Origin: Chlorella sorokiniana
Lineage: Eukaryota; Chlorophyta; Trebouxiophyceae; Chlorellales; Chlorellaceae
Length of the DNA: 64,000 bases
NCBI GenBank assembly: GCA_025917655.1
Contig: CP084608.1
Location: 1,798,001-1,862,000, forward strand
Direction of reading: 5' to 3'
The position numbers were made by a program, and so were the translations under genes. Shown in pieces: positions 1 to 64,000 of this stretch (positions are counted from its first letter, which is position 1; each line of letters begins with the position of its first letter). The notes under the pieces are model-generated. The model worked only from the letters and a program-made list of their open reading frames with translations. It had not been told where the DNA came from and did no database searches.

Positions 1-1916
1 CAGGCGCTGCTTGAGGGCGGCATGAGCCTCCTTCTGCAGCTTCTGCAGGCGGGCCATGCCGGCCGCGCCGCTGGCGGGCTGCTCCAGCCACTCCAGCTCA
101 GACTCAGACTCGGCGGGCTGCCCAGCGGCGCATGCCGCCCTCCGCACGCCCTTGCGCCGCTGAGGCTGACGCTGGCGCTGCTGCTCGGCGACAAGCTGCT
201 GCGCTGCCGGCTCCCCAGAGGCCGCCTGCAGCTCACTCTGCGCCTTCAGTGCTGCACGGTCAGGAGAAGGGGGGCAAGAAAGAAATGTGGGCAGGGACAT
301 CTTGCCCAATGCAACCATAGGCTGCCTAATGACGAAGGCCCCCACAACCAGTTGCACGGCCGGCCGCCGGCCGCACCTTGCGCATACTCTGCGTCGGAAG
401 CCAGCAACTTCACCACCGCCGGCTCCCTGTGTCCAGCTGCCCTGCCAGCCGCCAAGCGCACGCACCCCCAGGTCTGACCGCCAGGGCTGCCGGAAAGAGG
501 GCGCGAGCGGAGTGCGTCAGTTCTGAGCGCCTGGCAGGACAGGCGTGTTGCGGCCGGCGGCGAGCAGACTCACCTGTCGGCAAGCCGGGCAAACGCCGCA
601 CGTCTTTGCGGAGGGCACCAGAGGGGGTCGGAGGCGCGGTGCCAGGACACAAGTGCCGCCGCCTCCCTCAGGGGCATGCCGTCCTGCAGCAGATGAGGCC
701 GCAGAAAATGCCTCCGACTTGGCCAAGACAGCGCCACCAGCGGCCCCTTGAGCTGCGTCCAGCCAAGGTGCAAAGAGCTAACAGAACAGACAGACCCAAT
801 TGCGAGGCTGTGTGCAGGCAATCGCAGCAGCCCCTACCGTCTCCCTCCTCAAGTTTGCACGCGCCAAGGCTTGCAGCTTGTGCCGCTCTTCCGCTGCGGT
901 GCGGCTTCGCGCCTCAGCCTCCTCCTCCCCCTCCTCCATGTCTTCCTCATCTTCCTCGTCTTGGGCCTTCCTGCATTAACAACTCCCGGCAAGAGGGCTG
1001 GCAAGCCGACATGCAGCCATGAGCAAGCAGCTGACACACAGCGGAGAGGAGCTCGGCCAAGCAGCAGCCTGAAGGCGCACCTCAGCTGCAGGAGGAAAGC
1101 ATTCAGGTCTGGTCCGTAGCGCTGACGCTCCCGCTGCTTCTGGTATGTTTCCAGCGGGAAGTTCAGCCCCAGGGCGGCGGCAGCCTGCGGCAGGAGCCAG
1201 CAGGGTACCGCAGGCCGTGTGAGGGAGAGGGCGCTGCATGAGCCCCAGAGGCCGCTGCCCCTGATGCGAGTCTCTGGCAGCATTCCTGGAAAACAACAAC
1301 AACGACGCAGCGAGCATGCAGGTCGGCGAGAAGCCGCCGTCACCTTGCGGCCGTGCATGGCGATGAGGGCGCGGTCGTAGACGCGGGCCGCCAGGCTGGC
1401 AGAGCGATACGTCCCCACCTCCAGCATGCTGCGGTCCGGCAGCTTCACACGCACTCGGAAGCCCACTTTGATGCGGCCCTTCATCTTGGTCTGCCGCACG
1501 CCGCGCCAATGCTGCAAGCAGGGATGGGGTGTCCTGAGAAGAACGGCAGGGCTGGGCTGGGCCATGCTGAGGAGCAAGCTGATGGGCTAGCATTCCTCCT
1601 CTCTGCCCACCTTCGTAGTGGCGCCACCCTCAGACACGCCAGCCGAGGTGCCTGCATGCTCCCCTTCCGTCTGTCTGTCGTCCCATTCTGATGCACTGCT
1701 GTCGACGTCGGACTGGGCACGGCCAGAGGCTGCCGCCGCTGCCGCTGTTACTGCTGGAGAGCGGCGGCGGCTGCTAGGCCGGGCAGATGCATGTTCTGGG
1801 GTCTCTCCATCCTGTCCACGGCTGACAGGGGCGTTGAGGGCCTTGCGCTTCTTCGTGGCCGAAGCGAGAGGCGGAGCCTCGTCTGCTTCAGGGCTTTGCT
1901 TCTTGCGCTTCGGCAT
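1..1916 (-). CDS. AP2/ERF-domain protein, 3' end beyond the window
   Basis: A probable nuclear DNA-binding protein. The start at 1916 gives a basic, nuclear-localisation-like N-terminus (MPKRKK) and a Ser/Ala-rich acidic stretch. Exons I can phase are 1611-1916, 1344-1511, 1081-1184 and 838-970. The AP2 fold spans exons 2 and 3: HWRGVRQ, then the strand ending EVGTYRSASLAARVYDRA, then the helix and the closing LGLNFPLETY after the intron. It is followed by a very acidic coiled-coil-like segment (EDEEDMEEGEEEAEA). Further minus-strand coding pieces lie at about 570-690 (with a CGVCPAC cysteine cluster), 372-460 and 1-250 (basic and Gln-rich), but their joins are not resolved. AP2 domains bind GC-rich DNA in plants. 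The strand-2 region (KVGFRVRVKLPDRS) departs from the usual ERF pattern, so the target site cannot be predicted. Confidence 0.7.
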
Positions 1917-3020
1917 TATTGCTGGTGATGTTCAGAGAACTGGTGAGGTTTGCCGCTACCCATCTCGGGAAAACGAGACGCAGGCTCCCGGGGAGCACAC
2001 AAACGGCAGCAAGGACAGCAGACTATTGCAATACGCAAGCCAGAAAGATTAGTAGGCTGCCGTTGCCCGGGCGCACGAGTGCTGGAGAAATGCTGCACTG
2101 CTGACGGGTGCTGACGTTCCAACTGCAGCGGGAGCCCCAGGCATCAACCTGCCGGTTCTATTGTGCTTTGGATGCCCAGCACATTGGCAACATGTCATCT
2201 AGCAGGCAAACGATATTAAGGTTGTCATCTGCTCTACATCACTTTCAAGTTCATACAACTCACAGAAATGCAACAGTCGGTGGTTGGGCTGCTGCTATGC
2301 ACATGTGGGGGTTGGCAATCACAAGAATCAAGTGCAACACAGCTACCAATTTTTTTCTTGGCTACAAAGGATCGAGCTCCTGCAGAAACATTGTTGCTGC
2401 AGCAATTGACAGCGCTGGACAGGCCCTGCACCTCTCTGCACCCGGCAGACCCACGCCGCCCAGGGCCGCCTGCACTGAGCTGGAGCTCAACCCAGCTCGC
2501 TTGGGTGCTGTGGATTGCCCTGCAGGACCCAGGGGCTCTGGTGATCATGCTCCTGCCCATGAAATATCGGACATGGCCATGATGGGCATGGCAGGCCCGC
2601 CGCCTGGCCGGCATTGGCGCGCTGGAGGGCAACTGGATGACGGCAGCAGGAATTGATCAGGATAGCCTCTCGCATTTTACCGAATCTTACAAAAGTCACA
2701 GCCGCTATCACGCTAAAACAAGGAAACCCAACCTGCATGTTGCCCGCCTGGGCGGCAGGGGAGGACTCACCGCGCATCATCGACCTTCGGTCGCATTGAT
2801 ATACTTGAATCGGCACTGCAAACTGCAGCACAGAGTGCTGGGAGCTGTCGCGGCATGGCAACCCGGCGTTGGCTTGCAGCGGCTGTGTTGAGGCAAGAAC
2901 GCATGTGCATTCAATCCGAAACATGCCACTCATAGTAAAACATCGCTAATTTTCATCGATCCCGCTCGCCTGCGCAGAGCGGCGGCAGCAGCAGCCGGCC
3001 CGCCGCCAGGGCCGACCCCA
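1917..3020. other. Intergenic region between divergent genes
   Basis: About 1.1 kb between the start of the AP2-domain gene and the start of the release-factor gene. Open frames here are short, lack domain signatures and have no consistent splice structure. It must hold both promoters, but I see no TATA box or other element I could name with confidence. Confidence 0.5.
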
Positions 3021-5919
3021 TTGGGCTGCGTTCGAGCATGCAGCCAGCTTTTGCACCCCGTGATCACCACCCTTCCTTCGTTGTCAGGCTGGCAGCCATC
3101 GCCAGGGCTGGGATGCGGCCGCCCGCAGCACGCGGCCTTTAGCCTCCGCATGCCCGCCGCTCGGTATGCGACCCTCTCTGAGCGCGCCGCCATCACCCCT
3201 GCCATCGAGGCCCAGCTGGAGCGGGTGCTGCAGCGCCACGCCGACCTGCTGCAGCAGCTCAGTGGCGATGCCATGTCCAGGTGGGAGGTCTGTTGCCGCC
3301 TGTCACCCGGCGGCCTGCTCTCTAGCCAGCGCACTTGCCGCCTGTTCATGCCCCAATCCGTCGTCTCACTGCTGCTCCTGCCAGGCTGTCCCCCGGCGAC
3401 ATGGCCCGCCTGAACAAGGAGCTGAGCGACCTTGAGCCGGTGGTGGAAGCCACGCAGCAGCTGCATGCCATGCGTGCTGAGGTGAGGAGGGGCACGCAAA
3501 GCCACCAGCCATGCCCCGCCCCTGCACCAGCCCCGCTGGGCGGGCACCGCCAGATCGGCAGGGCCGTGAGGGTGGGACCGCCGCCTGGTGGCGGTGCGCA
3601 GGCGCTGTGCCTGGACTCTCCTGCGTTGAATGCATGTCCCGCCGCCGCCCGCCGCCGCCCGCAGCTTGCCGACCTGCAGGCGCTGGCAGAGGGCGAGGGC
3701 GAGGAGGAGGCGCTGCGGCGGCTGGCCCGCGAGGAGCGTGCGGCGCTGATGGAGCAGGCACGCTGCTGCCGCTGCTGCTGCCTGCTGTGGGCAGTCCACA
3801 CGCACCCGACTGTACCAGGGTGGGGGCAATGCTCGGGTTGTCATGGCCGCCACCCCATTCTTTCGTCCTTCCCTCGCCCAAACCCCTTGTCCGCTCGCAG
3901 CCACACCCACACTTACATTGTTGTATATCGCTGCAGCTCCCGGCCCTGGAGCGCAGTCTGCTGCTGCTGCTGCTGCCGCGGGACGCCAACGACGCGCGGG
4001 CGTGGTGGTGGAGGTGCGGGCGGGCACGGGCGGCGACGAGGCCTGCCTCTTTGCCTGGGAGCTCTTCCGCATGTACGAGCGCTTTGCGGCGGCGCAGGGC
4101 TGGAAGTTCGAGGTGGGTCTCAGTGGAGTGGGATGCATGGCCATGAGGGGGCACAGGAGCCGGGCCACTAGGTGTGGGGTACGTCTTGCCTGATCTGGAA
4201 GCTCAGCCTGTTAGTCAGGCTGGCTTGCTCGCATCTGCACATAACGTCAGCTGCACGTTATCTTTTTAACGTTTGCTGTCTTTTACGAGCTGCAAAGCCG
4301 CCCTGATGCTGCCTCCCGCTGCAGCTCCTGACAGTGCTGACCCCCTAACAACGCATCCACCCACCCACCCGCACACACAACCCTCGCACCCCCGGCTGCC
4401 GCAGGTGGTTGAGGTTGCCAGCGAGCTGGGCGGCTGCAAGCTGGCCAGCGCGGCTATCAGCGGCGCCGGCGTGTATGGACGCCTCAAGTTTGAGAGCGGC
4501 ATCCATCGGGTGCAGCGCGTGCCTGTGACAGAGTCTGGTGCGGCACTTAACTGTCTCTCTGCAAGCTCACATGCTCTTTACTCGGGCGCTCTGTTGCCGA
4601 GCCGCCCAAGGGGCAGCTTCACTTTGCACGCTGACCGTGCTATGCACCATGGGGGGCCGCGGTATGGGGGTATGGGGGCGCAGCCGCAGGCCCAACGGCA
4701 CAAAGTGCGCAAAGTCCGCTGCCACCACTGGCAGGGGCCCTTCCTCCTCTCCCCGCTGCAGGCGGCCGCGTGCACACGAGCGCTGCGTCGGTGGCGGTAC
4801 TGCCGCAGGCGGATGAGCTGGATGTGGCGATACGGGACGAGGACCTGCGCATAGACACGTACCGGTGGGGCTGCAGGCCTGCCGGCTCCACCAATCCACT
4901 TCGGCCTCTGGCTCGCCTGCACCGCACACTCACCGCCTCCTTGCCCGTCCAGCGCCAATCCAGCCAGCGCCTGCAAACAACTTGGTGACACCTGCCTGCC
5001 CTCTGCTGTCTGCTGCGCATCGACAGGATGGTGCCCTACCTTGCTGCTTGCCCCCCCCTTTTCGCCCCTTTCCCCCGCGCAGCGCGGGCGGCGCGGGCGG
5101 CCAGCACGTGAACACCACCAACTCGGCGGTGCGGGTGACCCATCTGCCCAGCGGCCTGGTGGTGGCGATACAGGTGCGGGCCCTGGAGAGGGGCGGGTGG
5201 GGAAGGTGTTTGTGCATTCCTGTGTGATGTGGCGGTTAATGGGGGGCTTCAGTGGGTGCACTTGCGCCGGCATCCAGCGTGAGGGCTGCACGGCAGATCG
5301 AGCCTCTTCAGTGCCCCTCCATGCACATACCCTCGGCTCCCTGGACGTTCCGCAGGACGAACGCTCTCAGCACAAGAACAAGGCCAAGGCGCTGAAGGTG
5401 CTGCGCGCGCGGCTGTTTGAGGCGGAGCAGCGGCGCGCTGCGGCCGCAGCCTCCCGCGAGCGCAAGGAGCAGATTGGCAGCGGCGACCGCTCGGAGCGCA
5501 TCCGCACCTACAACTTCCCGCAGGTGCGGCGTGCTGCGGCTGCGATGCTGCATTTGCGGAGGTGTCGGGCGGGGAAGGAGTCCTTACCGTGGGCCTATCT
5601 ACGCTTCCCCCGCTGTCGGCACCTGGGCTGCGCAGCCTGCTGTGGGCGCTGGCCCAGGCACTGGGATGCGGGCCTGGTCTCCATCCCCTCCTTGCCCGCG
5701 CCTGCCTGCCCACTGCAACCGCTCCGCGGCCGAGCCTGCATGTTGAGCTGGCGCTGGTGGCTGCGCAGGGCCGCGTGACCGACCACCGGGTGGGCGTGAC
5801 GGAGCACGGGCTGGAGGGGTGCTTTCTGGGAGCGCCTGCCCGTCTTCATCGACGCGCTGCAGCTGCACCACCAGAGCCAGCTGCTGGCCAGCCTGGGCGG
5901 CCAGGGGGCGGCGGCGTGA
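3021..5919 (+). CDS. Organellar peptide chain release factor 1 (class I, RF1 type)
   Basis: Ends translation in an organelle by reading UAA/UAG and triggering peptidyl-tRNA hydrolysis. Nine exons: 3021-3280, 3385-3481, 3665-3757, 3937-4112, 4405-4537, 4762-4864, 5083-5173, 5356-5523 and 5769-5919. Hallmarks are RAGTGGDEA, the codon-recognition tripeptide in RVPVTES (a PxT motif, so RF1 and not RF2), the catalytic GGQ in [17 protein letters not shown], and the closing [14 protein letters not shown] and GRVTDHRVG. The start at 3021 would add a Cys/Pro-rich leader that could be a transit peptide. Met at 3150 is the alternative. Intron 3 starts with GC. The frame breaks at 3998-4000, 5816-5819 and 5828-5830; each is a G run one base short of the family sequence. 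Chloroplast versus mitochondrion is undecided. Confidence 0.88.
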
Positions 5920-6163
5920 GGCGGGGCCCAGGGCCGGGGCTGCTGCTGCGGTGCCTCACCGCGCCTCTCATTTTGGCTGCCGTGCCTGCTGTAAGTCGCT
6001 TGGGTCCCTGATCCCAACCTACAACACATCAGCTTGTCGCACCCAGGCAAGCTTCTACACTGAATACACTGAGGATCATGGTTACAGGGGAATGTACAGC
6101 GGCAATGTGCATGGGTAGGCAGCACCAGGCATCCCGGACGGCCTCGCGAGCTGCACGTCGAGG

Positions 6164-9130
6164 TCATGCTGGGCGCTCCCACTGCGTTGCCTGCACGCCA
6201 CATGGGATTCAAGTCCAGGGCAGGGAACAAGTCAGCAGGGGCCTGCGCGGGTGCCGCGCGCATTGCTGTGTGAGGGAGGACGCTTCTGTATGAAGGAGTG
6301 CCCAACAGATGGCCTGGCGGGAGTGCGAAGGCGCCTCACCTGCAGCTTGGAGTGCCCTGCACCAACACCCAAAGGCCCGGCAACGACCCGCATGCACCCC
6401 AGACCGGAACGCTTTCCAGACCATCGGATACAAAGACAACCCAGCACCAGCCTCCGCCACCTTCTGCTTGCTTGGTGTGTGCATGTGCAGGGCCGGGCGC
6501 CTGGCGGTGTCAGGGGGTAGGGCAGGCGCAGGCAAGCTGCCCCGTGCCCTGCAGAGCGGGAACGGATGGAGGCTGCGAGGTGGCGGCGGCGCTCACCGAC
6601 GTGCCAAGGTTGCCGTAGTACACCATGCGATGCTCCCTGTCCCACATTGCCCGCCAGCCCGGCGGCAGCCCCGCAGAGAGCGCATCCAGGTCCGGCATGC
6701 CGTCGGCGGCGGCGCCGCCCCCGCCTGCTGCCTCTTGCGGGGATGCTGCGCGGGTTTCCTGCCGGTCCGGCTGCCGCACGCGCTGCCGCCAATCGCCCTG
6801 CACAGGCTGCGGGAGAAGCCGGGAGGGGGGCGGGAGGGGCTCAAGAGTGGCGACAGCAGAGCATGCGGGGCGACCGTCGCACCCGCAGGCGGCAATCCGC
6901 TCTCCTTGCCCCCGGGGCTCCCCATGCGCCCAGCTCAGCCAGCGCCTCACAGCAAAGTTGGCGTTGGCGTCCGCAGCCCCGTGCGCAGCTGCTGCAGCCG
7001 CCACTCCTCAGCCTCCCGCCGCCGTTGCGCCTCCAGGGCGGCAGCCCGCGCCTCGGGGTCGCCCAGGGCGGCGGCCGCCGCCTCCTCCGCCTCCTCCTCC
7101 TGCGCCGCCTCGTGCGCCACCCGCTGCCACTTGTTGATCAGCGACGCTGTGCCCCTGCCCAGCTTGCCGGCCGCGGCGACGGGAGCAGCCGCGCTGCGAG
7201 CCCTCTTGGCGGCGCCGGCAGCGGGGGCAGCTTCGCCGCCGTCGGCAGCCCTGCGCTTGGGACGAGGCTCCGCCGCTGCAGCGCTGGGGCTGTCGTCAGG
7301 CAGCGGCGGAGCTGGGCTGTCCGCCGGCAGGCTTGGCGGCGGTGCCGAGTGGAACAGCTGGCTGGCGACCTGGTCTTGAACCAATGCCGCCGGCACGGCT
7401 GCTGGTGCAGGCTGCGGCGGGAGCGGCGCAGCTTCAGCTGGCTGCACAGACGGCTGCTGCTGTGGCTCAGGGGCACGCACCTCCCCTTCCTCCTCGCTGC
7501 CACTGCCGCTGCCGCTGCCGCCCAACGAACGCCCCGCTGTTGCGGCTGCCAGGCCCGAGGCTGCCTGCCGGGCGGCACCGTCCTCTTCAGGCAGGGGAGG
7601 CGCGCCGCTGTGAGCAGGCAGCGCATGCAGCTGGGCCTCCAGAGCGGCGAGCGCCCCGTGCATGGTCCCCTGGAAGTCGCTCCACTTCAGCGCCGCCGCA
7701 GCATCCCCGGACTCCACGGCAGCCTGCTGCGTTCGGGCCAGCAAGAGCAGCAGGGCAGACAGGGCCTGCGCCTCCACAGCCAGGCGCACCACCTGCAGGC
7801 TTGGCGGGGGCAGGGGGCTGCGATGAGCGGCAGAGGTGCCGACAGGGCCAGCTGCTGGTGCGCCGCGGCGGCGGAAGGACCTTGGAGATGATGCGTCCGC
7901 GAGTGGCGGGCTGGCGCCACGACCCACCTTGGGCACTTGATCAAGCAGCTCAGCTGCTGCGTCGCTGCACTCTGCTGCGATGCGCTCCGCTGCCTCCAGG
8001 ACATGTGCAGCCGGCCGTGTCAGGAAAGCAGCCAGAGGCCCCGATGCTGCTGGCTGCTCCTGAGGTGCACCCTGCTGCTCATCAAGGCCGACTGCCGAAA
8101 CTCCGCGCTGGTCAGGCTGCGGACTGGCGGCATGCTGCTGCTCGCCTGGCTCGCTGGCGGGTGCCGCCTGCGAGGTGGCGCCAGCTGCAGCGGCACGCCC
8201 TGCAGCCTGTGTGGAGGGGGCAGCTCCGCCCCCCGCGGGCAGCGTCCAGGCCACCTCGTTGCTGTCCCGGTGCCAATAGTACTGCCTGCCGCTGCCGCTG
8301 TCCAGCACCAAGAACCAGCCGCCGCCAGCGCCCTCCACAGGGCCCAGCACCTTCTGCTCAGTTGCACCTCCCCCAGCAGAAGCTGCAGCTCCCCCACCCC
8401 GTGCATCCTGCCCTGCTGTGTGGGCGGTTGCTGCTGGGTCCCCGGCAGTGGGTTGCTGTGCGTCACGCTGCGGATTCTGGGCGTCTGCACTCGCTGCATC
8501 GTCGTCCGCCAGCAGGCCGCTGCTTTCTAGCTCAGACAGGAACGACGCCAGCTCAGCATCCATGCTGCCAGCCTGGCCGTGAGGCTTTGCACCTGCACCG
8601 TCTCCGCTTGTTGCGCGCTCAGGCGTGGGCTGCGAGTCGGGAGCTGTCGGCAGGCGCAAGTGGCCGGCTGCCCTCGGGCAGTCGCCAGCATCGTCGTACC
8701 CGAGCAGGGCCGCAAGCGGATTGGCTTCGCCCGATGCCGTTGGGCTCGCTGAACCTTCAGCTGCCTGCTTCTCATCCGCCACGACAGGGAGGCGCTGCGG
8801 GCGCGTGGCTTTGGTGGTGGCGGCCGGAAGCCGTCGGCGTCAGCAGGCGACGCAGGCGGTGGCGGGCCATCTGCCAGCACGGTCGAAACGCCATGCCGGA
8901 GCGTTTTCACTGCTGCTGCTGCAGCAGCGCGCATCTCTGCAGTGGGGAGAGCAGAGACAGCAGATGGAGCTTCACAAGCGGTGATGTATCGGTCGCTTGT
9001 ATATGCTGGGCGGCTCCCAAACGTCGTTTTCACCTGATGTGTGCGTTCCAGAGGCCCCAGACTCAGCGCCAGTGCTTGTGTCGACAGGATCGTCATCCGG
9101 CAGCAGCAAGCGAGGCCTTCTTGTGCCCAT
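6164..9130 (-). CDS. FNBP4-like protein with two WW domains
   Basis: Probable nuclear proline-motif-binding adaptor, perhaps linked to splicing as for other FNBP4-type proteins; that role is inferred. Five exons: 9034-9130, 7928-8936, 6951-7792, 6597-6797 and a 27-base last exon 6164-6190. Exon 2 carries the FNBP4-like NPLAALLGYDDAGD and the first WW domain (GGGWFLVLDSGSGRQYYW). The C-terminus is the second WW domain, LPPGWRAMWDREHRMVYYG, completed only by the tiny last exon encoding ATQWERPA and stop. Between them lie long Ala/Pro/Gln-rich segments and a basic nuclear-localisation-like stretch (PRPKRRAADGG). Two one-base contractions break the frame at 8787-8789 and 6977-6980. It overlaps no neighbour and converges on the release factor. 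Confidence 0.75.
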
Positions 9131-9581
9131 ATCCGCCGCTTTCAGTGGTTTATAGTTTGCATACTTCCACCTTCCCCTGCGTTTTTTTTACCGTCAAAGA
9201 AGTACAAGGTTCGTGTACTGCTGCATGTCTCTAAGCAACTTGCACTGCCGCATAGCGCGCCTCGAGACCCGGGCATTGTCATCGAAAGTTCGCGACGGAT
9301 CGCTGTGTTCTTGCCAATCGCAACCACGGCAACTTTGGTTGTGGAAACGCGTTCAGGCTGTCGGGTAAGCTGGCAACCTCCCGGATCACTTTGCAAGCCA
9401 TCTTGCATCATCTGATTGCCTGCAGAGCGTGCAGCATGCCGTCTGACTGCACCCACCACGGCGGCTTCTGCCGTGCGATAGCGGCCAGCGAGACATTTCT
9501 CTGAATGTCTGGGTGTAGTTTACATTCTGCAGATTCGTACTGCAAATCAATTCTCACCTTTGGGACCCTTGTGCCTTGAGC
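9131..9581. promoter_or_regulatory. Shared upstream region of a divergent gene pair
   Basis: A 451-base gap separates the start of the WW-domain gene (minus) from the membrane-protein gene (plus), so both promoters must lie here. It is lower in GC than the flanking exons and has T-rich stretches near 9181-9190. No specific element is identified. Confidence 0.45.
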
Positions 9582-10760
9582 ATGGCAACCAACGAGCTGG
9601 CAGCTGGGTGCTTCCAGAGCGCGGACAGCGAGCTGCTGGGGCTGGGCGTGCGCATCGGTACCTACGTGCAAGTGCTCTCTGCGATCATCAACTTGAAACT
9701 GGACGCAGATGACGCGCCAGGAGGGGCCTGGCTGCAGGTAAATCTCTCCCTCCCCCGCTGTCCCCCTTCCCTGCTTCCCTGCATGGTGTCGCGCTGAACT
9801 TGCCATGCCCTACTTGTGCAGTGCTTCACGGCGGTGTCCATCCTCGCCTTTGCCCTCAAGTTCGTGCTGCAAGGCGCCATCTCCAACGGCATGTTCCTGG
9901 CTACCGCCTACATCGGGTGGATGCAGCTGCTCATCCAGCCGGCCGTGCTGCTCCTGCCCGCCGTGCGATGCCTGAAGCTCCTGGTCCTCCTCATCTCTGC
10001 CAGCGTCTTGTTTGCCTTCTCTGTACTGCTGTGGTACTTCATCGATGGCTACGAGCGGTTGGAGGATGCGGCAGCCTGCGGCGCCACCCAAGCCTTCTTC
10101 TTTGCACGGGTGGACGCGTTCGGCTGGTTCCGCTGGCTCAACGTGGCCATTCTAGGGGTGGCTGCCGCCGGCTACCTCGTCCTGCTGACGATGGTGGGCC
10201 CGTCAACGCGCCTCAGCCGGTCGCTGCGCGCAAGCTGCCGTCGGGCGCTGAAGTGGCCGCTGAGCGTGATGAGCGTGCTCCTCACCTTGTGGGCAACACT
10301 GATCGTCGGCTGCGAGCTGACCATCTCGTGGAACGACGTCCCGGGCGTGTATTCCCTCAACAGGTGGGCAGGCTGGAGTTGATCTTCTGGTTGGGAGAAG
10401 GGGTTGGGTTGCAGCTTGGGTTGGTCATGTGGGGTAGGGCGGAGGGTGCTCGTTGTACCACAGGATCTGGGCGTCGATATGGGCCTGATAGTTGCGGCCG
10501 CAGCGTTGTTCCTCCCACCACTGCGCCAAGGCCGCTGTGTCCTGCTGCCCTGCAGCACCGGCCAGATCATCCCCCTGCTGCTGGGCGCGGGCGTAATCAG
10601 CCGGGACATTTACTTTACGTGGGCGCGCTCACGCGCTTGCATGGTCGACATGCAGCAGCAGCAGGAGCAGCAGGAGCAGCAGCGGTGGCGGCAGCGGCTG
10701 TACGGACGCACCGAAGACGAGGGCCTGAATCTGCACGGTGCCAAAACATCAGTTGTCTGA
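9582..10760 (+). CDS. Polytopic membrane protein of unknown function
   Basis: Three exons: 9582-9737, 9822-10363 and 10556-10760. All phases join cleanly, with no frame break. The protein has about seven hydrophobic segments, for example SILAFALKFVLQGA, IQPAVLLLPAV, CLKLLVLLISASVLFAFSVL, LNVAILGVAAAGYLVLL, MSVLLTLWATLIVG and GQIIPLLLGAGV. Two motifs stand out: an N-terminal DSELLGLGVRIGTYVQ and a late NSTGQIIPLLLGAG, created across the last intron. Similar motif pairs occur, as far as I recall, in uncharacterised fungal membrane proteins, but I cannot verify this. The C-terminus is a cytosolic-looking Gln-rich tail (MQQQQEQQEQQ) ending SVV. No catalytic or transport signature is visible, so I assign no function. 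Confidence 0.8.
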
Positions 10761-11062
10761 GCTGACATGGCCTGCAGTGGCTGCGCATGGAGTTCCTCGC
10801 AAATGTTGCTTGCCGGGAGGCATTGGGTTGCCGTCATCTTGCCGACTGATTCATGGTCATGCTACTATGTACACTGGAGGTTTTATCAACCAATCGAGCT
10901 CGCAACAATCGTAATATAAGCACTTGATGGCAACATGGCACAGAGGCAAGCGAGACTGCCGCCATGTGTGCTGGCAGCACGCATGGCGTTGTACAGGCGC
11001 CAGGCACCTGTTTCATGAGTGTATGCTTCACAGTTGCCTTTGCACAGCACAGTTTGTTCACG

Positions 11063-12688
11063 ATGGCCGGACTGGGCGGCTTGCTGGGTGCTTATGCCTC
11101 CGATGAGGAGGAGCAGCAAGAGCTGGAGGGTGAGTGCTGTCTCCCATGACAGGGCCCGGCCTGTTGGCGGCCCTTCATATACTCTCGATATATCTTGAAT
11201 AATTTTGCGAGCTCTCCGCTCCCCATCGCGCCCTGAACGGTGAGTCTTTCGCTAAGACCCACCTGCACGGCACTTGCACCTGCTGCAGACGCGGAGCAGA
11301 CAGGGCAGGTTACGCTCCTGCGTGAGGACTCCGGGGCCGGCCTTGACCTGTCCCACCTAACCAGCGGCCAAGCGGCGGGCGCTGTTGGACTAGAGCCTGT
11401 TGTGGAGGAGGGTCAGGCTGGCGAGCAGCAGCCCCTGCGTCCACAGTCGGCGGCTTCAGAGCAGCAAGATGATGCAGGGCTCACAGCAGGCCCTGCAGTA
11501 GGGCCGCAGCTTGCGGAGGGTGACGGCCAGCTGGTGGCGGCGGGCGGTGGCGCTGAGCAGCCTCCAGCGGAACCCGACCCGTTCAGCCTGCTGCCGGCCG
11601 AGCTGCGAGAGGCGCCGGAGGCGGAGTGTGACCCTTCCATGCAGGCAAGCATAATGTCCCTTTGTTTGGCTGTCCTGCTTCAAGCAATGTGCGTGGCGAG
11701 GCTGCGACTGTCCTTGCCTTGCCGCCCTGAGGAGGCAAGCGTGACGTCTGCTCTCGCTGTTGCAGGCCCAGGTGGCCAGGTGGCTGCACCTACAGCGCAC
11801 ACGGGGCACGTACATCAACAACGAGATTCGAAAGAGCAGGTGGGCATGACAGAGTGAAGGGCATTGATGCTGACCCTGGAACCACACTCGAATGCAGCAT
11901 CTGTGCCCGCCAGCGTCGCTGAGCCCCACTAGGGCCCTTGCTGCGCCATGCTGCTCCGCATGCCTGCCAAGCGCTGCATGTGCACCGCTTGGGTACTGCA
12001 GGGGGTACCGCAACCCCGAGTTCTTTGCCAAGATGGTGGACTTCCTGGAGATCCAGCAGTATGGCACCAGCTTCCCGCCAGATGTGTGGGACCCCTCCGC
12101 CCTGCCCCCGAGGACTACCTGGACGCCCTCGCCAAGGAGTGGGCCGCGGAGGAGGAGCGGCGCAAGGCGGCGCGTGCCGCGGGCCAAGGACGCGTCGAGT
12201 TTGCAAAGTCGGGTGCGTGGCGGGCGAGCGAGCTGCTGGGGGCTGGGATGGGCAGTGAGGGCGTGTTTGGAGTGCGGCCGACTGAGTGCAAGCTGCTCGG
12301 CTTGCGTCAAACATGGCGACGTGATGGTTGCCCCCTCACGTCAGTGCCGTGCCAGAGCAAAGCGCCCGCTGAGCTCCCACCTCTGCCACCCTGCAATGCT
12401 GCAGCCTCTCAGCCGGCCCTTGTGGGCGCGACTCTGAAGCCCGGCCTGAACCAGGTGCTGCAGCCAGCGGCCACCGTCCAGCCTGGGGCGGCGGGGCGGC
12501 TGCGGCTGGCCGCGGCGCGGGCGGCGGCGATTGCAGCCGCTGCGCAGCAGCAGCATGCTGCTCAGCAGGCGGCGCAGCAGGCGGCGCAGCAGGCAGCAGC
12601 AAGCCAGAGCGCGGCAGCTGCACTGGCTGCAGCGCAGGCCAAGGCCGCGCAGCTCGCGGCTCAGCTTGGGCACCAAATGCGGCGCTAG
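11063..12688 (+). CDS. SAP30BP/HCNGP-like transcriptional regulator
   Basis: HCNGP-family proteins are nuclear and bind SAP30-type corepressor and splicing components; the role here is by family. Phased exons are 11063-11129, 11289-11644, 11766-11839 and 12002 onward, with the stop at 12688. The family start MAGLGGLLGAYASDEEE is followed by an acidic linker and then the HCNGP core: a helix ending TYINNEIRKSRGYRNPEFF, then MVDFLEIQQYGTSFPPDVWD and a PEDYLDALAKEW segment. The C-terminus is an Ala/Gln repeat of CAG-type codons. The intron after 11644 begins GC, a good GC-AG donor (CAG/GCAAGC). The core changes frame at 12105-12109, where a C run is one base short. Whether one more intron lies between about 12210 and 12355 is unresolved. 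Confidence 0.85.
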
Positions 12689-13063
12689 ATACATGCACTT
12701 GGTGTCGAGGCTTTTATCAGTGCCGCTATACCTGCACAGCTTCCACGGGGTTCATGCAAGGTTGCATCGCACTTGTGCTGCTGGGATTGTGCAGCTGCGG
12801 GCCACCACCCATTGGATCTCAGGTTGAGGCAGCTGTGTGGCTCAGTGGCAGAGCTGACATTGGGAAATGACATTATCGAATGTGTATGTGCAGCCTGGCA
12901 TGATACTAGCAGGTTTAAGTGAAGCACGGCAGATCCCAAAACAAAGGGACTCTTTGCTTGGGCTACGGCTGTAGCCAGCTAGCGGACAGCAAGCTCAGCA
13001 TGGCATTCTGCTCCTTCAATTCAACAAGCTTCTGACCTATCGACCAGCCTCAAATACGTCCAT
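12689..13063. other. Intergenic region
   Basis: Holds the 3' end region of the SAP30BP-like gene and the upstream region of the helicase gene, both on the plus strand. No coding signal or recognisable element was found. Confidence 0.5.
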
Positions 13064-16000
13064 GTGATGCTTTCCCTGACCGTGAGGCTCCTCACCGGCG
13101 AAGAGCTCACGGTGGGATGTCATCCTGGCGACACCGTAGCAGACCTGCGCCGTGCGCTGGCCAACCGACATCCGGGGCTCAAGCGCTGCAAGTTAAACTT
13201 CCGGGTGGGCGCCTGCTGTCACCGTGCGAGGAGGTTGGCAGCAGGGCGAAGCCCGCCGCTGCCGCCCATCACGATTGCCCACTCTATCCTACCTGCAGGG
13301 GGCATTTCTTCAAGAACATGATCTGGTTTCAAGTTTGTCTCTGCGCTCCGGCGAGTACCTGGTGGCTTTTGAGACCCGCAAGAAGCCAAAGGCGCAGGCG
13401 CCAGCGCCGCTGATCGCAGCAGCCGTGCCAGCCGATGCCACGCCTCCCGAATCGACTCCTGCAACCGCTCCCGGCCAGCAGCAGTTCTGCACTCCGCCCA
13501 GCAGCCCGCGGCAGCGATGGGCAGCGCACGGCAGTGGCGGGGAGCGAGATGCGCCGCCGCTGGCATCCCCGGGCCGGCTGGATTCGCTGCTGCCGGGCTA
13601 CTTGTCTCGGCCCAACCCCTCCCCTCTGAAGATCCGTGTGCTGCCAGCTGCCGCTTCACTCAGCGCTGCAGAGCTCAGCCACCCCACTGCCCAGTCAGCC
13701 GCTGATGCTGGCCCAGAGCAACATGCAGGCACTGGCGCAGCAACACAAGCGCGGTCGCTGCTGGCCTTGGCAACTGCCCGGTCTGGCGGCGTGGATGCAG
13801 AGCGCGGTGGCACAGGAGAGCGGTTGCACAGCTGCGGCGAGGACGCAGCAGCAGGGACACCAGCAAGGGTGCTGCATGTGTGGGACGAATTGCGCGGGAG
13901 TTGCAGGCAGCGGCGCAGAGTGTTCAGGCTGCACCAGGGCAGCAGGCTCTCGACGCCAGCCCTTCTGGTCAAGCAGTTGCGCAGCGCCCAACGCCACCAC
14001 CGCAGAAACACAGCAGTGCTGCATGCATGGATGCACAGGCTGCAGATGCTGCGCTGCCTACGCGCCCCCGCCAGCATGCACGGCCGCGGCGCGCGGGCGG
14101 GGAGCAAGCGCAAGCAGCCCGAGTCCGCCACCGCCCCGTCGCCAGCGCAGCAGCCGGCCAGCGGGACGAGCTGCTGCGGGACACAAGGCCAGCCGGGCGA
14201 CTCAGGGCTGGCCGGCGAGCAGCTCCTGCTGCCCGCCGCCGAGCTGGACGCCGCGGCAGCCGGCCTGGCGCTGCCGCCGCTGGCGCAGCAGCTGGAGGCG
14301 TCGTTTGCTGTGCTGGCGCAGGTCCACGCTTTCCTCACCGCCCAGCACATCCAGGTGTGGTCGGCAGTGAGGCAGGCTGGCTGCTGGCACGAGTGTGCAG
14401 CGTCCGGCATGCTCGGCTGCCAAGCAGGCTGCTGTGTGGGCTGCCGTGCCGCTGAACCCCTGGATTCGACCTTGGCTGGCCACCAGAGCGGCTGTGAACA
14501 CGAACCGCCCTTCCGCCGCTTCACCCGCAGGCCAGCTGGGCGCACGTGCGGGCGGCGGCGGGGGCGCTGCGCCTGGCGCGGCCCCTTGAGCTGCAGGCTT
14601 GCCGCCTCATCGCCGCCCTGTGCCCCGAGCTTGTGGCCCTCCGGCAGCACCACAGGTGGGGCGAGAAGCATGCATCGATTCCTTGTTTCTCGCTGTATCT
14701 TTCTCTTGCGCACATTTTCTCTCTTGTACCCACCCCCACACCATGCGCGTAGTTCTTTCTTTGTTTGCTGCTGGGGCGCCTGCGCCCGCGCTGATGCGTG
14801 CCCCATGGCTGCCCCTTGCACCTCCCAGGGTGGAGCCCCGCCTGCACGGCGACAGCTGGCGCTCGGCCGTGTCCTCGCCGCGCAAGGCGCGCGCCGTCGT
14901 GGCCGCGGCCGCCGCCACCGAGGCCGCAGCCGGCGGCGCGGAGCAGCCGCTGCCCAACCCCATGCAGCTGCGCACCGATGGGGCCGGCACTGTGCTGGCA
15001 GGGCTGACGGAGCTGGGCGCTGCCCGTGGTGGCAACGATGCTGCTGCTGCCGGCGCCTCGGGTGCTCCTGCAGCCAGAGAGGCCGGCGCTGCTGCTGACG
15101 ACACGCTCGTGGTGGAGGTGGTGGACCCTGGGCAGGGCTTCCTGTCCCGCCCCATACCCCCGCAGTACCTGCAGCAGCTGCGTGGTCAGGCCCTGGCGGC
15201 AGGCAGCGAGTCAGCTGGCGACGACGGCGGGCCAGCTGGCAGCGACGAGGAGGATGTGCAGCTGGCCTGCAGCGACAGCGATGGCCCCGCTGATGAGCGA
15301 CCGGGCACCCGCGGCACCAGCGGCACACCCGCGCCAGGGGAAGCGCCTGGCCCAGCTCAGCCCAAGCGCCGCGTGTTCGAGTGAACAAGCTGGTGCGGCA
15401 GCGCTGGTGCTTCCGGCGGGCGCTGGTGCGCGCTCTGCTGCTGGTGCAGCGGCAGCAGCTGGCGGGGCAGGCAGGGGCAGAGGGTGCTGCTGCTGCGGGG
15501 CCAGAAGCTGGGAGCGAGCATGGTGGGGCACAGGCCGAAGCCGGAGCCGTTGGCGTTCAGCAAGTTGAAGTGCCGTCGCCGAGGGCGGCGCGTCGGCTGC
15601 CGCGCCGCGGGCCGGGCTCTGCTTCGCGCGGCCAGGCTGCACCAAACAGGCGAGCCCCGGTTGAAGGGGCCTCGGGAGCGTGCAGTGGCACCCGAGCTTT
15701 GACCCTGGCGCAATCACCGAGGAGCAGCTGGTGGCAGCTGGGGAGCAGCTGGCGGCGCCAGCTCGGGCGGCAGCAGAAGCGGCGGAGCGGGAGGCGGGCG
15801 AGGCGGATGCCCTGGTGGCTGCACGGCGCGCCGCCGCAGCGGCGTGCCAGCACAGGAGGGGCGGGAAGCGGGGCAGGCGGCGGGGCCTGGCGCAGGCAGG
15901 GACCGCCCGCAGACAGCTTCTGCTGCTGCCCCCCACAGCTGCTGAAGCAGCATGCGCCCTGCCTGGACACGACAGAGGTGAGCCACACAGCTGCGTGAGC

Positions 16001-19000
16001 CCCAACGGGCCACAGGGCTTCTTGCGATGCTGGTTGACAACTGGCATTCCTTTGCAAATCATGCGCCCCCACCTCATGTGTTGTCACCCTACCACCACCT
16101 CTACCCACGACACACACAGTACACACACCGCTGCCACCCTACCATTCCACCATTCATCCCAACCACCGCCACTTCCTGACAAACAAAGGGAAAGGCCCAA
16201 GGCAATGGCTCTTACGCCCCAGTTCCACCTCCGCCCTCCTGCAGATGGGCACCGTCGCCTTCCTGCACCACCTCAGGCAGCTGCCTTGGTACCAGGGGCA
16301 GGCAGTGCACGAGGAGCGCTTCGCCGCACGGCAGCCGCGCTACGCCGCGCCCGCAGCGCAGCTGGCGCCCGCGGTGGCGGCTGCGCTGCAGCTGCGGGCG
16401 TGCGCCGCCTGTTCCTGCATCAGGCCGCCGCCATCGACCGCCTGCTCCAGGTCTGTGTCTGGCGTTGATGCCCCGCCTTCCTTTGCTGGCACCCTACCCA
16501 CGGCATGCTTGGGCGGACTGGCTCAGACCTGCGAAGCAGCAGTGCCATCCATGTATTGGCTAACGCTGCCGTGCTTACCATGCATGTTGCCGCGCCCCCC
16601 GCCCTTCTTCCCCGACCCTCAGGGGCGGCACACCGTGGTGGCGACCAGCACCGCTAGCGGCAAGTCGCTGTGCTACGTGGTGCCCATACTGCAGGCGCTG
16701 GCGCAGGTGCGGCTCGGTGTGGTGTGTGCAGTGTTTGGGTTTTGGGGGTTGTTTTTGGGGGGGGGCGCGGGATGCGCGCACGCGCGGCTCCTTCCCACTC
16801 CTCAGTCGGTGTCGGCCACTGCTGCGCCCGAGTCTGTGCCACGTCACTTCCGCGCTTTCCTCCCGCCTCCCCCAGGACCCCGCCGCCTGCGCCCTGCTCA
16901 TGTTCCCCACCAAGGCGCTGGCCCAGGACCAGCTGCGGGCGCTGCGTGAGCTGCTGGCCGCCGCGTTTGGCTCCGGCGGCCGCCAGCACGTGCCTGCGGT
17001 GGAGGTATATGATGGCGACACGCCCGCCGCTGACCGGTGAGCGCAGCGCTGCGAGAAGCAGCACGCGGCAAAAGAACAACAACAACGCCGTCATGCTGTG
17101 CTGTTGCGCCTTGCTTTGGTGTTCCCTCAGCCTGCACAGGTCGGCCCCTCTTGCCAGGCCCCTCTCATGCCACCTGCCGCTCCCCAACCGCCCTTTGTTG
17201 CACGCTGTCGCTGCTGCCGCAGGGGGCCATCCGCGACCGAGCCCAGCTGCTCATCACCAACCCAGACATGCTGCACCAGAGCGTGCTGCCGATGCATGGT
17301 GACTTTGGGTACGCTGCGCTGCCGGTCCGCCGCACACCGCCCCGCTGCTGCCATGCGCCGCCTCAACCGCCCACGAGACCTGCCTGCGGCGCAGCCGTCT
17401 GCCTGCTGCAGCGCTTCCGGTGCACCCGTGCTGACAGCAGGCCCTGCCTCGCCTCCTGCGCGTGATCTGTACCGCAGCCGCCTGCTGGCCAACCTGCGGT
17501 ACGTGGTGGTGGACGAGGGCCACGCCTACCGCGGCGTCTTTGGCTGCCACGCCGCCCTGGTGCTGCGCCGCTTGCGCCGCCTCTGCGACCGAGTCTACCA
17601 CTCCCAGGTGGGGTGGGGGGCCTTTTGTTTTGGGGGGTGGAGGGTCTTGCCGGGCAACGGGGGTTGTGGCCACGTAGTTTGGGGGCAGGAAGCGCACAGT
17701 GCGGCGGGGTGTGAGCTGTGCTTTGACAGACTAAAGGTTCGGACGTGGCGCCCACCTCTCACGGGACGCATGTGTGGCGGCGCCCGCGTGCAGCCCACGT
17801 TTGCGGTGGCCACCGCCACCCTGGCTAACCCGCGGGAGCATGCCTGCGAGCTGCTGGGCGTGCCGGAGGTGGAAGGTCAGGGGCAGCTGGCGTGCGCTGC
17901 CCGCGCTGTGCTCGCACTGCGCTCTTGAAGCTGTACCAGGCTGCCGCCGCGTGCCTGCATGCGAGATGCCGCCAACTTTTGCTGCAACTTGCAGTTGTGA
18001 GCGAGGATGGCAGCCCCCACGGGCCCCGCACCTTTGTCATGTGGAACCCGCCACCCAAGCAGGCACGTGGCGGCGTTCACTGTCGCCGGCTGCGGCACAT
18101 GTCTTTGAGGCAGCAAAGCACGGCGCAGGTGCAGGGTGCGCGCTGCTGCCGGCTCCAGCGCCCGCTGTCGTGGTTGTCGCGCAGGGCTGGGGCCGGTTTG
18201 GCAGGCAGCAGTCCCACACCGAGGGCGCGCCCGCAGCCGCCAGGAGCGCCAGGAGCGCCAGCAGGAGCGCTTCCGGCGGCGGCAGGAGGCCAACCAGGAG
18301 CGGGGCAGGGGTGAGACTTAACCTTAATTGGACCGTTGTGCTGCTTTATTGGTGCTGTTCTACGGCGGGCTGTGTGGGTGCATCGCGGCCCTGTCCCCCT
18401 TTATGGTGGCATGCAAGGGACAGCCGGCTCCTGTTCTGGGTGCTGCCTGAGAGCCTGCAGGCCTGGTGGAGGGGCAGGCAGACCTGAGCGAGGCGCAGCG
18501 GCTGTCGCAGGCCAAGCTGGGGCGGCGCAGGCAGCAGCTGGAGGCGGCGGCTGGGGCCATGCAGCAGGAGCAGGAGGGGGGCAGGGGGGCAGGCAGGCTG
18601 CCAGCTGGACCAGCACACCGCCCTGCAGCCGCCGCCGCCGGCAGAGCAGGAGTGCGCCCCCGCCGCCAGAGCGGCCGAGGATGACGGCGGCGTTGCGGCG
18701 GGAGCTTGCTGAGGCTCGGGCCGCGCTGGCAGCCGTGGGCGGCAGCAGCAGGCCGCAGCATGCTGCGGGCTGGCTGGCGACTGCGCCCAGCGGCCCGGCC
18801 CGACCCCTCATCCGGCGGCAGCCGCTGGGCGCCCGGGCGGCCTTGGAGCAGCTGGCGGCGGCTGCAGCGGTGGCAGCGCCGCCACGAGGCAGGCGGGGGT
18901 CAGGTGGGGGCCACGGCCTCGGGGCGGCCCTGCCACCACAGCAGCCGACGCAGCATCGGTGGAGGAGCGCGACTATCGCGCGCGGCTGCCCGGCGCGAAG

Positions 19001-22000
19001 GAGTGGCGGGAGGCGCAGGCCAGGCTTGCAGCGGCGGTTGCGGAGGAGCGGCAGCCGGAGGGGGCCCCAGGCGACGATGCGGGCGACGGGAGCGGCAGCG
19101 GCGGCGAGGAGGAGCGGCGCAGCAGCCCCATTGTGGAGCTCAGCCTGCTGCTGGCGGAGTGTGTTCAGCACGGACTGCGCACCATTGCCTTCTGCAACAC
19201 GCGGTGGGCAGCCGCACAGCACGCTGACTTTCTTCCTCCTTGAGGCGGGAGCTAGAGGGGTGGTGGGGTGCTGGGTTAGCGTTGCCGTCTGCCAGATAGG
19301 TGTGGTTGCTCCAGCGCCGCCGTACGGCTTCTCGTGCCTGCGCTGCTGCATGTCGACCGCTCGTCCCGCCTTGTACTGCTTGCACCTGCCAGGAAGCTGT
19401 GCGAGCTGGTGACGGCGTACGTGCGGGAGGTGCTCAAGTGTACCGCCCCCACCTGGCGGGCAGCATAGCGGTGTACCGCGCGGGGTACAGCCCCGCTGAG
19501 CGTCGGGAGATAGAGCGGGCGCTGTTCCAGGGCAGCCTGCGGGCGGGTGCGGTGCAGCTAGTGGCTGGTGCCCAGCAGAGAGTTGCCTCGCTTCAGTCCC
19601 GGCGGTGCCGCCACTGCGCCCTTCCGCGGCGGCCCTACGCTGCGACAAACAATCGCAGAGCCGGGGCCGGCTTGCCAGCCTCGTACGCCGCCTCCTTGCC
19701 ACACTGCTGACCGGCCGTGTTGCTGCGCGCGCCCCCCTCCCCCCCGCCCCCATGCACACACACGCAGTGGCTGCCACCAACGCGCTGGAGCTTGGGGTGG
19801 ATGTCGGCTCCCTGGACTGCACCCTGCACCTCGGCTTCCCGGCTCCGTGGCCTCGCTGTGGCAGCAGGCGGGGCGGGCGGGGCGCCGCGAGCAGCCCTCC
19901 CTGGGCATCTACTTGGGCTGGGACGGCCCGCTGGACCAGGTGGGGCGGGGGTGGTTGAGTGTCTTTGTGTGTGTTGGAGGAGGCAGGGGATGGGGTTGGA
20001 GTGGGGAAGGTGGGTGGTGTGTGTGTGCGCGAGCGATAGGTGTAAGTGGAAGAGGGGTTTGTTGGGAGCAGGGCTGCATGGAAGGGGGCCCTCACTCCAG
20101 CTTGCTGTTCCAGCCGCCGACTCCCGCCCGACCCGGCCCCCGCTGCCCGACCCGCTGCAGTACTTCATGCGCCACCCGCGGCACCTGTTTGGGCGGCCCA
20201 TCGAGCGCGCCATGGTGGATCCGCGCAACCCCTCAGTCCTGGGTGAGCAGCGGCCAGACACCCTCGCCTGTGCGCTACCCTGGCCCCGGGGGCGCGCGCT
20301 GCCGTCCGCCCACTTCCATGCCATCGCTGCACCTGACTGCTGCGCTGCTGATCGACACGTGCTGAGGAATCCGGCCCGATCTTGGTCTGCGGCCAATGCA
20401 TGCCTTTTTCCTTGAGTGCAGAGGCGCACCTGGCTTGCGCTGCTGCCGAGGCGCCGCTGCTGTTGGACGACGACCAGCTGTACTTTGGACCAGGTGACAG
20501 ACCGCTCATTATTGCACGGTACTGCTTGGATATCTACAGCAGCCTGATGCTTTGTGGCTGAAGCAACAGCAGCAGGGACATGAAGGCGGGAGCATGTCAC
20601 AGCTGCTGAGTCGGCCAACGGTCTTGGCCTCTCCCTGCAGGCCTGCCCGCTGTGGCGGCAGCGCTCAAGTCCTCGGCGCTGCTGGGCCCCCACCCGCTGG
20701 CGCCCTCCCCCGCGCCCTGCACTACATCGGGCGGTGGCCAACCCGGCCTCAAAGATCAGGTGCGGGGGCGGCGCCGCCTCTGCAGACCAGCCGGCAGGCG
20801 CGATGGCAGTGCAAGGACACACCGCCCGCTACGGGCTGTCCCGTGCGACTGTCCTGCTGCTGCCGCGAGGGCCGCGGCTGGTGCGGGCAGGACGCCCTGC
20901 GCTTCATCCCTGGCTGCTCCTGCCGCCCCCGCGCCGCAGCTTGCGCGCGATCGACCCCGAGCGCTTTGCCATCGTGGACGAGTCGCTGGGGGCGCCCTGC
21001 TGGAGGAGATTGAGGAGAGCAAGGCCTTCTTCGAGGTGTACGACGGCGCGGTGTACATGTTCCAGGCAAGCAGCGGCAGCTGCCCGGCAGCTGCCGGGCA
21101 GCTGTCGGGAATGGCGGGGCATCGCCTTGCACCTGGAGGCCTGCCCTGGCCCTCTGCTGCAGCACAGGCAGCCGATGTGCCACTGGCATGCACTTGCCTG
21201 CCCCCGCCCTCACAAGTTGCCCCGTGCTTAGCCTGAGACCCCGTCTCCTGCCACCCACCTCGTCACCCGCCCACGCACCCACTCATCCGCAGGGCCGCAC
21301 CTACCTGTGCAAGAAGCTGGACCTGGACTCGCGGGTGGCGGTGGTGCGCCCGCGGATGTGAAGTACTACACCAAGTGAGGGGGTGGTGCCGGGTGCGCAC
21401 AGCCGGGCGTGGGGGTTGGAATGCAATGGACAGCCAGTCCTGCCTTCCTGCAGCGGCGCGCCGCTGCGAGATGCAACCGAGTATTCTTTTGCATTCCTTC
21501 GTCTTCCATGTGCAGGTGCATCGACTACACCGACGTGCATGTGCAGGGCGGGCGGACAGCCTTCGCGCCGCTGGTTCAGCCTGCCGCGCTGGCAGGCCCA
21601 CCGGCGGCAAGGGCAGGCAGCCGGCCCGGGGCGGCGTGGCCAGCGCAGATGGGCGCATGCAGAGCCGAATGCCGCCCGCCGCGTGCAGCCAGGCGCTGGT
21701 CACCACGCGCTGGCTGGGCTTTCGCCGCATCTGGCGGGGTACGGGGCAAGGTGAGGCTGCTTGGCCAGGCTGACGCTCCATCCGTACAGCCTGTGCGCAT
21801 GCTGCCTCGCTGCCCCCTGGACAAGGGAGCCTGCGCTGCTGCATCTGCACCCCTGCCTGACCTGTTCCCGCTCTTGCTCCCGCTGCAGTGTTTGACACCG
21901 TGGACCTCTTCCTGCCAGATGTACAGTTTGAGACGGAGGCGGCGTACCTCCGCCTGCCGCACGCCACGCGGCGGCGCCTCAAGGCGGCAGGCACGCCCGC

Positions 22001-23019
22001 CCACAGCGGCCGGGGATGCATGCAGTGCTTTGCTGGGCTCCGTGCTGCTGCTGATGCCCAAGGCAGTGCAGCTTGCCAATCCGGCTGGCGGTCCTGCCTC
22101 TTTCATTACAGGCCTGCCCTTCCGAGAGGGCCTGCATGCCGCCAGCCACGCCGTGCTGAACGTGCTGCCGCTCTACCTGCTGTGCAACCCCACCGACGTG
22201 GGCACGGGTGCGTGCCGAGCCTACCCCTGGCACGGCCGCAAACAGCACGCCGTCGCCCGCCTGCCCGCCTGCCCGGTGGCAACGGCGCACACGCCTGCCG
22301 CGCTCCCGCCACGTCCCTACCCCCAGTCACCCTTCCTCGCCTGCCTTGCTTGTTCACTTGCAGAGTGCGACAGCCCGTTTGACACCCGCTTCCGTCCCGA
22401 GCGCCTCCTCATCTATGACAAACACCCGGGCGGCATCGGTCTGGCGGCGGCGGTGCGCAGTCGCGGGCCCTACTGCCGTTCGCACGGATGTGATGCTTGC
22501 TAGAACGTGCAGGCTTGCTAGGAGCAGCTGTTGTCATCCAGCATTCATCATTACTTGCTGCATCTGCGGGGTTCCCGGACTCTGCAAAAACGCTGCGCCC
22601 CTCGACGGCCCCGCAGGCGGCGCCCTCCTCCCAGAGTTGCTGCGCCGCGCTCTGGAGCTGGTGCGCGAGTGCAGCTGCACCGGGCGCAGCGGCTGCCCGG
22701 CGTGCGTGCAGCACACCGCCTGCAGCGAGTACAACGCAGGTGCGGGGCTGGCGCGTGGCAGGGTGGCTGAAGAGGGGGTGAATGGGCTGCGGAGCGGAGG
22801 GTGGTGTCGGGAGCTCTGCAGTACTTGGGGGTTCACCCCGGGGTGCGCAGCATGGGCTATAGGCAAACATGCACCCTTGACTCGTGACAGTCTCGCCACG
22901 CTTCGAGGCTTGCTGCCTGCTTTGCAGTGCTGCACAAACGTGCGGCGGCGGTGCTGCTGGAGTCAATCTTGGATGGTGATGATGACGACGTTTGCGCAAC
23001 ATCTGAAAGCAACCTATGA
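13064..23019 (+). CDS. HRQ1: HRQ1-family DNA helicase with N-terminal ubiquitin-like domain
   Basis: A RecQ4-related superfamily 2 helicase for DNA repair, probably acting on interstrand crosslinks as known for yeast Hrq1. Exon 1 (13064-13204) joins exon 2 (from 13299) to form a ubiquitin-like domain, [20 protein letters not shown] to SGEYLVAF. A long low-complexity linker follows. The helicase core has motif [10 protein letters not shown] (about 16640), [14 protein letters not shown], motif [21 protein letters not shown] (about 17500), TATLANP, a second RecA half with [19 protein letters not shown], and motif [11 protein letters not shown] (about 19870). The C-terminal DUF1998-type region ends in a four-cysteine cluster, [14 protein letters not shown] (about 22670). 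Stop at 23019. Frame breaks occur at 16396-16398, 19446-19450, 19841-19842, 20988-20992 and 21349-21351, all short homopolymers. An intron after 21065 starts GC. Exons between 14350 and 16200 are only roughly placed. Confidence 0.85.
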
Positions 23020-23240
23020 AATGGGTGTGCCTAGCGAGCGTACATCAGGAGCAAGTGCAGCATCGATGGTTTGGCGAGCGTTGGTGCAATGGCCGCGGCC
23101 GCCGGCGGCCGCCCCATGCTGAGCTGGCCGCTGGCAGCTGGCCCTCCCAGCCTGGCAGGGCCTACACAAGACCCGCAGCTCACCAGCCACCAGCCACATT
23201 TTGTACCTTGAGGTTCTTCCGACCACAAAGAGCTGACACA

Positions 23241-24241
23241 ATGCAGGCCTGTGTGGCAGTGCAGCAGCAGTCTGTTGTGGGCAGCCGGGTCATCGCAGTC
23301 CAGCCGCATTCCGATGCGCGGTGAGTCGATTAGCCGGGCGGCAAGTTTAGTGGCTATTGCGGTGGCGGCTCCTCGACACTCTTATGTCGCCCCCGCCAGG
23401 GCCCGCCTCCTTGCAAAGAGCCTCGATCACATTGTCGTTGCAGCTGTAAAACACCGCGCGGGTATGTGTGGCTGTTGGTGACGCTTGTGCTTTCGGCTGC
23501 GCCGCCGCCCCTTCCTTGGCCGCCTGCAGGCGCCGCAGCGGGCGCTGCGCCGTGCGCAGCAGCTCCGCGTGCGTGCCGAGTCCGAGGGCGAGCCGTCCAC
23601 CGGCAGCGCTGTGGGCACGGAGGTCGAGAACCCGGAGTCTGAGGCGGCCCGCAAGAAGGCGGAGGCCGACCGGCTGCGCGCGGCGGAGAAGTTCATGGTG
23701 ATCGGCACGGGCGAGGCGACCTGCAAGGGGTGCGGCTACGAGTACTCCCCCGCAGGGGCGACCCGGAGTACCCCGTCTCGCCCGGCGTCCAGTTCCAGAA
23801 GCTGCCCGACGACTGGCAGTGCCCCACGTGCGGCGCGGACAAGAAGCTGTTCGAGTCCAGGCAGCGCCAGGTGGCGGGCTTTGCGGAGAACCAGGGGTGA
23901 GCGGCACGCCAGCGCCCCTGCTGGGCGGGTTCAACCCTCCTGGAGACAGTGTGTCTGCGTCTGGGTGCTGATTTGCGGCCATCACTACAGCAAGCGCCAG
24001 CGCGTCTGCGCGCTTGATGCCTGGGAGGGTTGCTGCCGGCTGCACCAGCTCCCGTTTTCGGCATGATGCAGCGCTCACAGTTACCGGGGCAGGCCCCTGA
24101 CACCTGGAAACCTTTGTGCATGGTCCCTGCAGCTATGGCTTGGGCACCAACGGCATGACCGGCGAGCAGAAGTCGCTGCTCATCTTTGGCAGCCTGGCCT
24201 TCTTCTTCCTCCTGTTCATCGCCGGCTACGCCCTGCCCTGA
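23241..24241 (+). CDS. RBD1: Chloroplast membrane-anchored rubredoxin (RBD1-like)
   Basis: RBD1 is a thylakoid rubredoxin required for photosystem II assembly in algae and plants. The rubredoxin fold is visible as TCKGCGYEY and, after the insert, DDWQCPTCGADKKLF, giving the two CxxC iron ligands. The last exon (24133-24241) encodes a short linker and one C-terminal membrane helix, LLIFGSLAFFFLLFIAGYAL, then stop. The core exon runs to 23896. A first exon at about 23241-23322 (MQACVAVQQQ...) fits a chloroplast transit peptide, but its phase does not match the core exon, so this join is tentative. The frame breaks inside the rubredoxin domain at 23755-23758: one extra G restores the conserved GDPEYPVSPG. 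Without that correction the second CxxC is lost. Confidence 0.85.
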
Positions 24242-24959
24242 GCCGGCACAGCATGGAGCCTCTTGGTGAGCTTTACTCCTGGGCTGTCGCAGCAGTTGAT
24301 AGCCAGGATCCAGTTTTGAAGCCACGCTGCGCCATGAGGTGATGTGGTCACGGCTAGAGACGCCCCCAACACCAGCCCATCCCTTTCCTCTATGTATGCT
24401 GTGGCCCTTTCACCAACTTTGTCCCTTTTGTTTTCTTTTGCTTTGTTCTGGATTGTTCTTGACCTGAACTGTCGATGCCTGATGAATGAAAGCAACATGC
24501 CATGGCCCAGAGGTAGCTGCACAAACTCTTCCAGAAACCTAGCGCAGCGGGTACGCCAGCCCAGAGAGTTCAGCCCAGAATCTGTACGGCGGCCTGCCAG
24601 GGTCCCTCATGCAGCCGGGCACAAACTACAGCAACGGATGTTGCACGTGGGAAAAAGTGGTCGGTTGGGTTAGTACAGGGAAGAGCAAGGAATACTGGGG
24701 GAGGAGTAGGGAATACAACTGGTTGGGAAAATCAGGATGCACCAGGCGTGCCCGTATGGGCACACGCGCCACTGCACAAGCAAGAGCACTGGTGCACTGA
24801 AGGTTTTCGTTTTGCAGGGTGGATGCAGGGGTTTCGCGTGGCTTCAGACCCAGACCGGGTAGAGTCATTGGGGTGAAGGGGTGATTGTGGGCCAAGCGGG
24901 GTTGAGTTCATTGGGGGCGCCCGCCTGCTATGAGGGCATGCTGCGAGGGACCGCAGCCT
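24242..24959. other. Intergenic region between convergent genes
   Basis: Lies between the 3' ends of the rubredoxin gene (plus) and the transporter gene (minus), so it should contain both 3' UTRs. T-rich sequence near 24410-24450 may be part of the rubredoxin 3' UTR. No gene-like signal was found. Confidence 0.5.
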
Positions 24960-27900
24960 TCAGAACAGGAGGACGAGGGTGGAGACGCAGAAGAACATGC
25001 CCAGCGCGGCCACAAGGATGGGCAGTACGATGTCGTACCCCGCCAGCAGCAGCGGGTGGCGGGGCTTGCGGTAGCGGAACAGCAGGCCGGGGGCCAGCGG
25101 GTCCGCCACTTCCAGCCCGCCCGCCGCGGCGTGGGAGGCCAGCGGGGAGGTGGGTTCCTTACCCACCGAGCCGCCAAACTCGCCGCCGCTGGCCACAGAC
25201 TTGTCGAGGTCGGGGTTGTAGGCGGGGGCTGGGGCTGCCTCCAGCGCCTCGGCGGCCGTGGCTGCCCGCGCGGCAAGCTCCTCGGCTGGCGGTGGCGTGC
25301 CGATGCGCATGCAGCGCGCCTTGCCAAAGAAGAGCATGAAATGGAAGGCGACGGGGAGGAGGTAGGAGCACATGACCACGCCTGTGGAGGGGTGGGGTGG
25401 AGGGCGAAAAGCGTCCGCTTTCCGGAGGCGGGAAGCAGCGAGGTTTGGGCACACCACAGGCTCACTTGCTGCCAGCTCTGCCCGGCGTCACCCCGCTCTC
25501 GACCCCTCCTCCTGTCTCCCAGCAGCTCCGCTCTTGGCAGCGATGCCGGCCCGCCCACCCACCTGTGGCGCCCGTGAAGGACAGCACTGTGCCGCTCTCC
25601 CCGGCACGCCCAGCGCGACGCCGAGGCAGGGCAGGATGGTGCAGCAGTTGACGACCAGGCGCTGCACCCAGGGGCGGTTGAGGCCGCCAAAGGCGCGCGG
25701 GAAGAGCATGAGCAGCCAGGACTTGACGGTGTAATTGGTCGCATGGAAGATCGGGGGATGGAGATGGCCAGGTAGACTGCAAGCGCACAAGGCCGGGGTG
25801 GAGTGTTCAGGGTGAAGGGGGCAAGAGAACATGGCATGTGTGAAGCAGCTGCTTCGCGCAAGACCTGATGCGCACTGCAGAGCTGCGGCTGGCTGCCACC
25901 AGGGGGAGGGCCCTCACCCCACCCGCACCGCAAGCTCATGGAGCCACTGCCCGCTCCAAGCAGCATCAGCAACCACTACACCACCCCCCCCCCTTCCCCC
26001 GCCCCTCAGCTCACTGGTGACTGCCAGGTTCAAGATGAAGGTGCCCACCCCGGCAGCCATTCGTTCTCCAGCAGGTTGTCGGACACGTTAGTGATGCCAT
26101 ACCTGCGGGGAAGGAGGCGGGAGCAGCCGGTGAGAGGGGAGGGCGGCGGGGCGGCGCACTCGCTGCGTCACCAGTCTCTGGCTGGGCGCATGTATCGCGT
26201 CTCCCGCTGCCCCTGGCCAGTGCATAGGTAATTTATGCATCCCGGCCCACATGGAGGCGCCGAAGAAGCCCACGATCCAATAGGTGATGCCGGAGGTGCC
26301 AAGAATGGTGATGGCTGAGGCCGTGTTGAGGTCGCGCGCGCTGCGCTTGGCAGCCTCGCTCGTCGCGCGCGGCATCTCGCTCAGCAGCTGCGAGCGGCAG
26401 CATTGGGCCAAGCGTAGCAGGGGCATGTCAGGAAGGGTGGAGGCTGGGCTGCGGGATCGCAAGGGGCAGTTCGCAACAGTCTGCGCTGCCAACCCACCGG
26501 CATCATCAGCACTTGATGGTAGAAGGCAAAGCAGAGGAGCGAGAAGGTTTCCGATATGCTGGCTGCAAGCACAGCAAGGCGATGTGGTCAGGCGTCACGG
26601 ACCGCCACACTCTGCAGCCTTCCCTGCTCCACCTCCGCTGCCCTTTCATCTCAGCTGCCACCGGCGTGGCAGACCGCGCGCCACTGCACCCCCTGTTCTG
26701 CCCTGCCCGATAACCACCTTCCTTGCACCAGTGGCTCCCCGTGCACTCACCAAGGTCTCCCGAGGAAACTGCAGGGAAGTCGCCGCTCTTCAGGGCGGGC
26801 AGGCCGTCCACCGATGCCTTGACCAGCACGATGCCACCCAGGACCCAGAGGATGGAAGATCCGAAGGCACCCACCAGCTCCAGCTGGCGCATCTGGGGCA
26901 GCATGCAGAGCGGAAAGATGACCAGCAGGGTGAAGAACAACATGGCTGCGGTGCCTGCAAGGGAAACGAGTGAAAAAAAGAAAGCAGCGGTGGGCCAGGG
27001 TCGTGCCACAATCCCCAACTGCTTTGGGCCTCCCATTGATGCTGTGCGCGTGGTCGCACTGCCAGCCGCCCCAGCATCAGCTGCCCCCAAGCAGTGCAGC
27101 CGCGCACCGCTGCGCTCCCAGAGCCACGCGGGCGTGTCAGGCCACTCGCTGGAAATGGCGAACGACCAGGACTCCCCATCTGGATTATGGCGCCGATGTT
27201 GGTCCCCACCAGCAGCAGCACGATCCAGACCTCGGTCCAGGTCTGCGGGAGGAAAGATCAAAACGCTGGCCGTTCAAGGCTGAGGCAGGGCCTTCAGGGT
27301 GCAATCGTTAAGGCGCCTGGGGCGCAAAGCATGCACAGCTCAGCCCTCCTTGTCAGCTGCTGGTACCGTCTCTCAGCCCTCCTCTGCTCCTGCGCGCTCT
27401 TGGGCCCTCAGGCTCTCACCCGGACCCAGAAGCCTCCCACAGCGAACGCCAGGTGCTCGTAATCGGGGGCGCCCACGGAGGCAGCCCCCGCAGCAGCAGG
27501 CGGCAGGTGAAGACGTTGGACAGGGCCACAGAAATGATGATGAGAGTCGATGCCACGGCTCCGGACGCCTGCAGGGCCATTGAAGGCAGTGCAGTGAAGG
27601 CTTATGCGAACGCCGCTGCTTCCCTCCGATGCTTGCGCCCTTGGACGTCCGACCAGGTCCTCTTTTCCAGCAAACCCCTATCAGTCGATAAGGAAAAACA
27701 CTCACCGCAAACGCATATGGGATAGGAAGGATAGCACTGCATGGGGGCAGGGCAGGGCGGGCTGGTGAACCGACGCACTCGGGCACAACGCTTTCTTCCA
27801 TCCCACGAGCCACTCAAGATTGCAGCTGTGCTGCCAAGCAGCAGAGCTACCCTTTTGTTAAGTCGCCACATTTGGCAAGATTCAGGTCCTGACAATATGG

Positions 27901-28071
27901 CAACGGCGGTGAGAGACCTCTGCCAGCTGGCGAAAGCCACACAATCGCTGCTCAGCGGCACCCCTCCCGGGCTCACTTGCCGACGGTGGCCAACGTCAGA
28001 ATTGCAACCGCTGTTACAATTTGGCGCCACGAGGTGTCCTTCTGCCCGAGCCCGCTCAACGTGAAGGCCAT
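24960..28071 (-). CDS. SLC38/AVT-type amino-acid transporter
   Basis: A member of the amino acid/auxin permease family, most like plant AVT6 and animal SLC38 proton- or sodium-coupled transporters; the substrate is unknown. The first exons are 27977-28071 (MAFTLSGLGQKDTSW...), a 31-base microexon 27706-27736 (AILPIPYAFA) and 27420-27568. Later segments include VWIVLLLVGTNIGAIIQMG, MLFFTLLVIFPLCMLPQM, ETFSLLCFAFYHQVLMMP, ITILGTSGITYWIVGFF, VKSWLLMLFPRAFGG and the final YDIVLPILVAALGMFFCVST. About eleven membrane segments are expected. The frame breaks at 27485-27489, 26060-26061, 25753-25757 and 25599-25602; each is corrected by one base in a homopolymer. The exon pattern, including the microexon, is consistent in phase. 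The protein ends LVLLF. Confidence 0.85.
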
Positions 28072-29099
28072 TTTGACGGATGACGGACAGGCTGCAAGAG
28101 GGGCGACAGTGGACGGCGGCGGCGGTGGCTACAACGGTGACGCGGAGGGCGCACGTGCGGGGCTCAATGCGCATTTTTGCGTCCTATTCACGCAATTTAG
28201 CCATGATGCAACCTTGGGGAGCCTTAAATCTGTCTACAAGGGTTGCCCTAGCTGCTGCCCAACTACGGGGAGCCTTTCCAGGACTCCCCGCATCTCGTGG
28301 AATGCTGGCTCGCTGCAGCAAAGTATCATTAGCTTACCTGAAACCCTGCCGACAGTGCAAGGAGGTGTGGTCGCTCCTGGGCTATGGGCGTCCCCACACC
28401 TGAGGACCGCAACACCCCGACAGTCGGGTTATTTAAGAGTCAGCAGAAATTCGCAATGTGTGGGGCAGCCCTGTGCGGCCAAGAGATCGCTCGCTCCGGG
28501 CTCTTACCAAATTCTGACATGGCGGCCCCAAAACCGGGGCCGCCCTCGCAGAGGGATCACAGCAAGTCCAGTGGCATATGTTTGATCCATCATGGCTCGA
28601 ACTGCTACTGTGTACACTGTAAATGGATATTAATGTCAAAGGGCACTAGCAGTAGCATCCAAGCAGTAAAGGATGGGAAAGGGACAGGTGCGGTCTGCAG
28701 ATGCCCTTGGCTCATGGAGGACTCTTGGTGGTGCATAGACACGGAGTGAGGGGTTAGTTTGCTGCTAGATGAAATGATTACGCTGCCAGGTGGGCCAGGC
28801 AGGCTGTAACAATCAGCAAATAACACATGCCAGCGCTGTGCGTGCACAGCACAGCACCACCTGCCACACGGGGATTGCCAATCGGGCTGTGCAATTAGGG
28901 CACTGCATTAGATCCGAATCGATAAGTCATCGTAACTAACAAGCTGAGTACTCTTGAAGCACGGAAGTGCCACACCCCTGATCGTGTAGTCGATCTCTGT
29001 GCAGCGTTCCATCCTTTCTGCGCCTCAAGTACTTTGCGTGATCACAACGATTATATTGAGGCGTCTATGAGACTGGTTCAATAAGAAAACTGGGCGGCG
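28072..29099. other. Intergenic region between divergent genes
   Basis: About 1 kb upstream of both the transporter (minus) and the aminopeptidase (plus). Short open frames are present on both strands, but none has a domain, splice support or codon bias like the neighbours. No named regulatory motif was recognised. Confidence 0.5.
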
Positions 29100-32000
29100 A
29101 TGAACGAACGCAGCCCTGTGCGCCCTCACCCCGCCTTCACGCTGTCTGAAGAGGAGGAGCTGCACTTGCACGATCCAGAGCAAGCTGCTCTTAGCCCCGG
29201 ATCCAACTCCAGCCATCGACCGCAGGTTGGCTGCGTAGGCGGCGGCGGCGGATGGGCGGCCCGTCGCGCTCTGCTTGTTCTCCGCAGTTTGAGATTATTG
29301 AAATGGCTTTCTCCGGTGCTAGCCCGCAGGCCGTCTTCAACTTGGACCTGGGGTACAGCAGCGAGGACGACGCGCTGCTGGACTGGGAACAGTATGCAGG
29401 TACTGCACATGTGGGCTCGGGATGGTTATGCGCTGCGGCACCCTCCTCACAGCCCCTTGCGTGCTGCAGGGATGAACCGCGTGCGCTGCTGCGGCCTGGA
29501 CTGCTCGCGTTCGCCGTTTGCGCGCTGCCTGCAGCCGCCGCAGTGGTGGTGAGTTCTGGGACATGCCGCAGCCTGCTGGTCAGCCGGGCTGCCCTGCATG
29601 CTGGTCTTGAAAGGCACCGAGAGTGGATGCTGCTGTGTCGCCAAGAGTCTCACGACTGATCGCACCCGTTTCCTCAGTTCTACCCAACAACGTTCTTGAT
29701 TAAAAACACCCACGACCCCCCTCTGCCCCCAAGGTACACCTACACCAAGCGGCAGCGGCGCTGCATGCTGGGCACGCTGCTGGGCCTGGGCCTGCTGCTG
29801 GCCGCGCTGATAGCGCTCATCGCATTGGCGGCGACGCGCGGCGGCAGCGGCTCTGGCGGCGCTGGTGCACAGGGCGGTGGGGCGGCGGTGGGCGGCGAGG
29901 CGGGTGCCCTATGCGGCTGGGCCTCGTACCGGCTGCCCAGCGTCGTTGTACCGCAGCAGTACAACCTCACGCTGGAGGTGGCCATGGCGGGGGACTATGG
30001 GGTGGAGGGCTCGGTTGCGATCGATGTGAGGGTGCTGCAGGTGAGTGTGGACCATGCACCCGAGGCCGCTGTTGTTGCTGCCGCACAACCCTGCACAGCT
30101 TTGTGAGTCTGCGTGCAGCAGGAGGGCCCAGCCTGTTCTGGCCCCCGTCCAGCATGCCGTGCTGGCCGCCCTGCCTGCCGCCCACGCCCGCGTGCTGTTC
30201 CCACCCGCCCCCGCCGCCCCCCGCCAGGCCACCCGCTGCGTGGTGCTGCATGCGGCGGACATGGAGGTGTTGGACGTGCGGCTGGGGGGCCCGGGGCCTT
30301 CAGGGCCAGGCGCGGCAGCGGCAGGCGGAGCAGCAGCTGGTGCTGGAGTTCGGGAGGAGCTGCCGCGGCCCGCGGCCAAGCTCTTCCTCGCCTTCCGGTA
30401 CCGCCTGAAGGAGGGGCTCTCCGGCTTCTATCGGTGCGCTGGGTCTGGGGACTTCCCTGCACAGCCTTTGTCGGCAGCCATCATGTGCCCATGCTTGATA
30501 CATGGCGCGGTGCTGTGACATGCACGGGGTTGCCGAGCGCTGGTTGGCCCCTTTCTTGCAGGAGCACATACACCCGGGCCAACGGCGAAACACGGAGCCT
30601 GGCCACCACCCAGTTCGAGGCGGCCGCCGCGCGCCTCGCCTTCCCTGCTTCGATGAACCGGCATTTAAGGTCGGTGGCCGGCCTGAGCTGCCTGGCGGCT
30701 GCCGTGCAGCTGCTCAGCGTCAGCACTTCCTCATCCTTGTGCTGCTGCCCTGCAGGCCGTCTTCAGCACGGAGATCATCGCCCCTGCCGAGATGCAAGTG
30801 CTCTCCAACATGCCGCCGCTTGCAGTGCACTCGGTGCGTGCGGGTGGGCAGCATTGGGGGCGTTGCACTGAGCTGTACACCACCCAGCCCCCTCATGTGC
30901 GTGCGGGTTGCGCGAGGTCTCCGGCTGCTGTCGCCATCTGTCAGCTGCTCTCCTCATCTGCGGTCTTGCTGTCGGGTGGCCGCTGTGCAGCATGCCCACA
31001 ACGAGGAGGACCACACGCGCACCTGGCACTTCCAGCCCACTCCCCCAATGAGCACATACCTGGGTGCGCCGCCTGCCCAGCTGCCGCTGACGAGCCGCAG
31101 GCCTCGCCGCCCGCGCTGGCCAAATGCGGCAGCAAGCCAATGAGCTGGTACGCTGCATGGCCCTGCTGTCTGCAGTCTGCTTCATTGTTGGCGAGTTCAC
31201 CAGCACCAGCCGGGCGGTGGCGGCGGGCACGAGCGGTACCGTCAACGTCAGCGTGTGGGGCACGCCAGACAGGCGCGTGCCCAGCGGCGTCATAGCCTTG
31301 GGTCCCTGGTCCCATTCTGTAGCGTCGCGTTTTTGTCTTGCAGCGAGTAGCGCGCTTGGTGCCTGTGTTTGTAACCACTGCGCATGCAACTCCGTTTAGG
31401 CAACGCTGGCGCTGCCCCTCACCGCCCTGCTGCAGGGTGAACGACCTTCAGTACGCCGCCGACACTGCCGCCGCCATTCTGCCCGCGTACGAACAGGCAC
31501 TGGGGGTGCAGTTCCCTCTGCCCAAGCTGGACCTGGTGGTGAGGCGTGGGGTGGAGACGATGGGGAACTAGGGTGGCAGCTTCAGGCTGAGCGAACCGCC
31601 ACTCAGGCCGACACAAGTGATCAGTCGAGAAGCTCGCGGCGGGAACCGCTCCGGCGGCACCAGGCAGCGGGTGGGCGGCGTGCTCCAACGCCCATGCCCT
31701 GATCTCCTGCTCGCAGGCCATCCCTGACTTCTCAGCTGGTGCCATGGAGAATTGGGGTGCGATCCATTTTGCTGACCAGCCATGCATGCCTGCCCCCGCC
31801 CTGCCCCCCGTCTGCTTGCTTGCCATGCTCTCTGTCGTAAGCACCCCTCGAAAACCGCGTCCTGTGTTCCCTGTACCGCCACAGGAGTAATCACGTACCG
31901 CGAGACTGCCCTGCTGGCCTCCGCCGCCAGCTCGGTGCTGGACCTGCGGTACGTGGCGGTGGTGGTGGCGCACGAGATGGCGCACCAGTGGTTTGGCAAC

Positions 32001-35000
32001 CTCGTGACCATGGTGCGTGCTGTCCGCGTTGGGGGCCTCAATACTTGGGGGCCTCAATGCTACAACCTTGTGTGGCTTGCGTGCTGCATGGCGCGCACGG
32101 CATTTTTCCCGTGGCGCTTTCCACATCTGTGCTGTGTGCTGTGTGGGAATGCGCGGGACTGGCTGCCTGCTCTGTGCCCGCAGGACTTCTGGGGCGAGCT
32201 GTGGCTCAACGAGGGCTTCGCCTCCTACTTTGAGTACGTGGGGGCCACCGCGGGTGAGAGTCGGGCGCCAGCCACGCCGCTCCGCATGCTTGCCTCCTCA
32301 GCAGCTGGCCCTCGCTTCAGCGTCATGGCAGCTGCCCCTCGCTCCTGTCCCGGCCTTCGCCTGCATGACCGTTTGCGAGTTGTGCTCCCCCTCCCGGCCC
32401 CTGCAGCCCACCCCGACAACTCCTACTTCTCCACCTTCTACTCGGACAACCAGCCGCAGGCTCTCCATTTCGACTCCAAGCGCAGCAGCCACCCGCTGAG
32501 CATGGCGCCAGGTGCGCCGCGCTGCCCAGTGGCACAGCGTTGCACCCGTGGCTATCTGACACGACTGTCGCCTGCCACAACAAGTGGCTGGTGCGCCCGC
32601 ACCCATCATCCTGATGCTGGTCCAGCAACCATCCAGCCGCGCGCTGCCCTCTCCGCAGAGCTCATGAACGGCACCAGCACCATCGAGTCGGTGTTCGATG
32701 CGATCATGTACCAGAAGGGCGCCTCTGTGCTGCGCATGCTGCGAGCCTGGGCCAACCGCGCCAACCGCAAGGCGCCACTGCCGCTGCTTGAAAGCGTGCC
32801 TGGGACGTCCCATCTCAAGGTGCAGGCTTGGTGCGGGGTGTGGCTGCACAGCAAGATGTGACGCAGGCAACAAAACTGCCAGTTGCAGGGCAGCGCAGGC
32901 AAATGCACCGGACCTGCAGCTCGCAAGCGGCTCGTTGACCCTGGCCAACGCCCCATACCATACCTGCAGGACAACTTCCTGCTGGGTCTCAAGCAGTACC
33001 TGGAGCAGCATGCTTACAACAGCACCCGCGCCACTGATGTTTGGACCGCGCTCAGCGCTCCCCTGGGCTTTGATGTGCCCGCGGCCATGATGACCTGGAC
33101 CTACCAGCCGGGCTACCCTCTCGTAACTGCCACGGTGGACGACCGGCGCCGCGTGTGGCTGCACCAGGCGCCCTTCAGCCTGCAGGGCGCCGCCGCCTGC
33201 GACCCCAACACCGCCTGGTGGATCCCCATCAGGCGAGCGCTCGCTGGGCTGGCCGGCTGGGGCGGTCGGCTGCGCCTGGATGCCCTGGGCAGTCTCAAAC
33301 ATCCTTGAGACTCGTGCTGCCATCGTTGCTTGACGTGCTTTTGATTGCGCTGCCCGCCCTGCCGCGCCGCCGCAGCTACGTGGTCAGCGACGCACCGCAG
33401 GAGCTGAGGTGGACGGAGCTGAAGGGCTGCCAGAGCGAGCGCCCGCTTCTGACGCTGCCCAGCAACACGTCGTGGGTCAAGCTGAACGCGCAGCAGTACG
33501 GCTTCTACCGGGCGCAGTACGCGCCGTCCAGCATGTGGCAGACGCTGGCAGATGCCGCCAGGTGAGCTTTGCTGCGGCAGCAGCTTCAACTGCAAAGCCT
33601 CACGCGCCAGCTCGACCGAAACTCGGCCCAAACTCCGCCATGGCAGCAGATGCCAGGGCCCGGTTGGCAGGCGTCTGCCAGCCACACGCCACCTCGCTGC
33701 CCGGTCCCCTACGCAGGCCTCAGGCGCAGGGCGGCGACACGCTGCTGGGCGGCACCGACCTGGCGGGGCTGATTGAGGACAGCTACTCGCTGGCAGAGGC
33801 GGGGCAAGCGCCCATCACCCCCTTCCTAAACCTCCTCACGTGAGCGGCGGCAGCGGGGCGGCCGGGGTGGCAGGGGCTCTGTGCCAGCCTGCCCTGCTGC
33901 TGGCGGGACGCCAAGAACAGCCGAGCAGCCGTGCAAGGTGCAACGTGCAAGGCCTTTGGGGCGCGATGTGCTCCCCGCTGCTCGGATGGCCCATGATCTC
34001 CTTGGTCGGCGCTGCGCAGGGCACTGACGACGCGGCCGGCGGATGATTACGAGCCCTGGGCGGCGGCTCTGCCCTACCTCTACAAGCTGGAGCGCCTGCT
34101 GCCCTGCTACACGGGTGGGTGGCTGTGGTGTTTGTGCTTGTGGCGTTGTTAGATGCGCGTGATGGTGGTTGTGTTTATGTTGTGGTCCGATGTGCGGGAA
34201 TGGGGTTGTGGCTGGGTGGACAGGGCTGGAGTGTGCAGACGCTTGCAGGTTGCAGCAACGCTGCAGCCGCACCTCCGTGGTCGCTTAAATACCCAAGCAA
34301 GTCCACAGACTGACTTGTGCACCGCCGCGTCGTTCTGTGGAGCAGGCTGGCAGGCCTGGGTGCGGGACGGCCTGCTGCGCAGCTTCCTGCGCCAGCCGGC
34401 GACTCCGGGCGGCGCCCGCAACTCCAGTGGCGTCGGCGCCCAGCTGCTGTTCAGCTTCACAGCCGACAACGCCGCGGTCCCTGCCGCGGAGCAGACCACT
34501 GGCTACCGCCTGCTGAGGTAGCGCAGCCAGCAGGAGCATGGGACAACTGACTTGCTTTATGTGCATGGTCGTTTTCATGCAGCTGGCAAGTCAGCGAGGG
34601 GAGGTGTGCAGGGGTCCAGGCCCAGCCGCTGCCCAGTCCCTCCTGTGCGGCTGCCAACGGGTCCCCTCGCACACCCTGCCACCCCCAACCTGCTGCAGGC
34701 CCGCCATCCTGCGCGCCGCGGGCTTGTTTGCCGTCACCGAGGTCCCGCGCGGCGGCGGCCAACCTCTTCTCCTCGCTGGAGCCGCCCGAGGGGAGGGCGA
34801 GGGTGGGCAGGCGCCGCTGGAGGGCCTGGAGGCCGACATCCGGGACGCTGTGTACCAGAGCGCCGCCCGCACCGACTCATTTGAGGTGTACCAGCAGGTA
34901 GAGTGCAACTGTTCAGCAACGGGGTTGACAGTGTGTGCGTGTGTGTGTTGGGGTGGGGGCTTGGCGGCTGATGAACCTGTTCGGGCGACGCACAGCAACT

Positions 35001-36140
35001 AGAACAACCATTGGCTTGAACCCGTAGCGGCGCGCGCGATCCGGGGCACTCATGGACAAGGATTCCAGGAATTCTGTGCTAGTGGTCTGTTGGCGCTCAC
35101 GCTTCCCCACCCTCGCCCGCCATCCCTCAGCTGCAAGACATGTACGGCGCAGCCACGGAAGCCGCGGAGAAGGAGCGCACGCTGCTGGCGCTGGGCTACG
35201 CCCCCGGTGGCTCCCGCGTGCAGGCCACGCTGCAGCTGGCGCTGAGCGAGGATGTGCGCGCGCAGGTGGGGCGCAGCCACGTCACTTGGCCTGCCGCAGG
35301 CAAACTCGCGAGTGAGCTCAGCGCTAGACGGGAAAGCATGCAAGCCTCACGCACAAAGCGGAGCGTGTGCATGGCATGGCGCCTGCCGCACTGCTCAGCG
35401 TTGCCAGCTGCCCGCTGTACAGGATGCGCGCCTGGTGATTGTGAACGTGGCGCGCAACGGGGGCCACAACGCGGTGCAGCTCACCTGGACCTGGCTGCAG
35501 CAGCACCACCGGGCGTTGATGGAAAAGCTTGGGGGTGAGGGCGTGGGGGGGAGACGGGGAGTGGCTGCCAGGCTGGCCCGTCTCAGCGATGCAGTAGTGC
35601 CCCGCCTCCTAGTGTTTCCTCTGGGAACCAGGTGCTTGCTGTCTGCTTGGGACGTGCCGCACTTTGCTCATTTCTCCCCTGGACCCCGGCCGCCCCCTTC
35701 CTGTCGGCAGGCGATGCGGAAGCGCTGCGGAGGGTGGCCCAGGTGGCTGAGGGGGTGGCCTCCCTGTTTGCCGACCGCTCCAAGCAGGCAGAGGTGGATG
35801 CCTTCCTGGGGCAGTTCCAGGTGGGCTGGGAGGGGTGGACGGGGAGCAAGTTACGAGAGCTGCCAAACAAGAGCTGCCAACTAGCTGCATCAACTATCCA
35901 TCACGCATCCTGCTGCAACCTCACAAGCGCCCTCACCACCACCCACCCACCCCTTTTCAACTGGCAGCAGGATCAGCAGCTGGATCCTGGCTATGCTGCT
36001 CGCGCAAAGAGAGCATCGCTGCCAACGCCGCCTGGCTGGACCAGCACGGGAGCAGGCATGCTCGTGGGTGTCGCAGCAGCGCAGTGCGTCAGGAGGATAG
36101 GATTGCATATACCATACCATGGCCATCGGCCTTTGTGTAA
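29100..36140 (+). CDS. M1-family membrane aminopeptidase (type II)
   Basis: A zinc metallopeptidase that removes N-terminal residues from peptides, probably at the cell surface or in the endomembrane lumen. Exon 1 starts at 29100 (to 29225), exon 2 is 29288-29399. A cytosolic tail of about 100 residues with a Cys-rich patch ([11 protein letters not shown]) precedes one membrane helix, [20 protein letters not shown]. The catalytic region has GAMENWG, split by an intron near 31756, then [13 protein letters not shown] and the third zinc ligand in [11 protein letters not shown] (HExxH-x18-E). The catalytic tyrosine is in [10 protein letters not shown]. The ERAP1-like C-terminal helices follow ([34 protein letters not shown]). 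[10 protein letters not shown] is interrupted by a short C run at 30643-30645. The last exon and the stop at 36140 are approximate, and the frame also slips near 36005. Confidence 0.85.
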
Positions 36141-36292
36141 CCGGTGCAAGCCTGGAGCAAATCAGACGTTCAGGAGGTCCACCCGAGTTGCGCCTCCAGC
36201 ATGGCACACAGCTGGAGGATGTGCGGGGCACACATACTGCTGCATGCTGACTTTAGCACTCTTGTTGCATCCACAGTCCTTGCAAGACTATA

Positions 36293-38391
36293 ATGGAGGA
36301 TGTCCTTCTTCACACGGTGTCGCTGGACGACCAGCCCATGGCGAGCGCCGCCGCATGCTGTCGTCGCTGCTATCAAATCGATACATCGCCATGCTTTGAT
36401 TACTTTGCATATACAAACCTGGTTTCCCCGGCGTGCTGTGTGCAGGATGTGGACCTACATCCCACACAGCGGCTGCTCGCCTCCGGCGTCATAGACGGAC
36501 ACGCTGTATTGCACGACTTCACGGACGGTAGCGCAACGCAGAGACACCGAGTGAAGGTGTGCTGGATCCGGACTTCCACCCGCCGCCGCCAGCCGCTGCT
36601 GCACGGTGTCTTTTATGTGCTTCCACATTTCCACTAGGGGGCACGGAGCCCCACCGAAAGCGCCTTTTCGGTGCATCTGCAGGCTCACGGCAGCAGCTGC
36701 CGTGCGGTGCGCTTCTCGGGGACGGGCGGCTGCTCTACACGGCGTCCACCGACCGTTCCCTGCTGGCGGTGGATGCAGCCAGCGGCAAGGCGCAGGCACG
36801 CAAGAGCGACGCGCACGGCGACGCCATCAACCGCCTGGCCACGCTGAGTGAGACGGGGCTGGCGTCGGGGACGACGAGGGCGTGGTGAAGCTGTGGGACT
36901 CGCGGCAGGGCGACGAGGTTGCCGCGCTTGAGGCTCACTCAGGTGGGCGGCCGCTGTCAGGCTGGGAGGTGGGGTGGGTTGGGGGTGGATGGGTTGGATT
37001 CCTCACAGCAGGGTGTGCAGAACCTGTAAAACAGCGCGTAAATCGCATCATGCTCGTTACCCAAAGCTGCGCCATCAGCCGCCCCTCTGTTCCTTCACAA
37101 CGTGCCTCTGTCCCCCGCTGCGTCCAGATTACGTAGCCGACATGTGCGCCGTTCCCAGCAAGCATGCCCTGCTGTCAGTATCGGGGACGGCACGCTGGCG
37201 GTCATCGATCTGCGGACTCACAAGGTGGGAGGCGGGACGGAGCCGCGCTGAATCACGCGCTCATGCGGTTTGGAGCATGCACAACCGTTCAGCGCCGCCC
37301 GCAGCCTCCATCGCTGCCCAGGGTGTTCCCGCGCACCGCCCCGCAGATCCTGGCCCAGTCGGAGGGCGACGCCGACGACGAGCTGCTGTCGGTGGCGGTG
37401 GTGAAGGGGGCAAGAAGGTGGTGTGCGGCTCCACCAGCGGCGTGCTGGCGGTGTGGAGCTGGGGCTACTGGAACGACTGCTCCGACCGCTTCCCAGGTGG
37501 GTGCGCGTGGGAGCCACGGGTACTTCGCAATCTGGCGCACTGAGCTGAGGCATTCTCAGCACCGCACAAAGCCACGCCGTGCTGCCCGGCACGTCTGCGC
37601 ACTCCTGGTCTGTGCTGCCGCCTGTGCCCCTGCCACACACAACCTCCTCATCCCACCTCTCCAATCCCCCTCCCCCTCCCGGGCAGGCCACCCCGAGTCG
37701 GTGACGGCGCTGCTGCGGTACGACGATGACACGCTGCTGACGGGGTCCAGCGACGGCCTCATCCGCGTGCTGTCGGTGCAGCCCAACCGCATGCTGGGGG
37801 TGCTGGGGAGCACTCGGGTGGGTGGCCAGGCGGGGCCAGGTGGCGGGATGCAGGCAGGCAGCTGTCAGTGGGGCTGGTACTGGCTGCCTGCTGGGCTTGG
37901 GTGCTCTCTCAAGGACGGCCAGCGCAGCAGCGGAGCCTGGCACCCTTTCCAAATGAGCGTGTGCTTTGGCCGCCGCCTGTCTGACGTCTGTGCCTGCTGT
38001 CCCCCATCGCCGACGCGCAGACTACCCCATCGAGCGGCTGTCAATGTCTGCGGACCGTTCGGTGCTGGCCAGCGCGTCGCACGACAACACGGTGAAGCTG
38101 TGGGACCTGTCCCAGCTGGAGGACGACAGCGAGGAGGAGGAGGAGGAGGAGGGTGCGGGTGCGGCAGAGGAGCAGCAAGAGGCAGCAGCGGGCGGCGGCG
38201 CGGGCGCAGCAGAGGAGCAGCAGGCAGCAGCACCCGCAGCTGCCGCTGACAGCGACGACAGCGGCGACAGCGACAGCGAGGGCGGGCGGGCCAAGAAGCA
38301 GCGCAAGCGCAAGCAAAAGGGGCAGCACAAGATTCCCAAGAAGAAGCCAGCGCAGGGCAAGGGCGGCAACTTCTTTGCGGACTTGTTGTAG
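36293..38391 (+). CDS. WDR55: WDR55-like WD-repeat protein
   Basis: WDR55 proteins are nucleolar/nuclear beta-propellers needed for rRNA processing and, in plants, also linked to CUL4-DDB1. Exon 1 begins at 36293 (MEDVLLHTVSLDDQP). Exon 2 is 36446-36557 (DVDLHPTQRLLASGVIDGHA). Later exons give further blades, including RLLYTASTDRSLLAVD, GVVKLWDSRQGDEVAALEAH, VVCGSTSGVLAVWSWGYW, DDTLLTGSSDGLIRVLSVQ and SVLASASHDNTVKLWDLSQ. The tail is acidic (EEEEEEE), then Ala/Gln-rich, then very basic (KKQRKRKQKGQHKIPKKKP), ending GGNFFADLL; a basic C-terminus followed by FFADL fits the family. Four one-base contractions occur at 36718-36721, 36867-36870, 37183-37186 and 37406-37410. Each falls inside a blade. 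Confidence 0.87.
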
Positions 38392-38974
38392 CATCACTGG
38401 TGCCCCTGGGCCACGTTTATTCCCCTCCATTGACGCGTGACTGACAATGACACCTGACCTGCAAGCCGCACTTGCGCATTGTTACATCTCAGCACAGCTT
38501 TACCATGGTCAGGCCACATCAAGGGTGCTTGCAATGGCAATCATCAGCATGGCAGAGAGCGGTTGCTGGGGGCCTGCAAAGGGGGCCAGAGCAGCATGCC
38601 TTCATGACGCAGGTGGATCTGGCGGCAGCGGCAGCGGCAGCCAGCTGTCGTTGTGGGGCGTCAGTCGGGCGCTTGCTGTTTGCTTGTTATAGCTGTTTTC
38701 TGCATGTTCAGGCCACGTAGCATGCTCTGTGCAGGCCGTGAGCGGCTTACAAGGCCCAACACAAACGGCCCGTCTGCCTGACTGCAGCAGCTGTCATGAC
38801 AGCTATCCTTCCAGACTGGTGAGACATGCAGCACAACAGCTGTCAGCAGGATGGAAATACAGCCTTCGTCCCTGCATTCATGCCTTTCTGCTCTTCGTTT
38901 ACTCTTGCATTTGAGCGTGGTAGTCCAAGCACAGTCCTTGCAGGCTCCTGTCCACTCAGCCAGCTCTGTGCACC
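38392..38974. other. Intergenic region
   Basis: Separates the WDR55-like gene from the CAP gene on the same strand. Sequence is of mixed composition, with no domain-bearing frame. It probably holds one 3' UTR and one promoter, with no identifiable element. Confidence 0.5.
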
Positions 38975-40681
38975 ATGTCTCGCTGCTGCCTGGCCCTTGC
39001 CTTGCTGCTGGCGGGCGCCCTGCCCCTGTACACTCCCATCCCTGCAAATGCTCGCCTTCTCAGCTGGACACGGCCTCAGGGAGCCCTTGAGACTGCCAAC
39101 TCCGACCCCTCTTCCACGGCTTCTTCTCTGCCAGGCGAGTGAGGCACTTGGGGTCGGTGTAAGTGAAAATTGCTGTGGAAGCAGCACTGAGTTCAAACCT
39201 TCATGGCAGCAGCGGCATGCGCTCAAATTCAAAGGCGCAGCTGCAGCCTGGAAACCGTGGTAGCAGCCGTATTTCGTTCTTGTCCTTGAAATTGTGCTTG
39301 ATCATCAGCGCTTGGTAGTGCTTGATTGGCTGCCTGCCAGTCTGACACACCAGCGGCGGCAGCCCGCGCTCTAGGTGCACTGCGAGACAGCCCTTCACAG
39401 TTCTGGTCTGTCCGCAGCACAATTTCTTCAGCACTGTTTGCTGATATCAAACTTTCCCGTGCCCCCTTGCAGGAATCAGCCCCGCCTCTTCTTCCACAAC
39501 CAGTGACCAGCAGGCAGCTCTGAACTCGACTGTTCAGCAAACCACTGGCAGTGTGGACACCACTGACATTTTGAGCTCGAGCGGCCGTGTCCAGGCCAGC
39601 TTGGGCACCCGCTACACCTCTGCTGGTGGCTCCGCGCCCTCCGCCCTGACTGGCTTCGCCTCCAGCCGTTCCCGCGCTTCAGCCGGGTCCTTCTTTCGGC
39701 AGCGCCCTGCCTCTCCTCTGCCCGGTGCCTCTCCCGTGCGCTCGCCCTCCCCAACAGTCTCTCCCTCTCCCGTGCGCTCGCCCTCCCCAACAGTCTCTCC
39801 CTCTCCCGTGCGCTCACCATCGCCCAGCCCGTCTCCCTCTCCTGTGCGCTCGCCCTCCCCAACAGTCTCTCCCTCTCCCGTGCGCTCGCCCTCTCCAACA
39901 GTCTCTCCCTCTCCCGTGCGCTCTCCCTCCCCCACCATCTCCCCCTCTCCTACCCGCTCACCCTCGCCCGCCTCCTCTCCTTCCCCGTCTCCCAGTCCGG
40001 CCGGCAGCGGCTCTTCACAGTGCCCTGATGTTCAGGCAGTTCTAGAGGCTCACAACTCTGCTCGCGCCCGCCACGGCGCTGCCCCCTCACTTGGAGCGAT
40101 AGCTTGGCAGCCGCAGCCCAGGCCGCCACCGCCACCTGCGTCATGAAGGTGAGAGGGGGCTGGGCCCAGCAATCTGCCAGGTGCCTGCGCTCGCCATGAG
40201 CCAGGCACACCCCTCACCGCTCCTCCTCCGCTGCCGCGCCCGCCCGCAGCACACCAGCGGCGGTGAAAACCTGGCCATCGGCGTGCGCTCGTGCACCGCT
40301 GGCGTCAACCTGTGGGCAGCCGAAGAGAGGCTGTGCCCTGGCTTCTGCGACTGGTCAACTTCTACAGGCCACTGGACACAGGTCCGTCTTCATCACGTGC
40401 ATGTCTGCCTTGAATATTGGGTTGTTCCATGCCAGCACGCGCCGGCACGCGGCATCCTGCCGGCGCTGCACCAGGCATGCCTCTTTCTCCAGCAGATCGG
40501 CCACCATGCACAGCATCCGACCTGCAGCCACCCCCAAACTATACCCCTTCCTCCTGTGCAGATGATTTGGAAGGGCACCACCCAGGTCGGCTGTGGCTTT
40601 GCCGCAAGCTGCGGCTATGTCGTCTGCCGGTACTCCCCACCTGGGAACGTCTTGGGCCAATTTCCTCAGAACGTCAGCTGA
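38975..40681 (+). CDS. Secreted CAP/PR-1-like protein with Ser-Pro linker
   Basis: CAP-superfamily proteins are secreted; the molecular role varies and is not predictable here. Four exons: 38975-39134, 39473-40148, 40250-40381 and 40562-40681. The N-terminus is a clear signal peptide ([18 protein letters not shown]). A Ser/Thr-rich region and a long Ser-Pro-Val-Arg repeat linker follow, as in algal extracellular-matrix proteins of the pherophorin type. The CAP domain carries [19 protein letters not shown], then [29 protein letters not shown] and the closing [18 protein letters not shown]. The first intron starts with GC (CAG/GCGAGT). The frame breaks at 40082-40086 in a C run; one added C gives [15 protein letters not shown] as expected. 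A second, partial copy lies inverted at 48361-49040. Confidence 0.88.
39724..39965 (+). repeat. Tandem ~36-base repeat encoding Ser-Pro-Val-Arg linker
   Basis: Imperfect tandem units of about 36 bases (some shortened) encode [12 protein letters not shown]-like blocks in the CAP protein. Units differ by few bases, which suggests expansion by slippage or unequal exchange. Such Ser-Pro-rich rods are usually hydroxylated and glycosylated in green-algal cell walls. Confidence 0.85.
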
Positions 40682-43395
40682 GCGGCGCACGGCCGCCCAT
40701 AGCGCTCGCCACAGCAGCAGCCGCTAGTGCACCTTGTTCATGCCGGCGCGCTGCTGCTGATGATCTGCTTGCAGTCCCCACACAACCTGCCTGCTATCCT
40801 TGAAGCCTGCCCTTACACCTCCCCGTGCTGTGCCTTGCAATTCTCCACACCGCTGCCTGCAAGATCCTTGACCTCTACCCTGGCACATCGGCTTGATGTA
40901 CCTTGACGATGATCAGACTTTTGCTGAGATGCAAAGATCCTCGTTTCCTCAAGTGTGGCTCGACAGTCAAGCCAAGGTTTCAGCCGCTGATCAGTTCACG
41001 AGGGCTCGCCGCCATGCGCAATCAACTGATCCAGTGCCGCCGCCACTTGTGCCGCCACCTGGCTCAGGCCCGCATCGTCCCGCACCCAGCCCCGCATCTG
41101 CTCCTTGATAACCCCGCCTTGAGCCGGAAGTGACGCCTGCACGATGAAACAGACACCTGTGGGCTGCCATTTCCGCGCAGAGCAGTTGGTGGCGCTTGCA
41201 GGCCGTGCACGCTGAGCAGGGGAAACACTGCAGCGCTCACCTGACCACGTCGTCAAACCCGGAGGGCGGGCGCTGCAGCTGTCCCAGCACCGCCACCTGC
41301 AGCGTGCGGTGCCGCAGCTCGCGGTTGTAGTTGGACGACTGAGCGGCGCCTCTGCGGTTGTCATGCAGGCAGCGGAATGGACGCTGAGCAGCCCAAATGC
41401 GAGCAGTTGCAGGCCACGCACGGCACAATGAGCTGAAATTGCTAGCGGTGCATCATCGCAACATTTGCAGGTGCCAACGCCCCCGGGCCCAGCGGCGGCG
41501 CCCGACTCACTGCGCGGTTCCCTCCCTGCCTTGGTAGCCAGGTTCGTTGAAGTACGGGTCGGCAGTGCCCAGGATCATGCTCTGGATGCTGATGAGCACC
41601 TGCACCAGCGCACGCAGCAGGCTGCTCCACCTCAGCACAGGCTCACACCCGAGCCGGCACGCCAAGTCCCTTCAGCCACTCCACCTCCACCAGCTGCCCA
41701 CTCGCCTGCAGCAGCGTGCTCTGCCCAGGCTGCCAGCCTGGGCCCGGCCAGGTGCCCAGCAGGGAGAGGCAGACGTCGCCGCCGTTGTACAGGTTTGGGT
41801 TGAAGCGCACGCTGCCGCCGCCAGTGGTCAAGAAGTGCACCTGCGCAGCAGCGCAGAGGAAGGACTCGCGACCAGTACCCAGGCTGGCGCCAGCTGCAGG
41901 CGCCCGAGAGGCGCTCAATGCAAGGCCGCACCTTAGGTGGGCGGTTGGGGTAGTCTGGGGGAGCAGGATGTCAAAGGCGAAAGCCCCGTTTGCGTAGGGC
42001 GTGTCGGGGGAGCCAGGATGACCGCACTGCGAGGGGTGGTGCCAAGGTTGGGATGTGCACCCACAGTCAGGCGGGAGCAGCCCCTGGTGCGACGGCAAGA
42101 AGGCTGATGCCAGCTGGAACAGAGGGCATCGGCATTGGCAAGAGCGAAAGGGTGCGCCAGGGAGAGCAGCGGGCCCCCCTCACCGCAGCACATCCATGCG
42201 GTCGTCGTCCATGGCGGCAAACACGGAGCTCTCCCACGCCAGCGGCAGCTGCCCCGCAAGGCTGGCCACCTCACGAGTGATGCGCCGCAAGCGCTCGCTC
42301 ACGCCACCTGCAACGGCCGGAGGTTGGCACCCAATTTGCTTGCTGGAATGCTGGAAAGAGCAGCCGCACGCCAGCCTGCACATGCCCAAGACAACAGGTG
42401 CAGGGCTCACCGTTTCCAGCTGCCGCCTGCTCGCGGAAGTAGTGGTCCCGCAGGGGCACAGACTGGAAGAGCAGCGGCTTCAGCTGCTCCATGTACTGCT
42501 GCCGCTGGATCCCCTGCTCGCTGGCAACGGTGTCCATCGCTGCGGGTGGCTGCTGCTGCGCCTGCTGCGGGCCCTGTGTGCTGGACAGCCAAACATCCAC
42601 CGCCTGCGGAACAGGTGCAGGCCCCTGGGTGCTGCACTTTTCCCTGAGGCAGCTGGGCGGCCTAAGAAGCACAATCAAATGTGTGGCCGGCGCGGCAGGG
42701 GACCCTCTGTGAAGGCACCCCTCCCCCTCCCCAGAGGGCTGTGCCGCCCACCCACCTCTTGCACCCGCTGGCAGCAGTCAGACACATCCAGGATCGCCCC
42801 CACGAGACACACATCCTCCTCGTCCCCCTCCGCAGCCAGCTGCTCTGCATTGCGGCGGAAGATGTCGGCCTGCAGGCGCAGCCTGCAGGGCGTGCCAGCA
42901 GCTGGAGTCGCCGCGGCGGGCGTCGCTGTCGTCGCCGCTGCCGCCCGCCCTCTGCCCCTTCCCTGCTGGCCCGGCGGCAGGGGCCTTTGCCGCAACGCGG
43001 CGAGCGCTTCCCGGCCCCCGCCACGGCCGCTGGCGGCGCGCCCCGCATCTGCTCCTTGCTCCGGCTGGGGCCCCTGCTGCTGCTGCTCCTGCGGCGGCGG
43101 CTTGAGCAACTCGCTGTCTGCCGGCTGGAGCAGCAGTGGCAAGAGTTCCAAGGAGCCTGCAACAGGTGGGGAAGCCTGCACATAGGCACAAGAGCCGGTG
43201 CATACAACCATCAAGAGATCACTCCAAAGAAGGACCTCCCTTGAACTCACCTGCCAGGTCAGCAACCAGCCCAAACACCTCGACGTACAGCCGGCGCCGG
43301 CTGCTGACGTCCATCAGGCTGTCGTTGTGCAGCAGCAGGCGCAGCAGCGGCGCCAGGGGGCCGCCGCGCAGCACGCCCAGCAGCGGAAGCGCCAG
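40005..43395. repeat. Left arm of a large inverted duplication
   Basis: This segment (CAP-domain exons plus the 3' two thirds of the E2 gene) reappears reverse-complemented at about 45597-49045. The E2 and spacer parts, introns included, are nearly identical by eye, and the two E2 stop codons pair at 40996 and 48046. The CAP end has diverged more. About 2.2 kb of unique E2 5' sequence separates the arms. Confidence 0.9.
40682..40995. other. Spacer between convergent CAP and E2 genes
   Basis: Lies between two stop codons on opposite strands and contains both 3' UTRs. Its counterpart, inverted and almost identical, is at 48047-48360. No other element was seen. Confidence 0.6.
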
Positions 43396-45227
43396 CGGCT
43401 GCACCGGCTGGTGGGGCGCGGCTGCAGGCAGAGCAAGACGCAGCGAGCTGAGGAATCCGATGCCGAGGGGCAACAGCGGACCAGCGATTGCTGTAGATGC
43501 TCCCACCTCTGGAGGCCTGCAAGCTGCTTCGTAGTCGCCGCAGCAAGTCCGCCACGGCGCCGTCCAGCTGCTGCTGCCGCCGCGCAGCATCCGCCACCTG
43601 CTTGCGGGCTGCCTGGGTGCTTTCCCTGGAACAGCCGCCGCCGCCATAGCCCACGCCTGCATGCAGGAGCATCGATACGGGTCACCCACTCACGGCAGGC
43701 AATGGCCAGCGTGCCCAGCTGGGTGGGTGTCAGGCAGACGCAAGCCTCGCACCTTTGGCTGGCTGCTTCCTGCGGGCGGTGCCGCGCCCCAGCCCCCGCC
43801 ACCGCCGCCACCAGGCGCTCCAAGCATGCCCGCAAGTGCGCCAGAGGGGCCGCCGTGAAAGCCAGTCTCCTCATCCTCATCCCCTGCACATGCCGTGGCA
43901 GGACTGAGCGGCTAGGCCGCCAGGGCAGCCTGGACTTGACAAGGCCAAAGGCCCCAGCTGGCTGCACAGCAAGAACGGACAGACGCACGAGAGCTGCCTG
44001 CTCAGGGCTCACCTTCTTCATCATCATCATCCTCATTCTCATCGACGCATGGGTAGCCCTCCCCATCAGCATGTATTCCAAGCTCATCGCCGGAATAGCC
44101 GGCAAGCTGGGCAGCGCTTGGCAGCTTGCCGTCCACCAGCGCATTGCGCAGCGCGCACAGCATGCCCGCAACTTCCAAGCACCGCTCCGCCACCATCTCT
44201 TCAGTGGACTGCCCTGCCGCGCCGCTGGATGCTCCAAGCGCCCCTGAGCGGCCTGGCGAGCTGGCCAAGTCCACCGGCGACCCAACCAAATCCACATAGT
44301 CCTCCGCTCCGCTGCCCTGTGGTGGGCGCTCCACGCCGCTTGGCGGCACGTCTCCGCTGCCAGCCATTGCAGCGGCGGCCGCCCACATGGCCGCATCGAT
44401 CTGCAGGCCGCCGCAGAGTCGCAACTTGGCACACTGTGGCTACGGGACAAGCAAGGAGAGACGATGCAGCCGGTGCTCTGCAGGACCGGCCGAGCGCACC
44501 TGGCCGGCACGTCGGGGCCCAGCAGCGCCTCTAAATCGCGCCTCGTCACCGGCAGGCCACAACCCTGCGCAGCAGCAAGAGCAAGCCAGTGCAGCAGTGG
44601 TGGGCGCAGGCATGATCTGTCCCTGCAGCCAGGACAAGGGGGTCCATGCAGGGATGCAACACGTGCATCACCAGCCTTGCCTGGTTTGGGCAGCACAAGA
44701 GGCGTGCAAGCGGCAACAGCCTCTGGGGCAGCGCCGCCACTGCCCGCTGCAGATGCCGCTGGGCTGCGACCTCCGCCATGCGGCACCCGCAATCCAGCGC
44801 ATAGCTGCCCAGCTGCAGCATGTCCCCGTCCTGGGCCGTGGTGGCAGGTGCGCCCTCCGCATCCGCTCTGCTGACCAGCTGTGCATTTTCGTGGCTGCTA
44901 TCATCAACACCCAGGGCCATCAACTCATTCTGCTCCTGCCGGTGCGCCTGCTGCCGCAGTGCTCCAATGTCGGCTCTTTGCAAGCTAGTATTCGAGCGTT
45001 CAGCTGAACAGAGCTCACATGCCAGGTAAGATGCAGGATTCAAGAAAGTGCAAGCCTGGCAGGCCCAGCCACCTGCACACGGAGTCGGCAGCCACAACAA
45101 GATAGTGACAGCTTGCGCTGGCAGCGGCGGCATGGAGGCGGATCTCTGCCGCTGGCCTACATGTGTCGTCTTGTGCCGCGCATGCATCATCGTCGTCGCT
45201 CGAGACAAGGTTCACGAGCTCGGCCAT
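40996..45227 (-). CDS. BIRC6-like E2 ubiquitin-conjugating enzyme with RanBP2 zinc finger
   Basis: A large E2, probably an E2/E3 hybrid, that transfers ubiquitin. The start at 45227 gives [14 protein letters not shown]; an in-frame Met at 45401 is possible. A RanBP2-type zinc finger lies at about 44990-45065 ([20 protein letters not shown]). The middle region is acidic and Ala/Gln-rich, with a helical repeat-like segment ([20 protein letters not shown]). The C-terminal UBC fold contains [13 protein letters not shown], the active-site Cys in [18 protein letters not shown] (codon 41769-41771), [18 protein letters not shown] and a late [20 protein letters not shown] helix. These match BIRC6 closely. 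The frame breaks near 41955, where one G restores QDYPNRPPK. The 3' two thirds is duplicated in inverted orientation. Not all middle exons are phased. Confidence 0.82.
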
Positions 45228-45590
45228 GGCCACGCGTTCGGGCTTCCGCCCTTCCGAGAACTCAAAGCGGGTTGTGGCCCGCCCTTGTAACACAATGATG
45301 CAATCCAGAATCCACGCCCGCGATGTTACAAAGGCGCGGCGCGCATGGGACTCCAGTGGTACAGAGAAGCGCAGCGCCGCCAGCGTGAGTTCGGCGCGCA
45401 ACGCGCATTTGCAGCCTAGTGGTCAATCACATCACCTAGTGGTCAATCACTAAAGAAAAGGTCAATGAAGCAATTAATTCGAAGCATTGTTTCCTTACGA
45501 GTTCTGCAATCACATGATCAGCGCATCACGCCTGCTGGCACCCCCTACGCCGTGCCTCTGCGCTCGGCCGCACTTGCTGCCCTTGGCTCT
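45208..45590. repeat. Direct repeat copy 1: E2 5' region and flank
   Basis: The first codons and upstream flank of the E2 gene. They match 49050-49365 in the same orientation with scattered substitutions. This copy contains an extra short tandem duplication of a CCTAGTGGTCAATCAC unit at about 45416-45451. The far end resembles the 3' end of the glycosyltransferase gene at 49306-49370, so the right part of this repeat derives from that gene's tail. Confidence 0.85.
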
Positions 45591-45596
45591 TGTTGA

Positions 45597-48046
45597 GCCC
45601 TTCCGCTGCTGGGCGTGCTGCGCGGCGGCCCCCTGGCGCCGCTGCTGCGCCTGCTGCTGCACAACGACAGCCTGATGGACGTCAGCAGCCGGCGCCGGCT
45701 GTACGTCGAAGTGTGGCCTGGTTGCTGACCTGGCAGGTGAGTTCAAGGGAGGACCTTCTTTGGAGTGATCTCTTGATGGTTGTATGCACCGGCTCTTGTG
45801 CCTATGTGCAGGCTTCCCCACCTGTTGCAGGCTCCTTGGAACTCTTGCCACTGCTGCTCCAGCCGGCAGACAGCGAGTTGCTCAAGCCGCCGCCGCAGGA
45901 GCAGCAGCAGCAGGGGCCCCAGCCGGAGCAAGGAGCAGATGCGGGGCGCGCCGCCAAGCGGCCGTGGCGGGGGCCGGGAAGCGCTCGCCGCGTTGCGGCA
46001 AGGCCCCTGCCGCCGGGCCAGCAGGGAAGGGGCAGAGGGCGGGCGGCAGCGGCGACGACAGCGACGCCCGCCGCGGCGACTCCAGCTGCTGGCACGCCCT
46101 GCAGGGGGCTGCGCCTGCAGGCCGACATCTTCCGCCGCAATGCAGAGCAGCTGGCTGCGGAGGGGGACGAGGAGGATGTGTGTCTCGTGGGGGCGATCCT
46201 GGATGTGTCTGACTGCTGCCAGCGGGTGCAAGAGGTGGGTGGGCGGCACAGCCCTCTGGGGAGGGGGAGGGGTGCCTTCACAGAGGGTCCCCTGCCGCGC
46301 CGGCCACACATTTGATTGTGCTTCTTAGGCCGCCCAGCTGCCTCAGGGAAAAGTGCAGCACCCAGGGGCCTGCACCTGTTCCGCAGGCGGTGGATGTTTG
46401 GCTGTCCAGCACACAGGGCCCGCAGCAGGCGCAGCAGCCACCACCCGCAGCGATGGACACCGTTGCCAGCGAGCAGGGGATCCAGCGGCAGCAGCAGCAG
46501 GAGCAGCAACCGGCAGCTGACTCCCCGCGCTGCGGCAGCAGTACATGGAGCAGCTGAAGCCGCTGCTCTTCCAGTCTGTGCCCCTGCGGGACCACTACTT
46601 CCGCGAGCAGGCGGCAGCTGGAAACGGTGAGCCCTGCACCTGTTGTCTTGGGCTTGTGCAGGCTGGCGTGCGGCTGCTCTTTCCAGCATTCCAGCAAGCA
46701 AATTGGGTGCCAACCTCCGGCCGTTGCAGGTGGCGTGAGCGAGCGCTTGCGGCGCATCACTCGTGAGGTGGCCAGCCTTGCGGGGCAGCTGCCGCTGGCG
46801 TGGGAGAGCTCCGTGTTTGCCGCCATGGACGACGACCGCATGGATGTGCTGCGGTGAGGGGGGGGGGGGGATGCTGCTCTCCCAGGCGCACCCTTTCGCT
46901 CTTGCCAATGCCGATGCCCTCTGTTCCAGCTGGCATCAGCCTTCTTGCCGTCGCACCAGGGGCTGCTCCCGCCTGACTGTGGGTGCACATCCCAACCTTG
47001 GCACCACCCCTCGCAGTGCGGTCATCCTGGCTCCCCCGACACGCCCTACGCAAACGGGGCTTTCGCCTTTGACATCCTGCTCCCCCAGACTACCCCAACC
47101 GCCCACCTAAGGTGCGGCCTTGCATTGAGCGCCTCTCGGGCGCCTGCAGCTGGCGCCAGCCTGGGTACTGGTCGCGAGTCCTTCCTCTGCGCTGCTGCGC
47201 AGGTGCACTTCTTGACCACTGGCGGCGGCAGCGTGCGCTTCAACCCAAACCTGTACAACGGCGGCGACGTCTGCCTCTCCCTGCTGGGCACCTGGCCGGG
47301 CCCAGGCTGGCAGCCTGGGCAGAGCACGTTGCTGCAGGCGAGTGGGCAGCTGGTGGAGGTGGAGTGGCTGAAGGGACTTGGCGTGCCGGCTCGGGTGTGA
47401 GCCTGTGCTGAGGAGGAGCAGCCTGCTGCGTGCGCTGGTGCAGGTGCTCATCAGCATCCAGAGCATGATCCTGGGCACTGCCGACCCGTACTTCAACGAA
47501 CCTGGCTACCAAGGCAGGGAGGGAACCGCGCAGTGAGTCGGGCGCCGCCGCTGGGCCGGGGGCGTTGGCACCTGCAAATGTTGCGATGATGTACCGCTAG
47601 CAATTTCAGCTCATTGTGCCGTGCGTGGCCTGCAACTGCTCGCATTCGGGCTGCTCAGCGTCCATTCCGCTGCCTGCATCACCACCGCAGAGGCGCCGCT
47701 CAGTCGTCCAACTACAACCGCGAGCTGCGGCACCGCACGCTGCAGGTGGCGGTGCTGGGACAGCTGCAGCGCCCGCCCTCCGGGTTTGACGACGTGGTCA
47801 GGTGAGCGCTGCAGTGTTTCCCCTGCTCAGCGTGCACGGCCTGCAAGCGCCACCAACTGCTCTGCGCGGAAATGGCAGCCCACAGGTGTCTGTTTCATCG
47901 TGCAGGCGTCACTTCCGGCTCAAGGCGGGGTTATCAAGGAGCAGATGCGGGGCTGGGTGCGGGACGATGCGGGCCTGAGCCAGGTGGCGGCACAAGTGGC
48001 GGCGGCACTGGATCAGTTGATTGCGCATGGCGGCGAGCCCTCGTGA
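45597..48046 (+). pseudogene. Truncated inverted copy of the E2 gene
   Basis: Begins abruptly inside the E2 ([18 protein letters not shown]), without the zinc finger or N-terminal half. Soon after the breakpoint it has a small deletion at about 45715 that shifts the frame relative to the full gene and gives an early stop. Downstream it is nearly intact: the UBC fold is present with its active-site Cys (codon 47272-47274), and the same frame break as in the full gene recurs near 47088. It ends at 48046. A shorter protein starting at an internal Met, such as that at 46545, is conceivable. No promoter of its own is evident, so I call it a pseudogene or fragment. Confidence 0.7.
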
Positions 48047-49045
48047 ACTGATCAGCGGCTGAAACCTTGGCTTGACTGTCGAGCCACACTTGAGGAAACG
48101 AGGATCTTTGCATCTCAGCAAAAGTCTGATCATCGTCAAGGTACATCAAGCCGATGTGCCAGGGTAGAGGTCAAGGATCTTGCAGGCAGCGGTGTGGAGA
48201 ATTGCAAGGCACAGCACGGGGAGGTGTAAGGGCAGGCTTCAAGGATAGCAGGCAGGTTGTGTGGGGACTGCAAGCAGATCATCAGCAGCAGCGCGCCGGC
48301 ATGAACAAGGTGCACTAGCGGCTGCTGCTGTGGCGAGCGCTATGGGCGGCCGTGCGCCGCTCAGCTGACGTTCTGAGGAAATTGGCCCAAGACGTTCCCA
48401 GGTGGGGAGTACCGGCAGACGACATAGCCGCAGCTTGCGGCAAAGCCACAGCCAACCTGGGTGGTGCCCTTCCAAATCATCTGCAGAGGAGGAAGGGGTG
48501 TAACCCCTTGTTTGATGAATGGGTGCAGGTCTGATGCTGTGCATGATGGCTGATGAGGAAAACCCTTCATGCAAGGCAGCTGTGTGAGTGATGAAGACGG
48601 ACCTGTGTCCAGTGGCCGGTGGAAGTTGACCAGTCGCAGAAGCCAGGGCACAGCCTCTCTTCGGCTGCCCACAGGTTGACGCCAGCGGTGCACGAGCGCA
48701 CGCCGATGGCCAGGTTTTCACCGCCGCTGGTGTGCTGCGGGCGGGGGCGGCAGCGGAGGAGGAGCGGTGAGGGGTGTGCCTGGCTCATGGCGAGCTCAGG
48801 CACCTGGCAGATTGCTGGGCCCAGCCCCCTCTCACCTTCATGACGCAGGTGGCGGTGGCGGCCTGGGCTGCGGCTGCCAAGCTATCGCTCCAAGTGAGGG
48901 GGCAGCGCCGTGGCGGGCGCGAGCAGAGTTGTGAGCATCAAGCACTGCCTGTGCGTCGGGACACTGGGACGAGCCGCTGCCGCCGGCAGGTGGACTGGGG
49001 ACGGGGAAGGGGAGGGGCTGGGGGAGGGCAATGGCCACGGGTCCA
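45597..49045. repeat. Right arm of a large inverted duplication
   Basis: Reverse complement of about 40005-43395. The inner breakpoint is near 45597, inside an E2 coding segment. The outer breakpoint is near 49045, inside the Ser-Pro linker of CAP. Differences from the left arm include a ~47-base block at about 46490-46540, the CAP intron and several homopolymer lengths. Confidence 0.9.
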
Positions 49046-49206
49046 AGAAACGCCCTTCCGAGAGCGTGAAGCGGGTTGTGGGCCGCCCCTTGCAACACAA
49101 TGATGCAATCCAGAATCCCCTCCCGCGATGTTATAAAGGCGCGGCGCGCATGGGACTCCAGTGGTACAGAGAAGCGCAGCGCCGCCAGCGTGAATTCAGC
49201 GCGCAA
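48361..49206 (-). CDS. Chimeric CAP-domain reading frame behind a copied E2 5' region
   Basis: Partial copy of the CAP gene: exons 48361-48480, 48603-48734 and 48836 to about 49040, the first two equal in length (120 and 132 bases) to those of the full gene. The CAP signatures ([41 protein letters not shown]) are retained. The signal peptide and Ser-Pro rod are missing. Instead the frame continues upstream, without a stop, into sequence copied from the E2 5' region, reaching an ATG at 49206 (MRAEFTLAALRFSVPL). If expressed, it would be a CAP domain without an obvious secretion signal, driven by an E2-type promoter. It shares the short C run of the full gene (48898-48902). The intron is shorter and partly different. 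Expression is unproven, so it may be a pseudogene. Confidence 0.6.
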
Positions 49207-49365
49207 CGCGCGTTTGCAACCTAGTGGTCAATCACTTTTAAAGAAAAGGTAAATGAAGCAATTAGTTTGAAGCAATGTTTCCTGACAAGTTCTGCAATTA
49301 CATGATCAGCGCATCACGCCTCCTGGCACCCCCTCCGCCGTGACTCTGCGCTTTGCCGCACTTGC
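49050..49365. repeat. Direct repeat copy 2: E2 5' flank and glycosyltransferase 3' end
   Basis: Same orientation as 45208-45590. It holds a copy of the E2 upstream region, then a short AT-rich stretch, then the last codons and stop (49306) of the glycosyltransferase. Together with copy 1 it brackets the right arm of the inverted duplication. Confidence 0.85.
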
Positions 49366-52300
49366 TGCCCTCCGTTGCTCAACAAGCGCCCCACGATTCT
49401 TCTGTCCTTCCTCGTTGACTTCGAAGCCCACCCCGGGATGAATGACGTCGCACTCGGCGGCGGGCGGCTCCAGCTGCGGAAGCGAGGTGTCGTCGGCGAT
49501 GCGGGGCACGGCACCCAAGAACAGCACTGGAGCGGCCTCCATGCCAGCCGCTGCAGCGGTGACAGCCGCCGCATCCGCTTCGTCTGCGATCAGTGCTGCC
49601 GCAGGGCCATCTGCATCCACCCCTCCCGCGGCTACCCAGCGCTGATAGTAAAGGGTGTTGGCCTTGTTTGGCTGAGCCTGCAGCAGCATGGACATGCATG
49701 GACATGCAGGCCTGGCGGCAGGCGCATCAGCCAACCCCAGGTCCTCTGAAAGTGCCTGCTGCCTTCCGGGGAGGAGGTGGACCGCACTGTTACTGCAAAA
49801 CCCGCACCCACCTCCTCTGGCGATATGCTGCGATGGAGGAAGGCCACCGCGTCGGCATGCTGCACAAAGGCAGCGGGGTCGAAGCAGGGGCTGGGGTTCG
49901 GGCGGGGGTCGAGTATCTGTCGATGAAGCGGCGCCAGTGGCAGTAGGTGCGACCGGGCGCTGCGTGTCCGGGAAGCGCAGCACCTGCAGCAGGGACTGGA
50001 GGCGAGGTGAGGATCTCACGGCAACCTCTGCGCAGCGCGGCTCGGCGCCCACCTGGAAGCCATCCACGACTTCCTCCCACAGCGGCACCGTGGCCTCCAC
50101 CTCCTTCTCCCTCAGCCAATCCGTCGCCTCCGCCCTCCACACACCCACCCAGTCGCTGTCGCAGGGCGGGTTTGGCACCACCAGGCTGCGGCCCAGCGCG
50201 CGCCAGGCGAGCCAGCTGCAGGCATGGACAAGCAGCGGCAGGATCATCAGAGGTCGGCGGCGGAGCGGCAGCGCCTGCAACCTGTCCCCAGCAGAACACT
50301 TATGCTCTGCACCAACATCCTGATTGAAAGGCAGTCGAGGAAAGGTCCCAGTGGCGTGGGGTGGCCCCACCTTGGCCACCGCCTGCGCAAAGCCTTGCTC
50401 GGTCCTCGTGCGCATCTGCACCCCGGGCGCCAGCATGAGCAACCGGGGTCCTCCAGCCCCAACACGTTGCTGCCGGTGAACGCCTCCGTGACGTTCCAGT
50501 GCCACCTGGCGGGGCAAAGAGGAGCCGCAGGCAGAAGTGGCGGTGCGTGGAGAGGCGAGCAGGGCAGTGCTGAGGCGCGGCGGCGCCACCGCTCACCAGT
50601 CCATGCCACGGAACAAGTAGGCCTTCCAGGCCTTGTTCCCGGGCAGGTAGATGAGGTGCGATGCCACCTGCGCCACACACAGGGCAAGCGTCAGTCAACG
50701 CAGCTGAAGGCGGCGATGCAGGGGCCGGCGCTGAGGGAGGCTAATGGGCAGAGCTCACTTGGGCGGGAGGCTCGGTGGCGCCAAAGTAGCCCATTGTGCC
50801 ACGCAGGGCATACCTGCAGCAGTTCTTGGCTATCATAACGATGGCAACAGGCGGAAGCACCACCATCGCGCAGGCGGCGCTTACCCCGTTGCAAACCACT
50901 GCGGCAGGTAGGCAAAGTGCTCGGGTGGGATGGGAGGCTCTGGAGGCTCCCAGGGGAGCTCCATCTCTGGATAGGGCACGTCCGAGGCAGTTCGAACCAG
51001 CTGCACAGCGAGGAACAAGGGGCCGGGTCAGCAGAGGGCGGGGGCTGCCCTCTCAAGAGAGAGAGGGGCGTGCACAACATACGGTGGGGTGGGCGGCAAG
51101 AGCGTCCCGGCAGCTTCCCTCGCTGGCCCAAGCAGCGGGGGTTCAGGCCTGGTATGGCAGCTGGCTGCAGCCTGCGTCCCTGCCCACCTGCATGAACTGC
51201 TGAGACGCGTTGCCGCGGGTTGGGGAGAAGAACCAGCGGGCGTTATCCCGCCACCACTGCTCGTCGGGCGGCCGCGGCACGATGAGGTCGTTGATGGAGC
51301 AGGGGCGTGGATGCGGCGCCCGTCACCTGCAGGGACGCACCCACTGCGTGTTGTTGTGCAACCTCTGCCAGAGGCAGGTCCCTTTCCCCCCCCCCTTGTG
51401 GCTGCTGAGAGGGCGCGGCGCCCTGCCTGCAGGGCAAGCAGCCTGCAGAACAAGGGGCGGCGCGACGCACGTGGTGCCACTCCTTGGGCCACTGCACATT
51501 CTCGCACTGCAGCCGCTCCCAGCCGCTTGGCGTCATCAGGGCCTCCCACTGGGGGCGGATCTCGTCCGAGATGATGTTTTCCACGTGCATCAGCTTCGGC
51601 AGGCCAGAGGCCGCGGATGCCACCTGCAGGGACCAGCAGCAGCACTGGCGGCTTGAGCTGGCAGGCGATTGCGCCGCCGTGCGCTGGCTGTCAGGCTGGC
51701 GCAGACGACTCCTTGCCGGCCTTACCATTTCGGGCCAGGCCGCCTGCTCCCAGGTGTAGCCAGGGTGCCAGCCGGGTACACTGTCGTCATGTGCGTCTCG
51801 TTCTCGCGCTGCCTGCACGCACAGCGCAGCAGCGTGGACACGCTAGGTGGGGGCGCTCAGGGGCCAGGCAGCACCGCAACAAAGAGGTGCTGCTACGCTT
51901 GCCTGTAGGCACGGTCGGCATGCTCCACCGCCATCCAGGTGGAAGGCCCCGCGGGATGGGCACCCTGCCAGTACATCACCTGCGGCCAACGGCAGGCAGG
52001 CAGGCAGGATGCAAAACCACGCTGAATGCTAGCGTGTGCGGAGCATGCGCGCATGCATCGATATGCAGGTTGTAGGCCGCAAGGCGAGCGATGCGCACCC
52101 CGCAGTTGACCCCTGCACGGGATGTTGGTGGGGGCAGGCGTTGTCGTTTGGAAGCGTCAAATCACACCGGTGCAGCGCAGCGCAAATACCCGTCTGCCTG
52201 AAAGCTATTGGGGGCCAGGAACAGCCCGCCGCATGCGGCACTCACCGGCGCCGGTGGAGCCGTCCGAGCCGTCCTGCTGGAAGAGGGAGGTGAAGCGGTT

Positions 52301-54297
52301 GAGCGGTGGCGCCTTCAGGAAGACATAAGGATCGTGGTGCAGCATGGCGTCTGCATTGAGTGGTGTGGGTGGGTGGGTTCAGAAGGGTGGTGTGTATGTG
52401 TGGGGGTGTATGATGGGGTGTGGCGGGGGTGGGGGTGGGGGGGGGGGGGGGGCATGGCGTATCCTCAAATGAGCAGTTGCCAGCAGTACGTCTGGATTTC
52501 CAAGCTAAACTCCGCCGCAGCTCAGCCTGACATTGACCCCAACCAAGCACTGGCCAGGTGTGCACGGTTCAGATCGCTTCCGCGCCTGTATCAATGCTCA
52601 GCACGTTGTAGCCCATGCGCAGCATGCGTGCCGCCAGCTCCCTGCAGCCAGACGCACACAACTAACAGGCATCACCAGCAGGCCACGGCGGCACCGCTGC
52701 CGCCGCACGGTGCCTCACGTGCCTCCCTCCCAGGCCAGCCCCTACCAGCGCTTCTCCAGAAATCCATCGAGCGCATGGTTGGGGTTGAACGACGCCTCGG
52801 GCCGCGAGTCCCACACGCTGCGCGGCGGGAACAGACCTGTCACTCAACTCCTTCTCTGACAGAACGGCCCATGGTAGGATCAGCATTAGAGGAGATCCAT
52901 ACCCACCAGCTGATGTGGTTGTAGCGCTCCGGCATCGACTCGCAGACTTGCTGGGAGCGAGCCAGGATGAAGAAGTGGGCCAGGCCTGCAGGCGGCGTAC
53001 AAAGGCGTGGGAGTAGCCGCGGGGGGGCGGCAAAGAGGCGCCGGCGTGCTGGCAGTGCAGGACCGCGCAGGCGTGTGCAGCATGCCACGCACCCCGCTGC
53101 AGGGCGCTGAGGGCCAGGTTGAGCGCCATTTGCGCCTCCAGGGCAGGTCCTGGGCTTCCTAAAAGCGTCATTATCACCTGGGGAGGGGGGGGGGGGGGGG
53201 GGGGGGGGCGCGCGCGCGCGGGAGTTCAGGCGCCAAGCAACATGCCTGATGGAGGCATCCCTGCGGTCCAGATGTGAGGCACAGCCCACGCAATGCATTG
53301 CAGAACAACGCTGCATGCTAGCCAAAACAGCCTGCCACCCACCACCACACACATACAGCACAGTTCCACCCGGCCCACCTCCTTCTTGTAAGCAACGGCC
53401 TCCAGCATCTCCCGCGCCGCCTCGTTGGTGGCCACGTCGCCGTGCCACGCCCGCACCTGGCCCACGCTGCAGAAGCCGCTGTCCTTGCAGCTGAAGACGC
53501 CGCCCGACGGCTCAAGCACATGCAGCTGGTCGCCGCCTCGGGGGAATCTTCCGGGCCCAGTAGCTCGCCCTGTGAAGCCTCCTGCCCTTCTGGTTCCTTC
53601 TGAGGCTGTTCTGTGCCTGTCACTGCCTGGTCTGCCTGCTGGGGCTGCTCTTCAACCTCCGCAGGCTGCTCACCGGTTTCAGGCTGCCGTTTGACCTCAG
53701 ACGGCTGCTCAGCCGCTGAGGCTGCGCCTCGGCCTCCGCTGGCTGGTTCTGCGCTTCTCCATCTGCCGAGCGCGACTGCGACTCTTCAGGCTGCTGCTCG
53801 CCCGCCGACGGCGCCTGCTCCAGCTCCTGGGATTGGCCGGGATCGCCCTGCGCCGGCTCTGGCTCAAGCTGCTCGCTGTGTGGCTCCCTCCCTGCCCCTG
53901 GCGGCTTCTCCCTTGCAGATCCTTCCTGCTGCCCTGCTGCCGGCACTTGCTCTGGTTCTGCCGCAGTGCGCGAGCCTGCCTCTGCCGGCCGCCCTGCTGG
54001 CTGGCCTGAGCTGGCGGGGTCGCCTCCTGAGCCAGCTCCAATATCTGCCTCAGCTGCCGGCGTCTGCTGTGCACGCTGGGCCAAGCCGCCATCTGCCGTG
54101 CTACCATTGGCATGGCTGTCAGATCCGGTGGCGTCAAGCCTGATGCTGAGACGGCCCAGGCGCAACTCGCCACTGATGGGCTGACGGCCGATGTGCGACG
54201 CTTGGATGAGCAGCACAGAAGCCACCAGGGCTATCGCCATGCCCATGCTGAGCAATCCAAACCTTCTCCCATCCGATTGAAATCCTGTCTTGCTCAT
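49306..54297 (-). CDS. Type II glycosyltransferase (nucleotide-diphospho-sugar transferase, GT77-like)
   Basis: Probably a Golgi enzyme that adds sugars to wall or secreted proteins; donor and acceptor are unknown. The start at 54297 gives a short basic tail and one signal anchor (LSMGMAIALVASVLLIQAS). A low-complexity Glu/Gln/Pro stem of about 200 residues follows. The catalytic part has SGFCSVGQVRAWHGDVATNE, RMLRMGYNVLSIDTDAMLHH with the DxD-type DTD formed across an intron, DPYVFLKAPPLNRFTSLFQQ, VMYWQGAHPAGPSTWMA and WEQAAWPEMV. This pattern fits PF03407-type transferases. Introns next to 52586 and 51903 use GC donors. Frame breaks occur at 53540-53544 and 51772-51773, plus one near 53715 in the stem. 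The last codons and stop at 49306 lie in the direct repeat. Confidence 0.75.
53186..53221 (-). repeat. C23 polypyrimidine tract plus alternating CG
   Basis: On the plus strand this is 23 consecutive G followed by alternating CG. On the sense (minus) strand it is an alternating CG block, then C23, immediately before the 3' splice site of a glycosyltransferase intron (exon starts VIMTLLGSPG). It serves as an unusual, all-C polypyrimidine tract. A second G16 run at 52437-52452 lies in another intron of the same gene. Confidence 0.8.
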
Positions 54298-55112
54298 TCT
54301 TCTGTACGTTCAGGGGAACTTGAGTACGACATGGTGACATGCGGCAAGCAGGACGAGGTCGCCAGTGGCGGCAACCTGGCAGCTGCCGCCCTGGCAACGT
54401 CTTGCAAACAGGGCTGGCAAGGGCGCCCTGCTGGGCCATACGGGGTTGCACGTTCACAGGATCGCTGCTGGAATCATTAAACGAGCTCCCGCCCAATTTA
54501 GGCGAACTCAGCAGTCGAAGGCACGCTGCAGCGCACCTGGGAGACGCTCACATCCCGCTGTATGATCCCACAATTGGAGGTGCCATCCCACCAGACACCG
54601 CCGCGCCCTGTGTTACTGCTCGTTTTAGGCGGAGGCTCCTGCTGCTTGCCCTGTCTACGTGCCTTCCAAATGCCTAAGGAGGTAAGCCCAGGCGCAGCCA
54701 CTGTATTGATCGTCAAGAGCGGCGCTCTGCTGGCAGCGCCGGTGCCGTGCACTACCGTAGCATGGTGGCGATGCGGCCAGCTCGTGTTCACTGCGGTTAA
54801 GGATGCTGTGCACAGGGCCCACAGTAATTTCCACGGCTCACAACAGCGGCTACATTGGCCCATGACCTGTAGGGGTAGGCCAGCGGGGAAGCCAGAGCGT
54901 CCCCAATCACAGCGGCACACACACTGGTTGCGCGAGCGCAACCTGTGATCCCGAAACTGGGGCATGCCTGTGGCATTGGGCCGGCCACGATTCAATGTCC
55001 AGCATGCAGCAATGCTGTAGCGCACAAGGATGGCGCGTGCAGCCTGCCACCTTGTGAAGACCTTGGTTTTAATACAACGCAGATTCCAGTCAATACTGTT
55101 GCTCATACTGCC
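54298..55112. other. Intergenic region
   Basis: Upstream region of the glycosyltransferase and downstream region of the RH58-like helicase, both on the minus strand. Frames here are short and lack domains. I see no RNA gene or repeat. Confidence 0.5.
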
Positions 55113-58100
55113 TCAATACAAGTTGAACAGGTCCTCGAGCCCCCGCCGCGCCGCTTCCACATCCGTCTCCGAGTCTGCAGGCAGCTCCGGCGGCGGTGGC
55201 GGCAGCAGCGACAGCACCACGCCCAGCTCTGCAGCCATGGCCTGTAGCTGCGGCAGCTCTGCCTCCGTCACCAGCGTCGTTACCACGCCTGAACAGAATA
55301 TGGGTTGAGAAGGAGTGGCTTTCACTTGCCTGTTTGAGGCCAAGCCACGAGTGGAGTAAACGCTCAGCTCATAGCAGGCCTGTCCCCCGGAACCCCACCT
55401 TGTACAGGGGAGCCGATGCGGCCGGAGCGCCCGCTCGGTGCAGGTACTCTGTTGCTGTGGCTGGGGGCTCAGTGTTGTACACATGGCTGCAGCGGGGCAG
55501 ATGCAACAGCACTCAGCTTGTTGCCAAGAGCATGCACGAGCCGCGAGCGCTGCTAACGCTGGATACCAGGGATAGCAAAGGAGAGAGCCATGGCGGGCAC
55601 ACAAGCCGCACCTGACCGCCGGGAGGTCCAAGCCGCGAGCTGCAGCAGGCGTGGCCAGCAGCAGCGTGGTCTTGTTGTCCCGGAAGCTGTGCAGCGCCTT
55701 GATGGGCTCCATGCCCTCGGGCAGCAGCACTGCAGCGGGGCGGGAGGGGTAAACAACAGGAGATTCACGTTTAAGGCAAACGAACCGCCCGCAAAGGTGC
55801 ACAGCGCGGGGCCCTCTGCCTGAAACGGCGCAGCAGGGTGGACTCTTCAGACGTCTGTTGATGTCAGACGTATGGTGACCGCATGCAGGCCCAGCAGCCG
55901 GCGTGGCCCACCCGACATCTTGTGGTCTCCCCACAGCACTGTGCGCAGCGGGTCGGCCAGCCGCCGCGCCTGCCCCTCGCTGCCCGCAAACACAATGACC
56001 CGCGCGGGCGCCGCATCCGCGCTCTGCCCCCTGAGGTCTCCCCGCATGGCGCGGCACATGGCGGCCACCTTGTCGCCCTCGCTGGGCACAACGATGACGC
56101 GGTGCTGCAGGCCGCTGGGTATGCGCATGCGGTCGCCCACCCGCACCGTCACAGGGTCGCTCACCCAGCCCTGCGTGGTGGTGGTGGCGGGGGACCGCGT
56201 GGGAAGCGAGGGCAGGGCTGCGCCACACGGTCAAGCGGCCAGTGCATGCCGACCGTCCTGGCTACATGGGCGGACCCTCCCCCAGAATGCAGGGCACCGC
56301 CCGCTGCATAAGTCCCCACGAGCCCCCAGCTGGACAAGCGACGCGAAAAACGACAGGAACGCCGCCGCTGCCGCCCACCCGCTCAACCGCGTGCTCCACC
56401 AGCGGCTCCTCCAGCGTGGCGCCCACCAGCACTACCGCCGGCTTGCCCCACTGCTGCTGCTGCTGCGCGCCGCCCTCCAGCCGCCACTCGCGCCCGTCCT
56501 CCGACTCAAACTGCGGAGGGGGCCCGCTGCTGCGCCGCGCCGCCCAGCTCCGCTGGTAGCCGCCGCTGGCAGGCCGCCGTCATGATCAGCTCCATCTCGC
56601 GCGGGTGGCTCTGCAGGCGGGTGGGCCTCGCCACGGAAGTGGGCTGCTGCAACGGCCGCAGCGGCTGCAGGGCAGGTGCCACTGCCCCGAGCAACCGAGC
56701 TTCCTGCTGTGTCCAAACGAACCGACCCCCGCCCCGCCAGCAGCAGCACGCAAGGCCATGAGCACACACCCGGGCCGTGATGAGGCGAGCAGCAGCCCAC
56801 CTGGAAGCAGGCATCCACCTCGTCCACCGCCACCACCCGCACGTGCTGCACCGCCTCCACCGCATCCGGCGGCACCAGCGCCTGCGCAATCAGCTCGGGC
56901 GTGCCTGTAGCAGGGCGGCGTGCGCATGCCAGGCACGCTTGAGCAACAGCGCGCAAGGAGTCCAGGCGGTGGTCTGTTCCCTCGCTAGCGCCCGTTGCCA
57001 TCCATCCTTCGGCCCCGGCAACAGGCAGCAGGCAGCAGGCTGCTGCCCCGCTCGCTCACCGACCAGCACGTGTGCCCCCGCAAGTAACCCTCCTTCTTGG
57101 CCGACAGCACCTCACTGCCCAGCAGGAGGCCCTTCACCTGCGGGCGAAGTCGCAAGAAAACCCCAGATATGGTTGAGCAGCAAGCTTCAGCGCGTGCAGG
57201 GCCCGCCTCATGCGGCCCCGCCTCATGCACCGCTCCACCCCTACCACTGGTAGCTGCGCAACAAAAGATCACAACTTGCTGCTGGCTCTGCGCAGGCAGG
57301 CCGCCCCCGCCCCAGGCATTGCAGCAGCTCGCCTTGAGCCCGCGCGGGCCGTGGTAGTCAAACATGTTGCCGCCCTGCCCCGGCACGCCCTGGTTGACTG
57401 AGCCGCCGAAGAGGCGGTACACAAGCATGACCAGCTGTACACCTAGCTCCCGCGTGGGCACCACCACCACCGCCTGGGGGCCCTGCAGGCAGGCCCGGGG
57501 GGCAGGTGTTGGCGATCTTCGCTGAGCACGGAAGCAGCAGCCGGCGGGCCTGCAGCCATGAAAATCATTGCTGCCGGGAGCCTGCACAGCGTCGTGCCGC
57601 AGTGCGTCTGGCAGGCGGCTTGCCTTCAGGTCGTCTGGGTACGTGTCGGGCGGGTAGCTCAGCCACGACAGCAGCGGCAGCAGGAAGGAGAGCGTCTTGC
57701 CGGAGCCGGTCTCCGACTGGATGATGCAATCGTCGCCACCTAGGATCACAGGGGCGGCGCGCTTCTGCACCTCTGCAGCACGTGTCGCGAAAGCAAAAGG
57801 GGCGCAGCGGGATGCAGGCTTTCAGCCGCAGCCACCCCGGTGCTCGGCAGGAATTGGGCTTAGAGGACCAGAGGCAGCCAGCGGGAAAGGCAACCGGTGA
57901 GGGTTTCCTGCTTGCCTGTGGGAAAAGCGAAGCCCAGGTTCTCTGCTCGGTTGGCCAGCCAGTCGAGGACGCCCAGGCCGCGCCAGTCTGCTGCCTGGCG
58001 TCCATCGTCGCCAGTCAGCAGGCGCAGCCAGTCACGTATTTTTGCCGCTGCCTCCCAGTCCTCTGCTGCTATGGCCGTGTTCAGAGCTGTCTGCAGCTGG

Positions 58101-58330
58101 TTAAGGTCTGCAATTTCTGCCAGCTGTTCTATACTGAGGGGCGACCGTGGGCTGCTAGGCTGTCCTGCATCGTCTGAGCCTCCGGCTGCTGCCGCCAGCG
58201 TCCTCAGGCGCCGCTGGCGCCGACCAGATCGGTGGGGAGGGGACCTCCATGTGCTGCGACAGCTAGCCCGACATAAATTTGCCGCATAGCGTGTGGGCTG
58301 CAGCACCGGGTTGGCGACCACGCCCTTCAT
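55113..58330 (-). CDS. RH58: Chloroplast DEAD-box RNA helicase, RH58-like
   Basis: An ATP-dependent RNA helicase, probably for chloroplast rRNA or mRNA processing. The start at 58330 (MKGVVANPVLQPTRYAANLC) gives an Arg/Ser-rich, acid-poor leader typical of a chloroplast transit peptide. A UVR-like helical pair follows (ALNTAIAAEDWEAAAKIRDW). The core has a Q-motif region ending NLGFAFPT, motif I SETGSGKTLSFLLPLL, Ia VVVVPTRELGVQ, motif II VDEVDACF in place of DEAD (the same VDEVD variant seen in plant RH58), motif III as GATLEEPLV, TPAAARGLDLPAVSHVYN and motif VI EYLHRAGRSGRIGSPV. The stop is at 55113. Two adjacent contractions near 56518-56525 disturb the frame before FESEDGREW. It is divergent from the VPS41 gene. 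Confidence 0.83.
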
Positions 58331-58573
58331 CGAGAAGTGCTGTTGCAGTAAGAGCCACGAGACCCCGCAAAGCAATCGGTATGCAATCCCCGTGGATGAT
58401 ATGCTGACGAAGACACTCAATCTGTTGGAAGTATGGCTTGATTTGGACGAAACGGGCAACTTGTACCGCTCCGCGTACCATCGCTGTTTCGGGGAAGTGA
58501 TCCAGACGCTGGGCGGCCGATCCATTGACGCGTGCATGTCTGAAATAAGCGTGCAAATATGCGGTGATCGGCA
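58331..58573. promoter_or_regulatory. Short bidirectional promoter region
   Basis: Only 243 bases separate the start codons of the RH58-like gene (minus) and the VPS41 gene (plus), so both promoters and 5' UTRs must share this interval. No specific box was recognised. Confidence 0.5.
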
Positions 58574-61500
58574 ATGACATCGCCTCAGGAGGACGGGCAA
58601 GAGGGCCCTTCCTCGTTTGCAGAGCGATCTGGGGGCGTTGAAGAGGAACCGAGACTAAATTATGCTCCCCTGTGCGACGAGACCTCCCCAAGGGCCCAGT
58701 CGACGAGCAGCACTCGGTTGTGCGTCTCGAGCGACGGCAAGGTGTTGGCGCTTGGGCACAAAAGTGGTGCCGTCGTCCTGCTGGATTGCTTGGGAAACCA
58801 GGTGCGCCGGGGAGGAGGCAGGGGTGCTGCCCTACCCTGCCGGCATGTCTTGCTGGCGACTGCGTTTTGCTCCGGGGTGCTGAGCGAGTGCAACACACTC
58901 CTGCCCCACTTTATGATCTCCTTCAGATCAAGGTCTTCAAGGAGCATGCGCGGGAGGTGACGGATCTCAGCTTTGATGCAAGTGGCGAGTTCCTGGCAAG
59001 CGGCGCGGCCGATGGCACGATTGCGGTGCACGGGCTGTACAGCGAGGAGGTGGCGCGCATCAGGGCCTCTGCTCCCGTCACGGTGCGCAGCAACTGGCCC
59101 ATGTTGCTGTAAGGTCTGCCATGAACTTGTCCGCCGGTGGTATACTGCGGTAATGGCAGACGGAGCATACCTGGCCAGCTCCGAGCATAGCCCACTGCCC
59201 GCCCCACATCTGCCGCAGACTCTGGCCCTGGACCCTCGGTACGGCTCCCGCAAGACGCGGGAGCTGGTGTATGGTACCGCAGGGGGCGCCCTCATCCTCA
59301 GCTCCAAGGCGCGCCGTGCCACGTGCCAAGCTTTGGCTGCACGTGGAAAAACTGCGCGCCCTTGTGGCCTGCACGACACGCTGGGTTTTTCTTTGTTCGA
59401 TTGTTTGCACACGCTAGTGCAAACCCCTTGCGCCTGCATTACCCGATCTGATTCTGATAGTCAGGGGCTGGCCTCCCGCAGGGCTGGCTGGGCAACCGCG
59501 AAACGCCGCTGTTCACCGGGAAGGGCCCGCTGCGCTGCGCCCGCATGAGCGGCACGCTGCTGGCGTGGGCCACCGACAGCGGCCTGCGGGTGCGCGGCTG
59601 CCGTCGCTTGCACACACAAGCTGCCTCGCGTGCCTCAAGCCAGCCATTCTCATGCTCAGCTTGATCTTTGTACTTGCCGCGTTGGTCCCATCCCAGGTGG
59701 CATGTGCTGCTGCACTGGGGGTGGTCCAATCGTGAAATAAATCCCATTTCACTTTCCTTGCTACTGTCATTACCCCTCCTGGCGCAGTGTGTATGACACA
59801 GCCACCCACTCCCGCCTCGGCAAGCTGCCGCGTCCCGCCGCAGCGGCAACCGACCCGTCGGCGCCCTGCACCATGCTGTGGCGCGGCGAGCGGGAGCTGT
59901 TTGTGGCGTGGGGCTGCCACGTCAGCGTGCTGCGCGTGTCTGGCAGCCTCTTCCCCACCGAGCTGGGGCCTGCCCCCGGGCGCAGCGTCCAGGTTGTGGC
60001 CAGCTTCGACGCCGGCGCCACGCTGCTGGGGGCGGCGCCCTTTGGTGCCGACCTGGCTGTGCTGGCCTGGGGGCCGCCCGCCGACAGCCTGCCGACCAGC
60101 TGCGCCGCCACCCCAGTTCTCATCACCACTAGCATAACTACAGCGGACGAGGCATCAGGCGTGCCATTTGGGGGTGGGGGAACTGTTTCGGCAGCCAACG
60201 GCAGCCCCACGGCAGCCGCAGCAGCAGCAACTGCTGAGGCTGCAGATCAACGCGGCGTTGTAGCCCAGTCAACCGCCGGCGTAGCAGCCGCAGAGCCGCT
60301 TGCACCTGCAGCGCAGCCCGAAGCTCACCAGCTCAGCCTTTGTTTCTACAGCCGGTCAGGGCAGCTGCTGGCTGCAGATGACTTGGGGTGCAGCTGCTCG
60401 GCAGCTGAGCGGCGCTGGCACCAGCTGGCATTCACGTATCCAGGCGACGCAGATCTGCGCCTGGCTGCCTTGGTCCCCCAGCACTTGCACGTGGCAAGCA
60501 GCCAGCGCCGTCGCCGTCCGGGAGTTCTGCAGGCAGCAGGCCAGGCAGCGCGGCAGGCAGCAGTGTCGGCACGCCCGTCAAGCCGGCCCCCAGTCACGAC
60601 GGTCTGCTTGATGGCGCGCCCGCTGTCACGGCGGCCGCTGGCTCCGGCGGCGGCATCCAGGCGCAGCAGGGGGCGGCGACGGCCAGCCCCCAAGGCGGCT
60701 CTGAGCAGCCAGCGGCGCACGGGTACAAGTGGTGGAGCGACGGCGAGGAGCCTGCATACTTTGTGTCCACCCCCACGGTGCGTGTGGCTGCACCGCTTTC
60801 CAGCCGACTGCCTTTCACACCAAGCACTTGAGATTTTCAGCAGGCGTTGTGTGCCATGCCATCTTATGCTTTTGGATTGCATGGTTGTCCCAAGGCGTGA
60901 GGGCTTCCCGAGCCTGTCCTTCCCATTCAGGCCATCATTGTGGGGCGGCCCCGAGACGGCAACGACCGCGTCGCGTGGCTGGGCGAGCGGGGGCGGTACG
61001 CTGAGGCTCTCAGCATCGCAGAGGAAGACGTGTCAGGTGCTGCACAAGAGGGGGGCTTTACATGCGTCTGTGGTCAGCAGCATGTTTTGCTTGTTTGCCA
61101 TCGAGACAAGTTGCGCTGCTCATATTCCGGCACCCCACCTCCGCCCCTTTTCCAGTCACTGCCGAGGTTCGGGATGGAGTGGGAGAGCGGTACCTTCAAG
61201 CCCTGGTTGAAGCTGGGCAGTACCAAGAGGCAGCTGCCCTGTGTCCGCGCGTGCTCAAGGTGTGCCTTGCTGCTGCTGGGCTGCATACAGCGCAATGCTC
61301 TGCTGCCCCTGTCTTGCCTGCCGCCAAGCTCTGTGCTAGCCGCCCCACCACCGCTGCCCTCTTGACAGCGTTGACTGCTGGAGCATTGCTCAGCCGAGTG
61401 CAACTCTCGTGCCCCCTTCTGGCCGAGCGCAGCGCAATGCCCTGGCCTGGGAGCGCTGGGCCTTTACCTTTGCCCAGCTGCGGGCGCTGCCTATGCTGGC

Positions 61501-64000
61501 GCCGCACCTGCCCACCCAGGAGCCGCAGCTCAAGGCCAGCACCTACGACATGGTCCTCTCATCCGCCCTGCTGCACCCCGCGGGTAAGCGTTTTGGTTGC
61601 TTTGCCCCCTGCTGTTTCCTGTCCTGGTGCCAAGGCGTCGCCCTTTTCCCAGCTGTGGACCCCTGCAAGCTGCAGCTGGGTGTCTGCTCGCTCATCGGCT
61701 GCTGGGATGGCGCACACTTTTGGCTGGTGGCCAGCCAATCCGGTTGCGTCCATCTGCCTGCAGATCATGCTGTGCTGCTGCGCCTGGTCAAGGCTTGGCC
61801 CCCCACATTTACGGCGTGGAGCAGCTGCAGTCGGCCATGCTGCAGTGAGCGCCTGCTTTAAGGCTGGGTTTGCAGCAAATGGGGTCGGCCAGCGGGAAGC
61901 ACTTCTCGCATGGGAACACACGACGGCACTGCCCTCACCTGCAGCAGCCGGCTCCGGCCAACCCACTTCTTGCTGCCCATGCAGGCGCATGAGCGGCGCG
62001 GGCGACTGGCCGCTGCTGCAGGAGGCGGCAGCGCACCTGTACACCCAGCAGGGGCGGTACGAGGACGCGCTGCGCCTCCTGCTGCAGCTCCGCTCCCCCG
62101 CCGTCTTCGACTACATCGCCCGCCACGCGCTTGTGGACCGCGTGTCGCCCTTTGCAGCGGGTGGGGCCCAGGCTGCGCTGGGCTGGGCAGCGGGGTGGGT
62201 GGGTGGCCTCTTGGTAGTGGATCGACAACTTTGTGGGCCTTGTCCAGTCTCAGCACCCGCGGCAGGCACCAAGAGCCTGCCCCGCTGTGCGCTTCCATGC
62301 CGTCAGCGTCAGCAATGCCCAACGCAGGCACCCACGTGGGAACAGCCCTCCGTGCCGCCCGCCTGCGCTGGCCCCCTATGACTGTGTCCTCCCACATGCC
62401 CCGCCGGCTGCAGCCCTGCTGGATCTGGACGAGGTGCGGGCCACCTCCCTGCTGGTGGAACACTGCGAGGAGGTGCCCCCGGCGACGTGGTGGCAGCGCT
62501 GCAGGACGCGGCGGCCGCCGCGCCCGACGCCGCCGCGCGCCAGCGCTGGCGCCGCCGCCTGCACGCCTACCTGGACTGGCTGTTCCAGCGCGACTCGCAG
62601 CTGGGGGCGCCTTTGCGGAGCTGCAGGTGGGTGGGGCCGGGCAGCAGGGTGGAGCATGTGCACGCACTGGCCTACCCACGCCCCCGCACACCCGTCCCCT
62701 GCCCTTTGCCCTGCCCCTGCCTCACTCCTGTGCTGTACCGCCCCAGGTTGAGCTGTACGCCGAGTTCGAGCCCTCCCGCCTCCTCCACTTCCTCATGGTC
62801 TCCCCAAGCTACCCGCTGGAGCGAGCGTACCAGGTGGGGCGCCCGCCCCTGTTGCTCTGGGGCAGCTCCTCGCTGCAAACGGATCCTCACATGGGCTTTG
62901 CTGGGGAGGTGCTCCTGCTCCTGCTCTGGCTGCGGACCCTTCCTTCCCCTTCCCAACACACCCACTGGCACACACAGCAACCACCACAGCACACAAGCAC
63001 AGGAACACACACCCAGCCACCCCACCCAACCCCACCACCCTGGCGCAGGTGTGTGAGGAGCGCGGGCTGGTGCGCGAGATGGTGTTTGTGCTGGGGCGCA
63101 TGGGCTCCGCGGAGAAGGCGCTGCGCCTGATTGTGGAGGGGCTGCGGGACGTGGTGCAGGTGGGTGGGGGATGGAGGAGAGGTGGAAGGGAGGGGGGGGC
63201 AGGCTGGAAAGAAGCTGGGGTGGGTCCGCCATGAACCCCTTGCTGCTGATCCCCTCTGTGTTGTAAGGGATTGGCAAGGGGTTGGATTTCCTGATTGGCC
63301 CATGGTCTGCCTCCCCGCCGCTGCCCGCAGGCGGTGGAGTTTGTGCAGCTGCAGCGCGATGACGACCTGTGGGAGCAGCTGATTGCGCTCACGCTGGGCG
63401 ATGCGCAGCTCACGGGTGGGCTGGGGCCGACATGGGGGACAGCATGTCCCTCATCCCCTCCCCCTAAACCTCCCCCTCGTCGCCCCTCCTGTGGCTCCCA
63501 TGCACAAGCCGCCGCCTGTCTTCTGCCCATTTGCTGCTGCCCAGTTGCCTGCTCATGCAACCCCATACGCCCCCGCCCTCCCGCCTTTCTCTCCCCTCTG
63601 TCCCCTTCCCCGTGCCGTTCCCTTTACCCTTCCCCCCTTCCCCCGCAGGCGCCCTGCTGGACCACGCTGGCGGGTACATCGACCCGCTGCGCGTCGTGTC
63701 GGCCATCCCCCACACCTGGCGGTGGAGAACCTGCGGGGCCGCCTGGTCAAGATCATCACAGATTTCCGCACGCAGGTATGGGTGGGTGGTGGGGCATGAA
63801 AGATGGGGCGTGCATGCGCGTGGCCTGAACGCGTGGGTTGGATCACGCGGCGCATCCTGCACGACTGATGAGTGAGGAGCGAGGGGCTTCCATGCGCTGT
63901 TGTTTCCCATTCCAGCCTGGGCACCCCACCCACATGATTTACACGTACCCCCTACCCCAACACCCGCAGATGAGCCTGCAGCAGGGGTGCAATACCATCC
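58574..64000 (+). CDS. VPS41: VPS41 homologue, HOPS complex, 3' end beyond the window
   Basis: VPS41 is a HOPS tethering subunit for vacuole and late-endosome fusion. The start at 58574 gives an acidic N-terminus (MTSPQEDGQEGPSSF). WD-type repeats follow: KVLALGHKSGAVVLLDCLGN, KEHAREVTDLSFDASGEFLA, LVYGTAGGALILSSKGWLGN and TLLAWATDSGLRVYDTATH. After a low-complexity insert, the clathrin-like helical repeat region begins at AWLGERGRYAEALSIAEED and includes LQALVEAGQYQEAAALCP, YTQQGRYEDALRLLLQLRSP, ELYAEFEPSRLLHFLMVSPS, VFVLGRMGSAEKALRLIVEG and DDDLWEQLIALTLGDAQLT. The expected C-terminal RING is beyond the edge. Frame breaks occur at 62476-62480, 62603-62607 and 63707-63711, each one base short. 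The 60150-60800 insert is poorly conserved and its exon limits are uncertain. Confidence 0.85.

What the first reader, a model, noticed from the sequence alone, without database searches (positions are those of the whole stretch)
48361..49206. Possible new chimeric gene: CAP domain placed under the E2 5' region
The duplication put a copy of the E2 upstream region directly before a CAP gene that lost its signal peptide and Ser-Pro rod. The frame is open from an ATG in the E2-derived part through the junction near 49045 into the CAP domain. Such promoter and N-terminus capture would change both expression and location of a normally secreted protein.
Basis: partly seen in the sequence, partly recalled or inferred. 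Interest (0 to 1): 0.72.

Follow-up and report, generated by a model that had tools for sequence, protein, structure and literature searches.

The report
Truncated CAP gene copy, start lost
In what looks like a green-alga chromosome, an old inverted duplication placed a headless copy of a secreted-protein gene behind a copy of its neighbour's upstream region, but the borrowed start codon is gone, so the copy is more likely a partial duplicate kept similar by gene conversion than a working new gene.

Summary
The arrangement is real; the claimed chimeric reading frame is not. A 3.4-kb inverted copy with the 3' parts of a CAP gene (CAP1) and a BIRC6/UBE2Z-like E2 gene (E2a) lies beside the original, flanked by direct copies (D-a, D-b) of the E2 upstream region. 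The truncated CAP copy (CAP2) thus sits behind D-b. But none of the three ATGs between 49430 and the junction leads into CAP (they stop after 2, 1 and 6 codons), and E2's start position reads ATT (49032), in the CAP frame. The 92 codons open upstream hold no ATG; 27% of 9104 sampled minus-strand positions are as open. CAP exon 1 breaks frame at a C5 run in both copies, probably undercalling. Divergence is patchy: 8-16% in D, at CAP's junction side and in intron 2, 0-0.6% in the inner arms, 1.9% on the E2 side of junction 2; gene conversion fits. Against a plain pseudogene, 11 of 13 coding differences are synonymous. Best reading: an old partial duplicate, not translatable from AUG as assembled. 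Initiation at the in-frame AUU is the bold reading left open.

The parts
38975..40681 (+). CAP1, the complete parent: signal-peptide-like exon from ATG 38975, Ser-Pro rod in the exon from about 39472, CAP-domain parts up to 40148, 40250-40381 and 40562-40681
   Evidence: translations and hydropathy, exon comparison, genome search
40996..45227 (-). E2a, complete E2 ubiquitin-conjugating gene; ATG at 45227, RanBP2-type zinc ribbon, UBC domain
45222..45583 (-). D-a: upstream region of E2a plus a remnant of the 3' end of the neighbouring gene
45585..45598 (+). junction 2 filler: 14 nt, a 13/14 inverted copy of 49377-49390
45599..48046 (+). E2b: inverted copy of the 3' part of E2a; lacks E2a's 5' part (43390-45227); net 2-nt loss close to junction 2
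48361..48480 (-). CAP2 last exon, one synonymous difference from CAP1
48481..48602 (-). CAP2 intron 2, strongly diverged from CAP1 intron 2 but still GT...AG
48603..48734 (-). CAP2 middle exon, two synonymous differences from CAP1
48836..49027 (-). CAP2 partial first CAP exon including a short remnant of the Ser-Pro rod; C5 run at 48898-48902 where the frame breaks (same run at 40082-40086 in CAP1)
49030..49032 (-). ATT at the position of E2's start codon, in frame with CAP2
49027..49371 (-). D-b: second copy of the E2 upstream region, continuous with the 3' end of the neighbouring minus-strand gene (its stop codon starts at 49308)

Best explanation
An old local rearrangement, probably by replication template switching, copied the 3' parts of the convergent genes CAP1 and E2a in inverted orientation into the region just upstream of E2, leaving a copy of that region on each side. 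This made a 5'-truncated E2 copy (E2b) and a 5'-truncated CAP copy (CAP2) behind D-b. Ectopic gene conversion has since kept the inner parts of the arms nearly identical, while the D copies, the CAP side of junction 1 and CAP intron 2 diverged. As assembled, CAP2 has no AUG in the E2-derived part that could start a CAP protein, so it is most likely a partial duplicate without a normal protein product, possibly transcribed from the D-b region. Shown: the anatomy, the missing ATG, the patchy divergence. Inferred: template switching, gene conversion, lack of product.
For: Arms 39961-40428/49028-48557 and 40496-43392/48554-45597, with direct repeats 45222-45583/49027-49371 flanking the second arm. 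Junction 2 carries a 14-nt filler, 13 of 14 letters an inverted copy of sequence next to D-b; an exact shared 10-mer arises in 54 of 20000 random pairs of stretches of the same sizes. Mismatches per ungapped column: D 25/329; CAP first-exon 5' part 10/64; rest of exon 1, intron 1 and most of exon 2 2/312; end of exon 2 to start of exon 3 23/160; exon 3 end and 3' regions 0/412; E2 with its introns 10/2226; E2 side near junction 2 3/154. The variance over 100-column bins, 12.8, exceeds all 2000 permutations (maximum 2.9); the longest identical run, 770 columns, narrowly exceeds all 2000 (maximum 756). No ATG leads into CAP and ATT stands at E2's start position.
Against: Of 13 differences in the 396 coding bases compared between CAP1 and CAP2, 11 are synonymous (dN/dS about 0.05; P 7e-6 if both copies were neutral, 9e-4 if only CAP2 were). 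Both amino-acid differences look derived in CAP1, judged by eye: CAP2's Ala is shared with paralogs L003 and L004, its Asp with L003 and L005; these 3 of the 9 paralog loci looked at gave a readable stretch there. So CAP2 shows no inferred amino-acid change of its own; in the 64-nt unconverted stretch a neutral copy would show none with probability 0.03-0.16. This hints that CAP2 encoded protein for part of its history. Its intron ends are intact. The E2 side of junction 2 has only 1.9% divergence, so not every junction flank is old-looking, and a history in two steps instead of one event plus conversion is not excluded.
Confidence: 0.68

Rival explanations
1. CAP2 is a working chimeric gene: transcribed from the D-b region and started at the near-cognate AUU at 49032 (context GCC AUU G), in frame with CAP, giving a CAP protein without signal peptide.
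For: The ATT is in the CAP frame with G at -3 and G at +4; 11 of 13 coding differences are synonymous; both amino-acid differences look derived in CAP1; intron ends kept.
Against: No AUG; AUU is recalled to be a weak start in eukaryotes; 14 other near-cognate codons lie in the same open frame, so this one is singled out by position and context only; a uORF of 6 codons at 49151 may lie upstream; being in frame has a prior of one third; with six cysteines in exons 2 and 3 the domain looks suited to the secretory pathway (inference).
Confidence: 0.12
2. CAP2 was a longer gene with its own start until a later deletion fused it to D-b; the synonymous pattern is the trace of that time, and it is now dead.
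For: Synonymous excess together with no usable start now.
Against: The self-comparison of the window at E 1e-8 shows no second copy of CAP1's signal-peptide exon or upstream region, though a short or diverged remnant could be missed. The divergence of D (7.6%) and of CAP's junction side (15.6%, 64 columns) does not clearly separate two ages.
Confidence: 0.12
3. CAP2 receives its 5' end from the upstream neighbour by read-through and splicing (neighbour::CAP2 fusion).
For: The neighbour's last codons and CAP2 share a frame register (positions 49314 and 48951 both divide by 3); nine acceptor-like AG sites were listed at 49292-48945.
Against: Stops at 49308 and 49230 lie between; only one donor-like site by the pattern used (49431) was found in 49700-48940.
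Confidence: 0.04
4. The inverted duplication is an assembly artefact (folded read or merged haplotypes).
For: The assembly seems to carry small errors: C/G runs of six are few and runs of five in excess, and plastid rbcL is split between two frames.
Against: The D copies differ by 7.6%, CAP's junction side by 15.6%, intron 2 by 14.4% plus large indels, and a templated filler sits at junction 2; a folded read should give uniform identity.
Confidence: 0.04

Closest known systems
Partial and chimeric gene duplicates (review PMC3449122; passages seen)
   Same: A copy truncated inside the parent gene and joined to other sequence; the review proposes that conversion homogenises the shared part while the structurally different part escapes.
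   Different: Here no start codon is available in the recruited sequence, and the copy arose inverted with a duplicated flank.
MMBIR / template-switch inverted duplications (PMC2621351, passages seen); short foldback inversions at breaks in yeast (PMC11724301, passages seen)
   Same: Inverted duplication with duplicated flank and a short templated inverted insertion at a junction.
   Different: Inferred from one old, diverged locus; no microhomology was established at junction 1 (sequences printed, not scored).
CAP superfamily proteins (Pfam PF00188; nearest solved structures yeast Pry1 5ete, PR-1 P14a 1cfe)
   Same: Joined CAP2 pieces match Pry1 at E 1e-13 and P14a at 1.7e-9.
   Different: Of 4 CAP pieces scanned singly 2 matched PF00188, both under its cut-off, and 2 did not; exon 1 is frame-broken as assembled; CAP2 lacks a signal peptide.
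BIRC6/UBE2Z/UBE2O-type E2 enzymes
   Same: E2 fragment matches BIRC6 3ceg at E 5.7e-24, UBE2Z 5a4p at 1.8e-21, UBE2O 8gxr at 7.2e-17.
   Different: E2a has an N-terminal RanBP2-type zinc ribbon (22 bits, under the cut-off of 27).

Membership tests
Chimeric gene duplicate (expressed new gene) | Copy of one gene's part joined to a part of another locus | tested here: met
   D-b/CAP2 junction at about 49027
Chimeric gene duplicate (expressed new gene) | Open reading frame with a start codon across the junction | tested here: not met
   0 of 3 ATGs upstream of the junction reach CAP; ATT at E2's start position
Chimeric gene duplicate (expressed new gene) | Junction transcript and protein | not testable with these tools
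   no RNA or proteome data held
Partial gene duplicate with gene conversion | Homology to the parent ends inside the parent gene | tested here: met
   CAP2 begins in the last codons of CAP1's Ser-Pro rod
Partial gene duplicate with gene conversion | Patchwork of identical and diverged tracts | tested here: met
   variance and longest-run permutation tests; the patchwork is shown, conversion as its cause is inferred
CAP superfamily (PF00188) | Match to the CAP profile over its cut-off | tested here: inconclusive
   two CAP2 pieces at 16.9 (one TGA inside) and 16.4 bits against a cut-off of 21.1; CAP1 was not among the 11 matches listed. The joined pieces match Pry1 at E 1e-13
Pseudogene | Disabling changes not due to sequencing error and relaxed constraint | tested here: inconclusive
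   start lost, but 11 of 13 coding differences are synonymous

The most novel reading that the evidence does not exclude
A headless secreted CAP protein was recaptured by an E2 gene's upstream region and is made as an intracellular CAP protein from a non-AUG (AUU) start at exactly the former E2 start position, with its domain under purifying selection while conversion ties its inner exons to the secreted parent.
Probability: 0.1. Interest if true: 0.55.

Novelty: new member of a known kind. Interest (0 to 1): 0.27.

Why it matters
If CAP2 is made, it would be a case of promoter capture with relocation of a secreted domain and a non-AUG start. If not, it is a clear example of how an attractive chimeric-gene call weakens once the start codon, assembly indel errors and gene conversion are checked.

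Tried and rejected
Relatives elsewhere: E2 and CAP fragments in viral contigs and the E2 fragment in genome contigs gave no confirmed relative; the genome search states that this genome has no relatives there, so the event could not be dated by comparison. Rfam over 38000-52000 at gathering thresholds: 0 matches. Other copies of D-b or CAP2 in the genome: only the two local places of each were reported, by a search that scores best candidates only. Literature: 'inverted duplication' + 'chimeric gene' + 'green alga' found 0 papers; 'CAP superfamily' + 'Chlorella' 2 (listing only); some searches were seen as listings, apart from the three papers whose passages were seen. Codon usage as a guide to the direction of synonymous changes was considered and dropped, since a reversible process gives no direction from one pair. 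The C5 frame break as a disabling change of CAP2 was rejected because CAP1 shares it, and E2a and E2b break frame at C5 runs too. Calling E2b dead from its extra 47 nt was dropped: the length is one short of a whole number of codons and the assembly seems to have run-length errors.

Full report
Where it is. The window is positions 1798001-1862000 of contig C7 of a 38.8-Mb assembly of 15 contigs. Contig C15 carries a psbA gene that matches photosystem II D1 of solved structures and rbcL, so this is a photosynthetic eukaryote, in my reading a green alga. The species is not known.

Anatomy. CAP1 (plus strand, ATG 38975) has a hydrophobic N-terminus, a Ser-Pro rod and a CAP domain in three pieces. 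E2a (minus strand, ATG at 45227) converges on it. Its catalytic fragment is closest among solved structures to BIRC6, then UBE2Z and UBE2O, and a RanBP2-type zinc ribbon lies near the N-terminus (22 bits, under the cut-off of 27). To the right, an inverted copy of 39961-43392 occupies 45597-49028. The region upstream of E2 is present on both sides of it: D-a 45222-45583 and D-b 49027-49371; D-b is continuous with the 3' end of the next minus-strand gene. In the whole genome the search reported D-b and CAP2 only at themselves and at these local partners; it scores best candidates only.

The claimed reading frame. On the minus strand, E2-derived sequence passes into CAP-derived sequence at about 49027. 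Homology to E2 includes CGTGGCCAT; E2a continues with G to make ATG, the copy with T. ATGs at 49314, 49303 and 49151 stop after 2, 1 and 6 codons; two inside the CAP-derived part, 48938 and 48841, stop after 18 each. The CAP frame runs back 92 codons from the CAG at 48951 to a TGA at 49230 without an ATG, and ATT at 49032 is in that frame, one of 15 near-cognate codons there. Such openness is common here: 27% of 9104 sampled minus-strand positions are stop-free over 92 codons, and 63% of those contain an ATG, which this one does not. Run-length errors would not change this verdict, because the three short ATG frames contain no run of four or more equal letters (sequence).

The frame break inside CAP. 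Both CAP copies break frame at a C5 run (40082 and 48898), and the catalytic exon of both E2 copies changes frame at two C5 runs. In the window C/G runs number 518 of length 4, 196 of length 5 and 21 of length 6. In 15 stretches of 10 kb from 11 contigs they number 1307, 618 and 79, where extrapolation from shorter runs gives 354 and 96 for lengths 5 and 6: the excess at 5 is clear, the deficit at 6 against that extrapolation is slight. Plastid rbcL is also split between two frames, though not at a run of five. I read this as undercalling of runs, so the break does not count against CAP2 in particular; a real frameshift older than the last conversion is not excluded.

Age and homogenisation. 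Mismatches per ungapped column: D 25/329, CAP first-exon 5' part 10/64, next stretch 2/312, end of exon 2 through intron 2 to the start of exon 3 23/160, then 0/412, E2 with introns 10/2226, E2 side near junction 2 3/154. Clustering exceeds all 2000 permutations on both measures, on longest run only narrowly (770 against a maximum of 756). A single recent duplication or an assembly fold should give uniform identity; gene conversion of the inner arms after an old duplication explains the pattern, and a review proposes this for structurally different duplicates (PMC3449122, passages). The E2 side of junction 2, at 1.9%, is less diverged than the other flanks, so conversion must have reached close to it, or the history had more than one step.

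How it formed. Junction 2 holds 14 nt (45585-45598), of which 13 match the reverse complement of 49377-49390, beside D-b. Short templated inverted insertions of this kind are described for foldback repair in yeast (PMC11724301, passages), and inverted duplications with complex junctions are part of the template-switching model (PMC2621351, passages). An exact shared 10-mer in stretches of the same size arises in 54 of 20000 random pairs, though I looked after seeing it. No microhomology was established at junction 1.

Is CAP2 coding? Of 13 differences in 396 compared coding bases 11 are synonymous, dN/dS about 0.05; the rod remnant, with its indels, is not in this count. Both amino-acid differences look derived in CAP1, since paralogs share CAP2's residues in part (Ala in L003 and L004, Asp in L003 and L005; by eye, 3 readable of 9 loci looked at). 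That is the main evidence against a plain pseudogene. It rests on 10 differences in 64 nt plus 3 others, and conversion erases information elsewhere. It fits a period of coding, a non-AUG start, or changes mostly on the CAP1 branch.

Verdict. The arrangement is confirmed, the ATG-started chimeric frame is not. Most likely an old partial duplicate without a normal start; a non-AUG chimeric CAP protein is possible and testable.

Noticed in passing
window 45186-45227, minus strand: E2a begins [14 protein letters not shown], which resembles a SUMO-interacting motif (recalled, not tested), before a RanBP2-type zinc ribbon and a BIRC6/UBE2Z-like UBC domain; an unusual architecture if right.
   Followed up: partly
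window as a whole; L027-L041: C/G homopolymers of length 5 are in excess and drop sharply at length 6, as if runs were undercalled across the assembly; other 'frameshifted' genes in this genome should be read with this in mind.
   Followed up: yes
G000:C15:30946-30980 and G000:C15:77265-78005: Plastid rbcL is split between two frames, and a second Photo_RC-family gene shows one TAA inside; likely small assembly errors.
   Followed up: partly
G000:C8:364001-364271: RuBisCO large-chain-like pieces in a contig other than the plastid one (53.7 and 25.6 bits).
   Followed up: no
window 45416-45450: D-a holds two copies of CTAGTGGTCAATCAC where D-b holds one.
   Followed up: no
window 46495-46541: E2b carries 47 nt that E2a lacks, between GCGGCAGCAG repeats; perhaps E2a lost them by slippage.
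   Followed up: partly
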